This document shows, in pieces, positions 1-64,000 of a stretch of 64,000 bases of DNA (position 1 is its first letter; every line of letters starts with the position of its first letter). Made by a program: the position numbers and the translations under genes. This DNA is from Kribbella voronezhensis. GTDB taxonomy: Bacteria; Actinomycetota; Actinomycetes; Propionibacteriales; Kribbellaceae. The stretch spans positions 186,001-250,000 of the forward strand of contig NZ_SOCE01000003.1 in the NCBI RefSeq assembly GCF_004365175.1, written 5' to 3'. The notes beneath the pieces are model-generated. The model did not search any database. It had not been told where the DNA came from and was given only the letters and a program-made list of their open reading frames with translations.

Positions 1-849
1 GAAGGAGTGACCTGGGATCCGAGCCGGCAGGCGTTCCTGGTCGGGTCGCTCGCGACCGGCAGGATCGATGTGGTCGACCGTCGCGGCCGGTCGACGCGGT
101 TGGTGGACGAGGCGCCCGGGGTCTCGACGTTCGGGCTGCATGTCGACGCCGCGCGCAACCGACTCCTGGTGACGTACGCCGATATCGGCAACGGGGAGCA
201 GTCCTCGGAGGCGACCACATACCAGCAGTCCGGGGTGGCGATCTACAACCTGCGGACCGGGCGGCTGCAGCATCGGGTCGACCTGAACACGCCCGCGCTG
301 AACCCGGCGGGCGGCCGGCACGGGGTCAACGACCTCGCCGTCGACGGTCGCGGCAACGCCTATGTCACCGATCCCGCCGCGGACGCGATCTACCGGATCA
401 CGCCGCAGGGCAAGGCATCCGTGCTGGTCCGGGATGCCCGGCTGGCGAGCCGGACGATCGGGATGAACGGGATCGTCTGGGATCCGGCGGGCTACCTGCT
501 CGCGGTCCGGTACGACGTCGGCGCTTTGCTGAAGATCTCGCCGGCCGGTGCGATCACCGAAGTGAAGTTGCCCAAGGCATTGATCGGTGGTGACGGACTG
601 GCCTTGACGGCCGATCGCAAGTTGGTTGCCGTCACCAACAAGCTGGGGGCGCCCGGGGTCGAAGAGGTGACCGTGCTGCGGAGTACGGACAACTACCGCT
701 CGGCTCGGGTTGTCGCGGCGAAGGCGTGGCCGATCAGCGGTCCCACCACCGTGGCGCTCAGCCCGCACGGGATGTACGTGGTGAGCGGGCGGATCGACGT
801 CCTGGTGGCCGGCGGCCAGTCGAACGAATTCGACCTGTACCGGTTCTGA
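1..849 (+). CDS. SMP-30/NHL-type beta-propeller protein, 5' end missing
   Basis: The frame is open to the first base of the window and begins E-G-V-T-W-D-P, the usual opening of the first blade in SMP-30/gluconolactonase-like propellers. The gene therefore starts upstream and a signal peptide could be hidden there. About 280 residues are visible, with repeated blade-like stretches such as GVNDLAVDGRGNAYVTD (about 105-120) and GMNGIVWDPAGYLLAVRYD (about 155-173). No substrate is evident. Many actinobacterial relatives are secreted. It ends 49 nt before the RpiR regulator on the same strand, with an inverted repeat in the gap, so the two are probably not simply co-transcribed. The fold assignment is fairly firm; enzymatic activity is not shown. 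Confidence 0.7.
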   Translation, partial: EGVTWDPSRQAFLVGSLATGRIDVVDRRGRSTRLVDEAPGVSTFGLHVDAARNRLLVTYADIGNGEQSSEATTYQQSGVAIYNLRTGRLQHRVDLNTPALNPAGGRHGVNDLAVDGRGNAYVTDPAADAIYRITPQGKASVLVRDARLASRTIGMNGIVWDPAGYLLAVRYDVGALLKISPAGAITEVKLPKALIGGDGLALTADRKLVAVTNKLGAPGVEEVTVLRSTDNYRSARVVAAKAWPISGPTTVALSPHGMYVVSGRIDVLVAGGQSNEFDLYRF

Positions 850-856
850 TGCTGTG

Positions 857-883
857 AACTGTTGACAGCTGGCGTCGACAGTT
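857..883. promoter_or_regulatory. Near-perfect inverted repeat, probable RpiR operator overlapping the promoter
   Basis: AACTGTTGAC, 7-nt spacer, GTCGACAGTT: the arms match at 9 of 10 positions. The left arm contains TTGACA (862-867), a consensus -35 hexamer, and GAGAAT at 886-891 is a plausible -10 after an 18-bp spacer. Transcription would start near the ATG at 899, suggesting a leaderless mRNA. A repeat covering the -35 box and lying just upstream of a regulator gene is typical of autorepression. Confidence 0.6.
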
Positions 884-898
884 TTGAGAATCATTCAC

Positions 899-1774
899 AT
901 GAATGCTGGCGAGCCGGTAGGTCTCGAAGCCCGGATCCACGGCTTGCTGCCGGGGCTGAGTCCGGCTCAACGGCAGGTCGCCGACGAGGTACTGCGGGAT
1001 CCGGCCGCCGCGGCCTCGTCGACGATCGGTGAGCTGGCGGCCCGCTGCGGTACCTCGTTGCCGAGCGTCACCCGCTTCTGCCTGGCCCTCGGACTCAGCG
1101 GTTACGCCGAGCTCAGGCTGGCGCTGGCGGCCGAAAGCGGACGGTCCAGTGCGAGCTGGGAGCTGGGTACCGGGGGAGAGGTCGGCGCGGACGACAGCCT
1201 GGACGACGTACTGCGTACCCTCCTGCGGGCCGACACCCGCGCACTGGAGGACACCGTCGCCGAGCTGGACGTCCGTGCTCTCGGGCAGGCGGTCCGGGCC
1301 GTCTCCGACGCCAGACGGATCGACCTGTACGCCGTGGGCGGGTCGGCCACCGTCGCGGAGGACCTGCGGTTGCGGCTACACCGGATCGGTCGCAGTGCGA
1401 ACTGCTGGAGCGACGTGCACAACGCGTTGACGAGTGCGGCACTGCTCGGCGCCGGCGACGTCGCGATCGGCCTGTCGCACAGTGGCGAGACGGTCGAGGT
1501 ACTGGAGCCGCTGGTGCGAGCCCGGAGTCAGGGCGCGCGAACCGTTGCCATCACCAACTATCCGAGGTCACCGATCGCGCGGGCGGCGGACGTCGTCCTG
1601 ATCACGGCCGCGCGGGACGTCACCTTCCGGACCGGTGGTCTGTCCGGGCGGCATGCGCAGATGATCGTGCTCGACGCGCTGTACATCGGAGTTGCTCAGC
1701 GCGACTACTCCTTGGCTGAGCAGGCCTTCGACGTCACGGCCGACGCTGTCGCGGCGCATCGGGTCCAGCGCTGA
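899..1774 (+). CDS. MurR/RpiR family transcriptional regulator (HTH + SIS)
   Basis: A 291-residue protein with the two-domain RpiR layout. An N-terminal helix-turn-helix (about 10-80) contains GELAARCGTSLPSVTRF, and a C-terminal SIS phosphosugar-binding domain (about 125-255) contains YAVGGSA and GLSHSGETVEV. Such proteins bind sugar phosphates and repress or activate sugar and amino-sugar catabolism. I chose the ATG at 899 over an in-frame TTG at 884 because a promoter and operator (857-883) end just before it. No sugar catabolic gene is adjacent, so the target is unknown; autoregulation is likely. The 3' end overlaps the convergent citrate synthase-like gene by 41 nt. Confidence 0.85.
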   Translation: MNAGEPVGLEARIHGLLPGLSPAQRQVADEVLRDPAAAASSTIGELAARCGTSLPSVTRFCLALGLSGYAELRLALAAESGRSSASWELGTGGEVGADDSLDDVLRTLLRADTRALEDTVAELDVRALGQAVRAVSDARRIDLYAVGGSATVAEDLRLRLHRIGRSANCWSDVHNALTSAALLGAGDVAIGLSHSGETVEVLEPLVRARSQGARTVAITNYPRSPIARAADVVLITAARDVTFRTGGLSGRHAQMIVLDALYIGVAQRDYSLAEQAFDVTADAVAAHRVQR

Positions 1775-2924
1775 TCGGCAGACCCGTGTAGATGCCGGCG
1801 GCGCGGAAACGCAGGCCTGGTTCGGCGTACTCCTCCAGGGCGTGGGCCGTCCAGCCGATGATCCGCGCGATGGCGAACAGCGCCTCGCCGGCGTCCGGCC
1901 GGAAGCTGTGGGCGTGCATCATCGCGGCAATGGCGAGATCGCTGTTGGGGAACCCGGGCACCTTCTCCGTGAGCTCCTGGATGCTGTGCAGAACGGGGCT
2001 GTCGGCAAGCAGTTCGAACAGCGCCTCCGCGCGGGGGTCGCGCTGCTGATAGATGCGATGGCCGAACCCGGGCACCGGCTCACCCGACCGCAACTGATCC
2101 GACAATGCCTCGACGGGATCCTGCAGCGCTCGTTCGAGGAACTTGTAGGCCAACGTCGTCGCGGCCCCGTGGTAGTGGCCGTCCAGAGCGCCGAGGCCGG
2201 CCGACACCACGGAGTACAGGTTGGCGCGTGCGCTCGCCGCGACTCGGGCAGCGATCGTGGAGACGGCCAGTCCGTGGTCTGCCAAGAGGATCAAGGCAGC
2301 ATCCAGTACTGCGGGTTGCGGGGGTTGCGTGCTGACCTTCGGCCACAGTCGGGCGCCCAGCGTGCCCGCTGTGGTTTCACCGGGCAGTGCATCGACCAGT
2401 ACGCCGAGGAGGCGGCTCGCGGCCGTCATGACGGACTCCGGTGCGAGCCCGAATCGCAGCGGGTCTCCAGCGCCCAGTACTGCGACGGCGATCCGCAACT
2501 GGTCCGTCATGCGCGCACTCGATGGCGCTACGTTCATCGCAGCACGAGCGAGCGCCACTGACTCCGGGGGAGCGGGGAAGGAGTCCTGCTCTGTCAGCTC
2601 GCCCGTCCACAGCAGGTGTGCGACGGACTCGACCGTGCTGGTGGTCGCCAGCTCGCGGGCGAGGCGGCCGCGGTAGTACAGCTCGTCGTCCTGCAGCAGG
2701 CTGAGCTCTGTCTCGATCCGCTCGACCACACCGGGGTGTTCGACACTCCGGCTGGCGAGCCGCTCCACGTCGGCTGCCGCGAAGAGGCTGCCGCGTCGGC
2801 CGCGAGCTCGAACGCTGGTGAGCTGCCCCCGGCTGACGTAGGCGTAGATCGTCTCGGGCTTCACGTTGAGCCGACGGGCGACCTCTGCCGTCGTCAGGTA
2901 ATTCTCGTCACTCTGCTCTGCCAT
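1734..2924 (-). CDS. Citrate synthase-family protein with N-terminal DNA-binding domain
   Basis: A 396-residue protein. Residues about 10-57 form an excisionase/MerR-like helix-turn-helix (LTTAEVARRLNVKPETIYAY). The remainder is a citrate synthase fold, with GHYHGAATT and GFGHRIYQQRDPRAEAL matching the two active-site histidine motifs and FPNSDLAIAAM near the site of the catalytic aspartate. The large domain is degenerate around the first histidine motif compared with true citrate synthases. It lies divergent to an ordinary citrate synthase across 75 bp containing an inverted repeat. The likely role is a metabolite-responsive regulator, or an enzyme that also binds DNA, controlling that gene. 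Activity cannot be decided from sequence. Confidence 0.8.
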   Translation of the reverse strand: MAEQSDENYLTTAEVARRLNVKPETIYAYVSRGQLTSVRARGRRGSLFAAADVERLASRSVEHPGVVERIETELSLLQDDELYYRGRLARELATTSTVESVAHLLWTGELTEQDSFPAPPESVALARAAMNVAPSSARMTDQLRIAVAVLGAGDPLRFGLAPESVMTAASRLLGVLVDALPGETTAGTLGARLWPKVSTQPPQPAVLDAALILLADHGLAVSTIAARVAASARANLYSVVSAGLGALDGHYHGAATTLAYKFLERALQDPVEALSDQLRSGEPVPGFGHRIYQQRDPRAEALFELLADSPVLHSIQELTEKVPGFPNSDLAIAAMMHAHSFRPDAGEALFAIARIIGWTAHALEEYAEPGLRFRAAGIYTGLPISAGPDAPRQRRP

Positions 2925-2951
2925 CCACCGCTCCGCGAGTCGCTCACATTG

Positions 2952-2984
2952 ACTGGATCAACATTGACAATACTTGATTCCAGT
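2952..2984. promoter_or_regulatory. Inverted repeat in divergent citrate synthase promoter region
   Basis: ACTGGATCAA (2952-2961) and TTGATTCCAGT (2974-2984) are inverted copies differing by one inserted T, separated by 12 nt that include TTGACA (2964-2969). The 75-bp gap serves both divergent genes, so a factor bound here could control both. The HTH-citrate synthase encoded next to it is the obvious candidate. Confidence 0.5.
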
Positions 2985-2999
2985 TCAAGTCTGAGACTC

Positions 3000-4166
3000 A
3001 TGTCAATCTCACTGGAAAGCCCGGTCGACGGACCGATCGAAGTACCCGCGGGCCTGCGCAACGTCGTGGTGACCGAGACCCGGCTCGGCGACGTCCGCGG
3101 CGACGAGGGTTTCTACCACTACCGGCAGTACTCCGCCATCGACCTGGCGCGCTCGAAGACCGTCGAGGACGTCTGGTTCCTGTTGTTCGAGGGGCGGCTG
3201 CCGGATGCTGCCGAGCGTGCCGGCTTCCTGGCCGAGCTCGCGCCACTACGGGTGCTGCCGACCGAAGTACAGGCTGTTCTTCCTGCGATCGCGGCCGCAG
3301 GATCGGCGTTCAATCCGCTGGCCGGCTTGCGTACCGCGCTGTCGCTGCTGGCCGCGGCTCGTGAGTTGCCGCCGCTGTGGGATGCCGATCCGGCTCGGCG
3401 GAAGGCCGACGCGATGCTTGTCTGCGCGGTGACGCCGACGATTCTGGCCGCGCTGTACCGGTTGCGCGCCGGGTTGGAGCCGTTGGAGCCTCGTGAGGAG
3501 TTGGGTGCCGCGGCTCAGTGGTTGTATCTCGTCACCGGCGAGGCGCCGGACGCGACGAAGACCCGGGCGATCGAGCACTACCTGATCTCGACCATCGACC
3601 ACGGTTTCAACGCGTCGACCTTCACCGCGCGGGTGATCGCGTCGACCGGTGCCGACGTGGTGTCGGCCGTAGCCGGGGCGATCGGTGCGTTCTCGGGACC
3701 GCTGCACGGTGGCGCGCCCGATCGCGCGCTGGCCAGCCTGGACGAGATCGGTACGCCGGATCGGATCGACGCATGGGTCCGGGCAAAGGTGAGTTCCGGG
3801 GACCGGATCATGGGCTTCGGGCACGCGGTCTACCGCACCGAGGACCCGCGGTCGTTGATGCTGCGCGACATCGCGCGAGAGCTCAGCGGTGACCTGGTCG
3901 ACTTCGCCACGACCGTGGAGCAGCGCATCGTCGAGGTGCTCGCCGAGCTCAAGCCCGGCCGCAACCTCTATGCGAACGTCGAGTTCTACGCCGGCGTGGT
4001 GATGTCCCTGTGCGGCCTGCCGCGCGAACTGTTCACGCCGACCTTCGCGGTCAGCCGGGTGATCGGCTGGAGCGCCAACATCCTCGAACAGGCCGGTACG
4101 TCGAAGATCATCCGGCCGTCCGCCCGCTACGTCGGTGAAGCCCCTCCGGTGCCCGTCCCCGCCTAG
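3000..4166 (+). CDS. Citrate synthase (type II/2-methylcitrate synthase-like)
   Basis: A 388-residue protein. It catalyses condensation of acetyl-CoA (or propionyl-CoA in methylcitrate synthases) with oxaloacetate in the cytosol. It carries GPLHGGAPD and IMGFGHAVYRTEDPRS, the two histidine motifs. The position of the usual catalytic Asp (NVDFY in most enzymes) reads NVEFYAGVVM, with Glu. The C-terminal VSRVIGWSANILEQ is also family-typical. The ATG at 3000 follows an almost RBS-free leader, suggesting leaderless translation. The stop overlaps the convergent monooxygenase stop within a CTAG tetramer. Citrate versus methylcitrate specificity cannot be settled; no prpB or prpD is nearby. Confidence 0.88.
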   Translation: MSISLESPVDGPIEVPAGLRNVVVTETRLGDVRGDEGFYHYRQYSAIDLARSKTVEDVWFLLFEGRLPDAAERAGFLAELAPLRVLPTEVQAVLPAIAAAGSAFNPLAGLRTALSLLAAARELPPLWDADPARRKADAMLVCAVTPTILAALYRLRAGLEPLEPREELGAAAQWLYLVTGEAPDATKTRAIEHYLISTIDHGFNASTFTARVIASTGADVVSAVAGAIGAFSGPLHGGAPDRALASLDEIGTPDRIDAWVRAKVSSGDRIMGFGHAVYRTEDPRSLMLRDIARELSGDLVDFATTVEQRIVEVLAELKPGRNLYANVEFYAGVVMSLCGLPRELFTPTFAVSRVIGWSANILEQAGTSKIIRPSARYVGEAPPVPVPA

Positions 4167-5611
4167 GCGGCTTGTTTGAAGCGCATCGAGCCGTCGGTCA
4201 GGGAGGTGTAGCGCAGGGAGAGGAAGTCGCGCGGGTAGTTCTGCCGGAGCCGCCAGGGGCCGTAGGAGCCCTGGCGGGGGAGGAGGTTCGCGGCGCGGCG
4301 GATGTAGCCCGAGGACAGGTCGACCACAGGTCGCGGCGGAGCGTCGTACTCGCTCGCGTCGATCTCCGGGACGCAGATGCTGGTGCCGGTGCGCTCCAGG
4401 TGGTTCAGCAGCCGGCAGACGTACTGCGAGGTGAGGTCGGAGCGCAGGGTCCACGAGTTGTTGGTGTAGCCGATGCACCAGGCGAGGTTCGGGACGCCGC
4501 TGAGCATCATGCCCTTGTAGACGAAGGTGTCGTGCGGGTCGACCGGCCGGCCGTCGACGGTCAGCTTGATCTTGCCGAGGGCAACCATTTGCAGGCCGGT
4601 CGCGGTCACCACCAGCTCGGCCCGGAGTTCGTCGCCGGAGCGCAGCCGGATGCCGGCCGGGGTGAAGGTCTCGATCTCGTCGGTGACCACCGACGCCGTA
4701 CCGGCTCGCAATGCCTCGAACAGGTCCGCGTCCGGGACCAGGCAGAGCCGCTGATCCCACGGCTTGTACCGCGGGGTGAAGTGCGGGTCCGCCGGGATGT
4801 GCGCCGGGAGTTGCTTGGCGACCGTGCTGTTGAGCAACCAGGCGGCGTGGGCCGGCCACTTCCGGAAGGCGGCGTAGACGGCCGAGCTGAACGCGACGTT
4901 CTTCGTCCTGATCAACCTGTGCGCGAGCTTCTCCGGCAGCAGTTGCCGAAGCTTGTCCGAGAAGGCGTCGTGGGCCGGCCGGGACGCGACATAACTCGGG
5001 GTGCGCTGCAGCATCGTGACGTGCGCGGCGTCGGGGGCCATCGCCGGCACCAGGGTCACCGCGGTCGCACCGCTGCCGATCACCACGACCCGCTTGCCTG
5101 TGTAGTCGAGGTCCTTCGGCCAGTGCTGCGGATGCACCACGGTGCCTTCGAAGCTGTCGAGGCCGGGGAAGGCCACCTGATACCCGGAGTCGTAGTCGTA
5201 GTAGCCGGTGCAGACATAGAGGAAGGAGCAGGTGTACGACTCCTGATTCGTCTCCACGGTCCAGAGCGCATCCGCCGACGACCACGACGCCCGTACTACG
5301 TGGCGCCCGAACCGGATGTGCTTGTCGATCCCGTAGGTGGCAGCGGTCTCGTGCAGGTACTCCAGGATCGACGGGCCGTCGGCGATCGCCTTGGCCGCGG
5401 TCCACGGATGGAACGGGAAGCCGAGCGTGAACATGTCGGAGTCCGAGCGGATGCCCGGATAGCGGAAGAGGTCCCAGGTGCCGCCGAGGTCGTCCCGGCC
5501 CTCGAGGACGGCGTACGAGCGGCTGGGAGCCTGGGTCTGCAGCCGGTAGGCGGCGCCGATGCCGGACAGGCCGGCGCCGACGATCAGAACGTCCAGGTGC
5601 TCTCTTCGCAT
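4163..5611 (-). CDS. Flavin-containing (Baeyer-Villiger-type) monooxygenase
   Basis: A 482-residue enzyme using FAD, NADPH and O2. An N-terminal Rossmann motif GAGLSG (about 12-17) binds FAD, a second GSGATAVT binds NADPH, and FEGTVVHPQHWPKD matches the FxGxxxHxxxWP fingerprint of Baeyer-Villiger and related monooxygenases. The start at MRREHLDVLIVGAG puts the FAD motif at the usual place; upstream in-frame codons add only non-conserved residues. It is divergent from the DGPF/ECF42 pair, and the sigma promoter at 5636-5662 lies in the shared gap but points the other way. The natural substrate is unknown. Confidence 0.85.
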   Translation of the reverse strand: MRREHLDVLIVGAGLSGIGAAYRLQTQAPSRSYAVLEGRDDLGGTWDLFRYPGIRSDSDMFTLGFPFHPWTAAKAIADGPSILEYLHETAATYGIDKHIRFGRHVVRASWSSADALWTVETNQESYTCSFLYVCTGYYDYDSGYQVAFPGLDSFEGTVVHPQHWPKDLDYTGKRVVVIGSGATAVTLVPAMAPDAAHVTMLQRTPSYVASRPAHDAFSDKLRQLLPEKLAHRLIRTKNVAFSSAVYAAFRKWPAHAAWLLNSTVAKQLPAHIPADPHFTPRYKPWDQRLCLVPDADLFEALRAGTASVVTDEIETFTPAGIRLRSGDELRAELVVTATGLQMVALGKIKLTVDGRPVDPHDTFVYKGMMLSGVPNLAWCIGYTNNSWTLRSDLTSQYVCRLLNHLERTGTSICVPEIDASEYDAPPRPVVDLSSGYIRRAANLLPRQGSYGPWRLRQNYPRDFLSLRYTSLTDGSMRFKQAA

Positions 5612-5635
5612 GATCGAGATTATCCCGGTCGGTCC

Positions 5636-5662
5636 TGTCGATTCCGCTCGCGGTCGTTCGTC
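5636..5662 (+). promoter_or_regulatory. ECF42-type promoter upstream of the DGPF gene
   Basis: TGTCGA (5636-5641), 17-bp spacer, CGTC (5659-5662), about 40 nt before the DGPF start. This matches the promoter pattern I recall for ECF42 sigma factors (TGTCGA at -35, CGA/TC at -10). The downstream operon encodes exactly that sigma group, so autoregulation is expected. Confidence 0.65.
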
Positions 5663-5703
5663 AGCAAGATGTCCAGTACAAACCCCAGACAAGGGAGCCA
5701 GCG

Positions 5704-6072
5704 ATGGCGCAGTACGTGTTCTTGCTGTTCGACACCGAAGAGTTCTACGACAACGTCACGCCCGAGGGCTGGCAGGAGGCGATGAAGTTGCACACCGCCT
5801 TCTCGGAGGCGGTCGAGGCGGCCGGTGCCAGCATTCTCGGTGGAGCGGCGCTGGAGAAGTCGTCCACGGCGAGCACGGTGAAGCAGGGCAGCGGCGAGCC
5901 GTTGGTCACGGACGGGCCGTTCATCGAGACCAAGGAGGCCCTCGGCGGGTTCTACATCATCGACGCGAAGGATCTCGACCAGGCGCTCGCACTGGCCAAG
6001 CTCTGCCCGTCGAACAACGTCGAGGTCCGTCCGGTGATGGACACGTCGGACGGTTCGGCACCGCCGGCGTGA
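5704..6072 (+). CDS. DGPF/YCII-domain protein paired with ECF sigma factor
   Basis: A 122-residue protein of the YCII superfamily with the DGPF signature in VTDGPFIETKEALGGFYII (about 68-87). The fold is a small ferredoxin-like dimer; the biochemical role is unknown, though DGPF genes are the standard partners and targets of ECF42 sigma factors. The RBS AAGGGAG precedes the ATG. The stop TGA overlaps the GTG start of the sigma gene, implying translational coupling. An ECF42-like promoter lies upstream. Confidence 0.88.
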   Translation: MAQYVFLLFDTEEFYDNVTPEGWQEAMKLHTAFSEAVEAAGASILGGAALEKSSTASTVKQGSGEPLVTDGPFIETKEALGGFYIIDAKDLDQALALAKLCPSNNVEVRPVMDTSDGSAPPA

Positions 6073-7295
6073 CGTCTGCGCGGGAGATTGCGCGGGTCGT
6101 GGACGAGGCGCACCGTGGGCATTGGTCCACGGTGCTGGCCTCCACCGTGCGGCTGACCCGGGATCTCGATCTGGCCGAGGACTGCACCCAGGACGCTTTC
6201 GTCCAGGCGCTGCGGACCTGGCCGGACGGGATCCCGGCCAACCAGGCCGGTTGGCTCACCACGGTCGCCCGGCGGTTCGCGCTCGACCGGCTGCGGCGGG
6301 AGACGACCCTGCGGCGGAAGTTGCCGCTGCTGATCGAGGATGCGGTCTCGCCGGACGACGTCGAGCAGCCGACCGATCCGCTCCGGCTGGTGTTCACCTG
6401 CTGTCACCCGGCCCTGGCGCGCGACTCGCAGGTGGCGCTGACCCTACGGTTGATCTGCGGGCTGACCACGCGTGAGGTGGCGGCCGGGTTGCTGATCAGC
6501 GAAGCGACGGCGGCCGCGCGGATCACCAGGGCGAAAAAGAAGATCGCGGCCGCAAGCATCCCGTACCGGATCCCGGCCGACGAGGAACTGCCCGAGCGTC
6601 TCGACGTGGTGCTGACCGTGGTGCAGTTGGTCTACACCGCCGGGCACGTGGCAGCAGGCCCCGAGCTGACCCGGGCCGATCTGACCGGGCGGGCGCTGGA
6701 GTTGGCGGGATTGCTGGTGAGGCTGATGCCGAACGAGCCGGAACCCCAAGCGTTGCTGGGGTTGCTGCAGATGACGCAGGCTCGCGGTGACGCCCGGCTC
6801 AGCGAAGACGGCGAGTTGGTGCTGTTGGCCGATCAGGACCGCTCGCGATGGGACGTGCGGCTCCTGGCCGAAGGGGTTTCGCGGGCGACAGCCGCGTTGC
6901 AGCGGGGGCACGGACGATTCGCCCTGCAGGCTGCGGTCGCCGGGCTGCATGTGACCGCTCCGTCGTGGGAGCAGACGGACTGGCATCAGGTGGTCCGGAT
7001 GTACGACGCGATGCTGGTCAGCTGGCCGTCCCCGATCGTCGCCCTGAATCGGGCAGCCGCGCACAGCCTGGTCCCGGGCGCCGACCTGACCGCCGTCCTC
7101 GCCGAACTGGATGCCTTGGGCAACGAACCCGCGCTGAAGTCGTACGGCTACCTGCCGGCCGCGCGAGCCGACGTGCTGGCTCGCCTGGGACGCAGGGAGG
7201 CGGCCGTCGCGGCGTACGACGAAGCGATCGCCCTGACCGTCAACGGAGCCGAGCAACGGTTCCTCCGACGCCGCCGCGCCGCTCTCGCGGAGTGA
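6069..7295 (+). CDS. ECF42-type RNA polymerase sigma factor with C-terminal extension
   Basis: A 408-residue sigma factor, about twice the length of a minimal ECF protein. Region 2 is at about 10-80 (DLDLAEDCTQDAFVQALRTW) and region 4 at about 120-170 (LICGLTTREVAAGLLISEAT). A helical C-terminal extension of over 200 residues (about 185-408) includes ending repeats such as GYLPAARADVLARLGR. The long TPR-like tail and lack of an anti-sigma gene are characteristic of ECF42, where the tail itself is needed for activity. The GTG at 6069 overlaps the DGPF stop. The signal that activates this group is unknown. Confidence 0.88.
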   Translation: MTSAREIARVVDEAHRGHWSTVLASTVRLTRDLDLAEDCTQDAFVQALRTWPDGIPANQAGWLTTVARRFALDRLRRETTLRRKLPLLIEDAVSPDDVEQPTDPLRLVFTCCHPALARDSQVALTLRLICGLTTREVAAGLLISEATAAARITRAKKKIAAASIPYRIPADEELPERLDVVLTVVQLVYTAGHVAAGPELTRADLTGRALELAGLLVRLMPNEPEPQALLGLLQMTQARGDARLSEDGELVLLADQDRSRWDVRLLAEGVSRATAALQRGHGRFALQAAVAGLHVTAPSWEQTDWHQVVRMYDAMLVSWPSPIVALNRAAAHSLVPGADLTAVLAELDALGNEPALKSYGYLPAARADVLARLGRREAAVAAYDEAIALTVNGAEQRFLRRRRAALAE

Positions 7296-7322
7296 CCTGC
7301 GGATCGTGTTGACTGGATCGTC

Positions 7323-8246
7323 GTGTCGTCATCGAGTGAGTTCTTCCAGTCGTACGCCGTCGGCCCCATCGAGCCGATCGGTCAGGGCATGGAGGGCGCG
7401 GTCTTCGATCTGGGCGGCGACCTGGTCGGGAAGACGTGGTTCCACCGGTCGGCGGCAGAGGTTCGTCCGCTGCAGGCCTTCCTGCTGGAGCTGAGCAGCC
7501 AGCGGCTGCCGTTCAGGACGCCGGAGATCCGCGCTGTCGGTGAAGTCGACGGTCGAGCCGTCAGCGTCGAGGTGAAGCTCGCCGGTACGCCGCTACGAGC
7601 CGCGCTCGAGTCCGGACTGATCGGCCTGCCGGACGCGCTGGACCTCTTCGTCGGCCTGGTCGCCGCGCTCGCCACCACCTCCGCGGGCGAAGCGACGAAG
7701 GCATTGCCGGTCATCAGTGCGTCCGAGCCCTTCTGGCCACCTTCACCCGCCACGCCGCCCGAGTTGGTCTGGGGGCATGCGCTGGCCGAGTTGGTGTTGC
7801 GGCGGAGCCTGGCGGGGCGTCCGTTCCTTTCGGCGGACGTCGACGGGTTCGACGAACTCGTGGAGCGCGTCGTCGGCCGGCTTCGGGAGATCGTCGTCGA
7901 CGAGCCGAGCATCGTTCACGGCGACATCTGTCAGCCGAACGTGCTGGTCAACGCGGCGGGGGAGGTCGCTCTGCTCGACTGGGGTTTCCTCACGACCGCC
8001 GGCGACAACACCTTCGATGCCGCGACCGCCGCCGGCTTCTTCGAGATGTACGGCCCGGATGCCGAGAGCCTGGACGCCGAGCTCCTGGCGCGCTTCGAGA
8101 AGCTCGGGCACCCGCTGGATCGCATGCACCTCTATCGGGTCGCCTACGCCATCATCACGGCGACGATCTACAGCCCGGACGCTCGCGACGGGCATTACCA
8201 GTGGTGCCTGCGCGACCTGACGAAGTTTGGCCCGACCATCAGGTGA
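7323..8246 (+). CDS. Aminoglycoside phosphotransferase-like kinase
   Basis: A 307-residue protein of the APH/choline kinase superfamily. The catalytic loop IVHGDICQPNVLV (about 199-211; His, Asp and Asn of the HxDxxxxN motif) is followed by LLDWGF, which holds the metal-binding Asp. The N-terminal lobe begins with a glycine-rich stretch, IGQGMEGAVFDLGGDLVGK. The substrate is unknown; members phosphorylate antibiotics, sugars or other small molecules, and the family alone does not imply resistance. GTG start, 27 nt after the sigma gene. The 3' end overlaps the convergent GNAT-Nudix gene by 8 nt. Confidence 0.75.
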   Translation: MSSSSEFFQSYAVGPIEPIGQGMEGAVFDLGGDLVGKTWFHRSAAEVRPLQAFLLELSSQRLPFRTPEIRAVGEVDGRAVSVEVKLAGTPLRAALESGLIGLPDALDLFVGLVAALATTSAGEATKALPVISASEPFWPPSPATPPELVWGHALAELVLRRSLAGRPFLSADVDGFDELVERVVGRLREIVVDEPSIVHGDICQPNVLVNAAGEVALLDWGFLTTAGDNTFDAATAAGFFEMYGPDAESLDAELLARFEKLGHPLDRMHLYRVAYAIITATIYSPDARDGHYQWCLRDLTKFGPTIR

Positions 8247-9267
8247 TCGGGTTGCCGTCGCGGAGATGGTGCAGGGGAGTCGGCGATTCGAGGATCACCG
8301 GCAGCCGGCGCTGGTTGAGCGGGCTGACGAGGCCGGTGAGCTCGTCGGCGGCGTACCAGTCGAGACCGAGGATCTCGAAGCCGTCCGGGTGCAGGCTGTC
8401 GATGAAAGACGGGTCGTGGACGCCACCGTCGTACAGGATCTCGATCGCGTCGCCCCAGCCCTCCCAGCGGGGCAGCCAGTCGATCGCGAGAACACCGAGC
8501 AGCGGGAGGGAGACGCCCAGTTCCTCCTCCATCTCGCGGAGCGCGCCGGTCGCGGGGTCTTCGTCCGGCTCGACCACGCCACCGGGTAGTTCGAGGTCGC
8601 GCTTGTAGCTGACCTTGCACAGCAGCACCCGACCGCCGGTGTCGCGGACCACCACGTGCGCGATCACCCGCTTCTTCGGCAGCACCGAGTCCATCAGCGC
8701 GGTCCACCCGGTCACCGTGTCCGCGCGTGGGTCGTCGTGGCGCAGGCCGTAGATCGCCAGATCCCGGCGCTCGCCCTGCAAGGTGGCGCCGCCTCGCAGC
8801 AGTCCCTCGCGCCGGAACCCGGAGCGGATCGCCACCCGGGCGGACGCGCGGTTCTCCGGATCCACCTCGACCTGCAGCCGCTCCAGCCCGAGCTCACCGA
8901 AGGCGTACACGACCAGCAGTTGTACTGCGCGCTGCGCGACGTGGCGCCCCCGGTACGGCTTGAAGGTCGACCAGGTGATGTTGCCGACGCCTTCCGAGGT
9001 ACGCCGTACCGCGACCGTCCCGACCGGACCCGGGACGCCGGCCAGCTCGACGACGAAGGTCACCAGCGACCGATCCTCGGCGTACAGGCGTCGCCACCTG
9101 TCGAGCGCCGCGGCCAACCCGTCCCGCGGGGTCACTCCGTCGAGATCGAACCAGCGCACGATCTCGTCATCGGTCAGCCCGTGGGCGACCTCGATGTCCT
9201 CCGCGCGCCACGGCCGCAGCGTCAACTCCCCATCGCTCAACGTCGGCTGCGGCGGCACACCAGTCAC
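8239..9267 (-). CDS. GNAT acetyltransferase-Nudix hydrolase fusion
   Basis: A 342-residue two-domain protein. Residues about 10-165 form a GNAT N-acetyltransferase of the RimJ/RimL type (LTLRPWRAEDIE; VEVDPENRASARVAIRSGF near the acetyl-CoA site). Residues about 190-325 form a Nudix hydrolase with an intact box, GGVVEPDEDPATGALREM continuing EEELGV. Each domain is common alone; the fusion suggests one route in which a nucleotide-linked or amine substrate is both acylated and hydrolysed, but neither substrate is known. The GTG at 9267 places the GNAT domain at the usual distance from the N-terminus; a second GTG lies three codons in. Confidence 0.8.
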   Translation of the reverse strand: MTGVPPQPTLSDGELTLRPWRAEDIEVAHGLTDDEIVRWFDLDGVTPRDGLAAALDRWRRLYAEDRSLVTFVVELAGVPGPVGTVAVRRTSEGVGNITWSTFKPYRGRHVAQRAVQLLVVYAFGELGLERLQVEVDPENRASARVAIRSGFRREGLLRGGATLQGERRDLAIYGLRHDDPRADTVTGWTALMDSVLPKKRVIAHVVVRDTGGRVLLCKVSYKRDLELPGGVVEPDEDPATGALREMEEELGVSLPLLGVLAIDWLPRWEGWGDAIEILYDGGVHDPSFIDSLHPDGFEILGLDWYAADELTGLVSPLNQRRLPVILESPTPLHHLRDGNPIT

Positions 9268-9405
9268 ACCCCGAACGCTACCCGCCCCCTCCGACCGACC
9301 GCCGGTCGGGGGAAAAAGGTTTCGGCCGGGACTCAATGTTTCGGTGGGGACAGCGCGTCGAGGGGAGTACGAAGTTGTGTTCATATCCTTGAGGGGGATT
9401 TGCCG

Positions 9406-10677
9406 ATGTTCAAGAAGTCTTTGGCTGGAATGGTGTTGGTCACCGCGCTCGGGGTGCCGGCGGTCGCGCAGGCTGCGACCGGGTCGGCGGCGACGGTATC
9501 GAAGGTCGAGCTGGCCTGGGACAGCGCCCGGGTGAAGGTCACCTGGAGCGAGTCCGCCGCCGTCGCCAACACGATCACCGTCACGCGGGCCGGGCAGCCG
9601 GCCAAGGTGCTGGGTACGACGACGGCGACCGGGGCGAACCTGTTGTCGGTGGACCCGGCAGCGATCGGGGTGAGCAGCGACCCGGCGTCCGCGGCTGTCA
9701 TCACGGTCACCGACAGCGCCGGCGGGGAAGCGAAGTCGGCCGCGTTCGACACCTACTTCCGCACACCGGCCTTCACCGAGACGTGGATGAACAGTCGCGA
9801 GCTGTTGTGGAGTGTCCCGGGCGATTCGGCAAAGGACGGTACGCCGAACGATCCGCTCGACATGCCGGGCCCGATCCACATCACGCCGATCATGAAGTTC
9901 GCCGGCTGCACGGTGAAGAGCCAACCGAGTACGACGGAGCTGCGCGGCACCATTCCGAACCAGGGCCGGCCGTTCAACCTGACCTTGCAGGCCGCCAACG
10001 AGTGGGGCCGGGACAACTACTACCGCAAGCAGGTGCGGACCTCCGCGGTCACCCTGTCCGCACCGGCGAGTACCCGGTTCGGCGCGGCGGCCGTGCTGTC
10101 CGGCAAGGTCGCGGTCCGGCACATCGTCGAGAGCGGAAGCACCTGCGTCGAGGCTGACGACCCGGATCGCGCCCGGATCCAGGTGAGCCTGCAGGGCCGC
10201 AACTCGGCCACCAGTCCGTGGTACCTGGTGAGCCCGGGCAACACGGATGCCCAAGGCAACTACAAGGTGACGCTCACCACCCCGGGTGCCCGCGAGTACC
10301 GGGTCTGGGTCAACGAGAACAGCCTGGCCGGCACCACCCAGTACGCCAGTGTCAGCGCGTCCAGGACCGTGCGGGCGACGACCGCGCTGATGTCGGCGAA
10401 GTTCATCACCCCGACCATCACCTACGGCGCCAAGCCGCAGGCCTACATCTGGGTCAATCCGGCCGGCACGCAGCAGGCGGCGTTGCAGTTCCTGAACGCG
10501 AGTGGCACCTGGCAAGGCGTCACGACCAAGGTGCTGTCGTCCGGCAAGGGGCTGGTGACCTTCCCCTGGAACCGCCGTGGAGTGGCTTCGTTCCGCTGGT
10601 GGGTCGGCGGGAGCACCCACAACGGACTCCAGGTCGATCCGATCTACACGGGGCCTTTCGGCCTGACGGTCAACTGA
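9406..10677 (+). CDS. Secreted protein, tandem paralogue 1
   Basis: A 423-residue protein starting MFKKSLAGMVLVTALG, with a clear Sec signal peptide (cleavage after AQA, about residue 23). The RBS GAGGGGG lies 9 nt before the ATG. The mature part has beta-rich, Ig-like stretches (LSAPASTRFGAAAVLSGKV, about 225-243). The conserved C-terminal module (about 330-423) contains MSAKFITPTITYG, WVNPAGTQ, FPWNRRG and STHNGL, ending VDPIYTGPFGLTVN. No enzyme motif is seen. The next gene is a paralogue with the same C-terminal module. It is probably an extracellular binding or surface protein; the function is unknown. Confidence 0.75.
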   Translation: MFKKSLAGMVLVTALGVPAVAQAATGSAATVSKVELAWDSARVKVTWSESAAVANTITVTRAGQPAKVLGTTTATGANLLSVDPAAIGVSSDPASAAVITVTDSAGGEAKSAAFDTYFRTPAFTETWMNSRELLWSVPGDSAKDGTPNDPLDMPGPIHITPIMKFAGCTVKSQPSTTELRGTIPNQGRPFNLTLQAANEWGRDNYYRKQVRTSAVTLSAPASTRFGAAAVLSGKVAVRHIVESGSTCVEADDPDRARIQVSLQGRNSATSPWYLVSPGNTDAQGNYKVTLTTPGAREYRVWVNENSLAGTTQYASVSASRTVRATTALMSAKFITPTITYGAKPQAYIWVNPAGTQQAALQFLNASGTWQGVTTKVLSSGKGLVTFPWNRRGVASFRWWVGGSTHNGLQVDPIYTGPFGLTVN

Positions 10678-10691
10678 CCTCCGGCTGAACC

Positions 10692-10732
10692 AAGGCTGGG
10701 CGGCGCTGCCTCAGGCAACGCCGCCCAGCCTT
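10692..10732 (+). terminator. Strong hairpin terminator between secreted paralogues
   Basis: A perfect 14-bp stem (AAGGCTGGGCGGCG and CGCCGCCCAGCCTT) whose 13-nt interior can pair further (TGCC/GGCA). It lies 14 nt after the first gene's stop. There is no long T-run, as is common in high-GC hosts. It implies that the second paralogue has its own promoter. Confidence 0.75.
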
Positions 10733-10791
10733 CGTGCCGCGGATCGACAAGTTTGCGCAACTTCCCGCCCTCACCGTGCATCGAGAGGGAT

Positions 10792-12141
10792 ATGAACCGA
10801 CTGAGGACTGGCCCCGCGAGGGTGAAAGGGACGATTGCTGTCGGCTGCGGGCTGGTGTTGCTCGCAGGGTGGCAGAGCTCGCCGGCAGTTGCCGCTGAGA
10901 CCGCGGTGAGCGGCGTCGACCTCGCCTGGACCGACACGACCCATACGAAGATCCGGATCACGTGGACCGAGACCACCCCGGTAGCCAACTCGCTGCGCCT
11001 CGACCCGGGGGACGGATCCGAGCCACTGCCACTCGGCTCGGTCCCGGCGAGCGCACCGAACGAACTACTGGTCGACACCAGCCACCTCGGCTCCACTTCC
11101 TCTTCAGCCATCTCCAAGATCGTGGTGACGGATCCGTCCGGCGGCGAGGCGAGCTCACCGGGCTTCGACCGCTTCGTGCCTGGTGTCTCCGATCCTGAGC
11201 TGACCGTGATGGCCGATGGCCGGGTGCGTTGGTCGGTGCCCGCCGCGACGGGGCAGGACACCACGCCGCGCGATCCGCTGGATCTGGACGAGCCCGCGCG
11301 CTACACGTTGACCTTGCGGCTGAACGAGCTACCCCACACGGTGATGAACTGCGGCGAGGTGACGTTACCCAGTACCACCGAACCGACCGGCATCATCGCG
11401 AACAGGAACAAGCCGTACGACCTGTTCGTCGACACCGCCAACGAGTGGGCTCCGAACGGACTCCACGGCGGCCTCGGCGGCTACGGGCACGTTTCGACGA
11501 CGGCGCTGACCCTGAGCGCGCCCGGTTCGTCGGCGTACGGCGTACCGATCAGTCTGACCGGCACGCTCTCAGGTCGGTACATCTATGAGACCGGCAGGCC
11601 GCCTGCCTGCGCTGAGACGAGCAGCGCCATCGGCAGTGGAGAACTGGTCACCTTGCAGGGCCGCAACTCGGGCACTTCCCCCTGGTACGTCATCGGCAGC
11701 ACCCATACGGTTGCCGGAGGCAAGTACACCTTCACGCTGCCCAACCCCGGCGCCCGGGACTACCGCACCGTCGTCGCGAACCAGTCCGGCTCGGCGACGG
11801 CCACCTACGGCAGCACTTCAGCGTCGAAGCTGGTCAGGGCGACAACCCGGGTGATGTCGGCGAAATTCATCACGCCAACGATCACCTACGGCACCAGGCC
11901 CCAGGCGTACCTCTGGGTGAACCCGGCCGGCACCCAACGGGCAGCCCTCCAGTTCAAGACCGCCACCGGCGCCTGGCAGGGCGTCGCCTACAAGACCTTG
12001 TACGCCGGCAAAGGCCTCCTCCAGTTCCCCTGGAACCGGCGCGGCACCACGCAGTTCCGCTGGTACATCCCCGCCAGCACCCACAACGGGCTCCCGGTGG
12101 ATCCGATCTACACGGGGGCGTTCAGCCTGACCGTGCGGTGA
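10792..12141 (+). CDS. Secreted protein, tandem paralogue 2
   Basis: A 449-residue protein with signal peptide (MNRLRTGPARVKGTIAVGCG, cleavage near AVAA-ET, about residue 35). The whole architecture matches the upstream gene. An N-terminal segment begins VSGVDLAWTD (compare VSKVELAWDS), and the C-terminal module has MSAKFITPTITYG, WVNPAGTQ, FPWNRRG, STHNGLPVDPIYTG. The paralogues diverge in the middle. GAGAGGG precedes the ATG at 10792. The gene ends 9 nt from the convergent glgB stop with no obvious hairpin. Function unknown. Confidence 0.75.
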   Translation: MNRLRTGPARVKGTIAVGCGLVLLAGWQSSPAVAAETAVSGVDLAWTDTTHTKIRITWTETTPVANSLRLDPGDGSEPLPLGSVPASAPNELLVDTSHLGSTSSSAISKIVVTDPSGGEASSPGFDRFVPGVSDPELTVMADGRVRWSVPAATGQDTTPRDPLDLDEPARYTLTLRLNELPHTVMNCGEVTLPSTTEPTGIIANRNKPYDLFVDTANEWAPNGLHGGLGGYGHVSTTALTLSAPGSSAYGVPISLTGTLSGRYIYETGRPPACAETSSAIGSGELVTLQGRNSGTSPWYVIGSTHTVAGGKYTFTLPNPGARDYRTVVANQSGSATATYGSTSASKLVRATTRVMSAKFITPTITYGTRPQAYLWVNPAGTQRAALQFKTATGAWQGVAYKTLYAGKGLLQFPWNRRGTTQFRWYIPASTHNGLPVDPIYTGAFSLTVR

Positions 12142-12150
12142 GGTCAGGTG

Positions 12151-14448
12151 CTACGGGGTGTGGCGGAGCCAGAGGGTGGCTAGCGGGGGGACCGAGATTT
12201 CGGCGCTGCTGGGCATGCCGTGCCAGCCCGGGCCGTTGGCCTCGACGCCGCCGAAGTTGCCTACGCCGGAGCCTCCGTAGTCGGCTGCGTCGGAGTTCAC
12301 CAGTTCCTGCCAGTGGCCCTCGGAGGGCAGGCCGAGGCGGTAGCCGTGGTGGGGGACCGCCGAGAAGTTGGTGACGCAGGCGAGCGTCGGCTCGCCTGCG
12401 TCGCCGTACCGGACGAAGGAGAAGACGTTGTTGCCGGCGTCGTTCGCGTCGATCCAGGAGAAGCGGTCGGACGCGTGGTCGGTCGACCAGAGCGCCTTCG
12501 TGTCGCGGTAGCTGCCGTTCAGGTCCTTGACCAGTTGCTGAAGGCCCCGGTGGTCGGAGTGGTCGAGCAGCCACCAGTCGAGTTCGCCCTTCTCGGACCA
12601 CTCGGATTCCTGGCCGAACTCGCACCCCATGAACAGCAGTTGCTTGCCGGGATGGGCCCACTGCATCGCCAGGAACGCGCGCACGTTGGCGAGTTGCTGC
12701 CACCGGTCGCCCGGCATCTTGCGCAGCAGCGAGCCCTTGCCGTGCACCACCTCGTCGTGCGAGATCGGCAGCACGAAGTTCTCGGAGTACGCGTACATCA
12801 TCGAGAACGTCATCTCGCTGTGGTGGTACTGCCGGTAGATCGGCTCGTGCTCCAGGTAGCGCAGCGAGTCGTTCATCCAGCCCATGTTCCACTTGAACCC
12901 GAAGCCGAGACCGCCGAGATGGGTCGCGCGGGTGACGCCCGGCCACGAGGTCGACTCCTCGGCGACGGTGATCACGCCGGGAACGCGCTTGTAGAGGGTC
13001 GCGTTCATCTCCTGCAGGAACGACACCGCTTCGAGGTTCTCGCGGCCGCCGTACTGGTTCGGCACCCACTGGCCCTCTTCGCGGGAGTAGTCCAGGTAGA
13101 GCATCGAGGCGACCGCGTCGACGCGCAGCCCGTCGATGTGGAACTCCTCGGCCCAGTAGACCGCGTTCGCGACCAGGAAGTTCCGCACCTGGGGGCGACC
13201 GAAGTCGAACACCAGCGTGCCCCAGTCGGGCTGCTCGCCACGCCGCGGATCCGGGTGCTCGTACAGCGGCGTGCCGTCGAAACGTGCCAGGGCCCAGGCG
13301 TCCTTGGGGAAATGCGCCGGCACCCAGTCGACGATGACGCCGATACCCGCCTGGTGCAGTGAGTCGACCAGGAAGCGGAAGTCGTCCGGGTTGCCGAAGC
13401 GCGACGTCGGCGCGAAGTACGACGTGACCTGGTAGCCCCAGGAGCCGCCGAACGGGTGCTCCATCACCGGCATCAGCTCGACGTGGGTGAAGCCCATCTC
13501 GGTGACGTAGGCAACGAGTTCGTCGGCGAGTTCGCGGTACGACCTGCCCTTGCGCCACGAGCCGAGGTGGACCTCGTAGACGCTCATCGGCTCCGCGTAC
13601 GCCTGCGAGGCGGCACGTCGGTCGATCCAGGCGGAGTCCTGCCATTCGTACGTCGACTCGTGCACGACCGAGGCGTTCGCGGGCGGCGTCTCGGCCAGGT
13701 TGGCCATCGGGTCGGCCTTCTGCCGCCAGACCCCGTCGCGCCCGCAGATGTCGAACTTGTACCGCGTGCCCGGGCCGACGCCGGGGACGAAGAGCTCCCA
13801 GACCCCGGACGAGCCCATCGTGCGCATCGGGTGCGCGCGGCCGTCCCAGAAGTTGAAGTCGGCGGTGAGCCGGATGCCCTGGGCGTTCGGGGCCCAGACG
13901 GCGAACGACGTCCCGGTCACGGAGCCGGTCGGACCGTCGTACCGGCGGACGTGTGCGCCGAGCACGGTCCAGAGTTGCTCGTGCCGGCCTTCGCCGATCA
14001 GGTGCAGGTCCATCTCGCCCAGCGAGGGGAGATAGCGGTACGGGTCGTCGAGCTCGACCGCGGGACCGTCGGTGTAGGTGACCTCGAGCCGGTAATCGGG
14101 AACCTTGTCCACCTCGAGTACGCCGACCCAGACGCCATCGAACTCGTGCACCAGCTCGACCCGCTGGTCGTCGAAGACCGCGGTCACGGATTGCGCGAAC
14201 GGCCGCAACGCGCGCAGTGTCACGCCACTCTTACCGAGATGCGGACCGAGCACCTGATGCGGATCGTGGTACGTCCCACTGACGAGCCGCTCGAGGATCT
14301 GGCGTTCGACCGGCACCGCCACCAGCCCGACGGGTTCCGCCGGCGCGTCGGCCACCGCCGGAATCACGTGCTCGGGTTCGCTCATCGGCTCGGAGATCGG
14401 CGCTCCGGCCACCTCACTGACCTCGGTGTCCCGCTCACTCGAATCCAT
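12151..14448 (-). CDS. glgB: 1,4-alpha-glucan branching enzyme
   Basis: A 765-residue GH13 enzyme that introduces alpha-1,6 branches into glycogen or alpha-glucan. N-terminal CBM48 modules precede the catalytic barrel. Counting from the chosen start, the nucleophile Asp444 lies in [11 protein letters not shown] and the acid/base Glu497 in [10 protein letters not shown]; this 53-residue spacing is the same as in E. coli Glg[12 protein letters not shown] is also diagnostic. The start is uncertain: ATG 14448 (MDSSERD) has AGGATGGGG upstream, but in-frame starts exist up to 14487. It is the third gene of treS-mak-glgB, 79 nt after mak, and supplies branching for the GlgE pathway. Confidence 0.95.
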
Positions 14449-14527
14449 ACACCCCATCCTGCCCGATAGACCACACATCTCCCGCACCCCGTACCCGAAG
14501 CCCCCGGACCTACACGGCGGCGCCGGG

Positions 14528-15945
14528 TCAGTCGTCGGCGGAGGCGCTCAGTTGGGCGGCCGCGGCCAGCGGGATGGGCAGCCAGGTGGGGCGGTTGCGG
14601 GCTTCGTAAAGCGTTTCGTAGATGACCTTGTCCGCCAGGAACGCGCCCAGCAGGACGCCCTGGTCGCGAGGATCCGCGCCGGCCACCTCGGCGTAGCCGT
14701 CGCAGAAGGCCTTGCGGTTGCGGTTGGCCCATTCGGCCGCGCGGTACGCGATCTGCTGGTCACCCTGGTGGTCGGCCAGCAGTGAACGCGCGGCGTAGTC
14801 GAAGGACCGCAACATCCCGGCGATGTCCTTGATCGGGGTGTCCAGCGCGCGCCGCTCGATCAGCGACTTGGCCGGCTCACCCTCGAAGTCGATCAGCTTC
14901 CAGCCGTCGATCGTCCGCAGCACCTGACCGAGGTGGAAGTCACCGTGGATCCGCTGCACCGTCACGGGCTGCCCGTACTCCGCCAGCGCGTCGAACGCGC
15001 GGCAGAGACCCTCGGCGTACGGCTCCAACTCGGGAACGGCCGCGGCCGCCTTGTCGAGGCGGCGCTTCATCGCCGCCGCGTGCTCGACCATCAGTGCCGG
15101 CTCCCAGACGTCGGTGCCGAGTGCCTTGGCCAGTTCGGCGTGCACCTGCGCGGTCGCCGCGCCGAGCCGGTGGGACTCACCCGCGAAGTCGCCGCCGACC
15201 TCTTCGGCGTGCAGGTCCGCTTCGGCGTACAGGTCCCGGACCGAGGTGGTCGCGTACGACCAGCCGTCGGTCGCGTTCTTCTGGAACGCCGTCATCATCG
15301 CCAGGTCACCGGAATCCGTACCGCCGCCGGCGCGCGGCCAGGAGCCCCGCGCCGTCCCGAGCACCGCGGGCACCAGTTCGGAGCCCGCCTCGGTGAGTGC
15401 CGACTCGATCTCGACCCCGGGATTGCTCCCGGGCTCGAGCCGGCGGAACACCTTCAGCAGCGCGGTGTCGCCGAAGACCAGCGACGTGTTGCTCTGTTCG
15501 ACCGTGAGGACGAGAGACTGCGCGTCCTCCGGTACGACGATCGTGCGCTCCGGCGCGTGCACGGGGTGGAACTCCAGCCCGTCGCGGGTGCGGCCGTGCG
15601 TGAGCGCGTCCAGCCAGTACGGCGTCGCTTCCTTGTCGTGCAGCGCGTCGTACACCCAGACCCTCGTGTCGTCGAGGTCCTGCTCCACCCAGTCACCGAC
15701 CAGCGCGTGACCCATGTTGTCGGGCGGCGACTGGTGGTAGCTGAGCGGCAGCTGGTAGACCCGGATTGCGTTCTCCGCACCGGGCGGCCCGGCGCAGTAG
15801 ACGAATCCGATCCGGACCGCAGGCCAGACGCCCTCGTCCGACAGCCAGGCCGAGGTGGCCATCGCATCGACATGGACGTCGTGTCCCTTCTCTGAGAACC
15901 ATCGCTGGTTGGCACAGAAGGACTGGACCTGGTCCAGATGGGAAG

Positions 15946-15949
<4 letters not shown>
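14528..15949 (-). CDS. mak: Maltokinase
   Basis: A 473-residue kinase (Pep2 family) that phosphorylates maltose with ATP to maltose-1-phosphate, the GlgE donor. The fold is APH-like: the catalytic loop [11 protein letters not shown] has Asp337, and LIDFEGEP has metal-binding Asp354. The N-terminal cap domain (about 1-120) has QRWFSEKG, seen in mycobacterial maltokinases. The GTG start lies within the treS stop (GTGA overlap), indicating coupling to trehalose synthase, which supplies maltose. Confidence 0.93.
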
Positions 15950-17670
<1,721 letters not shown>

Positions 17671-17957
17671 GCTCACCTCCAATGGGTGTCATCCCTCGGT
17701 CCAAACCTAGCTGTGATGCGGTTTGCGGTACGCCGAAATGATCCGGCGACGCGCGGGTGGACACGCTTTCTCCGGGCTGCACTGATATCCCTTACCCGTC
17801 AGACGGTTTCTCAAAAGGGCAGTACGGTCCGGTGATGTCCGGTGCTGTGGAAACCGGCCGTGGGATGGCGGTCCTGGCCGACGCTCCGCTCAGTCTGCCG
17901 GGCCTTTGCCAGTACATGCAAATGGGGGCCTGATCGCCCTATCTGCGGGCCGATTCC
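17671..17957. other. Non-coding gap between arfC-like gene and treS
   Basis: 287 bp with no convincing gene on either strand. It must hold the treS promoter. An inverted pair TTTGC (17905-17909) / GCAAA (17918-17922) with an 8-nt spacer lies 52 nt after the arfC-like stop, inside a larger GGCC...GGCC context; it could be a weak terminator or an operator. Nothing else was recognised. Confidence 0.4.
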
Positions 17958-18536
17958 CTACTTTCCGGCGCCCGGCGACCGGCGCGGTTTGCGGACGTAC
18001 TTGGTGAAGCCGGCGCGTTCGGCGTCGGCCTCGGTGCGGAACCAGACCTCGGGTCTGGTCCGGCCGTAGTACGGGGATTCCGGAGTGTGGAACAGCATCG
18101 ACTGGGCGTTGCCCTTGATGGTGAATCCGTCCGGCGGGCCCTGGTGCGGCACCGCGTCGGCCGAGCCTTCGCCGTACCGTCCGGGCGGCACGTCGTCCAT
18201 CGGCTCGTCGAACAACGTCGGCACCGCCGGCTCGCCGCCGTCCATCCGCTGCGAGAACTGCGCCGGTACTACCGGCGGCGCCGGCGTTGCGGGCGCTGCC
18301 GGTCCTGCGGGCACCGGCTCCGGGTCGGGGGAGCGAGGTGGTGCGGCGTCCGGCGTACCGGCTGCTCTTACGCCGGCTCCGACCAGGACGTCCGTCTTCT
18401 CCTCGGCGGCCTGTCGTGCGGCTGCCGGAGCGGCCCGCGGCTGTTGGCGGCGGGCCAGCAGGAACCAGGTGATGATCGCACCGACCAGGAACGCCAGCAG
18501 GGACCACGGCCAGTTGTTGCGGAAGAGCCAGCTCAT
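17958..18536 (-). CDS. ArfC-like membrane protein with sunset domain
   Basis: A 192-residue protein. An N-terminal membrane helix (about 8-27, WPWSLLAFLVGAIITWFLLA) is followed by a Pro/Ala-rich linker (about 30-135). A C-terminal module follows with FTIKGNAQSMLFHTPESPYY and VWFRTEADAERAGF (about 140-178), the sunset-domain pattern. Mycobacterial ArfC proteins, encoded behind the OmpATb (ArfA) gene, have this variant. It overlaps the 39-residue ArfB-like gene by ATGA and lies behind an OmpA-domain gene, matching arfABC order. The likely role is in the cell envelope; in Mycobacterium the arf operon is linked to ammonia release in acid. Confidence 0.75.
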   Translation of the reverse strand: MSWLFRNNWPWSLLAFLVGAIITWFLLARRQQPRAAPAAARQAAEEKTDVLVGAGVRAAGTPDAAPPRSPDPEPVPAGPAAPATPAPPVVPAQFSQRMDGGEPAVPTLFDEPMDDVPPGRYGEGSADAVPHQGPPDGFTIKGNAQSMLFHTPESPYYGRTRPEVWFRTEADAERAGFTKYVRKPRRSPGAGK

Positions 18537-18652
18537 CGGCCGGCGCCCTTCAGTCGGGCCGGGGCGAGCCGGAAGACCAGCCAGGCGGCTGCACTGCCGA
18601 GCACGAACGCGACCAACAGCAAGATCCAGACCTGCGCGACCAGCCAACTCAT
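18533..18652 (-). CDS. ArfB-like 39-residue single-pass membrane protein
   Basis: A tiny gene: 39 residues starting MSWLVAQVWILLLVAF, with one hydrophobic helix (about 4-28) and a basic tail ending ARLKGAGR. The RBS AGGGGACTCC precedes the ATG at 18652, and its TGA overlaps the ATG of the arfC-like gene, so it is translated and coupled. Size and position match ArfB of mycobacteria, the small membrane protein between ArfA and ArfC. Standard length cut-offs would miss it. Confidence 0.75.
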   Translation of the reverse strand: MSWLVAQVWILLLVAFVLGSAAAWLVFRLAPARLKGAGR

Positions 18653-18940
18653 GGAGTCCCCTAAGGAATCTGTGGACCGTGCGCGAGGACAGTACTCCGT
18701 TCCGCAGTACGGCCGCACTCCACCCCGCGAAACAGCGTCGGTCCAGCCCGCTCAGCCAGGCTCGGCAGGTGGCAACCAGCCTTGCTGATGTGGGCCGGTC
18801 CACCAGTATTGTTGCCCGTAGCAACAACAGTGCCGGGCTGAAGAACTCCGGGGCGAACCGGCCGATCTGGCTCTGCCGTTGCCTCGACCGCGGCTGGGAC
18901 CAGCTCTGGCCGAGGTTGACCTGGCTCGGCTGACGACTGG
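18653..18940. other. 288-bp gap between ArfA-like and ArfB-like genes
   Basis: Unusually long for genes that are co-operonic in mycobacteria. No gene is seen in it. Its main feature is the TTGTTGC...GCAACAA palindrome (18809-18827). The ArfB/ArfC-like pair may therefore have its own regulated promoter. Confidence 0.4.
18809..18827. promoter_or_regulatory. Perfect 7-bp inverted repeat, candidate operator
   Basis: TTGTTGC, spacer CCGTA, GCAACAA. It lies 157 nt upstream of the ArfB-like start and 114 nt after the ArfA-like stop. There is no T-tract and the stem is AT-rich for this genome, which favours a protein-binding site over a terminator. Confidence 0.4.
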
Positions 18941-20092
18941 TTACGGGATGCGGAGTTCGACGCGGCGGTTGGCGACGCGGCCGGCCGCGGTGCTGTTCGA
19001 CGCGACGGGGTCGGCTTCGCCGTACCCGCGGCTGGTGAGGCGCTCGGCCGGTACGCCGAGCCTCGTCAGGGTTGCCTTCACCGCGTCGGCGCGTTCCTGC
19101 GACAAGGGGAGGCTGCTCGCGCTGCTGCCCAGGTTGTCGGTGTAGCCGGCCACCTCGACGCGGGTGGTGGCGCAACTCTTGAGCAGGGCGGCCGCCTTGA
19201 CCACCGAAGGACGGGAGGGATCGTTCACGATCGCGGTGCCGGACAGGAAGATGATCTTGTTCTGGGCGGTGAACTGGGCCAGCCGGGCCTCGAAGGTCTG
19301 GCAGGCCTCGGAGACCGGCGGCTTCGCGAGTTGCGGAACGGTCAGCTGGTTCGCGACCACCGCACCCGGTACGGCCGTGGCCGCGGCTCGTGCGGCAGTC
19401 GCCTTGGTGGCCTGGTCCGAGACCCGGCCGGACAACTTGACCGTCGTACCGTCGTAGTCGACCGAGGCGTCACCGGTCGCTGTCGACAGCGCGCGGAGCA
19501 GGCCGGTCACCGCCGTCACGTTCGCCAGACCGGAGTCCGGGTCGACGGTGATCTTGTCGCCGAAGGTGCCGCCGTCTTTCAGCAACGACTGCACCTCGGT
19601 GACGATCGCGTCCTTGATCGCCTGGTTCCGGACCGCGATCGTGACCTCGAAAGACGTGTCCGTCCGGACCAGACTGAACGGCGCGATCACTGCCTCGGTC
19701 TGCCCGCCCGTCGTCGGGGAGGGCGACGGGGTGGCGGCTACGTCGACGCTGCCGCCGGTCGCGCGGGCGACCCGGATTCCGTCGACACGGGCGACCACCT
19801 CCCGGGCCTGCTGCGCATCGGCACCGGCCGGTACGACGACCGTCGCGTCCCGCCCGTCCATCGTGACCTGGACCCCGTTGATTCCCTGGGCTTGCAGAGC
19901 AGCCAGCGATCTCTCGCGGAGGTCGTCCTCGGTCGCGCCGGTCCGCGTGACGAGCAGGGCGGCGGCCAGCAGCGCGGAGACGAGCACCGCGGCGAGCAGC
20001 CAGACGAAACCAGGCCGTCGGTGGACGAGTCCGGTACTCGTCGCGACTGCCGGAATGGGGTCGGACCGGTTCTCGTCCGAGGATCCGGGCAC
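18941..20092 (-). CDS. ArfA-like OmpA-domain membrane protein
   Basis: A 383-residue protein. A transmembrane helix (about 30-49, VWLLAAVLVSALLAAALLV) is followed by BON-like repeats (about 55-250; for example GDASVDYDGTTVKLSGRV). A C-terminal OmpA peptidoglycan-binding domain (about 265-383) has VAGYTDNLGSSASSLPLSQE, GYGEADPVASN and NRRVEL. This matches mycobacterial OmpATb/ArfA (TM-BON-OmpA). The GTG at 20092 has GGAGGAACA in front and is preferred to the TTG at 20116. It is followed, after 288 nt, by ArfB- and ArfC-like genes. It probably anchors to peptidoglycan; pore activity is disputed in the mycobacterial protein. Confidence 0.85.
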   Translation of the reverse strand: MPGSSDENRSDPIPAVATSTGLVHRRPGFVWLLAAVLVSALLAAALLVTRTGATEDDLRERSLAALQAQGINGVQVTMDGRDATVVVPAGADAQQAREVVARVDGIRVARATGGSVDVAATPSPSPTTGGQTEAVIAPFSLVRTDTSFEVTIAVRNQAIKDAIVTEVQSLLKDGGTFGDKITVDPDSGLANVTAVTGLLRALSTATGDASVDYDGTTVKLSGRVSDQATKATAARAAATAVPGAVVANQLTVPQLAKPPVSEACQTFEARLAQFTAQNKIIFLSGTAIVNDPSRPSVVKAAALLKSCATTRVEVAGYTDNLGSSASSLPLSQERADAVKATLTRLGVPAERLTSRGYGEADPVASNSTAAGRVANRRVELRIP

Positions 20093-20411
20093 TGTTCCTC
20101 CGTCGACTGCGGTCAAGCGTGACCGTGCGCGCAGAGATTACTCCGTACGCCGTCCACCGCGCACGCCCGCCCACGCCTCGACATCCCCAGCTGTTCACCG
20201 CCGGCCTCCGCGTCCGCACGGCCGCGACTGTCTGCGACTGCGGAAGGCCCATTCCGTGGCGCTGCGTAGACCGAGCCTGTCCAACGTTGTCCTGTCTCGG
20301 ACAGGGCGCAGATGTGCCATGTCGATGCGGAGGGAATCCCTTGACTTAACCCGCGCGGTTGGCCGTACTGGACCCTGCGCCCGACCCGGCAAGCGCTGAC
20401 AGGAGGGGCTC
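20093..20411. other. Divergent intergenic region, arfA-like / winged-helix regulator
   Basis: 319 bp without a gene. For the + strand regulator, TTGACT (20341-20346) with TACTGG (20366-20371) is a weak promoter candidate, and AGGAGGGG ends two bases before its ATG. CCTGTC-TCG-GACAGG (20291-20305) is a perfect 6-bp inverted repeat that could be an operator. Confidence 0.4.
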
Positions 20412-20921
20412 ATGGACAGACCGCCGGACTCGTCCCTGGTCATCGGCGTAGCCACGTCCACCGCCGAGCGAATGCACCTCGCGCGGCTGCTCGCCGACGC
20501 CGACGCGGTGCTCCTGGTCTCCAGCGCCGAACAGGCCCGCGCCTTCCTGGCTCTGACGACCGCGCCCGAGACGACACCCGTAGTACTGAGTCCCGCGGCT
20601 GAACCCCACCCGACGCCGGTCGCCACCTCCGATCCGGACGAGCTCAGTCTCGACGTCCACCGCCGCGTGGTCCGCTGGCGGGATCGCGAGATCTCCCTGA
20701 CCCGCCTCGAGCACGACTTCCTGCGCTGCCTGGTCACCGAACCAGGCCGCGTCTGGACCTACCAACGCCTCCACCTCGCCGTCTGGGGCAACGAACACCT
20801 CGGCCACGGCTCCCACATCCACTCGGTCGTCAAACGCCTCCGCCAAAAACTCGCCGACCTGGGCACCACCGTCACCATCCACGCAGTCCGAGGCGTCGGC
20901 TTCCACCTCTTACCCGCCTGA
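20412..20921 (+). CDS. Stand-alone winged-helix (OmpR/PhoB C-domain) regulator, paralogue 1
   Basis: A 169-residue protein. The C-terminal half (about 80-169) is a Trans_reg_C winged helix: LTRLEHDFLRCLVTEPGRVW, then VVKRLRQKLADLG and VRGVGFHL. The N-terminal half resembles the outline of a receiver (LVIGVATSTAERMHLARLLA) but has no phospho-acceptor Asp/Asp/Lys pattern, so it is unlikely to be a response regulator. A clear paralogue lies at 25713-26291; the pair flanks the giant subtilase gene. A bidirectional terminator separates it from that gene. The target is unknown. Confidence 0.8.
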   Translation: MDRPPDSSLVIGVATSTAERMHLARLLADADAVLLVSSAEQARAFLALTTAPETTPVVLSPAAEPHPTPVATSDPDELSLDVHRRVVRWRDREISLTRLEHDFLRCLVTEPGRVWTYQRLHLAVWGNEHLGHGSHIHSVVKRLRQKLADLGTTVTIHAVRGVGFHLLPA

Positions 20922-20968
20922 CTCCCCGCGTACGTCGAGCCGCGATGCGGGCTCGTAGTACAAGCAGA

Positions 20969-21001
20969 CCGGCCCCGCCCACAGGTTGTGGGCGGGGCCG
21001 G
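20969..21001. terminator. Bidirectional hairpin terminator
   Basis: A perfect 15-bp stem, CCGGCCCCGCCCACA / TGTGGGCGGGGCCGG, with a 3-nt loop (GGT). It lies between the convergent regulator and subtilase genes. Confidence 0.8.
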
Positions 21002-21017
21002 GAGTGCTAGGCCGGGG

Positions 21018-24000
21018 TTACTTGGTGGCCTTCAGGGCGAAGTTTTCGGTGACCGGGGTGCCGGCTACCAGCTTGGTGGTGCGGGTTTGGGGTTTGTAGC
21101 CGTCCTTGGCGGCGATCAGGGTGAGGGGGTTGTTGCGACGGTCCAGCCAGTAGGCGTAGTTGCCGTCCTTGTCGGTGATGAAGGTGTACGACGACGCCCA
21201 GGAGTCGACCTCGACGGTCGCGCCCGACAGGGGAGCGGTGACGCCCGAGGTACTGACGCCGCTGACCGTGCCGAGGAGCTTGCTCCAGGTGGTCGGTGGG
21301 GTGACGTTCATCTTCACGTCGACCGGGTTGACCGTGTACGGCGTGTTCTCGCCGATGGTGACCGTGGCCGTGTAGGTGCCCGGCTGGTCGACGCTGGCGC
21401 TCAGGCCCACCTTGACGACGACCTTCTCGCCCGGGGCCAGGGTGGCCTCGGTCTGGTCGACGGTCAGCCAGCTGACGTCGGCCGACGATTCGGAGCAGTC
21501 CTCGAGACCGGGCAGTACTTCGCTGCTTGCGGTCGCGTTGAACGATCCGGACGAACCGCCGATCTTGTAGAAGCCGCAGGCCGCGCCACCGCGGTACCGC
21601 GGCTGGTTGGCGTTCGGTGTCGCGGTCCACGTGTTGGCGGCCGCGTCGTAGGCGAAGCCGGCGTTGGTGATGGCGCCGCCCTGGACGCCGCCGACGACGA
21701 TCAGCTTGCCGCCGGCAACCGAGTTGGACGAGGCCCAGTGGTCGGCCGGAGCGTCGGCGATCGGCGACCAGGAGTTGGCCGACGGGTCGAAGACGTAGCC
21801 GCCCTTCTGCGCCGCTGCTCCGTCGTTACCGCCGGAGCAGTACACCTTGCCGTCGATCGCGCCACAGGCCAGGAACGCCACCGACTTCGGGTAGTTGGCA
21901 ACCGTCGACCAGCTGTTGGCTGCCGCGTCGTACGCGACGACCGAGTTGGACATCGGGGTGCAGTTGGCGCTGGTGCAGCCACCGACGGCGTACAGCTTGC
22001 CGTCGAGGACAGCGGTACCGGCGGCCGCCCGCGGAGCGGGGTTGTCGGCGACCGGGGACCACTTGTTCGCGGCCGGGTCGTAGGACCAGGTCGCGGCGTC
22101 CGGGCCGGCGGCGCCCCAGCCGCTGCTGGCGATGATCTTGCCACCGACAGCACCGACGCTGACCGCGTTGCGGGCACCTGGCAGCGGCGCGATCGCCGTC
22201 CAGGCCAGCGTGGCCGGGTCGTAGACGTAGTTGTTCGCCGACGAGGCCGAACCGTTGCCGCCGGCAATCGAGTAGATCTTGCCGTCGACGTTGACCGTCC
22301 GGTTGTCCATCACGACCGCCGGGTAGTCGGCGATGTCCTGCCACGGGGCCGCGAGCGGCTTGACCGGAGCAGCGGCACCGTTCGTCTTGCCGGCCAGCTT
22401 GCTGCCGAAGTACGTCGGGACCTCCAGCCGCTGCAGCGGGGCGCCGGTGCCGGTCAGCACCTGCGTCTTGGTGGTGGTGCTGCCGTTGGCGTTCTGCAGG
22501 ACGAAGCCGCCGTCGCGCTCACCGAACTTCAGGTCGACCGGCGCGCCGCCGGTGTTGGTGACGGTGAACGACTTGGTGACCTTGCCGTCGGGCATCCTCA
22601 GGTTCGCCGAGATCGCCGACGGGGTGACGCTGACCCGGCCGGCGGCCAGGGTGAAGTCGGCCGGGGTGACCCAGTCGGCTTCGACGTTCACCGACTGGTT
22701 CGCCGAGACGTAGTTGCCGGCCTTGGCGGTGAAGCTGTGCGTGTCGGAGTCCGACGAGTACAGCCAGTAGAAGCCGTCGGCGAGCCCGGTGTCGTCCGGG
22801 GTGGCGACGGTGGTCGCGGTCTCGGCCGGCTTGTCGTCGCGGGTGACGACGGCGCCGTTGACGAAGCCGCCGGTGTTGGCGTCCTTGACGTTGCCGACGA
22901 CGAGGCCGCCGCCGGTCGGCTCACAGGTGACCGTGCTGCCGATCAGGACGTTGTCGACCTGCCACCACCACTCGTACGAGGCGTCGTAGTAGTGGAACCG
23001 AACCTGTACGGCGGACTTGCCGGCCGCCTGCGGGATCGGGATCTCCTTCACCCCGCGCAGGTCCGCGGTCTGGGCGACGAGGTTGCTCCAGGTCGCGCCG
23101 CCGTCGATCGACAGATCCACGTCGGCCTTCTCGCCGGACAGGTAGTTCAGGTCCTGGTTGAAGCGGACCACCGGTGCGGTGACCGCGCTGAGGTCGACGA
23201 CCGGGCTGACCAGCGAGGTGTCCTGGGACTGCCCGGAGCCGTACTTGTCGCTGTCGACGATCGCGAAGCCGCCGGTCCCGCCGGTCAGGTTGCCGCGGTT
23301 GCCGGCATCGGTGAACTTCCAGGTCTGGCCGTTGCCCTTGTTGTCCACGACGGTCCAGCCGCTCGGCGCCGCGGTGCCGTCGAAGGTCTCGTAGACCCCG
23401 TCCGAACCGTTGCGGTAGCCGGGTGCGGTCAGGCAGGCGTCGCTGCGAACCGGTACTGCGACGTTCTTGGTGAGGTTGCCCGTGCCGACCGTGATCGGCT
23501 GGGTCACCGTCTGGTAGCCCGGGTACTGCGACTCGACCTTCAGCGAGTACGACGAGCTCGACGGGACTTTGAGGCTGTACCGGCCGTTCGTCGGAGTCGT
23601 GTAGTCGAAGACCCCACCTGGGCCGACGACGCTCACCTTCGCGTACAGCGGCCAGCCGTGGCCGGAGCCGTCGGTGATGGTGCCGCCGACGTTCACCGTC
23701 GGAGCGGAGGCGAGGGTGAAGTCCTTCGTCGTGGTGGTGTTCAGGGTGACCGTTGCGGTGGCTGTCTGGCCGACGTAGCCGAAGGCGGCCACTGCGATCG
23801 AGTAGTCACCGGCAGGCAGGATGGCCGAGTAGCTGCCGTCTGCCGAAGTGGTCAGCACCTTGTCCGGAGTACCGGTCTGGCTGATCGTCACCGAGGCGCC
23901 GGCGACAGCAGCACCACCGGTCGCGGTGACCTTGCCCTTGAGGGTGCCGGTGTCGCCGACCGGGGCCGCGTTCAGCAGTGCGAGCGCGTCGAGCCGGCCT

Positions 24001-25424
24001 TCGCCGTACACGTTGTTGTTGGTCGCGGTACCACCACAGGTGGTGTCGGACTTGTCGACGGCCGTTTGGTTGAGGAGCGCCCGGGTGGCCGCGACGTCGC
24101 CCTTCAGGCTCGGCGCGCCCGACCACAACAGCGCGACGACACCCGCGAGGTGCGGTGTCGCCATCGAGGTGCCGTTGAAGGCGCCGTAGGTGTTGCCGGG
24201 CAGGCTCGACCGGATGTTGACACCCGGGGCCGAGATGTTCGGCTTGATCACGCCGTTCTGGCCGGAACCGCGGCCGGAGAACGAGGCGACGTTGTTGTTG
24301 ATGTCGTAGGCACCCGCGGAGTAGATGCTCTGCGTGCTGCCGGGTGAGCCGCTGGTGTTGCACCCCGGGCCGCTGTTGCCGTTGGCGAACACACCCATGA
24401 TCCCGGACGCGGTCCAGGCGTTGGTGACGTCCTCCATGAACGGGTCGTTCGACGGCAGCGTGCTGCCCCAGGAGTTGTTGATGACGTTCGGCCGCTTGCT
24501 CGCGTCCGGGTTCTGACCGGCGAGGTTGGTCGGCTCGAGCATCCACTGCCCGGAGCTGATCAGCGCGTCGTCGCTGGGGCAGCAGCCGTTGGCGGCGATC
24601 CACTTGACGCCCGGTGCGACGCCGACCTGGTTGCCCGCGCCGTCGTCGCCGGCCATGGTGCCCATCGTGTGGGTGCCGTGCCCGTTGCCGTCGGCCGGTG
24701 CGTTCGGCGAGGTGCCGGCCGCGTCGAACCAGTTGTAGTTGTGGTCGAACTGGCCGTTGCCCAGGTTGCCGCGGTAGGAGTTCACCAGCGCCGGGTGGTC
24801 GTACTGGACCCCGGTGTCGATGCTGGCGACCACGATGCCGGCGCCCTTGTCGCCGTACTGCGACCAGACCTGGTCGGCCTTGATGTTCGCGATACCCCAC
24901 TCGACCGAGTTGATCTGGTGCTCGGTGGTCCCGACGGTGGTCTTCGGGATCTCGTACTTGACCGGGTTGTAGATCGCCTCGACCTCGCTGCGCGCGGCCA
25001 GGCTCTGCGCCATCTCCAGCGAGCCGCCCTTGACGACGATCGCGTTGGTGGCCCAGTAGCTCTTGTACGACGCGTGGCCGGCGTCCAGCTGGGCCTTGAC
25101 GCCCGCCTGGCTCTCCGCGGCGGTCTTCTTCAGCGCTGCGGCGACCGCCGTACCGCGCTGGGTCCAGTCGGTGATCTTGCTCGCGGCGGTCAGGTCGGCC
25201 TTGGCGCTGAAGTGGACCCAGAAGTCCGTGGCTTCCTTGGCGTTGTCACCCTGCAGCTTCGATAGCAGATCAGGCTTGATCTTGCTCACCGGCGCGGGCG
25301 TCCCGCTGGGTTTGGTGGGTGGTGCCGCCTGGGCGGCCGAGGCCAGCCCCGTCGTGATCACGGCAACCGCCGCCAGAGCACTCACCAGAGATCTGGCGAG
25401 TCCCCCTCTTCGTTGATGTGACAT
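21018..25424 (-). CDS. Giant secreted subtilisin-like (S8) protease with Kelch and Ig-like modules
   Basis: A 1468-residue secreted protease. The signal peptide (about 1-34, ending AAQA) and propeptide-like region precede the S8 domain (about 165-480). The catalytic triad is intact: Asp203 in IDTGVQYDHP, His249 in GNGHGTHTMGT, Ser420 in GTSMATPH. Two CarboxypepD_reg modules (about 490-650) follow, then a jelly-roll 'anchor J'-like domain (about 665-835), Kelch repeats (about 1030-1285; YVYDPATLAWTAIAPLPGA), an Ig-like segment (about 1300-1365) and a final CarboxypepD_reg module. It likely degrades external proteins or polymers. The flanking paralogous regulators are candidates for its control. 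Confidence 0.9.
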   Translation of the reverse strand: MSHQRRGGLARSLVSALAAVAVITTGLASAAQAAPPTKPSGTPAPVSKIKPDLLSKLQGDNAKEATDFWVHFSAKADLTAASKITDWTQRGTAVAAALKKTAAESQAGVKAQLDAGHASYKSYWATNAIVVKGGSLEMAQSLAARSEVEAIYNPVKYEIPKTTVGTTEHQINSVEWGIANIKADQVWSQYGDKGAGIVVASIDTGVQYDHPALVNSYRGNLGNGQFDHNYNWFDAAGTSPNAPADGNGHGTHTMGTMAGDDGAGNQVGVAPGVKWIAANGCCPSDDALISSGQWMLEPTNLAGQNPDASKRPNVINNSWGSTLPSNDPFMEDVTNAWTASGIMGVFANGNSGPGCNTSGSPGSTQSIYSAGAYDINNNVASFSGRGSGQNGVIKPNISAPGVNIRSSLPGNTYGAFNGTSMATPHLAGVVALLWSGAPSLKGDVAATRALLNQTAVDKSDTTCGGTATNNNVYGEGRLDALALLNAAPVGDTGTLKGKVTATGGAAVAGASVTISQTGTPDKVLTTSADGSYSAILPAGDYSIAVAAFGYVGQTATATVTLNTTTTKDFTLASAPTVNVGGTITDGSGHGWPLYAKVSVVGPGGVFDYTTPTNGRYSLKVPSSSSYSLKVESQYPGYQTVTQPITVGTGNLTKNVAVPVRSDACLTAPGYRNGSDGVYETFDGTAAPSGWTVVDNKGNGQTWKFTDAGNRGNLTGGTGGFAIVDSDKYGSGQSQDTSLVSPVVDLSAVTAPVVRFNQDLNYLSGEKADVDLSIDGGATWSNLVAQTADLRGVKEIPIPQAAGKSAVQVRFHYYDASYEWWWQVDNVLIGSTVTCEPTGGGLVVGNVKDANTGGFVNGAVVTRDDKPAETATTVATPDDTGLADGFYWLYSSDSDTHSFTAKAGNYVSANQSVNVEADWVTPADFTLAAGRVSVTPSAISANLRMPDGKVTKSFTVTNTGGAPVDLKFGERDGGFVLQNANGSTTTKTQVLTGTGAPLQRLEVPTYFGSKLAGKTNGAAAPVKPLAAPWQDIADYPAVVMDNRTVNVDGKIYSIAGGNGSASSANNYVYDPATLAWTAIAPLPGARNAVSVGAVGGKIIASSGWGAAGPDAATWSYDPAANKWSPVADNPAPRAAAGTAVLDGKLYAVGGCTSANCTPMSNSVVAYDAAANSWSTVANYPKSVAFLACGAIDGKVYCSGGNDGAAAQKGGYVFDPSANSWSPIADAPADHWASSNSVAGGKLIVVGGVQGGAITNAGFAYDAAANTWTATPNANQPRYRGGAACGFYKIGGSSGSFNATASSEVLPGLEDCSESSADVSWLTVDQTEATLAPGEKVVVKVGLSASVDQPGTYTATVTIGENTPYTVNPVDVKMNVTPPTTWSKLLGTVSGVSTSGVTAPLSGATVEVDSWASSYTFITDKDGNYAYWLDRRNNPLTLIAAKDGYKPQTRTTKLVAGTPVTENFALKATK

Positions 25425-25712
25425 CTCTGCAGCCCCTCACTTGTACATCCCCGAGTCGGCCCCCGAGCCAACTTGCGAGGTGCAGGGCCTCGCAGCTCCC
25501 CGGTGCTGAACCGGTTCTGCGAACGCTCCGTGCCCCCCAGGTCGCGGCATGTGACGCCGCGAGCTTGTCGTGGACCCTATGTGTCACGCAAAGGTCTGAA
25601 CAAGCACACTTCGTGAGCAAGACGTCACTAGCGGTTGCCCGCTTCGAGGCAAAGCCCGCCATTATTTGTCAATCCGTTGACGATTACAGGCAGGGGTTGA
25701 CACCGTAGCCGG
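25425..25712. other. Divergent promoter region of subtilase and second winged-helix regulator
   Basis: 288 bp, no gene. The inverted repeat GTCAA-TCCG-TTGAC (25668-25681) and a further TTGAC (25697-25701) cluster just upstream of the regulator. The subtilase start has only a weak GAGGGG-type RBS. Confidence 0.4.
25668..25681. promoter_or_regulatory. Perfect inverted repeat upstream of winged-helix regulator
   Basis: GTCAA, 4-nt spacer, TTGAC, 31 nt before the ATG at 25713. TTGAC is also a -35-like core, so the site may combine promoter and operator. A third TTGAC follows 16 nt later. It may be bound by the regulator encoded downstream, which would also place it in the subtilase promoter region. 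Confidence 0.4.
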
Positions 25713-26291
25713 ATGGTCACCGCCCGTGTTCCTGATCGACCGAACGACCCCGCCTCGTTTCCCCTGCTCATCGCCGTCAACGCCTCGCTCGAGGAGCGGG
25801 TCCGGCTGGCCGAACTGGTCGACGACGTCGCGCCGCTGCTGCTCGTCTCCAGCCTGGACGAACTCCGCAAGCTGATCTCGCCCGCCGCCCAGCAGCCTCC
25901 TGAGCAACCCGAACCGCCCGAGCCGGCCGTTGCGGTCACCCGGACGCGACCTGAGCGCAGGACGCGGTCGGCCGACGTACTCACGATCGATTCGGCGCGG
26001 TCGGTGGCGCAGTGGCGGGACCGGGAGGTTCCGTTGACGGAACTGGAGCACGATCTGCTGCTGCAGTTGACGATCGAGCCGCTGCGAACCTGGACGTACG
26101 AGGCGCTGCACCAGGCCGTCTGGGGCAACCGGCATCTGCGCGGAACGGCCGATGTGCATTCGCTGGTGAAGCGGTTGCGGCGCAAACTCGACGAACTCGG
26201 TACGACGGTCACCATCGACGCGGTCCGGGGGACCGGCTTCCGGCTCACCGATCACCAGCGACCGTCGATCACCGGATTGCGTGCCGGGTAG
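25713..26291 (+). CDS. Stand-alone winged-helix (OmpR/PhoB C-domain) regulator, paralogue 2
   Basis: A 192-residue paralogue of the protein at 20412-20921. It shares an N-terminal segment (VRLAELVDDVAPLLLVSSLD against MHLARLLADADAVLLVSSAE), then a longer Pro-rich linker (about 50-85). The C-terminal winged helix is nearly identical in plan: LTELEHDLLLQL, WTYEALHQAVWGN, VKRLRRKLDELGTTVTIDAV. The shared WGN...VHS/IHS core shows recent common origin. Eleven nt separate it from threonine synthase, so the two may be co-transcribed by position alone. Confidence 0.8.
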   Translation: MVTARVPDRPNDPASFPLLIAVNASLEERVRLAELVDDVAPLLLVSSLDELRKLISPAAQQPPEQPEPPEPAVAVTRTRPERRTRSADVLTIDSARSVAQWRDREVPLTELEHDLLLQLTIEPLRTWTYEALHQAVWGNRHLRGTADVHSLVKRLRRKLDELGTTVTIDAVRGTGFRLTDHQRPSITGLRAG

Positions 26292-26302
26292 CCTCTGAAC
26301 TC

Positions 26303-27478
26303 GTGCGCTTCTCAGCCTTGCGTCAGCTCGAATGCCCGAAGTGCGGTCTCGTCCACGACCCCGATCAGGTGATCGGTCTCTGCGACTGCGGCTCGCCCCT
26401 GCTCGCCCGCTACGACCTCGACGAGGTGCGGGCCGGCCTGACCAAGGCGGAGGTCGCCTCGCGGGCGCCGGATCTCTGGCGGTACCACGAGTTGCTGCCG
26501 GTCCGCGATCCGGCGAACGTGATCAGCCTGGGGGAGGGCATGACCCCCTTGCTCGCCCTGCCGGCGTACGGGCGGGAGCTCGGCGTACCGAACCTGCTGA
26601 TGAAGGACGAAGGGCTGATCCCGACCGGCACGTTCAAGGCGCGCGGGGCCGCGGTCGGGGTGTCGCGCGCGTACGAGGTCGGCGTGCGGAAGATCGCGAT
26701 GCCGACGAACGGGAACGCCGGGTCGGCGTGGGCGACCTTCGCGGCCCGGGCGGGGATGGAGGCGCTGATCGCGATGCCGATCGCGGCGCCGGAGATCTGC
26801 CGGCGGGAGGTGACGATCGTCGGGGCGGAGCTGAAGCTGATCGACGGGTTGATCGGTGACGCCGGCGCCTGGATCCGCGAGCAGTTGGCGACGCGGGACG
26901 GCTACCTGGACGTGTCGACGTTGAAGGAGCCCTACCGGATCGAGGGCAAGAAGACGATGGGTCTGGAGATCGCCGAGCAGCTGGGCTGGAAGATGCCGGA
27001 CGTGATCCTCTACCCGACCGGTGGCGGCGTCGGGCTGATCGGGATCTGGAAGGCGCTGGCCGAACTGGCCGCGCTCGGCTGGGTCGACGGGCCGATGCCG
27101 CGGCTGGTCGCGGTACAGGCCACCGGGTGTGCGCCGATCGTGACGGCGTGGGAGAAGGGACTGCCGGAGAGCGAGCCGTGGGCCGACGCGAAGACCGTTG
27201 CCTTCGGCATCACTGTGCCGAAGGCGCTCGGTGATTTCCTTGTCCTGCAAGCGATCGCGGAGACCGATGGTTGCGCGATCGCCGTGGACGACGAGGAGAT
27301 CCTTGCTGCTCAGCGTCGCTGCGCCGAGGTGGAAGGCGCCTTCGTGTGTCCCGAAGGCGCCGCCAACTTCGCTGCTGTCCGGCAACTCCGGGCGTCGGGC
27401 TGGATCAAGGCCGATGATCAGGTCGTTGCCCTGAACACCGGTACCGGCCTGAAGTACCCGGAGACGGTCCCGCTCTAG
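26303..27478 (+). CDS. thrC: Threonine synthase
   Basis: A 391-residue PLP enzyme converting O-phosphohomoserine to threonine. An N-terminal zinc-ribbon-like motif (CPKCG...CDCG, about 10-30) precedes the catalytic domain. The PLP lysine is Lys112 in GTFKARG, and a glycine-rich phosphate loop follows in PTGGGVGLIG. This is the zinc-ribbon-bearing thrC class; related PLP lyases (cysteate synthase-like) are an alternative. The GTG at 26303 fits the first conserved residues. No other threonine gene is nearby. Its stop overlaps the convergent glgE stop within a CTAG tetramer. Confidence 0.87.
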   Translation: MRFSALRQLECPKCGLVHDPDQVIGLCDCGSPLLARYDLDEVRAGLTKAEVASRAPDLWRYHELLPVRDPANVISLGEGMTPLLALPAYGRELGVPNLLMKDEGLIPTGTFKARGAAVGVSRAYEVGVRKIAMPTNGNAGSAWATFAARAGMEALIAMPIAAPEICRREVTIVGAELKLIDGLIGDAGAWIREQLATRDGYLDVSTLKEPYRIEGKKTMGLEIAEQLGWKMPDVILYPTGGGVGLIGIWKALAELAALGWVDGPMPRLVAVQATGCAPIVTAWEKGLPESEPWADAKTVAFGITVPKALGDFLVLQAIAETDGCAIAVDDEEILAAQRRCAEVEGAFVCPEGAANFAAVRQLRASGWIKADDQVVALNTGTGLKYPETVPL

Positions 27479-29463
27479 GCCTGCCCGCGGCGGACCGCGA
27501 GGATGTGCGCCGGCTCGCCGTTGGGGTCGAGCTTGACGTAGTTCTGCTGGCCCCAACGCCAGGTGGCGCCGCTGATCTCGTCGTACACGGTGAAGGTGTC
27601 CTCCGGGCGCATGCCGAGGGCCGCCATGTCGAGGTGGACCATCGACTCGCGGACCGAGTGCGGGTCGGTGTTCACCACGACGATGACGGTGTCGCTGTGC
27701 CCGTCCGGGCCGGTGACCCGCTTGGAGAAGCACATGATCTGGTCGTCGTCGACCGTGTGCAGGCTCAGGTTGCGCAGTTGCTGGAGCGCGGGGTGCCGGC
27801 GCCGGATGTTGTTCAGCAGCGTGATGTACGGCGCGAGCGTGCGACCCTCGGCGGCAGCCGCCTCCCAGTCGCGCGGCCGGAGCTGGAACTTCTCGGTGTC
27901 CAGGTACTCCTCGGAGCCCGGCCGCAGCGCGACGTGCTCGAACAACTCGTAGCCCGCATACACACCCCAGGCGGGTGCGGAGGTCGCGGCGATCGCGGCG
28001 CGGATCTTGAACGCGCCCGGACCGCCGTACTGCAGGTAGGCCGTCAGGATGTCCGGCGTGTTCACGAAGAAGTTCGGCCGCAGGTAGTGCCCGGTCTCCT
28101 GGGTCAGCTCCTGCAGGTACTCCTCCAGCTCCCACTTCTCGTTGCGCCAGGTGAAGTAGGTGTACGACTGGTGGAACCCGACCTTCGCCAGCTCACGCAT
28201 CATCGGCCGGCGGGTGAACGCCTCGGACAGGAACACCACGTCCGGGTCGGTCTTGCGGACCTCGCCGAGCAGCCATTCCCAGAAGTTCACCGGCTTGGTG
28301 TGCGGGTTGTCGACCCGGAACACGGTGACACCGTGGGAGATCCACAGCTTCACGATCCGCAGCACCTCGGCGTAGATGCCCTCGGGGTCGTTGTCGAAGT
28401 TGATCGGGTAGATGTCCTGGTACTTCTTCGGCGGGTTCTCCGCGTACGCGATCGAACCGTCGGCGCGGACCGAGAACCACTTCGGGTGCTCGGTCACCCA
28501 CGGGTGATCCGGCGAGGCCTGCAGCGCAAGGTCGATCGCCACCTCGAGCCCGAGCTCGCGGGCCCGGCCGACGAAGTAGTCGAAGTCCTCGAAGGTGCCG
28601 AGCTCGGGGTGGATCGCGTCGTGACCGCCCTCGGCCGAACCGATCGCCCACGGCGAACCGGGGTCACCCGGCTTCGGGTCGAGGGTGTTGTTCGGACCCT
28701 TGCGGTACGAGTGACCGATCGGATGGACCGGCGGCATGTAGAGCACGTCGAAGCCCATCTTGGCGACGGCCTCGAGCCGCTCCGCCGCCGTACGGAAGGT
28801 GCCCGACTTCCAGGTCTGGGTCTCCTCGTCGAACCTCGCGCCTTCGGAGCGCGGGAAGAACTCGTACCAACTGCCGTAGAGCGCGAGGCGACGGTCCACC
28901 CAGACCGGGAAGGTCTCGGAGGAGGTGATCAGTTCGCGGACCGGATACCGCCCGAGGGCGGCGCGGACCTGCGGCGAGATCCCGGCGGCGAGCCGGGCCT
29001 CCGGCGGCAGTGCGCCGTTCGCCAGCGCCTGCGCGGCGTCACTCAACGTACTGCGGTCCACGCGCACCGCCGGTGGCACACCGGCCGCGGCGCGGTCGAA
29101 GAACGCGGCGCCCTCGGCGAACATCAGGTCGACGTCGATACCGGCCGGGATCTTGATCTCGGCGTTGTGCCGCCACGTCCCGTACGGATCGCTCCAGCCC
29201 TCGACCGCGAACGTCCAGGCACCCTGCTCCTGCAGGGTGACGTCGACCGTCCACCGGTCGCTGCCCTGGCCGACCGGGGACATCAGCATCCGTCTGGTCT
29301 GTCCCGTCGGCGACGTCAGTACGACGTTCGCGTTCACCGCGTCGTGTCCCTCGCGGAACACGTCGGCCGCGATGGTGAAGGTCTCGCCGACCGACGCCTT
29401 GGCCGGATACGCTCCGGCGTCGACGGTCGGGCTGACGTCGGTGATCGGGATGCGCCCAGTCAT
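27475..29463 (-). CDS. glgE: Maltose-1-phosphate maltosyltransferase
   Basis: A 662-residue GH13_3 enzyme that transfers maltosyl units from maltose-1-phosphate to the non-reducing end of alpha-1,4-glucan, releasing phosphate. An N-terminal Ig-like domain (about 1-110) precedes the barrel. The nucleophile Asp385 lies in FRVDNPHTKP and the acid/base Glu414 in FLSEAFTRRP; the 29-residue spacing equals that of Streptomyces coelicolor GlgE. It is divergent from glgP across 247 bp. Together with treS, mak and glgB at 12-17.7 kb it completes the GlgE pathway, though it is not in their operon. Confidence 0.95.
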   Translation of the reverse strand: MTGRIPITDVSPTVDAGAYPAKASVGETFTIAADVFREGHDAVNANVVLTSPTGQTRRMLMSPVGQGSDRWTVDVTLQEQGAWTFAVEGWSDPYGTWRHNAEIKIPAGIDVDLMFAEGAAFFDRAAAGVPPAVRVDRSTLSDAAQALANGALPPEARLAAGISPQVRAALGRYPVRELITSSETFPVWVDRRLALYGSWYEFFPRSEGARFDEETQTWKSGTFRTAAERLEAVAKMGFDVLYMPPVHPIGHSYRKGPNNTLDPKPGDPGSPWAIGSAEGGHDAIHPELGTFEDFDYFVGRARELGLEVAIDLALQASPDHPWVTEHPKWFSVRADGSIAYAENPPKKYQDIYPINFDNDPEGIYAEVLRIVKLWISHGVTVFRVDNPHTKPVNFWEWLLGEVRKTDPDVVFLSEAFTRRPMMRELAKVGFHQSYTYFTWRNEKWELEEYLQELTQETGHYLRPNFFVNTPDILTAYLQYGGPGAFKIRAAIAATSAPAWGVYAGYELFEHVALRPGSEEYLDTEKFQLRPRDWEAAAAEGRTLAPYITLLNNIRRRHPALQQLRNLSLHTVDDDQIMCFSKRVTGPDGHSDTVIVVVNTDPHSVRESMVHLDMAALGMRPEDTFTVYDEISGATWRWGQQNYVKLDPNGEPAHILAVRRGQA

Positions 29464-29633
29464 GGAGTTAACGAACCTTCGCTTTCCGACTAGCGGGGAC
29501 AGAGAAGTACAGCACTGACGTTATCGGTTCCCATTGTGTCGCCACGCCATGCAAGGGTCACAGTTCGGTCGGTCTGTCCACGACTCGGTCGGTTGCCTCA
29601 CCGGTCGGTCCTGCCGTGCAACTGGTCTGGTCC

Positions 29634-29660
29634 TGCAAGATCTTGCTCGCGTTGCAAGAT
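29634..29660 (+). promoter_or_regulatory. Direct repeat TGCAAGAT with embedded palindrome, candidate MalR-like operator
   Basis: TGCAAGAT occurs at 29634-29641 and again at 29653-29660, 19 bp apart (about two helical turns). The first copy is the left part of a perfect 12-bp palindrome, GCAAGATCTTGC (29635-29646). CTTGCAG-type elements are the sites I recall for LacI-family MalR regulators of Streptomyces maltose and amylase genes. The site lies 51 nt before glgP, in the shared glgE/glgP gap. Confidence 0.55.
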
Positions 29661-29710
29661 TGATGCATCCCGAGGGTGTTCTGGGCTCGGTCTGCCGGTA
29701 CGGTGTCCCG

Positions 29711-32308
29711 GTGCGAGCGATACGACGATTCTCCGTCCGCCCTGTCCTGCCCGAGCCGCTGACCGGTCTCGGCACCCTGGTGAACAACCTTCGCTGGGCC
29801 TGGCACCCGGAGACACAAGATGTCTTCGAGGCTGTCGACCCCCAGCTGTGGCGGTCCACCGGCGGTGACCCGGTCCGGCTCCTCGGTGAGGTCCCGGCGG
29901 CCCGGCTCGACGAGCTGGCGAACGACCATGCCTTCCTGCGCCGGCTCGAGCTGGCGGTGGCCGACCTGACCGGTTACGTGACCGACGACCGGTGGTTCCA
30001 GTCCGACGCCGGTACGCCGGTCAACTCGGTCGCCTACTTCTCGCCGGAGTTCGGCATCACCCACGTCCTGCCGCAGTACTCCGGCGGTCTCGGCATCCTG
30101 GCCGGCGACCACCTGAAGGCGGCCAGCGACCTCGGCGTGCCGTTGATCGGCGTCGGCCTGATGTACCGGCACGGCTACTTCGTGCAGTCGCTGAACCGCG
30201 AGGGCTGGCAGCAGGAGCGGTACCCGCTGGTGGACCCGGACGGGCTGCCGATCAGCCTGCTCCGCGACGGCGAGGCACCTGCCCTCGTCACCGTCACCCT
30301 GCCGGGCGGCCGCGAACTGCACGCCCAGATCTGGGTCGCCCAGGTCGGCCGCGTGCCGCTGCTGATGCTCGACTCCGACATCGAGGAGAACGAGGCCGCC
30401 GAGCGCGAGGTCACCGACCGGCTGTACGGCGGGACGACCGAGCACCGGCTGCTCCAGGAGCTCCTGCTCGGCGTCGGCGGTGTCCGCGCCGTCCGCGAGT
30501 ACTGCCGGATCACCGGCCACGCGGCGCCCGAGGTCTTCCACACCAACGAGGGCCACGCCGGCTTCCTCGGCATCGAGCGCATCCGCGAACTCGCCACCGA
30601 GCAGCAGCTCGACTTCGACACCGCGCTCGAGGTCGCCCGCGGCGGCACCGTGTTCACCACCCACACGCCGGTCCCGGCCGGCATCGACCGGTTCCCGGTC
30701 GAGCTGATCCAGCAGCACTTCTCGCCGGACGTGTTCGGCGACGGTGTCCCGATCGACCGGATCCTCGCGCTCGGCGCGGAGGACTTCGAGAACGGCGACC
30801 CGAGCGTCTTCAACATGGCGATCATGGGGCTGCGGCTGGCCCAGCGCGCCAACGGTGTCTCCAAGCTGCACGGCGTCGTCAGCCGCGGGATGTTCGCCGG
30901 GCTGTGGCCGAGCTTCGACCCGTCCGACGTGCCGATCACCTCCATCACCAACGGCGTGCACGCGCCGACCTGGGTGGCGCGGGAGATCTCGGCGCTGACT
31001 TACGCGAACGCCGACCAGGGCGACTCCGAGGGCATGTTCGAGGGTCTGGACAAGACCACCGACGCGCTGCTGTGGGAGACGAAGCGGATGCTGCGGCAGC
31101 GCTTCATCGACGACACCCGCGCCCGCGTCCGCGCGTCCTGGGTGAACCGGGGCGCGTCCGAGGCCGAACTGGGCTGGGTCGACTCGATCCTGGACCCCGA
31201 CGTCCTGACGATGGGGTTCGCGCGCCGCGTACCGTCGTACAAGCGTCTGACGCTGATGCTGCGCGACCCGGCCCGGTTGAAGGCGCTGCTGCTGCACCCG
31301 ACCCGGCCGATCCAGATCGTCATCGCCGGCAAGGCCCACCCGGCCGACGAGGGCGGCAAGAAGCTGATCCAGGAAATGGTGCGCTTCGCCGACGACCCCG
31401 AAGTACGGCACCGCATCGTCTTCGTGCCCGACTACGACATCGCGCTGGCGCAGCCGATGTACCCGGGCTGCGACGTCTGGCTGAACAACCCGCTGCGTCC
31501 CTACGAGGCCTGCGGTACGTCGGGGATGAAGGCGGCGCTGAACGGTGCGCTGAACCTGTCGATCCGCGACGGCTGGTGGGACGAGTGGTACGACGACGAG
31601 TTCGGCTGGGCGATCCCGTCCGCCGAGGGCATCGAGGACACCGACCGCCGCGACGACCTCGAGGCGCACGCGCTGTACGACCTGATCGAGAAGCAGGTCG
31701 CACCGCGCTTCTACGACGGTGACGTCCCGGGCCGCTGGATCGAGATGCTCCGGCACACGATCAAGGAACTCGGCCCGAAGGTGCTCGCGACCCGGATGGT
31801 GCGCGACTACGTCGAGCGGCTGTACGTGCCGGCCGCGCACTCGTCGCGCGAGCTCAACTCGACGTACGAAGGTGCGCGCGCGTTGGCGGCGTGGAAGAAG
31901 AAGGTGCGGGCGGCCTGGCCGCAGATCCGCGTCGACCACGTCGAGTTGCAGGGCCTTGGCGACGTACCGCAGCTCGGTACGACGGTCGGGATCCGCGCGT
32001 ATGTGACGCTGGGCGACCTGACTCCTGGCGATATCGACGTCGAGGCGCTGCACGGCCGGGTGAACTCCGACGACGAGATCACCGACCCGGTCCGGGTGTC
32101 GCTGTCGCTGGCGGAGACGTACGAAGGCAACCGGCACCGGTACGAAGGTGAGCTGAAGCTCGACCGCACCGGCCCGTTCGGCTACACGGTCCGCGTCCTC
32201 CCGAAGAACGCGATGCTCGCCAGCCCCGCCGAACTGGGCCTCGCCGCAGGCCCCTCGGACCCCGAGGACCCGGAAACCCCGGACCTCCCCGCCGGCTCCG
32301 AGTTCTAA
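29711..32308 (+). CDS. glgP: Alpha-glucan (glycogen/maltodextrin) phosphorylase
   Basis: An 865-residue enzyme that phosphorolyses alpha-1,4-glucan to glucose-1-phosphate. The N-terminal DUF3417-type domain (about 1-110) marks the long actinobacterial GlgP subgroup. The catalytic part has YFSPEFGI, YSGGLGILAGDHLKAASDLG, FHTNEGHAGF, and the PLP lysine Lys607 in ACGTSGMKAALNG. The GTG at 29711 (VRAIRRFSVRP) begins the conserved sequence; an open frame extends upstream to 29534 but runs through the operator region and is not conserved-looking. A terminator follows. It is the catabolic partner of GlgE and shares a regulatory gap with it. Confidence 0.93.
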   Translation: MRAIRRFSVRPVLPEPLTGLGTLVNNLRWAWHPETQDVFEAVDPQLWRSTGGDPVRLLGEVPAARLDELANDHAFLRRLELAVADLTGYVTDDRWFQSDAGTPVNSVAYFSPEFGITHVLPQYSGGLGILAGDHLKAASDLGVPLIGVGLMYRHGYFVQSLNREGWQQERYPLVDPDGLPISLLRDGEAPALVTVTLPGGRELHAQIWVAQVGRVPLLMLDSDIEENEAAEREVTDRLYGGTTEHRLLQELLLGVGGVRAVREYCRITGHAAPEVFHTNEGHAGFLGIERIRELATEQQLDFDTALEVARGGTVFTTHTPVPAGIDRFPVELIQQHFSPDVFGDGVPIDRILALGAEDFENGDPSVFNMAIMGLRLAQRANGVSKLHGVVSRGMFAGLWPSFDPSDVPITSITNGVHAPTWVAREISALTYANADQGDSEGMFEGLDKTTDALLWETKRMLRQRFIDDTRARVRASWVNRGASEAELGWVDSILDPDVLTMGFARRVPSYKRLTLMLRDPARLKALLLHPTRPIQIVIAGKAHPADEGGKKLIQEMVRFADDPEVRHRIVFVPDYDIALAQPMYPGCDVWLNNPLRPYEACGTSGMKAALNGALNLSIRDGWWDEWYDDEFGWAIPSAEGIEDTDRRDDLEAHALYDLIEKQVAPRFYDGDVPGRWIEMLRHTIKELGPKVLATRMVRDYVERLYVPAAHSSRELNSTYEGARALAAWKKKVRAAWPQIRVDHVELQGLGDVPQLGTTVGIRAYVTLGDLTPGDIDVEALHGRVNSDDEITDPVRVSLSLAETYEGNRHRYEGELKLDRTGPFGYTVRVLPKNAMLASPAELGLAAGPSDPEDPETPDLPAGSEF

Positions 32309-32321
32309 CCGTCACTCAAAC

Positions 32322-32357
32322 CGCGAGCCCCGCCGACCTCACTCGGCGGGGCTCGCG
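32322..32357 (+). terminator. Hairpin terminator after glgP
   Basis: A perfect 15-bp stem, CGCGAGCCCCGCCGA / TCGGCGGGGCTCGCG, with a 6-nt loop (CCTCAC), 14 nt after the stop. Confidence 0.8.
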
Positions 32358-32753
32358 TCCGTTGGTTCCCCCCCACGCCGTCGCCTGCGGGCCCTCCTGC
32401 GTCGCGTCCTTCGGCGGCTGGCTCCCACCCGCCCGGGTCGCGGGCTCCTGCGTCGCCTGCTCGGTGGGTGCGCGGCGCGGCTCGCTCGGCGGTGCGAGTT
32501 GCCGGCGGGTCGCCCGGCTCCTGCATCGCTCGCTCGGTGGGCTCGCCGTGCGGCTTGCTTGACCTGGTGCTGGTCAACCCCGGCGCGAGCACGACCACGC
32601 GTCGCGGGTGCTGGTGATGGGTGGCCCGAATCCTGCATCGCCCGGTGGAAACTGGGTGCCTGTCGGTGGGCGGGAGCTAAGCGCCAACCGCGCCACGCAG
32701 AAGAGGCAGACGCCGGGGCAGGGAACCTCAGCCGCCGTGGAAAGATCAGTGCA
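32358..32753. other. Non-coding stretch between glgP and transporter
   Basis: About 400 bp with no believable gene; reading frames here are biased, low-complexity and unlike the neighbours. It contains four imperfect copies of a TCCTGC(G/A)TCGC element (32395-32645) and, at its 3' end, the promoter and RBS region of the transporter at 32754. Confidence 0.5.
32395..32645. repeat. Four degenerate TCCTGCRTCGC repeats
   Basis: TCCTGCGTCGC near 32395 and 32446 and TCCTGCATCGC near 32519 and 32631, the second and third followed by a CTCGGTGGG-like tail. Spacing grows from about 50 to 110 bp. On the opposite strand the core reads GCGAYGCAGGA. Too irregular for CRISPR; possibly a decayed tandem repeat or an array of protein-binding sites. 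Confidence 0.45.
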
Positions 32754-33689
32754 GTGGAGGCGCTCAGGGTTCGGCGGTTTGGTGCTGTCGGGTTGGCCGT
32801 GGTTGGCGGTGTGGGCTTGGCCGTGCAGGCTCGGCTCAACGGCGGGCTAGGCGCCAGCCTTGGCGACGGTGTCGTCGCCTCGATGATCTCCACCGGTAGC
32901 GGGATCCTGGTTCTGCTGGCGATCGTGCCCGGCTCGCGGGTCGGTCGTCGGGCCTTGGCGCAGCTCCGGGAAGCTCTGCGAGTGCAAGCCCTTCGGTGGT
33001 GGCAGTGTCTCGGTGGCGTGGCGGGCGCCCTGTACGTCGTGAGCCAAGGCGTGAGCGTCAGCGCTCTCGGGGTCGGGGTCTTCACCGTCGCGGTGGTCGG
33101 CGGTACGTCGGCCGGCAGCCTCGCTGTCGATCGGGCGGGACTCGGCCCGGGCGGCGTCCGTGTCATCACGGTACGCAGACTGATCGGCGCGGCCGCGGGG
33201 GTGAGCGCGGTCGCTATCGCCGGTCACGATCAGCTGGCCGGGCACAGCAAGATCGCCTTGCTCGTCCTTCCGCTGATCGCCGGCCTCGGTCTCGCCCTGC
33301 AATCAGCTCTCAACGGCCGGGTCGGGGCGGTCGCCGGATCGCCCTGGGCCGCCGCGCTCGTCAACTTCGTCGTGGCCGGCTGCACGCTCTGCATCGCGCT
33401 GCCGATCGAGTTCCTGATCCGCGGCAAGACCCCCGGCGAACTCCCGACAGAACCTTGGCTGTACTGCGGCGGCTTCGTCGGCGTCGGCGTGATCGCCATC
33501 GCGACCTCGGTCGTCCGCACCCTCGGCGTACTCGTCTTCGGTCTGACCAGCATCGCGGGTCAGCTCCTCGGCGCCGTACTCCTCGACACCCTCGGCGCGC
33601 ACCGCCCGCCGGTGACGACCTGGATCGCGATCGCGCTGACCCTCGGCGCGGTCGCGATCACGATGATCAGACCGTCGCGCGCGTCCTGA
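32754..33689 (+). CDS. DMT-superfamily transporter (YdcZ/DUF606 type)
   Basis: A 311-residue, highly hydrophobic protein with about 10 predicted membrane segments in two halves; each half starts with a related motif (VQARLNGGLGAS about 24-35; LQSALNGRVGAVAG about 182-195). That internal repeat, with N-G-R/G, is typical of YdcZ-family exporters. No substrate is known. The GTG at 32754 follows GGAAAG. The stop overlaps the convergent transglutaminase-like gene by 23 nt. Confidence 0.75.
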   Translation: MEALRVRRFGAVGLAVVGGVGLAVQARLNGGLGASLGDGVVASMISTGSGILVLLAIVPGSRVGRRALAQLREALRVQALRWWQCLGGVAGALYVVSQGVSVSALGVGVFTVAVVGGTSAGSLAVDRAGLGPGGVRVITVRRLIGAAAGVSAVAIAGHDQLAGHSKIALLVLPLIAGLGLALQSALNGRVGAVAGSPWAAALVNFVVAGCTLCIALPIEFLIRGKTPGELPTEPWLYCGGFVGVGVIAIATSVVRTLGVLVFGLTSIAGQLLGAVLLDTLGAHRPPVTTWIAIALTLGAVAITMIRPSRAS

Positions 33690-34554
33690 GGTCGACGGTC
33701 ACCGGCGGATGCCCGGCCGGCGACAACTGCAGGATCCGATCGCCGGGGTGCAACCGCGGGTCCTCGGCATAACGAGCAGCCAGTACTGCGGTCGCCGCCT
33801 CATCTCCGTTGTCAGAGGCAACCAGTAGCGTGGCGATCTCGTCCGCAAGCTCGAGATCGGCGTCGTCGAGCGAGCCCGACTGGGCGCCCCAGGCGTCCCA
33901 GAGCAGCAGCTCGTCGCCCTGCAGATGGGCCAGCTGGAAGAACACGTAGTTGCGGATGAACCAGCCACCCCGGATCGGCATCCCCGGATCGACCCCGAAG
34001 TCGTCGCCGTCCAGCGCACCGGAACGGTAGCCCAGCCACACCTCGGCCGCCGAGCGGAACCACCCCGGCTCCATGTCCTGCGGGTCGAACTTCCAGTGCG
34101 GGTCGGGCCCGAGCTGCGAGTCGACCATCACCCAGCGATCACCGTTCCAGTACTCCGCGACGACGTGATCGGGATTGAAACCCTCGGCGAAGTACGAAGC
34201 GAACCCGACCCGGCTACGGGCCGGGATCCCCTTGTGGCGAAGGGCGGAGACCGCCAGCAAGGTGAAGTCGCGGCAGCACCCGACGATGCGGTCGACGGGC
34301 TCCCGCGGTATGGCGAGCGCAGTACCGTTGCGTTTCTGATCGGTCGCCAGCATCGCCGAGACCCAGCGGTGGTTGATCTCGTCGTACCGGTCGCCGGTGA
34401 ACTCGATGCCGCCGCCGCGGTAGTGGATCACCAGGTTGCGGATCACCTCGGTCAGCCCTGGGATGTCGGCGGGCACCGCGTCGAAGAGTTCGGCGTACTC
34501 GCCCGGATCGCTGAAGGGTGTCTGGGCGGCGTAGTCGGCGGGGGAAGTCGTCAT
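33667..34554 (-). CDS. Transglutaminase-like protein
   Basis: A 295-residue cytosolic protein with a Cys-His-Asp papain-like triad: GCCRDFTLLAVSALRHKGIP (about 92-111), NPDHVVAEYWNGDRWVMVDS (about 130-150). The tract RSRVGFASYF between them is typical of transglutaminase-like hydrolases. No signal peptide. Members are proteases, amidases or cross-linking enzymes; the substrate is unknown. The ATG at 34554 overlaps the stop of the upstream MerR gene (ATGA), so the regulator probably controls it. Confidence 0.8.
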   Translation of the reverse strand: MTTSPADYAAQTPFSDPGEYAELFDAVPADIPGLTEVIRNLVIHYRGGGIEFTGDRYDEINHRWVSAMLATDQKRNGTALAIPREPVDRIVGCCRDFTLLAVSALRHKGIPARSRVGFASYFAEGFNPDHVVAEYWNGDRWVMVDSQLGPDPHWKFDPQDMEPGWFRSAAEVWLGYRSGALDGDDFGVDPGMPIRGGWFIRNYVFFQLAHLQGDELLLWDAWGAQSGSLDDADLELADEIATLLVASDNGDEAATAVLAARYAEDPRLHPGDRILQLSPAGHPPVTVDLRTRATV

Positions 34555-35399
34555 TTCCGTGGTCCTTCGATCGGTTGGGCGATGTCGACGGCCAGGTCCG
34601 AGCCGGCGGCCGCCGGGAAGTTCGGGTGGTAGATCTCGCGGACAGCGCCGGTCGTCGGTACGCCGGCCCGCCGCACCCAGTCGCTGAGGAGGTCGTAGGC
34701 GAGCATGATCCGCGGGTAGGCGCACTCGTCCTTGGTGAGCGTGCAATAGGCCTCGGTGTGCGCCGGTTCGACCCGGATCGCGATCGGCCCGGCCGGGTCG
34801 ACCAGCCCGGTGAACGGAACGCACACCTCGACGGGCGCCTCGCTCTCCGGCGTGACCGCGCCGTGGAAGATCACCCACGAGCCGCCGGTCAGCACGGCAC
34901 CGGCCCGGTCGAGATGCGCGCGGATCTGCATCACCGAGGAGATGATCACCCCGACCAGCAACTGCTGGTCGGTGTCCGTGCGGATCGTCGCGATCTTGGT
35001 CTCGGGGACCTCACGAGTCAGTACGGGCCGCGGCGCCAGCCCGGGAGTCGACGGCCGGAGCAGCCGGTCGCGCAGGTACTCCAGCGTCGCCCTGCGAGCC
35101 TCGTTGGTGGCCTGTTCGGCGGCCCACCAGCGGTCGAGCCGGATCAGGCCTTCCTCGTCGGTGCCGGCCAGGATCTCGGTGATCGTCGCGAGCGGTACGT
35201 CGAGTTGGCGCAGCACGCTGATCCGGCGGGCCCGCTCGAGCTGGCTGACCGAGTAGAACCGGAACCCGTTGGCCGGGTCGACCCTGGCCGGGGCGAGCAG
35301 CCCCGATACGTCGTACAGGCGCAGTGCCTTGTGGGAGAGACCGGCCCGGCGGCCGAACTCGCTGATCGTCAGCTCGTCGTCGAGATCCCGTGCAGCCAT
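34551..35399 (-). CDS. MerR family regulator with GyrI-like effector domain
   Basis: A 282-residue regulator. The N-terminal MerR helix-turn-helix (about 11-78) contains LTISEFGRRAGLSHKALRLYD and RFYSVSQLERARRI; a coiled-coil linker follows. The C-terminal AraC-ligand/GyrI-like domain (about 130-280) is probably a small-molecule pocket (as in BmrR-like proteins). Cotranscribed with the transglutaminase-like gene. The inducer is unknown. Confidence 0.85.
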   Translation of the reverse strand: MAARDLDDELTISEFGRRAGLSHKALRLYDVSGLLAPARVDPANGFRFYSVSQLERARRISVLRQLDVPLATITEILAGTDEEGLIRLDRWWAAEQATNEARRATLEYLRDRLLRPSTPGLAPRPVLTREVPETKIATIRTDTDQQLLVGVIISSVMQIRAHLDRAGAVLTGGSWVIFHGAVTPESEAPVEVCVPFTGLVDPAGPIAIRVEPAHTEAYCTLTKDECAYPRIMLAYDLLSDWVRRAGVPTTGAVREIYHPNFPAAAGSDLAVDIAQPIEGPRK

Positions 35400-35467
35400 G
35401 GACGCCAGTGAACACCCTACCCCAGGGGCAGAGGGAAGTTTCCGCGACAGGCTTGTGTTGGAGAAGG

Positions 35468-35483
35468 TAACGATATATCGTTA
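35468..35483. promoter_or_regulatory. Perfect 16-bp palindrome, probable PadR operator
   Basis: TAACGATATATCGTTA, fully self-complementary, 30 nt before the PadR start and downstream of the divergent MerR gene start. Such AT-rich, centre-symmetric palindromes in a GC-rich genome are usual binding sites for PadR dimers. It could also affect the merR gene at 34551-35399. Confidence 0.7.
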
Positions 35484-35512
35484 GTGTCATCAACAATATC
35501 TTGGAGGATATG

Positions 35513-36130
35513 ATGAACACCCCAGACGAACCCAGAGGCCGCGGACGCGGCCATCGTCACCCCCGCCGCGGTGGACCGCGGATGGGCGAAGAAGGCATCC
35601 CGATGCACCGCGGACGCGGTGAACGAGGCGAGCGCGGCTACGGCCGCGGTCCTCGTCGTGGCCCAGGCCGTGGCCGGGCTCCGCGCGGCGATGTCCGGAC
35701 CGCCGTGCTGATGCTGCTCGGCGAGCAGCCGATGCACGGCTACCAGTTGATGCAAGCCATTGCCGACCGCAGCGGCGGGCGCTGGACCCCCAGCCCCGGC
35801 GCGATCTACCCGACCATCAACCAGCTGGAAGACGAGGGCCTGGTCACCGTGACCGCGGAAGCCGGCCGCAAGCTCGTCACCCTGACCGACGCCGGACGCG
35901 AGTACGTCGAAGGTCGTCGCGAGACGTCCGTCGACCCGTTCGCCGGCTTCGCGAGCACGGAGCCCGCCACCGACCTCCGTGGACTGCTCGAAGAGTTGCA
36001 CTCGGCAACGCGGCAGGTCGGCCGGAGCGGCTCGGAAGAGCAGCGCGCCGCGGCCGCCAAGATCCTCGCCGAAGCCCGCCGCTCGCTCTACCTCCTGCTG
36101 GCCGACGGCCCGCAGACGCCCGAAGCCTGA
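35513..36130 (+). CDS. PadR family regulator with Arg/Gly/His-rich N-terminal extension
   Basis: A 205-residue protein. Residues about 1-55 are a low-complexity Arg/Gly/His-rich tail (RGRGRGHRHPRRGG). The PadR winged helix follows (about 58-130): VRTAVLMLLGEQPMHGYQLM, GRWTPSPGAIYPTINQLEDE, GLVTVTAEAGRKLVTLTDAG. A C-terminal helix (about 155-200) serves dimerisation. The ATG at 35513 has GGAGG five bases upstream; the ATG at 35510 is an alternative. The basic tail may add non-specific DNA or RNA binding. The palindrome at 35468-35483 suggests autorepression. Confidence 0.85.
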   Translation: MNTPDEPRGRGRGHRHPRRGGPRMGEEGIPMHRGRGERGERGYGRGPRRGPGRGRAPRGDVRTAVLMLLGEQPMHGYQLMQAIADRSGGRWTPSPGAIYPTINQLEDEGLVTVTAEAGRKLVTLTDAGREYVEGRRETSVDPFAGFASTEPATDLRGLLEELHSATRQVGRSGSEEQRAAAAKILAEARRSLYLLLADGPQTPEA

Positions 36131-36132
36131 GA

Positions 36133-36147
36133 CCTGCGTCACGCAGG
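36133..36147. promoter_or_regulatory. Perfect 6-bp hairpin after padR
   Basis: CCTGCG-TCA-CGCAGG starts 3 nt after the PadR stop. It is followed by a TTCGGCCGAA palindrome (36154-36163). It may be a short terminator for padR or operators for the DUF3995-ECF operon. Confidence 0.4.
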
Positions 36148-36207
36148 GAACGTTTCGGCCGAACGGCTCCTCTTCCCCGATGTCCACACATCTGAGGAGG
36201 GGTCGGA

Positions 36208-36627
36208 ATGGGTTCTCGAAAAGTCGCCGCGAGCGCACACATCCTGCTGGCGGCAGTGCACCTCTACTGGGCGACGGGCGCGACCTGGCCGGCCGCCGAT
36301 GAGCGATCACTTTCCCGAGCGGTCCTCGGGATCGACGCTTCCTTCGCTCCCCAAGTAGTGCTTCCCTTGGCGGGGCTGCACGTGCTCCTGGCCGTCGCGG
36401 TCCAGCGATCCGATCGGTCCGCTCTCGCGAGACTTGTCGTCTGCGGCCTGGCAACCGGCTTGGCCGCCCGAGCCGCCCTGGGCCTGGTGTGGGCCTTCGG
36501 CGATACCAGTACTGCGTTCTACTGGCTCAACCTCTGCGTTTACACCCCCGCCTGCCTCGCGCTCCTGGCGATCGACGTCGGGCTCATTCGTTCCGGGCGG
36601 TCCCGCCTGGAAGAGTTCGCCGGGTGA
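36208..36627 (+). CDS. DUF3995 family small membrane protein
   Basis: A 139-residue protein with four membrane segments (about 6-24, 46-64, 73-93, 105-127). The first holds SAHILLAAVHLYWATG and the third GLAARAALGLVWAF, typical of DUF3995. Function unknown. Its TGA overlaps the GTG of an ECF sigma factor, so the membrane protein and sigma factor are translationally coupled. A role in sensing or restraining the sigma factor is possible but unproven; no zinc-binding anti-sigma motif is present. Confidence 0.7.
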   Translation: MGSRKVAASAHILLAAVHLYWATGATWPAADERSLSRAVLGIDASFAPQVVLPLAGLHVLLAVAVQRSDRSALARLVVCGLATGLAARAALGLVWAFGDTSTAFYWLNLCVYTPACLALLAIDVGLIRSGRSRLEEFAG

Positions 36628-37121
36628 TCAAGGATCCGGAGCGGCTCGTGCGTGCGGCGCAGGGCGGGAACACGCTCGCGATGAGCGACCTGCTCGACCA
36701 GCTCACGCCGTACATCGGGCGGATCTGCGGGCCGATTGCCTTGGGCAACGGTCCGGACGCGACCCAGGAGGCGCTCGTGGCGGTGTTCAGATCGCTGCGC
36801 ACGTTGAAGGAGCCGGCTGCGCTGTTCGGGTGGGTCCGGGCGATCGCCGTCCGGGAAGCGGTCCGGGTGGCGCGGCAGGAGGGGCGGCAGGTCGTCGCTG
36901 AGCTCGCCGACTTGCCGGCCCGCGGCGACCCGCAGCTGGCGATCGACGTACGGGACACCTTGGCGAGGCTGTCGCCCGAACACCGTGCCCTGCTGGTACT
37001 GCGCGACCTCGAGGGGCTTGACGAGGCGGCGGCCGCGGAGCTCCTCGCAGTACCGGCAGGGACGGCGAAATCCCGTCTTCATCGCGCCCGCGCAAGTTTC
37101 CGAAAGGCCTGGACCTCATGA
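36624..37121 (+). CDS. ECF-type RNA polymerase sigma factor
   Basis: A 165-residue sigma factor with region 2 (about 25-80; ATQEALVAVFRSLRTL, LFGWVRAIAVREAVRVARQE) and region 4 (about 110-160; LSPEHRALLVLRDLEGLDEA, AVPAGTAKSRLHRAR). The GTG start overlaps the DUF3995 stop, and its TGA overlaps the ATG of the SRPBCC-like gene. No classic anti-sigma is adjacent. Promoter targets were not identified. Confidence 0.85.
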   Translation: MIKDPERLVRAAQGGNTLAMSDLLDQLTPYIGRICGPIALGNGPDATQEALVAVFRSLRTLKEPAALFGWVRAIAVREAVRVARQEGRQVVAELADLPARGDPQLAIDVRDTLARLSPEHRALLVLRDLEGLDEAAAAELLAVPAGTAKSRLHRARASFRKAWTS

Positions 37122-37591
37122 CCGCCAACTGGCCGCAAGCAGAACTCGACGCCGTCCGCCGCCTCCGCGCTCTCGCTGCCGGGATTCCGGGTGCCGTCGT
37201 CACCGAGCGAGTCTTCGATCGTCCGCTCCCGGTCGTGTGGGAGGTGATGTGGGACGGCGGCCGGAGCTTCGCCGAGATCCAGCCCGACATGCACTCGATC
37301 ACCGACCTGACCGTCGACGGCGACCGCGTCAGTCTCCACGCCCGCAGCCGCTACGGCTTCCGGGCCCACCTACAAGGGACCGTCCGCCCTGGCTGGTGCT
37401 GGCTGCAGAGCCGCTTCCTGCTGATCGGCATGGCGGCGGCCGAGGAACCGGACGGTCGCACCCGCGTCGCGCTGACCGGGGGAGTCCGCGTTCCGACTCG
37501 CGCAGCGCTCGTGCCCATCGGCGTACGACGAGAGAGCACCAAGTCGCTCGATCGCCTTCAGGAGCTAGTACTGCGCGACAGTACTCGGTAG
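37118..37591 (+). CDS. SRPBCC/START-like domain protein
   Basis: A 157-residue protein with the pattern of SRPBCC-fold proteins: ERVFDRPLPVVWEVMWD near the N-terminus, then alternating beta strands. No catalytic residue is recognisable. It is the third gene of the DUF3995-ECF-SRPBCC operon (ATGA overlap) and overlaps the convergent SGNH gene by 27 nt. The assignment rests on pattern, not a strong motif. Confidence 0.5.
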   Translation: MTANWPQAELDAVRRLRALAAGIPGAVVTERVFDRPLPVVWEVMWDGGRSFAEIQPDMHSITDLTVDGDRVSLHARSRYGFRAHLQGTVRPGWCWLQSRFLLIGMAAAEEPDGRTRVALTGGVRVPTRAALVPIGVRRESTKSLDRLQELVLRDSTR

Positions 37592-38365
37592 CGCAGCGAG
37601 GAGGGCGTTGGCCAGTGGCCGGTAGCCGTGGTCGTTCGGGTGGAAGAGGTCGGGGGCGAGCTTGCCGCGCCACGGTGGGCGGACGTGACGGGAGACCTCC
37701 GCTACCGGCAGACCGCGTTCGAGGGCGGCGGCGTGGATCGTCCGGTTGAGGCCGGCGACGTACGGGCTGCAGATGCCGCCGACCAACCAGAACCTGTCCG
37801 GCAGCAGCAGATCCATGACGACCGAGGACGAGGGGAGCCGGTGGATCAGTTGGCGAAGGTTGCTGTGCGCCTTCTTCGGAACCGTGCCGAGGATGTCGTT
37901 GCTGCCGATCCCGCAGGTGACCAGGTCCGGCTCCGTACCGAGCGCTTCGAGCAACGGCAGTTGGTCGTTGAGCACATGCGCGGCCTGAGCACCGGCGCGC
38001 GAGAGGTTCAGGATGCGCCACGGACGATGCGACCGGCCGTTCAAGACATGCAGCACCTGACCGACGTACCCGTGCAGCGGTGAGCTGGCCCCGAGACCTT
38101 GAGCAGTCGAGTCGCCCAGCACCACCCAGAGCGGACCGTCACCGGTGCGGGCAACCGAGTTCTGCTCAGTCCAGTACTCCGCGAACGTCCGCGCCTGGAC
38201 ATCGACGAAGGCAACCCCGTCACACCACCGCCGGAAGGCCCGCCGCGACGTCATCCGCTCGGCATCACCCCAACGCACGACCAACTGATGCAGAACTCCG
38301 ATCGGAGTCGTGTGGTCGTGCTCGCTGCGTTCGTAGTGCCGCTCCGCCGTTCCCAGTAACGCCAT
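37565..38365 (-). CDS. SGNH/GDSL-family hydrolase
   Basis: A 266-residue serine esterase/lipase-like protein. Block I GDSTAQGLGA has the nucleophile Ser (about 84), block III GIGSND holds the Asn, and block V DLFHPNDHGY holds the Asp and His. No signal peptide is evident. The first 75 residues form an extension before the SGNH core. Substrate unknown. The stop overlaps the SRPBCC-like gene. Confidence 0.8.
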   Translation of the reverse strand: MALLGTAERHYERSEHDHTTPIGVLHQLVVRWGDAERMTSRRAFRRWCDGVAFVDVQARTFAEYWTEQNSVARTGDGPLWVVLGDSTAQGLGASSPLHGYVGQVLHVLNGRSHRPWRILNLSRAGAQAAHVLNDQLPLLEALGTEPDLVTCGIGSNDILGTVPKKAHSNLRQLIHRLPSSSVVMDLLLPDRFWLVGGICSPYVAGLNRTIHAAALERGLPVAEVSRHVRPPWRGKLAPDLFHPNDHGYRPLANALLAALPSTVAQY

Positions 38366-38466
38366 TCAGGCCCCCTCCGGACATCACTTCACCGCCGGAC
38401 CACTGGAGGTGTCCCGGACGTGAACAGTTGGTGACGAACGAAGGTACCCGAGCTAGGTGAACAACC

Positions 38467-40569
<2,103 letters not shown>

Positions 40570-40782
40570 ATTGTGCCCATGACAGGACCTAGGCGGTCCA
40601 AAGGAGCAGTGAGATGTCGCTAACGATGACAGTTGTGTTCATGACAGAGTAGTTGCGAACACGGACGCGCAATGATACAAACGCAAGAACCGTTACTAAA
40701 TTACCTGACGCCATCCCTGTCAAGTAAGACCTTGCCGGTCCAGACGACGCTCTCGTGCTCCGCAAGCCGAGGAGATGACCTC

Positions 40783-42078
40783 ATGCGAATCCCACCCTTG
40801 AAGGCCCTGTTCGCCGCCGCGCTCGCCGTCACCGCGCTCGCGGCCTGTGGCGGCAACTCCGGTGCCGCCGACGACGCCAAGGTCCCGGACGACCCGGCGC
40901 AGGTGAAGGGCGACCTCACCTACGCCATCTGGGACGTGAACCAGCAGCCCGCGATGCAGCAGATCGTGAAGGCGTTCAACCAGCAGTATCCGAACGTGAA
41001 GGTGTCCATCTCGCTGGCCGCCTTCGACCAGTACTTCACCAAGCTCAAGACCCAGGGCTCGTCGAACAACCTGCCCGACGTGTTCTGGATGAACGGCCCG
41101 AACTTCCAGCTGTTCGCCGCCAACAAGCAGCTCGCCACCCTCGACGGGCTGACCGGTGCCAAGAAGGTCGACCCGGCGAACTACCCGAAGGCGCTGGACG
41201 ATCTCTACACGCTGGACGGCAAGCAGTACGGCGTACCGAAGGATTTCGACACGATCGCGCTCTGGTACAACAAGCGGCTGTTCGCCGAGGCCAAGGTCGC
41301 CGCGCCGACGGCGGACTGGACCTGGAACGACTACAAGGCCGCCGCGGTGAAGCTCAAGGCGGCGCTCGGCCCGAAGGGCATCTTCGCCACCGGCGACAGC
41401 CTCGGCAACCAGGCCGACTACTACCCGGCGATGCTGAGCAACGGCGGCTTCGTGATCAAGGACGGCAAGTCCGGGTACGCCGATCCGAAGTCGGTCGAGG
41501 CGCTCCAGTTCTGGTCGGACCTGGTCAAGGGCGGCTACACCCCGTCGAACGCGCAGAACGCCGAGACCAAGAGTCAGGACCGCTTCTTCGACGGCAAGGC
41601 CGCGATGATGTGGAACGGCAACTGGGTCGTCTCGGCCGCGCTCAAGTCGCCGTACAAGAACGACTTCACCGTCGTGCCGTTGCCGAAGGCCCCGAACGGT
41701 CAGCGCAAGACGGTGATCCACGGCATCGCCAACGTGATGAGCGCGAAGTCGAAGAACCCGGAGGCGGCCGCCGCGTTCCTGGCGTTCCTCGGCGGCAAGG
41801 ACGCCGCGCTGATCCAGGCGAAGGCGGGCGCCGCGAACCCGGCGTACACCGGAACCCAGGCGGACTTCGTGAACTCCGCGCCGCAGTACAACCTGAAGAC
41901 CTATATCGACGCGGCCGAGCAGTACGCCGAGCCGTACCCGGTCTCCAAGGACACCGGCGTCTGGAACAAGCTCGAGACCGATGTGATCGCGCCCGCGTTC
42001 GGTGGTGACAAGCCGATGTCCGAAGTCGGCGCCGAAGTCGCCGCCAAGATGGACGAGGCGCTGGGCAAAGAGAAGTGA
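40783..42078 (+). CDS. Sugar ABC transporter solute-binding lipoprotein
   Basis: A 431-residue lipoprotein: signal peptide with lipobox LAAC (Cys about 22), anchored outside the membrane. The fold is MalE-like; PDVFWMNGPNFQLFAANKQL, YGVPKDFDTIALWYNKRLF and NGNWVVSAALKSPY are typical of carbohydrate-binding cluster B proteins. GGAG lies 8 nt before the ATG. The TGA overlaps the GTG of the first permease. The sugar is unknown. TTGCG-N10-CGCAA upstream (around 40653) is a weak inverted repeat. Confidence 0.88.
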   Translation: MRIPPLKALFAAALAVTALAACGGNSGAADDAKVPDDPAQVKGDLTYAIWDVNQQPAMQQIVKAFNQQYPNVKVSISLAAFDQYFTKLKTQGSSNNLPDVFWMNGPNFQLFAANKQLATLDGLTGAKKVDPANYPKALDDLYTLDGKQYGVPKDFDTIALWYNKRLFAEAKVAAPTADWTWNDYKAAAVKLKAALGPKGIFATGDSLGNQADYYPAMLSNGGFVIKDGKSGYADPKSVEALQFWSDLVKGGYTPSNAQNAETKSQDRFFDGKAAMMWNGNWVVSAALKSPYKNDFTVVPLPKAPNGQRKTVIHGIANVMSAKSKNPEAAAAFLAFLGGKDAALIQAKAGAANPAYTGTQADFVNSAPQYNLKTYIDAAEQYAEPYPVSKDTGVWNKLETDVIAPAFGGDKPMSEVGAEVAAKMDEALGKEK

Positions 42079-42950
42079 GGAAGGCTGACGGCAAGTGGCC
42101 GTGGGTGTTCGTGTTGCCCACCTTCCTCGGCGTGCTGGTGTTCTACCTCTGGCCGCTGGTCAAGACGCTGTACGACAGCTTCACCGAGTCCGGCCCGTTC
42201 GGCGGCGCGACCTGGGTCGGCGCGGCGAACTACAGCCAGTTGATCGGCGACTCCGAGGTCTACCGGGCGATCCTGAACACCGTCGTCTACACCGCGATCG
42301 TGCTGCTCGGCATCCCGATCGCGGTGCTCTTCGCCAGCCTGCTGAACCGGCCGGGCCTGAAGGGCGCGATGATCTACCGCACCCTGTTCTTCCTTCCGTA
42401 CGTCGCGATGCCGACCGCGATCTCGCTGGTCTGGCGGATCATCTACAACAGCGACTACGGCGCCCTGAACCAGGCGCTGAAGGCGATCGGCATCGACGGG
42501 CCGTCGTGGATCACCGAACCCTGGTTCGCGTTGATCGCGGTCGCGCTGCTCGGGTTGTGGCTGGTGATCGGGTTCAACATGATCGTGCTCTCGGCCGGGC
42601 TGAAAGGCATCCCGGCCGAGCTGTACGAGGCCGCCTCCCTGGACGGGGCGAGCCGGACCCAGCAGTTCCGGTCCATCACGGTCCCGCTGCTGACCCCGTC
42701 GATCTTCTTCCTGTCGGTGATCACCACGATCGCCGGGTTCCAGTTGTTCGACCAGTTGTTCGCGTTGCTCGGCCCGGCCAACCCGGTGATGCCGAAGACG
42801 CAGTCGCTGGTGTTCCTGTTCTACGACGCGGCCTTCGTCGGCAACGAACGCGGGTACGCCGCGGCGGTCGCCGTACTGATCCTGGTCGTGGTCGGGTTGC
42901 TGACCCTGTTCCAGTTCCGGCTCCAGCGCAGGTGGGTGAACTATGACTGA
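42075..42950 (+). CDS. Sugar ABC transporter permease (MalF-like)
   Basis: A 291-residue permease with six membrane helices. The EAA loop (YEAASLDGASRTQQFRSITV, about 192-211), which contacts the ATPase, is present. GTG start inside the binding-protein stop. No ATPase is encoded in the operon, so a shared MsiK-type ATPase elsewhere is expected. Confidence 0.88.
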   Translation: MRKADGKWPWVFVLPTFLGVLVFYLWPLVKTLYDSFTESGPFGGATWVGAANYSQLIGDSEVYRAILNTVVYTAIVLLGIPIAVLFASLLNRPGLKGAMIYRTLFFLPYVAMPTAISLVWRIIYNSDYGALNQALKAIGIDGPSWITEPWFALIAVALLGLWLVIGFNMIVLSAGLKGIPAELYEAASLDGASRTQQFRSITVPLLTPSIFFLSVITTIAGFQLFDQLFALLGPANPVMPKTQSLVFLFYDAAFVGNERGYAAAVAVLILVVVGLLTLFQFRLQRRWVNYD

Positions 42951-43776
42951 CCGCAGCGAGCGCCTCGGCAGCAACCGGCTCGCGCACGTCGTGCTCGTGC
43001 TGGGCAGCCTGGTGATGATGTTCCCGTTCCTGTGGCAGCTGAAGATGGCGTTCTCCAGCCAGGCCGAGATCCAGGCGATCCCGCCGGACCTGCTGCCGAA
43101 GGGACTGGAGTGGAGCAACTTCAGCGAGGTGTTCCAGCGGCTGCCGTTCCTGCGCCAGTTCTGGGTGTCGGTGGCCGTGACGACCGGGCGGACCGTCGGG
43201 CAGCTGGTGCTCTGCTCGCTGGCCGGCTACGCGTTCGCCCGGATGGCGTTCCGCTTCAAGGCGGTGATGCTGGCGCTGATCCTGTCCATCCTGATGGTGC
43301 CCAGCCAGGTGTACCTGATCCCGCAGTACCAGCTCGTCCAGCGGCTCGGCTGGCTGGACAGTATCCAGGGGATCATCGCCCCCGGCATCTTCAGCGCGTT
43401 CGGCACCTTCTTGATGATGCAGTTCTTCAAGACCATCCCGGTCGAGCTGGAGGAGGCGTCCCGGCTGGACGGCTGCAACCCGTGGCAGACGTTCTGGAAG
43501 GTCGTCCTCCCGGTCGCCAAACCGGGGCTGGTCTCGCTGGCCATCATCACCGTGCTCACCTCGTGGGCGGACCTGCTCTGGCCGCTGGTCGTCACCTCGT
43601 CGCCGGAACAGATGCCGCTCGCGGTCGGGCTGGCCACCCTGAGCGGGTACGAGGGCAGTATCTCGCCAGGGGTGATGATGGCTGCGGCCCTGATGGCGAT
43701 GGCCCCGATCCTGATCCTCTTCGTCGTCCTGCAGCGCCGGGTCGTCGAAGGCATCGCATTCTCCGGACTCAAGTAG
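42943..43776 (+). CDS. Sugar ABC transporter permease (MalG-like)
   Basis: A 277-residue permease with six membrane helices and an EAA loop at about 168-187 (EEASRLDGCNPWQTFWKVVL). The start overlaps the MalF-like gene by 8 nt. The pair forms the heterodimeric channel for the MalE-like protein. Confidence 0.88.
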   Translation: MTDRSERLGSNRLAHVVLVLGSLVMMFPFLWQLKMAFSSQAEIQAIPPDLLPKGLEWSNFSEVFQRLPFLRQFWVSVAVTTGRTVGQLVLCSLAGYAFARMAFRFKAVMLALILSILMVPSQVYLIPQYQLVQRLGWLDSIQGIIAPGIFSAFGTFLMMQFFKTIPVELEEASRLDGCNPWQTFWKVVLPVAKPGLVSLAIITVLTSWADLLWPLVVTSSPEQMPLAVGLATLSGYEGSISPGVMMAAALMAMAPILILFVVLQRRVVEGIAFSGLK

Positions 43777-43784
43777 AGGACTCC

Positions 43785-44810
43785 ATGAGTGAACCAGAAC
43801 TGACCGGTCTGACGGTCGGGCTGATCGGCGCGGGCAACATCGCGCACGTGCACGTCGCGGCCTGGAAGGCACTGGGTGCGCGCGTGCTGGTGCATTCGCA
43901 CGCGGGTGCCGCCGAGCTCGCCGCGCAGTACGGGCTGGAAGCGGTCGATTCGTTGCCGGCCTTGTTCGCCGAGGTGGAGTTCGTCGACATCGTCACTCCG
44001 TCGGCGACGCACAAGGAGATCACGCTCGCCGCGATCGAGGCCGGTCGCGACGTCATCTGCGAGAAGCCGCTGACGCTGACCGCCGCCGACTCCCGCGAGC
44101 TGTCCGAGGCGGCGGCCGCGGCCGGCGTACGGATCTATCCCGCGCACGTGGTGCGGTTCTTCCCGGCGTACGCCGCTGCGCACGCTGCCGTGCTCGACGG
44201 TCGCATCGGGCAGGTCGCGGTCGCCCGGTTCTTCCGCGCGGCCAGTACGCCGGCCGCCAGAGGCTGGTACCGCGACGTCGCGCGCTCCGGCGGCGTGATC
44301 ATGGATCTGATGGTGCACGACCTCGATCAGGCCCGGTGGATCTGCGGTGAGGTCACCAGCGTGTACGCCGCCCAGAGTCCGCCTTCGGTCGACGGGATCA
44401 GCCCGGTCAACGTGGCGGCGCACGTGACGCTGACGCACGAGGGCGGCGCGATCAGCCAGCTGCGGGCGACCTGGGGAGCGGAGGGGACCGAATTCCGGTC
44501 CGGCTTCTCGATCGCGGGAGCCACCGGCGTACTGGAGTACTCCTCGGCCGAGGACACCGGGTTCGCCGAGGAGTTGCAGGACGACGCGTCGACCGGCGAC
44601 CTGCTGATCCCATCGTCGACGCTCTACGAGAGTCCCTATCTGACCCAGTTGCGGGAACTCGCGAGCGCGCTGCGGGGTGGACCCGAGCCGCGCGTGGTCG
44701 CGGATGACGGCATCGCCGCGGTGTATCTGGCCGAGGCCGCGCGGGAGTCGATGACGACCGGCCGCGCTGTGGACATGAGCACATTCACCCCGTCGGGAGC
44801 ATCGGCATGA
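43785..44810 (+). CDS. Gfo/Idh/MocA family oxidoreductase 1
   Basis: A 341-residue NAD(P)-dependent dehydrogenase. The N-terminal Rossmann fold has GLIGAGNIAHVHVAAW (about 12-27) and CEKPLTLT (about 92-99, catalytic Lys). MDLMVHDLDQARWICG (about 173-188) contains the conserved Asp/His. The C-terminal domain is the usual Gfo/Idh beta-sheet. It follows the permeases by 8 nt and overlaps a second such gene (ATGA), pointing to oxidation or epimerisation of the imported sugar. Confidence 0.85.
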   Translation: MSEPELTGLTVGLIGAGNIAHVHVAAWKALGARVLVHSHAGAAELAAQYGLEAVDSLPALFAEVEFVDIVTPSATHKEITLAAIEAGRDVICEKPLTLTAADSRELSEAAAAAGVRIYPAHVVRFFPAYAAAHAAVLDGRIGQVAVARFFRAASTPAARGWYRDVARSGGVIMDLMVHDLDQARWICGEVTSVYAAQSPPSVDGISPVNVAAHVTLTHEGGAISQLRATWGAEGTEFRSGFSIAGATGVLEYSSAEDTGFAEELQDDASTGDLLIPSSTLYESPYLTQLRELASALRGGPEPRVVADDGIAAVYLAEAARESMTTGRAVDMSTFTPSGASA

Positions 44811-45844
44811 AGGTTGCTATCGCGTCATTCGCCCACACCCACACGTCGTCGTACGTGCGGCTGCTCGCCGGGATGCCCGACGTCGAGGTGCTGACGGCCG
44901 ACCCGGATGGCGCCGCCGCGCCTGATGCCGGGCCGCGGGGCGCTGCCTTCGCCGAGCAACTCGGCGTGCCTTACGTCGACTCGTACGACGAACTCTTCGC
45001 GTGGGGCCCGGATGCCGTCGTGGTGACCAGCGAGAACTCGCTGCACCGCGGACTCGTCGAGAGAGCGGCCGCCGTCGGCGCGCATGTGCTCTGCGAGAAG
45101 CCGCTTGCCACCGAGGTCGTCGACGGCGAGGCGATGCTGGCCGCGTGCGACGCCGCCGGGGTGATCCTGATGACGGCATACCCGGTGCGCTTCGCGCCGT
45201 CGTACGGGCGGCTCCGGGCGATGGTCGAAGCGGGGCGGCTCGGTGAGGTCTTCGCGGTGATCGGGACGAACAACGGGAAGATCCCGTACGCGCAGCGGCA
45301 GTGGTTCACCGACGCGGCGTACGCCGGTGGGGGAGCGCTGGTGGATCACACGGTGCACTGCGCCGACCTGATCGACGGGCTGACCGGTGGTGTCGAGGCG
45401 ACCCGTGTCTACGCGGCGGCGAACCGGGTGCTGCACCAGGACAAAGGCGTGGAGGTCGAGACCGGCGGGCTGGTGACGATCACTTACGCCAACGGATTGC
45501 TGGCGACCATCGACTGCTCATGGAGCGTGCCGGACAACGGGCCGACCTGGGGTGGTGTGACCTTGCAGGTGACCGGTACCAACGGCTCGGTGGAGATCGC
45601 GCCGTTCCTGCCCCATGTCGGTGGCACCGATGCCGGGGGCGAGGTGTTCCTCCCGGTCGGCGGCGACCTGGACGGGATGATGCTCGCCGAGTTCCTCACC
45701 GCTGTGCGCGCGTCCGGTCCGGCCGTTCCTGGCAAGCCGCCCGCGGTGGTGCCCCAACCCGACGGCGCGGTCGGTCTGCGCACCCTGAAGATCGTCGATG
45801 CCGCCCGTCGCTCCGCCCGGTCGGGGCAGCCCGTCGACCTGTAG
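44807..45844 (+). CDS. Gfo/Idh/MocA family oxidoreductase 2
   Basis: A 345-residue protein of the same family but clearly distinct. An unusual N-terminus, MKVAIASFAHTHTSSYVRLL, lacks a standard GxGxxG, while LCEKPLATEVVDG (about 97-109) and GALVDHTVHCADLIDGLTGG (about 178-197) are retained. The His-Thr-His near the start is seen in a subgroup that may bind a metal or sugar. Two different dehydrogenases in one operon suggest a two-step redox conversion. Confidence 0.83.
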   Translation: MKVAIASFAHTHTSSYVRLLAGMPDVEVLTADPDGAAAPDAGPRGAAFAEQLGVPYVDSYDELFAWGPDAVVVTSENSLHRGLVERAAAVGAHVLCEKPLATEVVDGEAMLAACDAAGVILMTAYPVRFAPSYGRLRAMVEAGRLGEVFAVIGTNNGKIPYAQRQWFTDAAYAGGGALVDHTVHCADLIDGLTGGVEATRVYAAANRVLHQDKGVEVETGGLVTITYANGLLATIDCSWSVPDNGPTWGGVTLQVTGTNGSVEIAPFLPHVGGTDAGGEVFLPVGGDLDGMMLAEFLTAVRASGPAVPGKPPAVVPQPDGAVGLRTLKIVDAARRSARSGQPVDL

Positions 45845-45934
45845 CGGCGGCACCTCGTAGTACGACCGGAGGGACTGGTCCGGTAGCGTGCCCCGGGATG
45901 TGACCGGTGGGTAGGGCCTGACTGGAGGAGCGAG

Positions 45935-46714
45935 ATGGGCGAGTTCGTCAATCTGACGGTGAGTGACGGGGTCGGGACGATCCGGCTGGATCGGCCGAAG
46001 ATGAACGCGCTCAACGTGCAGGTCCAGGACGAGATCCGGGCCGCGGCAGAGCAGGCAGTGGCCGACGACGCGGTGCGGGCCGTGGTGATCTACGGCGGCG
46101 AGCGGGTGTTCGCGGCCGGGGCGGACATCAAGGAGATGGCCGACATGTCGTACGGCGACATGGTCAAGCGCTCCGGTCCGCTGCAGGCCTCCCTGTCGGC
46201 GGTCGCCGCGATCCCGAAGCCGACCGTTGCCGCGATCACCGGGTACGCGCTCGGCGGCGGCTGTGAGCTCGCGCTGTGCGCCGACTACCGGATCGCCGCG
46301 GAGGACGCGAAGCTCGGCCAGCCCGAGATCCTGCTCGGCATCATCCCCGGCGCCGGTGGGACCCAGCGGCTGTCCCGGCTGGTCGGCCCGTCGAAGGCCA
46401 AGGACATCATCTACACGGGCCGGTTCGTCGACGCCGCCGAGTCGCTCCGGATCGGGCTCGTCGACAAGGTCGTTCCTGCCGCCGAGGTGTACGACGCGGC
46501 CGTTGCCTGGGCCTCGCAGTTCTCGCGTGGCGCCGCGCTTGCGTTGAGGGCCGCCAAGGAGGCGATCGACGCGGGCCTCGGGGTCGACCTGAACACCGGG
46601 CTGGAGATCGAGCGGCAGCAGTTCGCCGCGCTGTTCGCCACTGAGGACCGCTCTATCGGGATGAAGTCTTTCGTCGAGAACGGCCCGGGAAAAGCAGCGT
46701 TCAAGGGCTTTTAG
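45935..46714 (+). CDS. Enoyl-CoA hydratase/isomerase
   Basis: A 259-residue crotonase-fold enzyme. The oxyanion-hole motif ITGYALGGGCELALCADYRI (about 98-117) and GQPEILLGIIPGAGG (about 128-142; Glu in PEILLG) are intact, consistent with 2-enoyl-CoA hydration in beta-oxidation. GGAGGAGCGAG lies before the ATG. The mycobacterial echA17 (Rv3039c) has the same place relative to a methyltransferase and the etfBA genes. Confidence 0.88.
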   Translation: MGEFVNLTVSDGVGTIRLDRPKMNALNVQVQDEIRAAAEQAVADDAVRAVVIYGGERVFAAGADIKEMADMSYGDMVKRSGPLQASLSAVAAIPKPTVAAITGYALGGGCELALCADYRIAAEDAKLGQPEILLGIIPGAGGTQRLSRLVGPSKAKDIIYTGRFVDAAESLRIGLVDKVVPAAEVYDAAVAWASQFSRGAALALRAAKEAIDAGLGVDLNTGLEIERQQFAALFATEDRSIGMKSFVENGPGKAAFKGF

Positions 46715-46723
46715 GAGATACAG

Positions 46724-47671
46724 ATGACTACTGCCGGACCGAAGCCTGCCGCCTCCGCCGAGGAGGTCGAGGCCGCGTGGAACGACAACAAGCTCGCCCA
46801 GGTGCTCTACCACGACTGGGAGGCGTCCACGTATGACGAGAAGTGGTCGATCTCGTACGACGAACGCTGCGTCGACTACGCCCGCGACCGGTTCACCGAC
46901 GTCGCCGGGTCCGACGGCTGGCCGTACGGCAAGTCGCTCGAGATCGGCGCCGGCACCGGCTTCTTCACGCTGAACCTCAAGTTGGCCGGCGTCCTCGCCG
47001 AGGCGCACGTCACCGACCTGTCACCCGGCATGGTCGAGGCGGCCAAGCGCAACGCGGACACCCTCGGCTTCGCGATCGAGGGCAAGGTCGCGGACGCGGA
47101 GAAGCTCCCGTACGACGACGACACCTTCGACCTCGTCATCGGGCACGCCGTCATCCACCACATCCCGGACGTGGAACTCGCCTTCCGCGAGATGCTCCGC
47201 GTCCTGAAGCCGGGCGGCCGCTTCGTCATCTGCGGCGAACCCACCCGGTACGGCGACTACGTGGCGCGCCGGCTCTCCCGGTTCACCTGGTGGGCGACCA
47301 CCAACGTGACCAAGCTGCCCGCGCTGAGCCACTGGCGCCGGCCGCAGGCCGAACTCGACGAGTCCTCGCGGGCGGCCGCGCTCGAGGCCGTGGTGGACCT
47401 GCACACCTTCGACCCGGACACGCTGGCCCGGACCGCCGAGCGCGCCGGGGCGACCGGCGTACGGACCGTCACGGAGGAGTTGCTGGCGGCCTGGGTCGGC
47501 TGGCCGATCCGGACCTTCGAGGCCGCCGTACCGGAGAGCAAGCTCGGCTTCGGCTGGCGGATGTTCGCCTACAAGTCGTGGCTGCAGCTGTCCAAGGTCG
47601 ACAAGGTGCTCGCTCAGGTAGTCCCCGACGAGCTCTACTACAACGTGTCGATCACCGGGGTAGCCCCGTAA
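46724..47671 (+). CDS. SAM-dependent methyltransferase 1
   Basis: A 315-residue class I methyltransferase. Motif I LEIGAGTGFFTLNLKLAG (about 71-88), motif II DADKLPYDDDTFDLVIGHAV type region (VADAEKLPYDDDTFDLV, about 122-138), HHIPDVELAFREMLRVLKPG follows. The C-terminal 130 residues (about 185-315) are an extra domain. It starts 10 nt after the enoyl-CoA hydratase and is probably in its operon. Its place resembles Rv3038c/Rv3037c of Mycobacterium. The acceptor is unknown. Confidence 0.85.
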   Translation: MTTAGPKPAASAEEVEAAWNDNKLAQVLYHDWEASTYDEKWSISYDERCVDYARDRFTDVAGSDGWPYGKSLEIGAGTGFFTLNLKLAGVLAEAHVTDLSPGMVEAAKRNADTLGFAIEGKVADAEKLPYDDDTFDLVIGHAVIHHIPDVELAFREMLRVLKPGGRFVICGEPTRYGDYVARRLSRFTWWATTNVTKLPALSHWRRPQAELDESSRAAALEAVVDLHTFDPDTLARTAERAGATGVRTVTEELLAAWVGWPIRTFEAAVPESKLGFGWRMFAYKSWLQLSKVDKVLAQVVPDELYYNVSITGVAP

Positions 47672-47691
47672 AACATGCGCATAATGGACGG

Positions 47692-48543
47692 ATGCGCTTG
47701 CTGACCGCGGCGAATCTGCGCTGGGTGGTGCGCCACCGGGCGTGGACGCCGTACTACCTGAAACGGTACTGGCGCTTCGCGGTGTTCAAGCTGCGGCACC
47801 GGCACGTGGTCACCGAGGGATTCGTCTTTCTCGGCAAGAAACTGGAGATCGTTGCCAGACCGGGGCACGGCCGGCTCATCCTGGGCAAGTGGGTGCATCT
47901 GGGTGACGAGACCCGGCTGCGGGCCCACGAAGGCACGCTGCGGATCGGCGACAAGGTGGTGTTCGCCCGCGATGTGACGGTGAACTGCTACCTGGACATC
48001 GAGATCGGCGCTTCCACGCTGATCGCCGACTGGACCTACATCTGCGACTTCGACCACAAGACCGAGGATCTCGGCCCGCCGATCAAGGACCAGGGGCTGG
48101 TCAAGTCGCCGGTCCGGATCGGCCCGGACTGCTGGCTGGCCACGAAGGTCACCGTGACCCGGGGCGCCGACATCGGCGCCGGTGTGGTGATCGGCGCCAA
48201 TAGCGTTGCCCGGGGCAACATTCCGGCGTACTCGGTGGCGGCCGGGATCCCGGCGGTGGTGGTCCGTGACCGGGTCAGCCGGTACGAGGCGGAGGCGGAG
48301 CGCCGGGCGTACCTGGACAAGCTTGCCCGGGCCAACGAGGAGACCGCGGCCCGCCTGCGCGCGGGAGCGCCGGTGGTACCGGCCGCCGGCGGGGGACCGG
48401 TGGAGGGGGCCGACGCGCCGTCGGGTAACGGATCACCTACCAGTGGTGATAAAGCAGATGTGACCAGGGGGTTCTCAAGTTACTCGCCAGTCGGGCACTA
48501 TGTCCCGGACGTCGTCGTCGGAGAGGAGAAGCAGCGTGGCTGA
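47692..48543 (+). CDS. Hexapeptide-repeat acyl/acetyltransferase
   Basis: A 283-residue left-handed beta-helix acyltransferase. The LbH core (about 55-190) contains IGDKVVFARDVTVNCYLDIE, IGPDCWLATKVTVTRGADIG and AGVVIGANSVARGNIPAYSV. An N-terminal basic stretch (RHRAWTPYYLKRYWRF) suits membrane contact; the C-terminal tail (about 205-283) is charged, low-complexity. Similar to Rv3034c of the mycobacterial methylglucose lipopolysaccharide locus. The acyl acceptor is unknown, perhaps a glucan or glycolipid. Confidence 0.8.
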   Translation: MRLLTAANLRWVVRHRAWTPYYLKRYWRFAVFKLRHRHVVTEGFVFLGKKLEIVARPGHGRLILGKWVHLGDETRLRAHEGTLRIGDKVVFARDVTVNCYLDIEIGASTLIADWTYICDFDHKTEDLGPPIKDQGLVKSPVRIGPDCWLATKVTVTRGADIGAGVVIGANSVARGNIPAYSVAAGIPAVVVRDRVSRYEAEAERRAYLDKLARANEETAARLRAGAPVVPAAGGGPVEGADAPSGNGSPTSGDKADVTRGFSSYSPVGHYVPDVVVGEEKQRG

Positions 48544-49492
48544 CGTGAACCGGCAGCCGAGTCTCGACCAGGCTGCTGCCGACGGCTCCATCACGGGCGC
48601 GCGGCACCGGGCGGTCGAACCGGTGCCGATTGTCGCCGACAGTGTCGACGTCGCTACGTTGGACGGTGTGGACGACGTGTTGCCGGTCCCGGTGCCAGGC
48701 GTGCGGCGCAGATTGACGCCGCGTCCGGTCCCGGGCAACAAGCGGAAGAAGCCGCCGGTGCTGGGACCGGCGGCGGATGAGGAACCGACCCCGGCTGAGG
48801 AGATGGACGACGTGGGTACTCACGACGACAAGGCGGCCCCGGCCGCCGATGCCGAGAAGGCGGTGACACCGCCGGGCGTGGAAGCTGAGGAGACTCCGGC
48901 CGGCGCAACGGTGCGCGGCTCGACCGCGACGGCGACGAAGGCCGCGAAGCCGAAGACGGCCGCCGAGATCGTCGCGGCGCAGCGCGAACGCGAGAAAGCC
49001 GCTGCCGCGGCAAAGACCGACGACACCTCGGTCACGACGCCGCTGACCCGGCAACCCGCCGCGGCCAGTACGCCGTCGGTCGGCAAACCGGCCACCGGTA
49101 CGGCGGCGACAGGTGCCGTCGGCAACAAAACGGCCGTGAAGAAGACGGTCACCGCGAAGGTTGCCCCGACCGCCAAGGGCAAGGCGGCGATGTCGACCGT
49201 CGGCACCGGCGTGAAGCAGGTCCGGAACCTGATCGCCTCGGTGATCTGGCTGATCGCCGTCCTGGCCGCTGCCGTGCTGGCCCTCGGCGCGCTGTTCACC
49301 GCCCTCGACCAGGCGAACCAGAGCAACGAGATCGTCCGCTTCGTCCTCGACCGCGGCCACGACATCGTCGGCCCGTTCAAGGACCTGTTCCGGCTGGAAA
49401 CCGCGAAGAACACCCTGCTGGTCAACTGGGGCATCGCGGCCCTCGTCTACCTGATCGCCGGCAAGATCCTCGAACGCTTCATCCGGCCCTAG
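48536..49492 (+). CDS. Unrecognised membrane protein with long Ala/Pro/Lys-rich N-terminus
   Basis: A 318-residue protein. Residues 1-220 are low-complexity, acidic and Ala/Thr/Pro/Lys-rich, probably disordered and cytosolic. Two membrane helices follow (about 232-256 and 290-312), with the loop LDQANQSNEIVRFVLDRGHD between them. GTG 48536, preceded by GGAGAGGAGAAG, overlaps the acyltransferase by 8 nt. Length variation in the repeat-like tail is expected. No family was recognised; it may anchor or organise the neighbouring enzymes. A strong terminator follows. Confidence 0.65.
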   Translation: MADVNRQPSLDQAAADGSITGARHRAVEPVPIVADSVDVATLDGVDDVLPVPVPGVRRRLTPRPVPGNKRKKPPVLGPAADEEPTPAEEMDDVGTHDDKAAPAADAEKAVTPPGVEAEETPAGATVRGSTATATKAAKPKTAAEIVAAQREREKAAAAAKTDDTSVTTPLTRQPAAASTPSVGKPATGTAATGAVGNKTAVKKTVTAKVAPTAKGKAAMSTVGTGVKQVRNLIASVIWLIAVLAAAVLALGALFTALDQANQSNEIVRFVLDRGHDIVGPFKDLFRLETAKNTLLVNWGIAALVYLIAGKILERFIRP

Positions 49493-49511
49493 GGCTTCGA
49501 TCGAGCACCCT

Positions 49512-49554
49512 AAAGGAACGGCCCCGGATCACCAGGATCCGGGGCCGTTCCTTT
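49512..49554. terminator. Strong bidirectional terminator
   Basis: A perfect 19-bp stem (left arm 49512-49530, right arm 49536-49554) with a 5-nt loop; the arms begin AAAGGAACGG and end CCGTTCCTTT, giving T-runs on both strands. Flanking AGCACC/GGTGCT can extend it. Separates convergent genes. Confidence 0.85.
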
Positions 49555-49568
49555 GGTGCTGATGGGAA

Positions 49569-50837
49569 TCAGGGCAGCGGGAGCAGGGCGATGCGTTCGT
49601 GGATCTCGCCGCCGATGTGGGTGGTGTCGGAGCCGACCCAGAGGCCGTCCGCGGCGAGCAGGAGGTCGTAGCCGCCGATGCCGCGGTCCTTGGTCGGGTT
49701 CCAGGAGTAGGCGAGGCCGGTGTGCGGGTTCATCGCGCCGATGGCCTGCCGCGACACGGCGCCGGGACCGGCGTCGTTGTTGCCGCTCGGGTTGTTCAGG
49801 TAGCGGTTGTGGCCCTGGACGTAGACCGCGGACCTGGTCACCTGGACCGAGAGCAACGTGTCGCCGCCGGTGTAGTTCACCCAGACCGGGTACGTCGTGC
49901 GCTGGTCGTTGACGTTCCAGCGGCTCGCGGAGTCACAGAGCCTGGTCTTGTCGTCCGGCGCCGCGGCACCGGTGGTGACGACCACGAAGAAGGAACCGTC
50001 CGGCGAGAAGTCGACGTCCCGCGAGTACGACGGGGTCGCCGAGCTGCAGGTGTGGTCCCATAGCGGCGAGTACCAGCCGCTGACCGTGGTGGAGCTCGTG
50101 CCGAGCGTCAGCAGGGCCACCTGGCGCCGGGTCTGACCGCCGACCGAGGAGAAGGTGCCGACGATCGCCAGCCGGGTACCGGCCGGGTTGACGGCGAGGC
50201 GGAAGACCTTCGTCGGGCCCGACTCCGGGTTGCCCGGGAAGGGCACGCCGGCGATCGCGACCTTGATGTAGCCGGTGTTGCCGCCGGAGACCGGGCTGAC
50301 CGCGAGCAGCTTCTGCGAGAAGGTGCCGCCGAGGATGAGCCGGCCCTTCACGTAGGCCATGTCGGTGACCGAGCCGGTGAGGTTGGCGTTGAACTTCGTG
50401 TCGACCGCGCCGGTGGTGGCGTTCAGCTTGACCACCCCGGTGCGCTTCACCCCGTTGACCACGTTGAAGTAGCCGCCGACGAACAGCGACGTACCGTCGG
50501 TCGCCAGCGCCCACACCTCGGAGTTGAAGGTGGCGTGCAGCCCCGTGATGCCGCCGGTCTTGGGGTTGAAGGCGAACAGCCGGTCGCGCGCGATCGTCGC
50601 CAGGTTGTTGTACGGCTTCACCTTGGTGAACTGGCCGCCGACGAAGATGGCCCCGCCGTGGCTGAGCATCTTGTAGACGGCGCCGTCCTGCACCCGGGGG
50701 GTGATGTCGGACGGATTCTGGGAGACGACGGCGTCCTGGGAGATCGGCGAGGCGTTCGACGGCCCACCGAGGAAGACCACCACGACGGCGGCGACGGCGG
50801 TCAGGGCGACGCCGATCGCTACAACGAGCTTTTTCAT
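49569..50837 (-). CDS. Membrane-anchored or secreted beta-propeller protein
   Basis: A 422-residue protein. The N-terminal MKKLVVAIGVALTAVAAVVV (about 1-23) is an uncleaved or signal anchor. The rest is built from propeller-like blades: FVGGQFTKVKPYNNLATIAR, LFVGGYFNVVNGVKRTGVVK and LILGGTFSQKLLAV. The ATG at 50837 is preferred over upstream in-frame codons because the signal sequence begins there. Its position matches Rv3035 of Mycobacterium. Function unknown. Confidence 0.75.
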   Translation of the reverse strand: MKKLVVAIGVALTAVAAVVVVFLGGPSNASPISQDAVVSQNPSDITPRVQDGAVYKMLSHGGAIFVGGQFTKVKPYNNLATIARDRLFAFNPKTGGITGLHATFNSEVWALATDGTSLFVGGYFNVVNGVKRTGVVKLNATTGAVDTKFNANLTGSVTDMAYVKGRLILGGTFSQKLLAVSPVSGGNTGYIKVAIAGVPFPGNPESGPTKVFRLAVNPAGTRLAIVGTFSSVGGQTRRQVALLTLGTSSTTVSGWYSPLWDHTCSSATPSYSRDVDFSPDGSFFVVVTTGAAAPDDKTRLCDSASRWNVNDQRTTYPVWVNYTGGDTLLSVQVTRSAVYVQGHNRYLNNPSGNNDAGPGAVSRQAIGAMNPHTGLAYSWNPTKDRGIGGYDLLLAADGLWVGSDTTHIGGEIHERIALLPLP

Positions 50838-51020
50838 TCTCAAGGATTCCAAACCATGGTCAGGGTCCGACTGGGACGTGGCAACCGGGGCGGCAGCCAG
50901 ACAGGTCGCGAAGGACGCGGACGACTCTGGCATATCCAGCGGGTGTTGCAGAAGTCACCTGGGGTCAATTTCTGTAAGCCTTGGCCGGATGGTTACCTGC
51001 CGAGCGTGGCCGGGGACTGG

Positions 51021-51755
51021 TCAGCGGGCCTTTCGGGCCACGATCAGCAGGTCGAGGGAATCCGCGGTCCCGGTCGGGGTGGACTCCTCGACGGTGAAGT
51101 CGGTGGCTCGCACTGATCTGACCAGGTCTATCAGAGATCGGCCCCAGTCCTGGTGACCATCCGCCAACTGGGCGTCGACAATTTGCCCGTACTGCGCCTC
51201 CCAGGCGCGCAGCCGTGGTCCGTGCCGCAGGCCGGCCACGGTCGTCACGTCCAGCTCGGCCGCCACCAGGTCCACGAGTTCGGGCCCGGTCAGTTCCCTG
51301 GTGTGGTACCAGTTCCCCGGCGGGAAGGTGAGCCGGTTGGGCGTCGTCAGTACTACGGCGCCGCCGGGCCGGACCACCCGGGCGCACTCGGCGACGAAGG
51401 CGGGCTGGTCCCAGAGGTGCTCGACCGTCTGCATCGACACGACCAGGTCAAACGCCGCGTCGGCCAGCCCTTGCTGGACCAGGTTCCCCTGCAGCGGCTT
51501 GAGTTCCGGATAGCTCTTGGCGACGTGGCGCAACGCCGTACGGTCGTAGTCGAGGGCGACCACCGACGCGGCGCCCGTAGTACGGAGCAGTTCGGCTCCG
51601 TATCCTTCGCCGCAGCCGGCGTCGAGGACGCGGCCGCCGGGCGGGATCAGGCCGGTCAGCCACTCGTACGCCGCCAGGTGCCGGGCGTACCAATAGTTCT
51701 CGTGCCAGATCCCGGGCGCCGTTCTCTCCCCGGTCAGCGGTAACGTCTCAGCCAC
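51021..51755 (-). CDS. SAM-dependent methyltransferase 2 (Rv3030-like position)
   Basis: A 244-residue class I methyltransferase. Motif I VLDAGCGEGYGAELLRTTGA (about 43-62), VSMQTVEHLWDQPAFVAECA (about 106-125) and VVLTTPN follow. Divergent from etfBA, as in Mycobacterium, where Rv3030 is thought to methylate the 6-O positions of methylglucose lipopolysaccharide. The glucosyltransferase and branching enzyme (Rv3032/Rv3031) that normally follow are missing here. GTG start at 51755. Confidence 0.8.
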   Translation of the reverse strand: MAETLPLTGERTAPGIWHENYWYARHLAAYEWLTGLIPPGGRVLDAGCGEGYGAELLRTTGAASVVALDYDRTALRHVAKSYPELKPLQGNLVQQGLADAAFDLVVSMQTVEHLWDQPAFVAECARVVRPGGAVVLTTPNRLTFPPGNWYHTRELTGPELVDLVAAELDVTTVAGLRHGPRLRAWEAQYGQIVDAQLADGHQDWGRSLIDLVRSVRATDFTVEESTPTGTADSLDLLIVARKAR

Positions 51756-51793
51756 CAGCCGAGCCTAGAGTTCTCCGGGTGCCTTTGGGTAAC

Positions 51794-51809
51794 TGTGATG
51801 GGACTCGCA
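51794..51809. promoter_or_regulatory. CRP-like site between methyltransferase and etfBA
   Basis: TGTGA-N6-TCGCA matches the CRP consensus TGTGA-N6-TCACA at 9 of 10 bases. A 7-bp direct repeat GGGTAAC lies on either side (51787-51793 and 51829-51835), 42 bp apart. TATGTT (51817-51822) may be an etfB -10 element. Confidence 0.5.
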
Positions 51810-51885
51810 CAGTGCTTATGTTTCTCGCGGGTAACATCCGTGGCAGGCTGGGAGTGACCGTTAACCAGAAGGGGTCCCACACGCT

Positions 51886-52668
51886 ATGAAGATCGTCGTC
51901 TGCGCGAAGTTCGTGCCGGATGCCACCGCGGACCGCCGCTTCCGCTCCGAGGACAACACGGTGGACCGGGCCGGTGTCGACGGGCTGCTGTCCGAACTGG
52001 ACGAGTACGCCGTCGAGACCGCTTTGACTGTCAAGGAGGCCGGCGAGGGGGAGGTGACCATCCTCACCGTCGGGCCGGAGCAGGCCGCGGACGCCATCAA
52101 GAAGGGCCTGCAGATGGGCGCCGACGCGGGCGTCCACGTGAACGACGAAGGGATCCACGGTTCGGACGCCGTCGCGACCTCGCTGATCCTGGCCAAGGCG
52201 CTGAGCAAGCTCGAGGCCGACCTGGTCGTCTTCGGGATGGCCTCCACCGACGGGTCGATGGGCGTCGTACCGGCGATGGTCTCCGAGCGGCTCGGGCTGC
52301 CGGCCGTCACGCTCGGCTCGTCGGTCACCGTCGACGGCGGCAAGGTGACGATCCGCCGGGACGGCGACACCGCCAGCGACACGATCGAAGGCACCCTGCC
52401 GCTCGTGTTGTCGGTGTCGGACCAGTCCGGTGAGCCGCGGTACCCGTCGTTCAAGGGCATCATGGCCGCGAAGAAGAAGCCGGTCGAGACCTGGACACTG
52501 GGCGACCTGGAGATCTCCGCCGACCAGGTCGGTGGCTCGAGCGCCTGGACCGAGGTGGTCGAGGTGACCTCCCGTCCGCCGCGCTCGGCCGGCACCATCG
52601 TCACCGACGAGGACGGTAGCGGCGCTACCCAGCTCGTCGAGTTCCTGTCCACCAACAAGTTCCTCTGA
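51886..52668 (+). CDS. etfB: Electron transfer flavoprotein beta subunit
   Basis: A 260-residue small ETF subunit (FixA family). KFVPDATADRRF opens the sequence, DEYAVETALTVKEAG follows, and LGLPAVTLGSSVTVDGGKV lies in the AMP-binding region. It carries electrons from acyl-CoA dehydrogenases. First gene of etfBA, with 15 nt between the two. The shared region with the divergent methyltransferase has a CRP-like site. Confidence 0.93.
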   Translation: MKIVVCAKFVPDATADRRFRSEDNTVDRAGVDGLLSELDEYAVETALTVKEAGEGEVTILTVGPEQAADAIKKGLQMGADAGVHVNDEGIHGSDAVATSLILAKALSKLEADLVVFGMASTDGSMGVVPAMVSERLGLPAVTLGSSVTVDGGKVTIRRDGDTASDTIEGTLPLVLSVSDQSGEPRYPSFKGIMAAKKKPVETWTLGDLEISADQVGGSSAWTEVVEVTSRPPRSAGTIVTDEDGSGATQLVEFLSTNKFL

Positions 52669-52683
52669 GGGGCGAGTCAGATC

Positions 52684-53631
52684 ATGTCGAACGTTCTCGT
52701 TCTCGTTGACCACACCGGTGGCAAGGTCCGTAAGACGACCGCGGAACTTCTCACCATCGCGCGCCGCCTCGGCGAGCCCGTCGCCGTCTACATCGGCGAG
52801 GGCGTCCAGGAGGCCCTGCCGGCCCTCGGCCAGTACGGCGCGACCAAGGTGATCGCGCTGACCAACCCCGAGCTGACCCAGTACCTCGTCGCTCCCAAGG
52901 CGGAGGCGCTGCAGCAGATCGCGGCCAAGATCGAGCCGGCCGCGATCCTGATCTCGTCCAACGCCGAGGGCAAGGAGATCGCCGCCCGGCTGGCGGTCAA
53001 GCTCGAGTCGGGCCTGATCACCGACGCCGTCGACGTCCAGGCCGGCCCGGTCACCACTCAGTCGGTGTTCGCGGGCAACTACTCGGTCCAGTCGAAGATC
53101 ACCCACGGCACGCCGATCATCACGGTCAAGCCGAACGCCGCCACTCCGGAGGCGGCCGAGACGTCGCCGGAGGTGGAGGAGTTCGACGTGACGATCTCCG
53201 ATGCCGCGAAGACGGCTCGCATCACCGACTCGAAGCCGCGGGAGGCGACCGGCCGGCCGGAGCTGACCGAGGCGGCGATCATCGTGTCCGGTGGTCGCGG
53301 TACCGGCGGTGACTTCGGTCCGGTCGAGGCTTTCGCGGACTCGCTCGGCGCTGCGGTCGGCGCCTCGCGGGCAGCGGTCGACTCCGGCTGGTACCCGCAC
53401 GCGTACCAGGTCGGCCAGACCGGTAAGACGGTGTCGCCGCAGCTGTACGTCGCGGCCGGCATCTCCGGCGCGATCCAGCACCGCGCCGGTATGCAGACCT
53501 CGAAGACCATCGTCGCGGTGAACAAGGACGAAGAGGCCCCGATCTTCGAGCTCGTCGACTTCGGTGTCGTGGGCGACCTGCACAAGGTTCTGCCGGCGGC
53601 GACCGAGGAAGTCACCAAGCGCAAGTCCTGA
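52684..53631 (+). CDS. etfA: Electron transfer flavoprotein alpha subunit
   Basis: A 315-residue FAD-binding subunit (FixB family). The C-terminal FAD domain has VSGGRGTGGDFGPVEAFA (about 200-217), then QVGQTGKTVSPQLYVAAGIS and GAIQHRAGMQTSKTIVAVNK, the alpha-subunit signature, and a final DFGVVGDLHKVLPA. It forms a heterodimer with EtfB. A terminator follows. Confidence 0.94.
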   Translation: MSNVLVLVDHTGGKVRKTTAELLTIARRLGEPVAVYIGEGVQEALPALGQYGATKVIALTNPELTQYLVAPKAEALQQIAAKIEPAAILISSNAEGKEIAARLAVKLESGLITDAVDVQAGPVTTQSVFAGNYSVQSKITHGTPIITVKPNAATPEAAETSPEVEEFDVTISDAAKTARITDSKPREATGRPELTEAAIIVSGGRGTGGDFGPVEAFADSLGAAVGASRAAVDSGWYPHAYQVGQTGKTVSPQLYVAAGISGAIQHRAGMQTSKTIVAVNKDEEAPIFELVDFGVVGDLHKVLPAATEEVTKRKS

Positions 53632-53643
53632 CCCGCACCGACC

Positions 53644-53680
53644 AGCCCGGCCCGCTCACCCCCCCCGAGCGGGCCGGGCT
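53644..53680. terminator. Bidirectional terminator after etfA
   Basis: A perfect 14-bp stem, AGCCCGGCCCGCTC / GAGCGGGCCGGGCT, 9-nt C-rich loop, followed by TCTTTT. Between etfA and the convergent pucR gene. Confidence 0.85.
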
Positions 53681-53691
53681 TCTTTTGTGGG

Positions 53692-55365
53692 CTAGCGCTT
53701 GCGCGCTGGAGGCAGGACCCGGAGCTGGAGCATGGCGGCGAAGCGGGTGTCCGGGTCGTCGAGGTCGAGGACGCCGACCTCGGCGAGGCGGCGGAGGCGG
53801 TAGCGGAAGGTGTTGGGGTGGACGTAGACCGAGGCGGCCGCGGCGATGACGTCGCCGAAGGCGTCCAGCCAGGCGCGCAGGGTCTCGACCAGGTTCGAGT
53901 TGTGTTCGCGGTCGTAGCTGATCAGGCGGGCGATCGGACCGGTGGGCTGGTCGCCGCGGGCCTCGATCAGGTCGCGGAGTTCGAGCAGGAGCGTCTCGAC
54001 GTGGACGTCCGCCAGCCGGGCGACGCGCTGCGACCCGCGGTTGGTTCGCAGTACGCGGAGGGCTCGGTCGGCGCCCGCACGGGCGTGCGGGAGGTGCGAG
54101 TTCTCCCGGACGACGGGTCCGACGCCGATCGTGGCGGTGACCCGGTCGCCGATGCGGTCGAGGAAGTCCTTGGCGATCCGTACGGCGTTCTCCTCGCCGT
54201 CGGCACGATCCGCGCGGACCGGGATCAAGCCGTAGGCGACATCGCCCACGAGTGCGGCAGCCGACCGGGGATGCACGGCGCCGAGGTGCATGGCGAAGGC
54301 GTCGGCCAGGCGCTGACGTTCGGTGGCTTGGGCGGCGTCGTGCACGTCGGTCTCCGTTGCAGCCTCACGCTGGTGAGCCGGAGTGAGCATCGAGAGGGCG
54401 AGTACGACGAGCGGCTGGTCGGCCAGGCCGAGGCGGTCCAGTGCCTCGCGAGCGCCGGAGCCGCCTTCGAGCGCAGTACTGACCAGGTCGGCTCGTAGCC
54501 GGCGTTCAACGTCGGCGCCGGCGCGGATGCGGAGCATGTGCAGGGCGACCAGCTTCGCCGCGTCGCAGAGGGCCTGCGTGCGTTCCTCGGTGAGGGGGGT
54601 GCGGACGACGACCCAGATCGAGCCGAGGATCTCGTCGCCGGCCCGGACGGCGACCGCCATCCGGGGGATGGTGAACTCGCCTTCGCTGATCGGCAGCGGG
54701 GGAACGTGTACCGGCTGGTCGGTGCGGTACAGCTCGCGGAACACGCCCAGTTCGTTGAGAAGCCGTGAGTACCGCTGTGGCACCTGGCGGCCGAGGACCG
54801 TCTCGACGCGAGCTGTGTCGGCCTCGTCCTGGCGGTTCGAGAAGGCGAGCACACGGGAGCTGCGGTCCTCGATGGTGACCGGGGCGTCGAGCAGCGCGGC
54901 AGCCGCGTTGGCGAGGGCGAAGAGGTCGCCTGACGGCATCCCGCCGAGTGTCTCCGGCTCGGCGACGCCCACATCGCCCTCGGCGAGGACCGAGCGGAGC
55001 AGTACTGCGAGTTGGTCCCACGAGGCGCCTCGGGTCAGACCGAGCAGGGCGACCCCCGACTCGGCGACCGCCGCGGTGATCGTGTCGTCTGCAGCGATGG
55101 GGGAGCGGACGACGAGACCGACCGCTTGCTGGCGGCCGAGGTCGCGCAGGAGCTGAGTGATGGCGGCCGGGTCCTGGAGCCCGACGCCGAGGACGAGGGC
55201 GTGCCGCGGCAGGACGGGTTCGTCGACCGGGTCGTGGATGACCACGCCGCCGAGCTCGGCCGGCTGGTCGGCGTCGCCGTGCACGAGTTCCAGCAGGGTG
55301 TCGCCGAGGTCGTCGAGAACCCGGCCGAGGCTGGCCCGAGGCCGATTCGTCACGGAAAGCAGCAC
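53692..55365 (-). CDS. PucR/CdaR-type transcriptional regulator
   Basis: A 557-residue regulator. A sensory region (about 1-280, with GAF-like features) is followed by a GGDEF-like degenerate domain (about 300-430) and a C-terminal PucR helix-turn-helix (about 495-545) with ASVYVHPNTFRYRLRRLAEV. Such proteins control use of purines, amino acids or diacids. It lies just downstream of the amino-acid racemase gene in the same direction, with a candidate operator at 55426-55447 before it, so it is the prime candidate regulator of the peptide/D-amino-acid operon. Confidence 0.85.
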   Translation of the reverse strand: MLLSVTNRPRASLGRVLDDLGDTLLELVHGDADQPAELGGVVIHDPVDEPVLPRHALVLGVGLQDPAAITQLLRDLGRQQAVGLVVRSPIAADDTITAAVAESGVALLGLTRGASWDQLAVLLRSVLAEGDVGVAEPETLGGMPSGDLFALANAAAALLDAPVTIEDRSSRVLAFSNRQDEADTARVETVLGRQVPQRYSRLLNELGVFRELYRTDQPVHVPPLPISEGEFTIPRMAVAVRAGDEILGSIWVVVRTPLTEERTQALCDAAKLVALHMLRIRAGADVERRLRADLVSTALEGGSGAREALDRLGLADQPLVVLALSMLTPAHQREAATETDVHDAAQATERQRLADAFAMHLGAVHPRSAAALVGDVAYGLIPVRADRADGEENAVRIAKDFLDRIGDRVTATIGVGPVVRENSHLPHARAGADRALRVLRTNRGSQRVARLADVHVETLLLELRDLIEARGDQPTGPIARLISYDREHNSNLVETLRAWLDAFGDVIAAAASVYVHPNTFRYRLRRLAEVGVLDLDDPDTRFAAMLQLRVLPPARKR

Positions 55366-55425
55366 CCTTCCGAAGCTAGAGCCTGATCACCCACCCTAAC
55401 TCGTCCCGCTGGACAGATTCGGCGC

Positions 55426-55447
55426 TCCGATTTGTCGGATCGGACAA
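55426..55447. promoter_or_regulatory. Nested inverted repeats upstream of pucR-like gene
   Basis: TCCGA-TTTG-TCGGA (55426-55439) overlaps TTGTC-GGATCG-GACAA (55432-55447). It lies between the racemase stop and the pucR-like start. Candidate binding site for the regulator, or a weak terminator of the operon. Confidence 0.5.
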
Positions 55448-55451
55448 GACG

Positions 55452-56555
55452 TCAGGTGGGGAGCCATTCGGTGGCGGTGGTGACGTCGTCGAGTACGTCG
55501 GGCAGCGGGTCCACCCCGATGCCGGGGGCGGTGGGGACGGGCAGGTGGCCGTCCTGGAGCGTGAACGGGATGGTGAGGTCGGTCCGGTAGTAGCGGCTGG
55601 AGCCCGAGGTGTCGCCGGGGAGGGTGAAACCGGGCAGTGCCGCGAGGGCGACGTTGGCGGCTCGGCCGAGGCCGGTTTCGAGCATGCCGCCGCACCAGAC
55701 CGGGATGCCGTGCGCGACGCAGACGTCGTGGATCCGCCGCGCTTCCAGGTAGCCGCCGACCCGGCCGGGCTTCACGTTGATGATCGAGCAGGCGCCCAGG
55801 CTGATCGCCGCCGCAGCCGACCGGGCCGAGGTGATCGACTCGTCGAGGCAGACCGGGGTCTTGATCAGGCGCGCCAGCTCGGCGTGCCCGAGGATGTCGT
55901 CCTCGTCCAGCGGTTGCTCGATCAACAGGAGGTCGAAGGGGTCGAGCCGCGCGAGGTGCCGGGCATCCGACACGGCGTACGCCGTATTCGCGTCGACCTG
56001 GAGCAGCACGTCGCCGAAGCGTTCCCGGACGGCGGCGACCGGCTCGATGTCCCAGCCGGGCTGGATCTTCAGCTTGATCCGCAGGTAGCCCTCGTCCAGA
56101 TATCCGCCGACCGCGTCCAGCAGTTCGCCGATCGAGTCCATGATGCCGACCGACACTCCACACGGCACCCGGTCGTGCACTGCGCCGAGTTCACGAGCCA
56201 GCGGCCGCCCCTCCGCTCGCAGCTCGGCATCCAGTACCGCGGTCTCCAGCGCCGCCTTCGCCATCCGATGCCCGTGGAAGCGGGCCAGCGCCGGAGCGAC
56301 TCCGACCGCCGAAAGCCGTTCCACAGCAGCCAAGGCAGGCACGAAGAACCGCCGCAGTACGTCGATCGCCCCGTCGACGTACTCCGACGAGTACAGCGGC
56401 CCGCTCATCGCGACGCACTCGCCCCATCCCTCCGCCTCGGTGCCGACGACCCGGACCAGTAAGGCGTCGCGCGTCGTCTCGGTCCCGAACGACGTCCGGA
56501 ACGGCGCCACCAGCGGCAACGAGATCCGCCGCAACTCGACCCCGGTCAGCTTCAT
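55452..56555 (-). CDS. N-acyl(succinyl)amino-acid racemase / o-succinylbenzoate synthase family
   Basis: A 367-residue enolase-superfamily enzyme. The catalytic lysines are Lys161-x-Lys163 (IKLKIQPGW) and Lys262 (IINVKPGRVGG); the metal ligands are Asp188 (LQVDANTAY), Glu213 (LLIEQPLDEDD) and Asp238 (CLDESITS). Spacing agrees within one residue with Amycolatopsis N-acylamino acid racemase as I recall it. Annotation pipelines may call this menC, but no other menaquinone gene is near. With the upstream GNAT and M20 genes it forms the N-succinyl amino-acid racemase set. The ATG overlaps the GNAT stop by one base; a GTG lies three bases earlier. Confidence 0.85.
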   Translation of the reverse strand: MKLTGVELRRISLPLVAPFRTSFGTETTRDALLVRVVGTEAEGWGECVAMSGPLYSSEYVDGAIDVLRRFFVPALAAVERLSAVGVAPALARFHGHRMAKAALETAVLDAELRAEGRPLARELGAVHDRVPCGVSVGIMDSIGELLDAVGGYLDEGYLRIKLKIQPGWDIEPVAAVRERFGDVLLQVDANTAYAVSDARHLARLDPFDLLLIEQPLDEDDILGHAELARLIKTPVCLDESITSARSAAAAISLGACSIINVKPGRVGGYLEARRIHDVCVAHGIPVWCGGMLETGLGRAANVALAALPGFTLPGDTSGSSRYYRTDLTIPFTLQDGHLPVPTAPGIGVDPLPDVLDDVTTATEWLPT

Positions 56556-57424
56556 CACACCAGCCCTTTCGCAGCATGTTCGAGTACGTACCAGCCGGCC
56601 CGATCGAAGCCGGTCACCCGCGCGCCGTCGGCGAGGAGCCCACCGAGAACCTCGCGCACCGCCGCCCGCCAGTCCTTCGCCGCCGCGGGGTCCGTCGTCC
56701 GCAGTCCCTCGACATCAGTCGGTACTGCGACCAGCACCGTCCCGCCGTCTCCCGAGCGGCCCGCCGATGGTCGCTCGTCCGCCGTCCGCCCCAGCGCAAT
56801 GGTTGCCGCAGGCAACGTGATGGCACGCGGTCGCCGCGCAGCGGCCGCGGCGACCTCCGGCGCGTCCAGCTGCCAGCGGACCAGCAGCCGATCGGTGTCG
56901 TCCCCGCTGTTGATCCCGTCCTCCATCAGTCCGTAGAAGTTCGTCAGGTACTCCGTCGGCACCGCCGCGAGCTTCACCAGATTGAAGTAGGCGTTGCGCC
57001 GGACCAGCGGATCGAAGGTCCACGAGATCGCCGTCACGCCACGCTGCAGGGCCCACGCCCGCTGGTGGAGCTTCAGCGCGAACCCGACGTTGCGGCCACG
57101 AGCAGCACCGGACACGCCGGCGACATGACTGTGCATCGCCACCTCTGCAGGCGCTCCGAAGAAGCCGACGCAGGCCCCGAGCAATTCGTCCCCGTCGTAG
57201 GCGCCGCCGACGTAGTTGCCGGCCTTCGTCAACGCACGCAGCAGTTCCGTCGTCACCGGCGGGTTCTTCGGATCCGGCCGCCAGATCGAGTCGTACAACC
57301 GGTAGACCTCGTCGAGTTCCGCCAGTTCGGACAGCTCGCGGACCCGTACGCCGGCCGACGCCGCTGCCGCCAAGCTGTCGCGGGTGGCGTCCTCGACCGA
57401 GGTACCGAAGGCGATGTTGCTCAT
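56555..57424 (-). CDS. GNAT-family N-acyltransferase, probable D-amino-acid N-succinyltransferase
   Basis: A 289-residue protein. Residues about 25-160 match the GNAT fold; VAGVSGAARGRNVGFALKLH (about 101-120) fits the acyl-CoA pyrophosphate loop. The DPLVRRNAYFNLVKLAAVPT segment follows, typical of a large GNAT subgroup neighbouring N-acylamino-acid racemases. In Geobacillus kaustophilus the homologous operon was shown to N-succinylate D-amino acids. Overlaps M20 (ATGA) and racemase genes. Specificity is inferred from context. Confidence 0.75.
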   Translation of the reverse strand: MSNIAFGTSVEDATRDSLAAAASAGVRVRELSELAELDEVYRLYDSIWRPDPKNPPVTTELLRALTKAGNYVGGAYDGDELLGACVGFFGAPAEVAMHSHVAGVSGAARGRNVGFALKLHQRAWALQRGVTAISWTFDPLVRRNAYFNLVKLAAVPTEYLTNFYGLMEDGINSGDDTDRLLVRWQLDAPEVAAAAARRPRAITLPAATIALGRTADERPSAGRSGDGGTVLVAVPTDVEGLRTTDPAAAKDWRAAVREVLGGLLADGARVTGFDRAGWYVLEHAAKGLV

Positions 57425-58542
57425 GGGCTGTCCAGCAGATCCGCGATCAACGCTGTCAGCAGAGCGGTTCGTGGCGCGATCTCGGCCACCAGGACATGCT
57501 CGTCGTCGGCGTGAGCCCCGCCGCCGACAGCACCGAGGCCGTCGAGGGTCGGCGTACCGACGCCCGCCGTGAAGTTGCCATCGGATCCGCCACCTACCGA
57601 GATCTCCTGCAACGGCTCGAGTCCGAGCTCCCCCGCGAGTCGGGAGGCTCGGTCGAACAGGTCGGCGGACATCTTCCGCTCCAGCGGCGGGCGGTTCGGG
57701 CCGCCCAGGATCTCCAACGACGCGCCGTCGAGCACCGGGGTCAACGCGTGCAACGCCGCATCGACTCGTTGCTGCTCCGCGACATCGCGAGCCCGCGCAT
57801 CGACGGAGAAGCTTGCCGCGGCGGGCACGGTGTTCCGCGTCGTACCGGAGGACAGGTTGGTCGGTGTCACGGTCGTCCCGCGCGACGCATCGCCGAGCCG
57901 GCTGATCGCGAGGATCTGGTGGGCCGCCTCGATGCTGGCGTTGACCCCGAGTTCCGGTTCGAGGCCGGCGTGCGAGGCGCGACCCGCGATCCTCACTTCA
58001 TAGTTGGAGACGCCCTTGCGCTCCAGCTTCAAAGCGCCGTCAGCCGATGCCTCGAGCACCAACGCGGCGACACAGCCTGCGGCCTCGTCCTCGATCAACG
58101 CCCGCGACGACGGCGACCCGAGTTCCTCGTCACCCGTCACCAACAGGGTGACGCCGTCCGGACTGGGCAACGCGGCCAAGGCATGGAAAGCCATCACCAG
58201 GCCGGTCTTCATGTCGAACGACCCAGGCCCACGCAGTACGCCGTCCTCGATGGCGAACGGATGCGTCGCGAGCGATCCCACCGGCCACACCGTGTCGTGA
58301 TGCCCCAGCACCAGCACCCGGGAAGGCCCCGCACCGAGTCGCCATCGCAGATGCGTCCGCCCATCGACCACCACGTACTCCGGTGCGCTGCCGAGCAGCC
58401 CACTACCGACCCGGGCGACCACTTCTGCGCTCCGAGCCACCGCCGCCAGGTCCGACGACGGCGACTCGCAGGTCACCAGCGTCTCCAGTTCCGCGAGCAT
58501 CCCCGGCAGTTCCGCCTGCATCCGCTCGACCAGCGACGTCAT
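57421..58542 (-). CDS. M20 family metallopeptidase/deacylase, probable N-succinyl-L-amino-acid desuccinylase
   Basis: A 373-residue ArgE/DapE/CPG2-type hydrolase with two zinc sites: His81 and Asp83 in GHHDTVWP, Asp110 in GPGSFDMKTG, Glu139/Glu140 in TGDEELGS, and a C-terminal His in GGGAHADDE. The dimerisation domain is at about 180-290. No signal peptide. Position between the peptidase fusion and the GNAT gene, with 4-nt overlaps on both sides, fits removal of the succinyl group from N-succinyl-L-amino acids in the last step of the pathway. Carboxypeptidase activity is an alternative. Confidence 0.82.
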   Translation of the reverse strand: MTSLVERMQAELPGMLAELETLVTCESPSSDLAAVARSAEVVARVGSGLLGSAPEYVVVDGRTHLRWRLGAGPSRVLVLGHHDTVWPVGSLATHPFAIEDGVLRGPGSFDMKTGLVMAFHALAALPSPDGVTLLVTGDEELGSPSSRALIEDEAAGCVAALVLEASADGALKLERKGVSNYEVRIAGRASHAGLEPELGVNASIEAAHQILAISRLGDASRGTTVTPTNLSSGTTRNTVPAAASFSVDARARDVAEQQRVDAALHALTPVLDGASLEILGGPNRPPLERKMSADLFDRASRLAGELGLEPLQEISVGGGSDGNFTAGVGTPTLDGLGAVGGGAHADDEHVLVAEIAPRTALLTALIADLLDSP

Positions 58543-61500
58543 CCGCTCACCTTCGGAGTAGCGCGGACCCCGGCATGCAGGTACTTCTCGCCGGTGGGCA
58601 GCGAGTAGAACGTCACCGGCATCCAGGTCAGCGACCCCGGCGGCCGTACGGCGAACAGGTCGCCGCTCTCGTCGACCGGCACCAACGGGTACTCGTGGGT
58701 GGGCTCCGGCAACAGTTCGGCGATCGGGCCGGTCACCGTCGTTCGTAGTACTGCCTCGCCGTCGCGGATCAGGACCTCCTCGATCGTGCTCGCGCGCTCG
58801 TACCGGCCCGCGTGCTTGTGCAGGTCGACCTTGGGCGGATCGGCGGGCGGCGCGAGCGGGGCCGGCATGGTGACGTCGGCGAGTTCGGCGAAGATCTCGC
58901 GGTACAGGTCCTGATAGAGGTCGCGCGTGTTGCCGCCGTTGGTGAGCAGGGCAACGGCCAGGCCCTCCGCGGGGAGCACGCGCAGGAAGGCGGACTGTCC
59001 GATCGTGTTGCCGTCGTGCCCGATCAGCCGCCGGCCGTCCCAGTCGAACCGGATCCAGCCGAGGCCCCACGAGTCGCCGAGGGTGTGCTTGTCCGGCAGG
59101 TCCGCTTGCTTCGAGGCCATCAGCGTTGCGGTCTCTTCCCGGAGTACCCGGGTGCCGTCCGGAGCGACGCCGCCCTTCAGGTGAAGGCGCGCGAAGGCCA
59201 AGGTGTCGGCAACGGTCGAGACGATCGTTCCCGCGGGTCCCAGCGAGCGGGGCAACATCCATACCGGCGCCCGCTTCGGCTCCTCGCCGGGCTCACCCAC
59301 ATGGCCGACGGCCGCCCGATGCAGGAGTACCTCTTCGGGCAGCGTCGCCGTGTGCTCCAGACCGAGCGGCACGAGGATCCGTTCGCGCAGTACCTGGTCC
59401 CAGGTCTTGCCGGTGACCTTCTCGATCACCCGGCCGGCCAGCGAGAAGCCCGAGTTGCAGTAGGACCAGGTCGCCCCCAGCGGATGGTTCTGGCCGACCT
59501 CGGCCAGCCCGTCGACGTACTTCTCCAGGCAGTCGTCACCGCGGCCCGTGTCGGTGAAGACGTCGCCGTCGATCCCGCTCGTATGCGTGAGCAGGTGCCG
59601 CAGGGTCACCTGCTTGGCGACGTCCGGGTCGCCCAGGCGCAGCTCGGGCAGTACCTCGATGATCGGGGCGTCGAGGTCGAGCAGGCCCTCGTCGACGAGT
59701 TGCATCGCCAGCGTCGCGGTCCAGACCTTGGAGACCGACCCGATCTGGAAGAGCGAATCGGCCGTCGTCGCGACACCCGTGTCCTTGAACACGACGCCGG
59801 TCGCGACTTCCACCAGTTCGTCTTCGACGCCGTCCCGCAGGCGCAGGATGCCAAGAGTTGCACCCGGTACGCCGTGTTTCGTGGCGAGCGTGTCGAGCCG
59901 GTGCTGCCAGTGGGCCGCGTCGATCCGGGCACGACGTGGGCCGGCCGCGTCACCGGCGTACTGCTCGACCCAGTCGAGGATCCGCCGGTTGAAGTCGAGC
60001 CGGTGCGACGGCCGTCCGTCGACGATGAAGAGGTGGCTCGCCTCCGGGTAGAGCACCAGTTGGGTCGGCACGCCTTGCTCGCGCAGTGCCGTGTGCCATT
60101 GCTGGGCCTGACCGATCGGGCACCGTACGTCGGCGTCGCCGTGCAGGACCAGCGTCGGCGTCTTCACCTTGCCGACCTGGCTGAACGGAGACATCTCGGT
60201 GTAGTCCGCAGGCCCGTTCAGCTCGTAGACGCCGAGGTAGTGGCCGAGGTCCGAGGTGCCCGCCATGCTGGTCAGGTCGCTGACCACGCCGCCGGTCACG
60301 GCCGCCGCGAACCGGTCGTCCCGGCTGGTCAGATAGCACGTCATGAATCCGCCGTAGCTGTAGCCGGCCACGGCGAGGCGCGCCGGATCGGCGATGCCCT
60401 CGGCAACCAATTCGTCGAGCGGTTCGAGGAAGTCCTTCGCGTCCTCGACGCCCCAGGCGCCGAGTGCGGCGTTGAAGAACTCCTCGCCGTACCCGTCGCT
60501 GCCGCGCGGGTTCACCAGGAAGACGGTCCAACCGCGAGCGGCCAGTTCCTGGTGGTAGAAGTGGACCTCGTCGGCCACCGCGTTCCACGCGTTGTGCGGG
60601 CCGCCGTGGATGTCGAGCAGCAACGGCTGCGGCCCGGTCGCCGAAGGATCGCGGATCAGGTAGCCGGCCACCACGGTCCCGTCGGAGATCGTGAACTCGC
60701 GCTCGGTCCGGGCGAAGTGCTCCACCTCGGCGAGCTTCTCGCCGTACGACGTGCGTGGGGTGACCGTTTTGCTCGCCAGGTCGAGGGTGACGACCTCGCC
60801 GTACGACGTCTCCGTGGTCAGCACGAGTGCGGCGGTTCCACCGGCGACGGTGAGGCTGGAGACGTTCTGGCCGGCTTTGCCCAGTACTGGTTGGGGAGTG
60901 CCGCCGGCGACGGGCACGGAGTACAGGTGACTGCAGCCGCGTTCGCGGATGGCGAAGAGGACCGTGCGACCGTCATCGGTCAACGTAGGCAGGGCTCCTG
61001 GGTACGCCGGTCCGCCGGGCATCACGTTGCGATCGAGTGACTCGGCCAGGTTCACCACCTCGCCGGTCGCGAGCGACAGTCGCAGCAGTCCGGCGTGACC
61101 GACCGGTCCGGCGAGGTTGCCGACGATCACCAGCGCGTCGCCGTCGGCGGTCCACACGACTGGGCCGGCCAGCCCTTCGGCGAGACCGACGAGCTGAGGC
61201 TGGGCCTTCTCATCGGTGGCATCGAGCACGTACGCCGGTGCTGTCGGGCTCAGGTCGGCGTCGGGAGCGGTGGCGGCTCCGAAGGCCAGCTTGGTGCCGT
61301 CAGGTGACCAGGCGGGGTCACCGGCGTGCCAGTCGCCCTCGGTGGCTTGCCTGCACTTCTTCGTGTCGACGTCGATCAGGTGGAGGTGCTTGCGGATCGT
61401 CCGCAGCCAGCCGGCACCGTCGGCCTGGTAGTCGAGTCGCTCGGTGACGATCGGCGCATGGCCGCGTGTCTCGTCGTCCAGCCCAGCGATGTCCACCGCC

Positions 61501-61874
61501 GCACTGAAGGCGATCCTGGTCCCGTCCGGACTCCACTGCGGGGCGCCTGCACCCAGCGGGAGAGTAGTGAGCTGCTCGGGTTCACCACCGCCGACAGGGA
61601 GCAGCCAGAGCTGCGCGGGTCCGTCCTTCGCGCGGAGGAACGCCAACTGGGTCCCGTCGGGTGACCAGACCGGCGTACTGTCGGCGTCTCCTCTGGTCAG
61701 CTGCTGTGGTTCGCCACCGGACGCGGGCACTCGCCACAGGCTTCGCAGTGTGCGGTCGCCTTCGACGTCGGTGGTTCGCAGTACGTAGGCGATCTGGGTG
61801 GCGTCGGGCGAGAGGGCCGGCTGCTCCGGTACCGCTAGCTCGGTCAGATCGTCGATGCGCAGGTGTCGAGTCAC
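58539..61874 (-). CDS. S9 prolyl-oligopeptidase fused to S12 beta-lactamase-like domain
   Basis: An 1111-residue protein without signal peptide. Residues about 1-400 form an S9 beta-propeller (PDGTQLAFLRA, WSPDGTRIAFSAA), followed by the S9 hydrolase (about 400-660) with Ser506 in GYSYGGFM, Asp in HGDADVRCP and His in ASHLFIV. Residues about 665-1000 are a serine beta-lactamase/D-aminopeptidase (S12) fold: Ser713-x-x-Lys716 in GSVSK, Tyr805-x-Asn in YCN, and GHDGNTIG. A C-terminal beta domain (about 1010-1111) follows. Both active sites look intact. The GTG at 61874 has GGAGGACCTCC before it and overlaps the ATPase stop. The S12 family includes D-aminopeptidases. Confidence 0.85.
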   Translation of the reverse strand: MTRHLRIDDLTELAVPEQPALSPDATQIAYVLRTTDVEGDRTLRSLWRVPASGGEPQQLTRGDADSTPVWSPDGTQLAFLRAKDGPAQLWLLPVGGGEPEQLTTLPLGAGAPQWSPDGTRIAFSAAVDIAGLDDETRGHAPIVTERLDYQADGAGWLRTIRKHLHLIDVDTKKCRQATEGDWHAGDPAWSPDGTKLAFGAATAPDADLSPTAPAYVLDATDEKAQPQLVGLAEGLAGPVVWTADGDALVIVGNLAGPVGHAGLLRLSLATGEVVNLAESLDRNVMPGGPAYPGALPTLTDDGRTVLFAIRERGCSHLYSVPVAGGTPQPVLGKAGQNVSSLTVAGGTAALVLTTETSYGEVVTLDLASKTVTPRTSYGEKLAEVEHFARTEREFTISDGTVVAGYLIRDPSATGPQPLLLDIHGGPHNAWNAVADEVHFYHQELAARGWTVFLVNPRGSDGYGEEFFNAALGAWGVEDAKDFLEPLDELVAEGIADPARLAVAGYSYGGFMTCYLTSRDDRFAAAVTGGVVSDLTSMAGTSDLGHYLGVYELNGPADYTEMSPFSQVGKVKTPTLVLHGDADVRCPIGQAQQWHTALREQGVPTQLVLYPEASHLFIVDGRPSHRLDFNRRILDWVEQYAGDAAGPRRARIDAAHWQHRLDTLATKHGVPGATLGILRLRDGVEDELVEVATGVVFKDTGVATTADSLFQIGSVSKVWTATLAMQLVDEGLLDLDAPIIEVLPELRLGDPDVAKQVTLRHLLTHTSGIDGDVFTDTGRGDDCLEKYVDGLAEVGQNHPLGATWSYCNSGFSLAGRVIEKVTGKTWDQVLRERILVPLGLEHTATLPEEVLLHRAAVGHVGEPGEEPKRAPVWMLPRSLGPAGTIVSTVADTLAFARLHLKGGVAPDGTRVLREETATLMASKQADLPDKHTLGDSWGLGWIRFDWDGRRLIGHDGNTIGQSAFLRVLPAEGLAVALLTNGGNTRDLYQDLYREIFAELADVTMPAPLAPPADPPKVDLHKHAGRYERASTIEEVLIRDGEAVLRTTVTGPIAELLPEPTHEYPLVPVDESGDLFAVRPPGSLTWMPVTFYSLPTGEKYLHAGVRATPKVSG

Positions 61875-62656
61875 GCGGAGGTCCTCCCTGAATACTTCTG
61901 GCTTGGGTATGGCGAGGTCGTGCCGCGCCGGGGCGCGGCCGCGAGAAGTTCTCTGGTGTAGTCGTGCTGTGGATCGGTCAGGACCTGGTCCGCCGGGCCG
62001 AACTCGACGATCCGGCCGAGGTACATCACCGCGATCAGGTCGCTGACGTAGCGGACGACGGCCAGGTTGTGCGAGATGAACAGCATCGACAGCTTCAGTT
62101 CGCGCTGCAGGGAACGGACCAGGTTGAGCACGGTGCCCTGGACCGAGACGTCGAGAGCCGAGGTGATCTCGTCGGCGATGATCACGTCCGGCTGCCCGGC
62201 CAGTGCCCGGGCGATGGCGACGCGCTGGCGCTGACCGCCGGACAAGGCGCCTGGGTAGGCGTGGGCTCGGGCGGCATCGAGGCCGACCAGTTCGAGCAGC
62301 CGGGCGACCTCGTCGGCCCGGTGGCCGCCGGTCCGGGGTACCGCCTCCGCGATCGTGTCGCCGATCGTCATCCGCGGATCGAGGGACGAGTAGGGATCCT
62401 GGAAGACCATCTGCAGCGGCCGACGGCTGCCGGCGCGGTGATCCAGCGGTACGCCGTCCAGCAGGATCCGCCCGTACGACGGCTCGACCAGCCCGACGGC
62501 CGCGCGGGCCAGGGTCGACTTGCCCGACCCGGATTCGCCGACCAGCCCGACCACCTGGCCGGACGGCACCACCAGGTCGACGCCGTCGACGGCCGTGATC
62601 GCCCGGCTGCCGGTGCCGAACCGGACCGACACCTGATCGAAACGCAGTTCGCTCAT
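61871..62656 (-). CDS. Peptide ABC transporter ATPase (DppF-like)
   Basis: A 261-residue ATPase with Walker A GESGSGKS (about 39-46), signature LSGGQRQRVAIARALAG (about 133-149) and Walker B DVIIADEITSALD. The C-terminal 60 residues match the oligopeptide ATPase extension. The ATG at 62656 overlaps the stop of the upstream fusion gene (ATGA). Confidence 0.88.
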   Translation of the reverse strand: MSELRFDQVSVRFGTGSRAITAVDGVDLVVPSGQVVGLVGESGSGKSTLARAAVGLVEPSYGRILLDGVPLDHRAGSRRPLQMVFQDPYSSLDPRMTIGDTIAEAVPRTGGHRADEVARLLELVGLDAARAHAYPGALSGGQRQRVAIARALAGQPDVIIADEITSALDVSVQGTVLNLVRSLQRELKLSMLFISHNLAVVRYVSDLIAVMYLGRIVEFGPADQVLTDPQHDYTRELLAAAPRRGTTSPYPSQKYSGRTSA

Positions 62657-64000
62657 CGTTGCCCCGTCCGGATCGACTCCGTGCCTGGATGCCGAGCTTG
62701 CCAGGCCGCCGAACCCTGCGGGTTCCAGCAGGCCACCTGATGCGCCGGACCGTGACTGACCAAGGCGGGATCCTCGCTCCGGCACCGGTCGGTGGCGAAT
62801 TCACAGCGAGCCGCAAAGGCGCAGCCACTCGGATAGTGCGCCGGATCGACCGGCCGTCCGGGGATGACCGCCAGCGGTTCGTCCAGCGGAGTGTCGAGAT
62901 CCGGTACCGCGGCCGACAGCGCGCGGGTGTAGGGATGGCGAGCTCCTGTGTAGAGCTCGCTCGCAGGCAGGTCCTCCACGATTCGTCCGGCATACATCAC
63001 CAGAACGCGATCGCACACCTGCCCGACGACGGTGATGTCGTGGCTGATCAGCAGCACGGCGACTTCGTTCTCGGTCCGGATCTGTTCGAGCAGTTCCAGC
63101 ACCTGCCGCTGCACGGTGACGTCAAGCGCGGTGGTCGGCTCGTCGGCGACGATCAGCGCGGGCGTACCCATCAGTCCCATCCCGATCATCGCCCGCTGCC
63201 GCATCCCGCCGGAGAACTCGTGCGGATACTGGTGCGCCCGCCGCTCCGGCAGGGGGATCCGGACCGCCCGCAGCCGGTCGACCGCCCGGCTCATCGCCTG
63301 GCGCCGGGACATCCCCTGGTGCTCGCGAGCACCTTCGGCGAGCTGGGCCCCGATCCGCATCGTCGGGTTGAACGACGTCATCGGGTCCTGGAAGACCATC
63401 GCGAACGACGTACCGAGCAACCGCCGCCGCGCGGCCGCAGTACTGCGAACCGCTGCCCGTCCGAGCAGGGGCGCTCCGAGGAACGACAACTCGGACGCTC
63501 GCACCTGGCCGGGTGATTCGATCAATTGGGCGACTGCAAGTGCAGTGAGGCTCTTGCCCGACCCGGACTCGCCGACCACGCCGACGATCTCGCTCCGCCC
63601 GATGGTGAAACTGATCCCGCGCACGGGGGTGACCGGCCCGGGGAAGCTGACGTGCAGGTCCTTCACGACCAGCACGGCGTCGTCGTCGACAGCGGCCGCC
63701 GGAGCGGTTTCCCCCTGCGGCAACCGCGGCCCCTTCAGTACCGGTACGCCGAAGCCCTTCGCCACGGCCTCTCCGAAGAGATTGAACGCCAGGCCCGCGA
63801 CGACGACCGCGACTCCCGGTGCCAGTGCCGCGGCGGGATGCACGTAGATGCTGTTGAGGCTCTCGCCCATCAATCGCCCCCAGTCGTAGGCCGGCGGTTG
63901 CACACCCAGGCCGAGGAACGACAGGCCGGCGAAGGCGAGCAAGGTGCCGCCGGCACCGATCGTCGCGTTCACCACCAGCGGCTCGGCGATGTTGGGCAGG
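62653..64000 (-). CDS. Fused peptide ABC permease-ATPase (DppC-DppD), 5' end outside window
   Basis: The frame stays open to the window edge, where it reads LPNIAEPLVVNATIGAGGTL, typical of the C-terminal half of DppC permeases (SFLGLGVQPP follows). After residue about 95 of the visible part a linker leads directly into a DppD ATPase: GESGSGKS, FSGGMRQRAMIGMG, and the cysteine-bearing C-terminus CAFAARCEFATDRC. Permease and ATPase are thus one polypeptide. The binding protein and DppB-type permease should lie further upstream. Confidence 0.85.
   Translation of the reverse strand, partial: LPNIAEPLVVNATIGAGGTLLAFAGLSFLGLGVQPPAYDWGRLMGESLNSIYVHPAAALAPGVAVVVAGLAFNLFGEAVAKGFGVPVLKGPRLPQGETAPAAAVDDDAVLVVKDLHVSFPGPVTPVRGISFTIGRSEIVGVVGESGSGKSLTALAVAQLIESPGQVRASELSFLGAPLLGRAAVRSTAAARRRLLGTSFAMVFQDPMTSFNPTMRIGAQLAEGAREHQGMSRRQAMSRAVDRLRAVRIPLPERRAHQYPHEFSGGMRQRAMIGMGLMGTPALIVADEPTTALDVTVQRQVLELLEQIRTENEVAVLLISHDITVVGQVCDRVLVMYAGRIVEDLPASELYTGARHPYTRALSAAVPDLDTPLDEPLAVIPGRPVDPAHYPSGCAFAARCEFATDRCRSEDPALVSHGPAHQVACWNPQGSAAWQARHPGTESIRTGQR

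Follow-up and report, generated by a model that had tools for sequence, protein, structure and literature searches.

A pair of tandem inverted repeats, conserved in position, lies immediately upstream of the glycogen phosphorylase gene glgP in each of 38 Kribbella species analyzed and in a sister family. We consider it probable that this block, positions 29633-29668 of the window (the 64-kb stretch of DNA analyzed here, at its full length), is a double operator of glgP that accommodates two dimers of a MalR-type regulator, likely repressing the gene until maltodextrin releases it. The site, its conservation, its fixed geometry, the shared site at malR and the orthology of the regulator were computed directly. 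MalR control of glgP has already been predicted in Bifidobacterium; hence, the kind of system is known and the Kribbella member is new. Our literature search found no paper on this Kribbella site. The site offers a testable transcriptional input to glycogen mobilization in actinobacteria employing the GlgE route, one that would be tied to maltodextrin sensing.

Two tandem inverted repeats in the glgE-glgP gap

The original prediction described two copies of TGCAAGAT spaced 19 bp apart, one of them within the palindrome GCAAGATCTTGC, between the main glucan-building and glucan-breaking genes. Both copies are present (29634-29641 and 29653-29660, 19 bp from start to start), as is the perfect 12-bp palindrome (29635-29646), and they do lie in the 247-bp gap that separates glgE (minus strand, start at 29463) from glgP (plus strand, GTG at 29711). 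TGCAAGAT has no further copies on either strand of the 64-kb window, against an expectation of 0.32, and at least two copies arose in 3 of 100 shuffles. The palindrome alone is unremarkable, as one of at least 12 bp appears in 6% of gap sequences shuffled by dinucleotide; its length and the count of repeated 8-mers were matched together in 0.05% of such shuffles. The core TGCAAGATCTTGC occurs once in the 8.03-Mb genome by pattern scan. The case for a site from the single sequence is moderate only, and the decisive evidence is comparative.

The candidate functional unit is somewhat wider than the 29634-29660 originally proposed. It appears to consist of two tandem inverted repeats, which we term operators A and B (29633-29648 and 29652-29667; roughly -78 to -44 relative to the glgP GTG; Table 1). 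Both carry CTTGCAG-like half-sites as repeats (CTGCAAG-AT-CTTGCTC and TTGCAAG..ATGCA), the arrangement of a MalR-type operator of the LacI family. The positions of operator A are kept in 34 to 38 of the 38 Kribbella genomes, with the exception of the two central bases (29639-29640). Operator B, which reads TTGCAARATCGATGCA, is conserved across the genus and is single in the genome even when up to two mismatches are allowed; its palindrome is imperfect, with a spacer longer than that of operator A, and its TGCAA and GCA halves are retained in the sister family. The centers fall at about -71 (A) and -51 (B), about 19.5 bp apart, and the predicted operators would face almost the same side of the helix. 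Four TGC/GCA steps run across A and B at spacings of 10, 9, and 11 bp. We also considered the 19-bp direct repeat of TGCAAGAT as the unit and rejected it: the sequence of operator A is TGCAAAAT or TGCAAGTT in the majority of relatives, and it is the inverted-repeat arms that persist.

Table 1. Features of the glgE-glgP region and the gene of the candidate regulator
Feature	Position	Strand	Remarks
glgE, maltose-1-phosphate maltosyltransferase	27475..29463	-	PF11896 7.6e-62, PF21702
glgE-side conserved element GGGAACCGATAACGTCAG	29515..29532	-	present in almost all of the 37 glgE-aligned Kribbella sequences
Operator A (predicted), CTGCAAG-AT-CTTGCTC, near-perfect inverted repeat	29633..29648	+	core palindrome 29635-29646
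Operator B (predicted), TTGCAAG-ATTG-ATGCA, second inverted repeat, less symmetric	29652..29667	+	
-35 region CCCGAGGGTGTTC, conserved, matches TTGACA poorly	29669..29681	+	mean 1.46 bits over 29669-29679
-10 hexamer TACGGT, ends 6 nt 5' of GTG	29699..29704	+	
glgP, alpha-glucan (glycogen) phosphorylase, GTG start	29711..32308	+	TIGR02094 1e-225; PF11897, PF00343
LacI-family gene, predicted MalR ortholog	G000:C1:2636699-2637715		divergent from msiK/ugpC-type ATPase gene

Position and spacing are fixed relative to the glgP promoter

The start codon of glgP is the same GTG in all 38 Kribbella genomes. CTGCAARNTCTTGCTCGCGTTGCAARATCGATGCAT occupies -78 to -43 of the gene in every one (38/38), free of indels as far as the GTG in 37 and with one additional nucleotide in the last (G032). 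The block 29633-29668 averaged 1.67 bits of information per column, the -35 region 1.46, the spacer 0.81, and the surroundings of the -10 1.93, versus 0.30 for the 82 bp upstream of the operator. Between 29697 and 29710, 12 of 14 columns are invariant. Since the -10 ends so close to the GTG, transcription is predicted to start at or beside this codon, and the glgP mRNA is probably leaderless.

A sister family (f4), probably Actinopolymorphaceae although this name is a guess, also has the site in 8/8 genomes, one of which (G050) carries a degenerate version. In this family, it takes the form TGCAAAACCTTGCTC....TGCAA.......GCA and starts 79 bp 5' of the glgP GTG in all eight. The sister-family -10 (TAGCCT or TAGCGT) is 2 bp farther from the start codon than in Kribbella, so the distance from the site to the -10 is unchanged: 65 bp from the start of operator A in both groups, with one Kribbella genome 1 bp longer. 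Conservation upstream of glgP in related species, the lack of which would have refuted the original prediction, thus extends to 38 Kribbella and 8 sister-family genomes.

A MalR ortholog is the likeliest reader of the site

The core CTGCAANNTCTTGC has only two occurrences in the 8-Mb genome. One is the glgP site, and the other, at G000:C1:2637763, lies between a LacI-family gene and a divergent gene for a UgpC/MalK-type (msiK type) ATPase. The motif is therefore infrequent genome-wide, as the original prediction required, and the only other exact core is found at the gene of a MalR-clade regulator. The encoded protein has the LacI helix-turn-helix and sugar-binding domain (PF00356, PF13377, and PF00532) and is 98% identical to its counterpart in K. 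monticola and 89-94% identical to those of other Kribbella. In a tree sampled from the top hits of this query gene itself, it groups with LacI genes of Streptomyces, Nocardioides, Glycomyces, and Cellulomonas that adjoin genes for malE-type binding proteins and permeases, some of the Streptomyces members being located just 3' of a glucosidase gene instead. By this grouping, the Kribbella protein falls in the MalR clade. Adjacency to malEFG is typical of MalR genes but does not define them; it was not found at the Kribbella LacI gene, whose neighbor is the msiK/ugpC-type ATPase gene. An ortholog is present in every genome that bears the site (38/38 Kribbella and 8/8 sister family, the latter at 65-70% identity).

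The gene also carries a site in its own promoter, with CTGCAAGTTCTTGCA lying 5' of it in this genome. Among 30 Kribbella lacI loci, 26 have the pattern CTGCAA[GA]NNCTTGCA, which frequently forms the array CTGCAAGTTCTTGCAGGATCTTGCTGCAAG. The repeats at these malR promoters are nearer the -10 than those at glgP. The sister-family lacI promoter has partial CTTGC sites only.

A LacI gene 92% identical to that of Kribbella is found in a record named Streptomyces sp. SID13031 (L142), which is probably a misnamed Kribbella. Other Streptomyces LacI loci show about 60-66% identity to the Kribbella protein, and two distant matches show 35-36%.

Beyond the exact core, the genome has 13 occurrences of the arrangement GCAAG-N2-CTTGC, including those at malR, at glgP, at a paralog that we call LacI2 (see below), and 5' of one other LacI gene. 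One more occurrence, in a different CG-centered form, is near a further gene start; the remainder are in or near coding sequence. Scans that allowed one mismatch returned mostly coding-region matches, fewer than the reversed-pattern control, so a larger regulon cannot be claimed from these pattern-based scans, which weak or half-site members would escape. We observed, in addition, that TGCAATCCTTTGCA is present twice at an interval of 98 bp (G000:C1:673057 and 673155; L098 and L099) 5' of another LacI-type gene; the pair is likely an operator pair of the adjoining regulator.

Comparison with known regulators of the LacI family

The Streptomyces lividans MalR binds CTTGCAG repeats with the core CTTGCAG, and AcrC of Actinoplanes sp. 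SE50/110 binds CTGCAAG-N2-CTTGCAG at a tested operator, O2 (PMC5526262). Kribbella operator A is one base away from O2 (13/14 positions agree), and the layout of the AcrC operator O1, CTTGC-N7-GCAAG, is found between operators A and B. Unlike the Kribbella regulator, AcrC targets acbE and acbD, and its O1 and O2 are 182 bp apart, as opposed to 19 bp for the Kribbella pair. The MalR of S. lividans and S. coelicolor shares with Kribbella a LacI regulator of the same clade and CTTGCAG/CTGCAAG half-sites; however, the Streptomyces gene lies beside malEFG and targets malE and amylases, whereas the Kribbella gene lies beside that for an msiK-type ATPase and has glgP as its predicted target.

The MalR regulons of Bifidobacterium have glgP as a member, and the predicted regulon of B. 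bifidum MalR3 consists of itself and glgP (PMC4746261); AraQ binds and represses glgP1 in B. breve (PMC6882875). Membership of glgP in the regulon and autoregulation are therefore features that Bifidobacterium MalR1/2/3 and AraQ have in common with the system proposed here, without implying orthology to the Kribbella MalR. The glgP sites of Bifidobacterium differ in that they overlap the -35/-10 and repress, while those of Kribbella are upstream of the -35 (PMC4746261, PMC6882875).

Proposed mechanism and alternatives

We infer MalR binding, the inducer, and the sign of control as follows. Two dimers of the Kribbella MalR ortholog would bind 29633-29668, upstream of the weak -35 and the conserved -10. 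Inducer-free MalR would most likely occlude the -35 region and so repress glgP, and maltodextrin would release it, with the consequence that alpha-glucan uptake and phosphorolysis would rise together. The malR promoter carries the same site, and autoregulation is predicted. Our lean toward repression over activation is slight and comes from the habit of the LacI family, the precedent of AcrC at acbE, and the precedent of glgP in Bifidobacterium. What counts against repression is that the operator lies wholly upstream of the -35, a placement that suits activation at least as well.

Activation by the same regulator at the same site, through contact with RNA polymerase, is a possible alternative to which we give a minority share of belief; MalR would at the same time repress malR, whose site overlaps the -35. 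LacI-type AraQ and MalR1 of Bifidobacterium are inferred to be activators when they are positioned upstream of the -35 (PMC6882875). In Kribbella, the operators end about 6 bp 5' of a -35 that is not TTGACA-like, and the 65-bp phasing to the -10 is identical in two families; a site upstream of a weak -35 at an exact phasing favors activation, as does the position of the repeats closer to the -10 at malR than at glgP. On the other side, LacI regulators are mostly repressors, and steric occlusion predicts a fixed spacing too. Furthermore, the operator through which AcrC represses acbE lies 3 bp 5' of the -35 (PMC5526262). Slightly more speculative still is a two-mode MalR in Kribbella and the sister family, which would repress its own gene and activate leaderless glgP via two rigidly phased dimers, its exact-site regulon having shrunk to malR, the ATPase neighbor, and glgP.

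The same block might instead be read by LacI2, or by a protein that recognizes the four TGC steps as direct repeats in the style of a response regulator, which we think unlikely. These steps are about one helical turn apart and are retained in both families. The lacI2 gene lies 14 kb from malR, next to genes for a sugar-binding protein, a permease, and a GH13 protein (L114; G000:C1:2645713-2651863), and its product shares an identical recognition helix, SEATVSRVLNGK, with the MalR ortholog. Its own promoter contains a similar site, CGCAAGAACTTGCG, with CGCAAG-AA-CTTGCG (a GCAAG-N2-CTTGC arrangement) and a CTTGC direct repeat. However, this half-site is one base off that of MalR, with CGCAAG..CTTGCG in place of TGCAAG, LacI2 forms a separate clade from the MalR ortholog (support 100/100), and the sole further exact core is at the MalR gene. 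Although both regulators are found in 38/38 Kribbella, LacI2 is missing from 7 of the 8 sister-family genomes, all of which keep the glgP site as well as the MalR ortholog; MalR is hence the likelier reader. Far less plausible is that the block is conserved because it encodes additional N-terminal residues of GlgP, read in frame from an ATG at 29663, or because it acts as an RNA element. The frame is open from 29633 in this genome, and the ATG is present in most genomes, but stop codons interrupt the frame in 5 of 38 Kribbella, among them one genome that also has a 1-bp shift. The sister family shows an offset of 2 bp, and variability is equal at all three codon positions (0.63, 0.63, and 0.58 bits). 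For these reasons, we rejected the coding extension. An Rfam search gave no match, and the block is upstream of the -10, which speaks against an RNA element. Chance similarity without function, to which the frequency of palindromes of this length among the gap shuffles might point, has a negligible probability: it is refuted by conservation in 46 genomes at a fixed spacing next to a randomized flank.

A probable glgP operator that is unlikely to control glgE

The original prediction assigned the operator to glgP and, in parentheses, to glgE, and proposed a switch between storage and mobilization. A conserved, predicted MalR-type operator is indeed found for glgP; the assignment to glgE is not supported. 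Across Kribbella, the glgE-glgP intergenic length ranges between 162 and 294 bp, yet the distance from the operator to glgP is fixed, and glgE has a conserved element of its own, GGGAACCGATAACGTCAG, at a variable distance from the operator. A shared operator was rejected on these grounds, and glgE is probably not controlled by the glgP site. GGGAACCGATAACGTCAG contains TAACGT, a -10-like hexamer, with no conserved -35 seen, and is probably the glgE promoter. As control of glgE is unsupported, the proposed switch finds no support either.

Short-motif matches, the only basis for these assignments, suggest treS- and glgB-like genes some 10 kb from glgE on the minus strand (12154-17688 of the window). 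Threonine synthase-like and peptidase-like genes, likewise identified by short motifs only, are unrelated to them and intervene, so glgE may not share one operon with the treS- and glgB-like genes.

Distribution across the order

Of the 294 genomes of the order that were scanned, 43 contained a composite pattern of the site, each a single time, compared with 0 matches for a reversed control pattern. By group, the matches fell in 36/38 Kribbella, 7/8 sister-family, and 0/248 other genomes; because the pattern was built from the Kribbella and sister-family sites, its presence there is by construction, and its absence elsewhere is the informative part. All matches compared with glgP coordinates lie 77-79 bp 5' of the gene. 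A search of a plasmid collection for the site gave no match. Five Streptomyces-like glgP promoters that we examined are without the site although MalR is present, which argues that it is no general Streptomyces feature.

The locus exemplifies regulatory rewiring: two families have the site as a fixed feature, the examined Streptomyces promoters lack it, and Nocardioidaceae-like genomes have an unrelated palindrome in its stead. In the latter family (f3), glgP promoters have the palindrome TTGGAWCGWTCMAA, with a central CG, over the -35 in place of the MalR-type site (L196, L198, L200, L207-L210, L212, L213, and L215-L217). This palindrome looks like the operator of a different regulator, that is, an operator swap.
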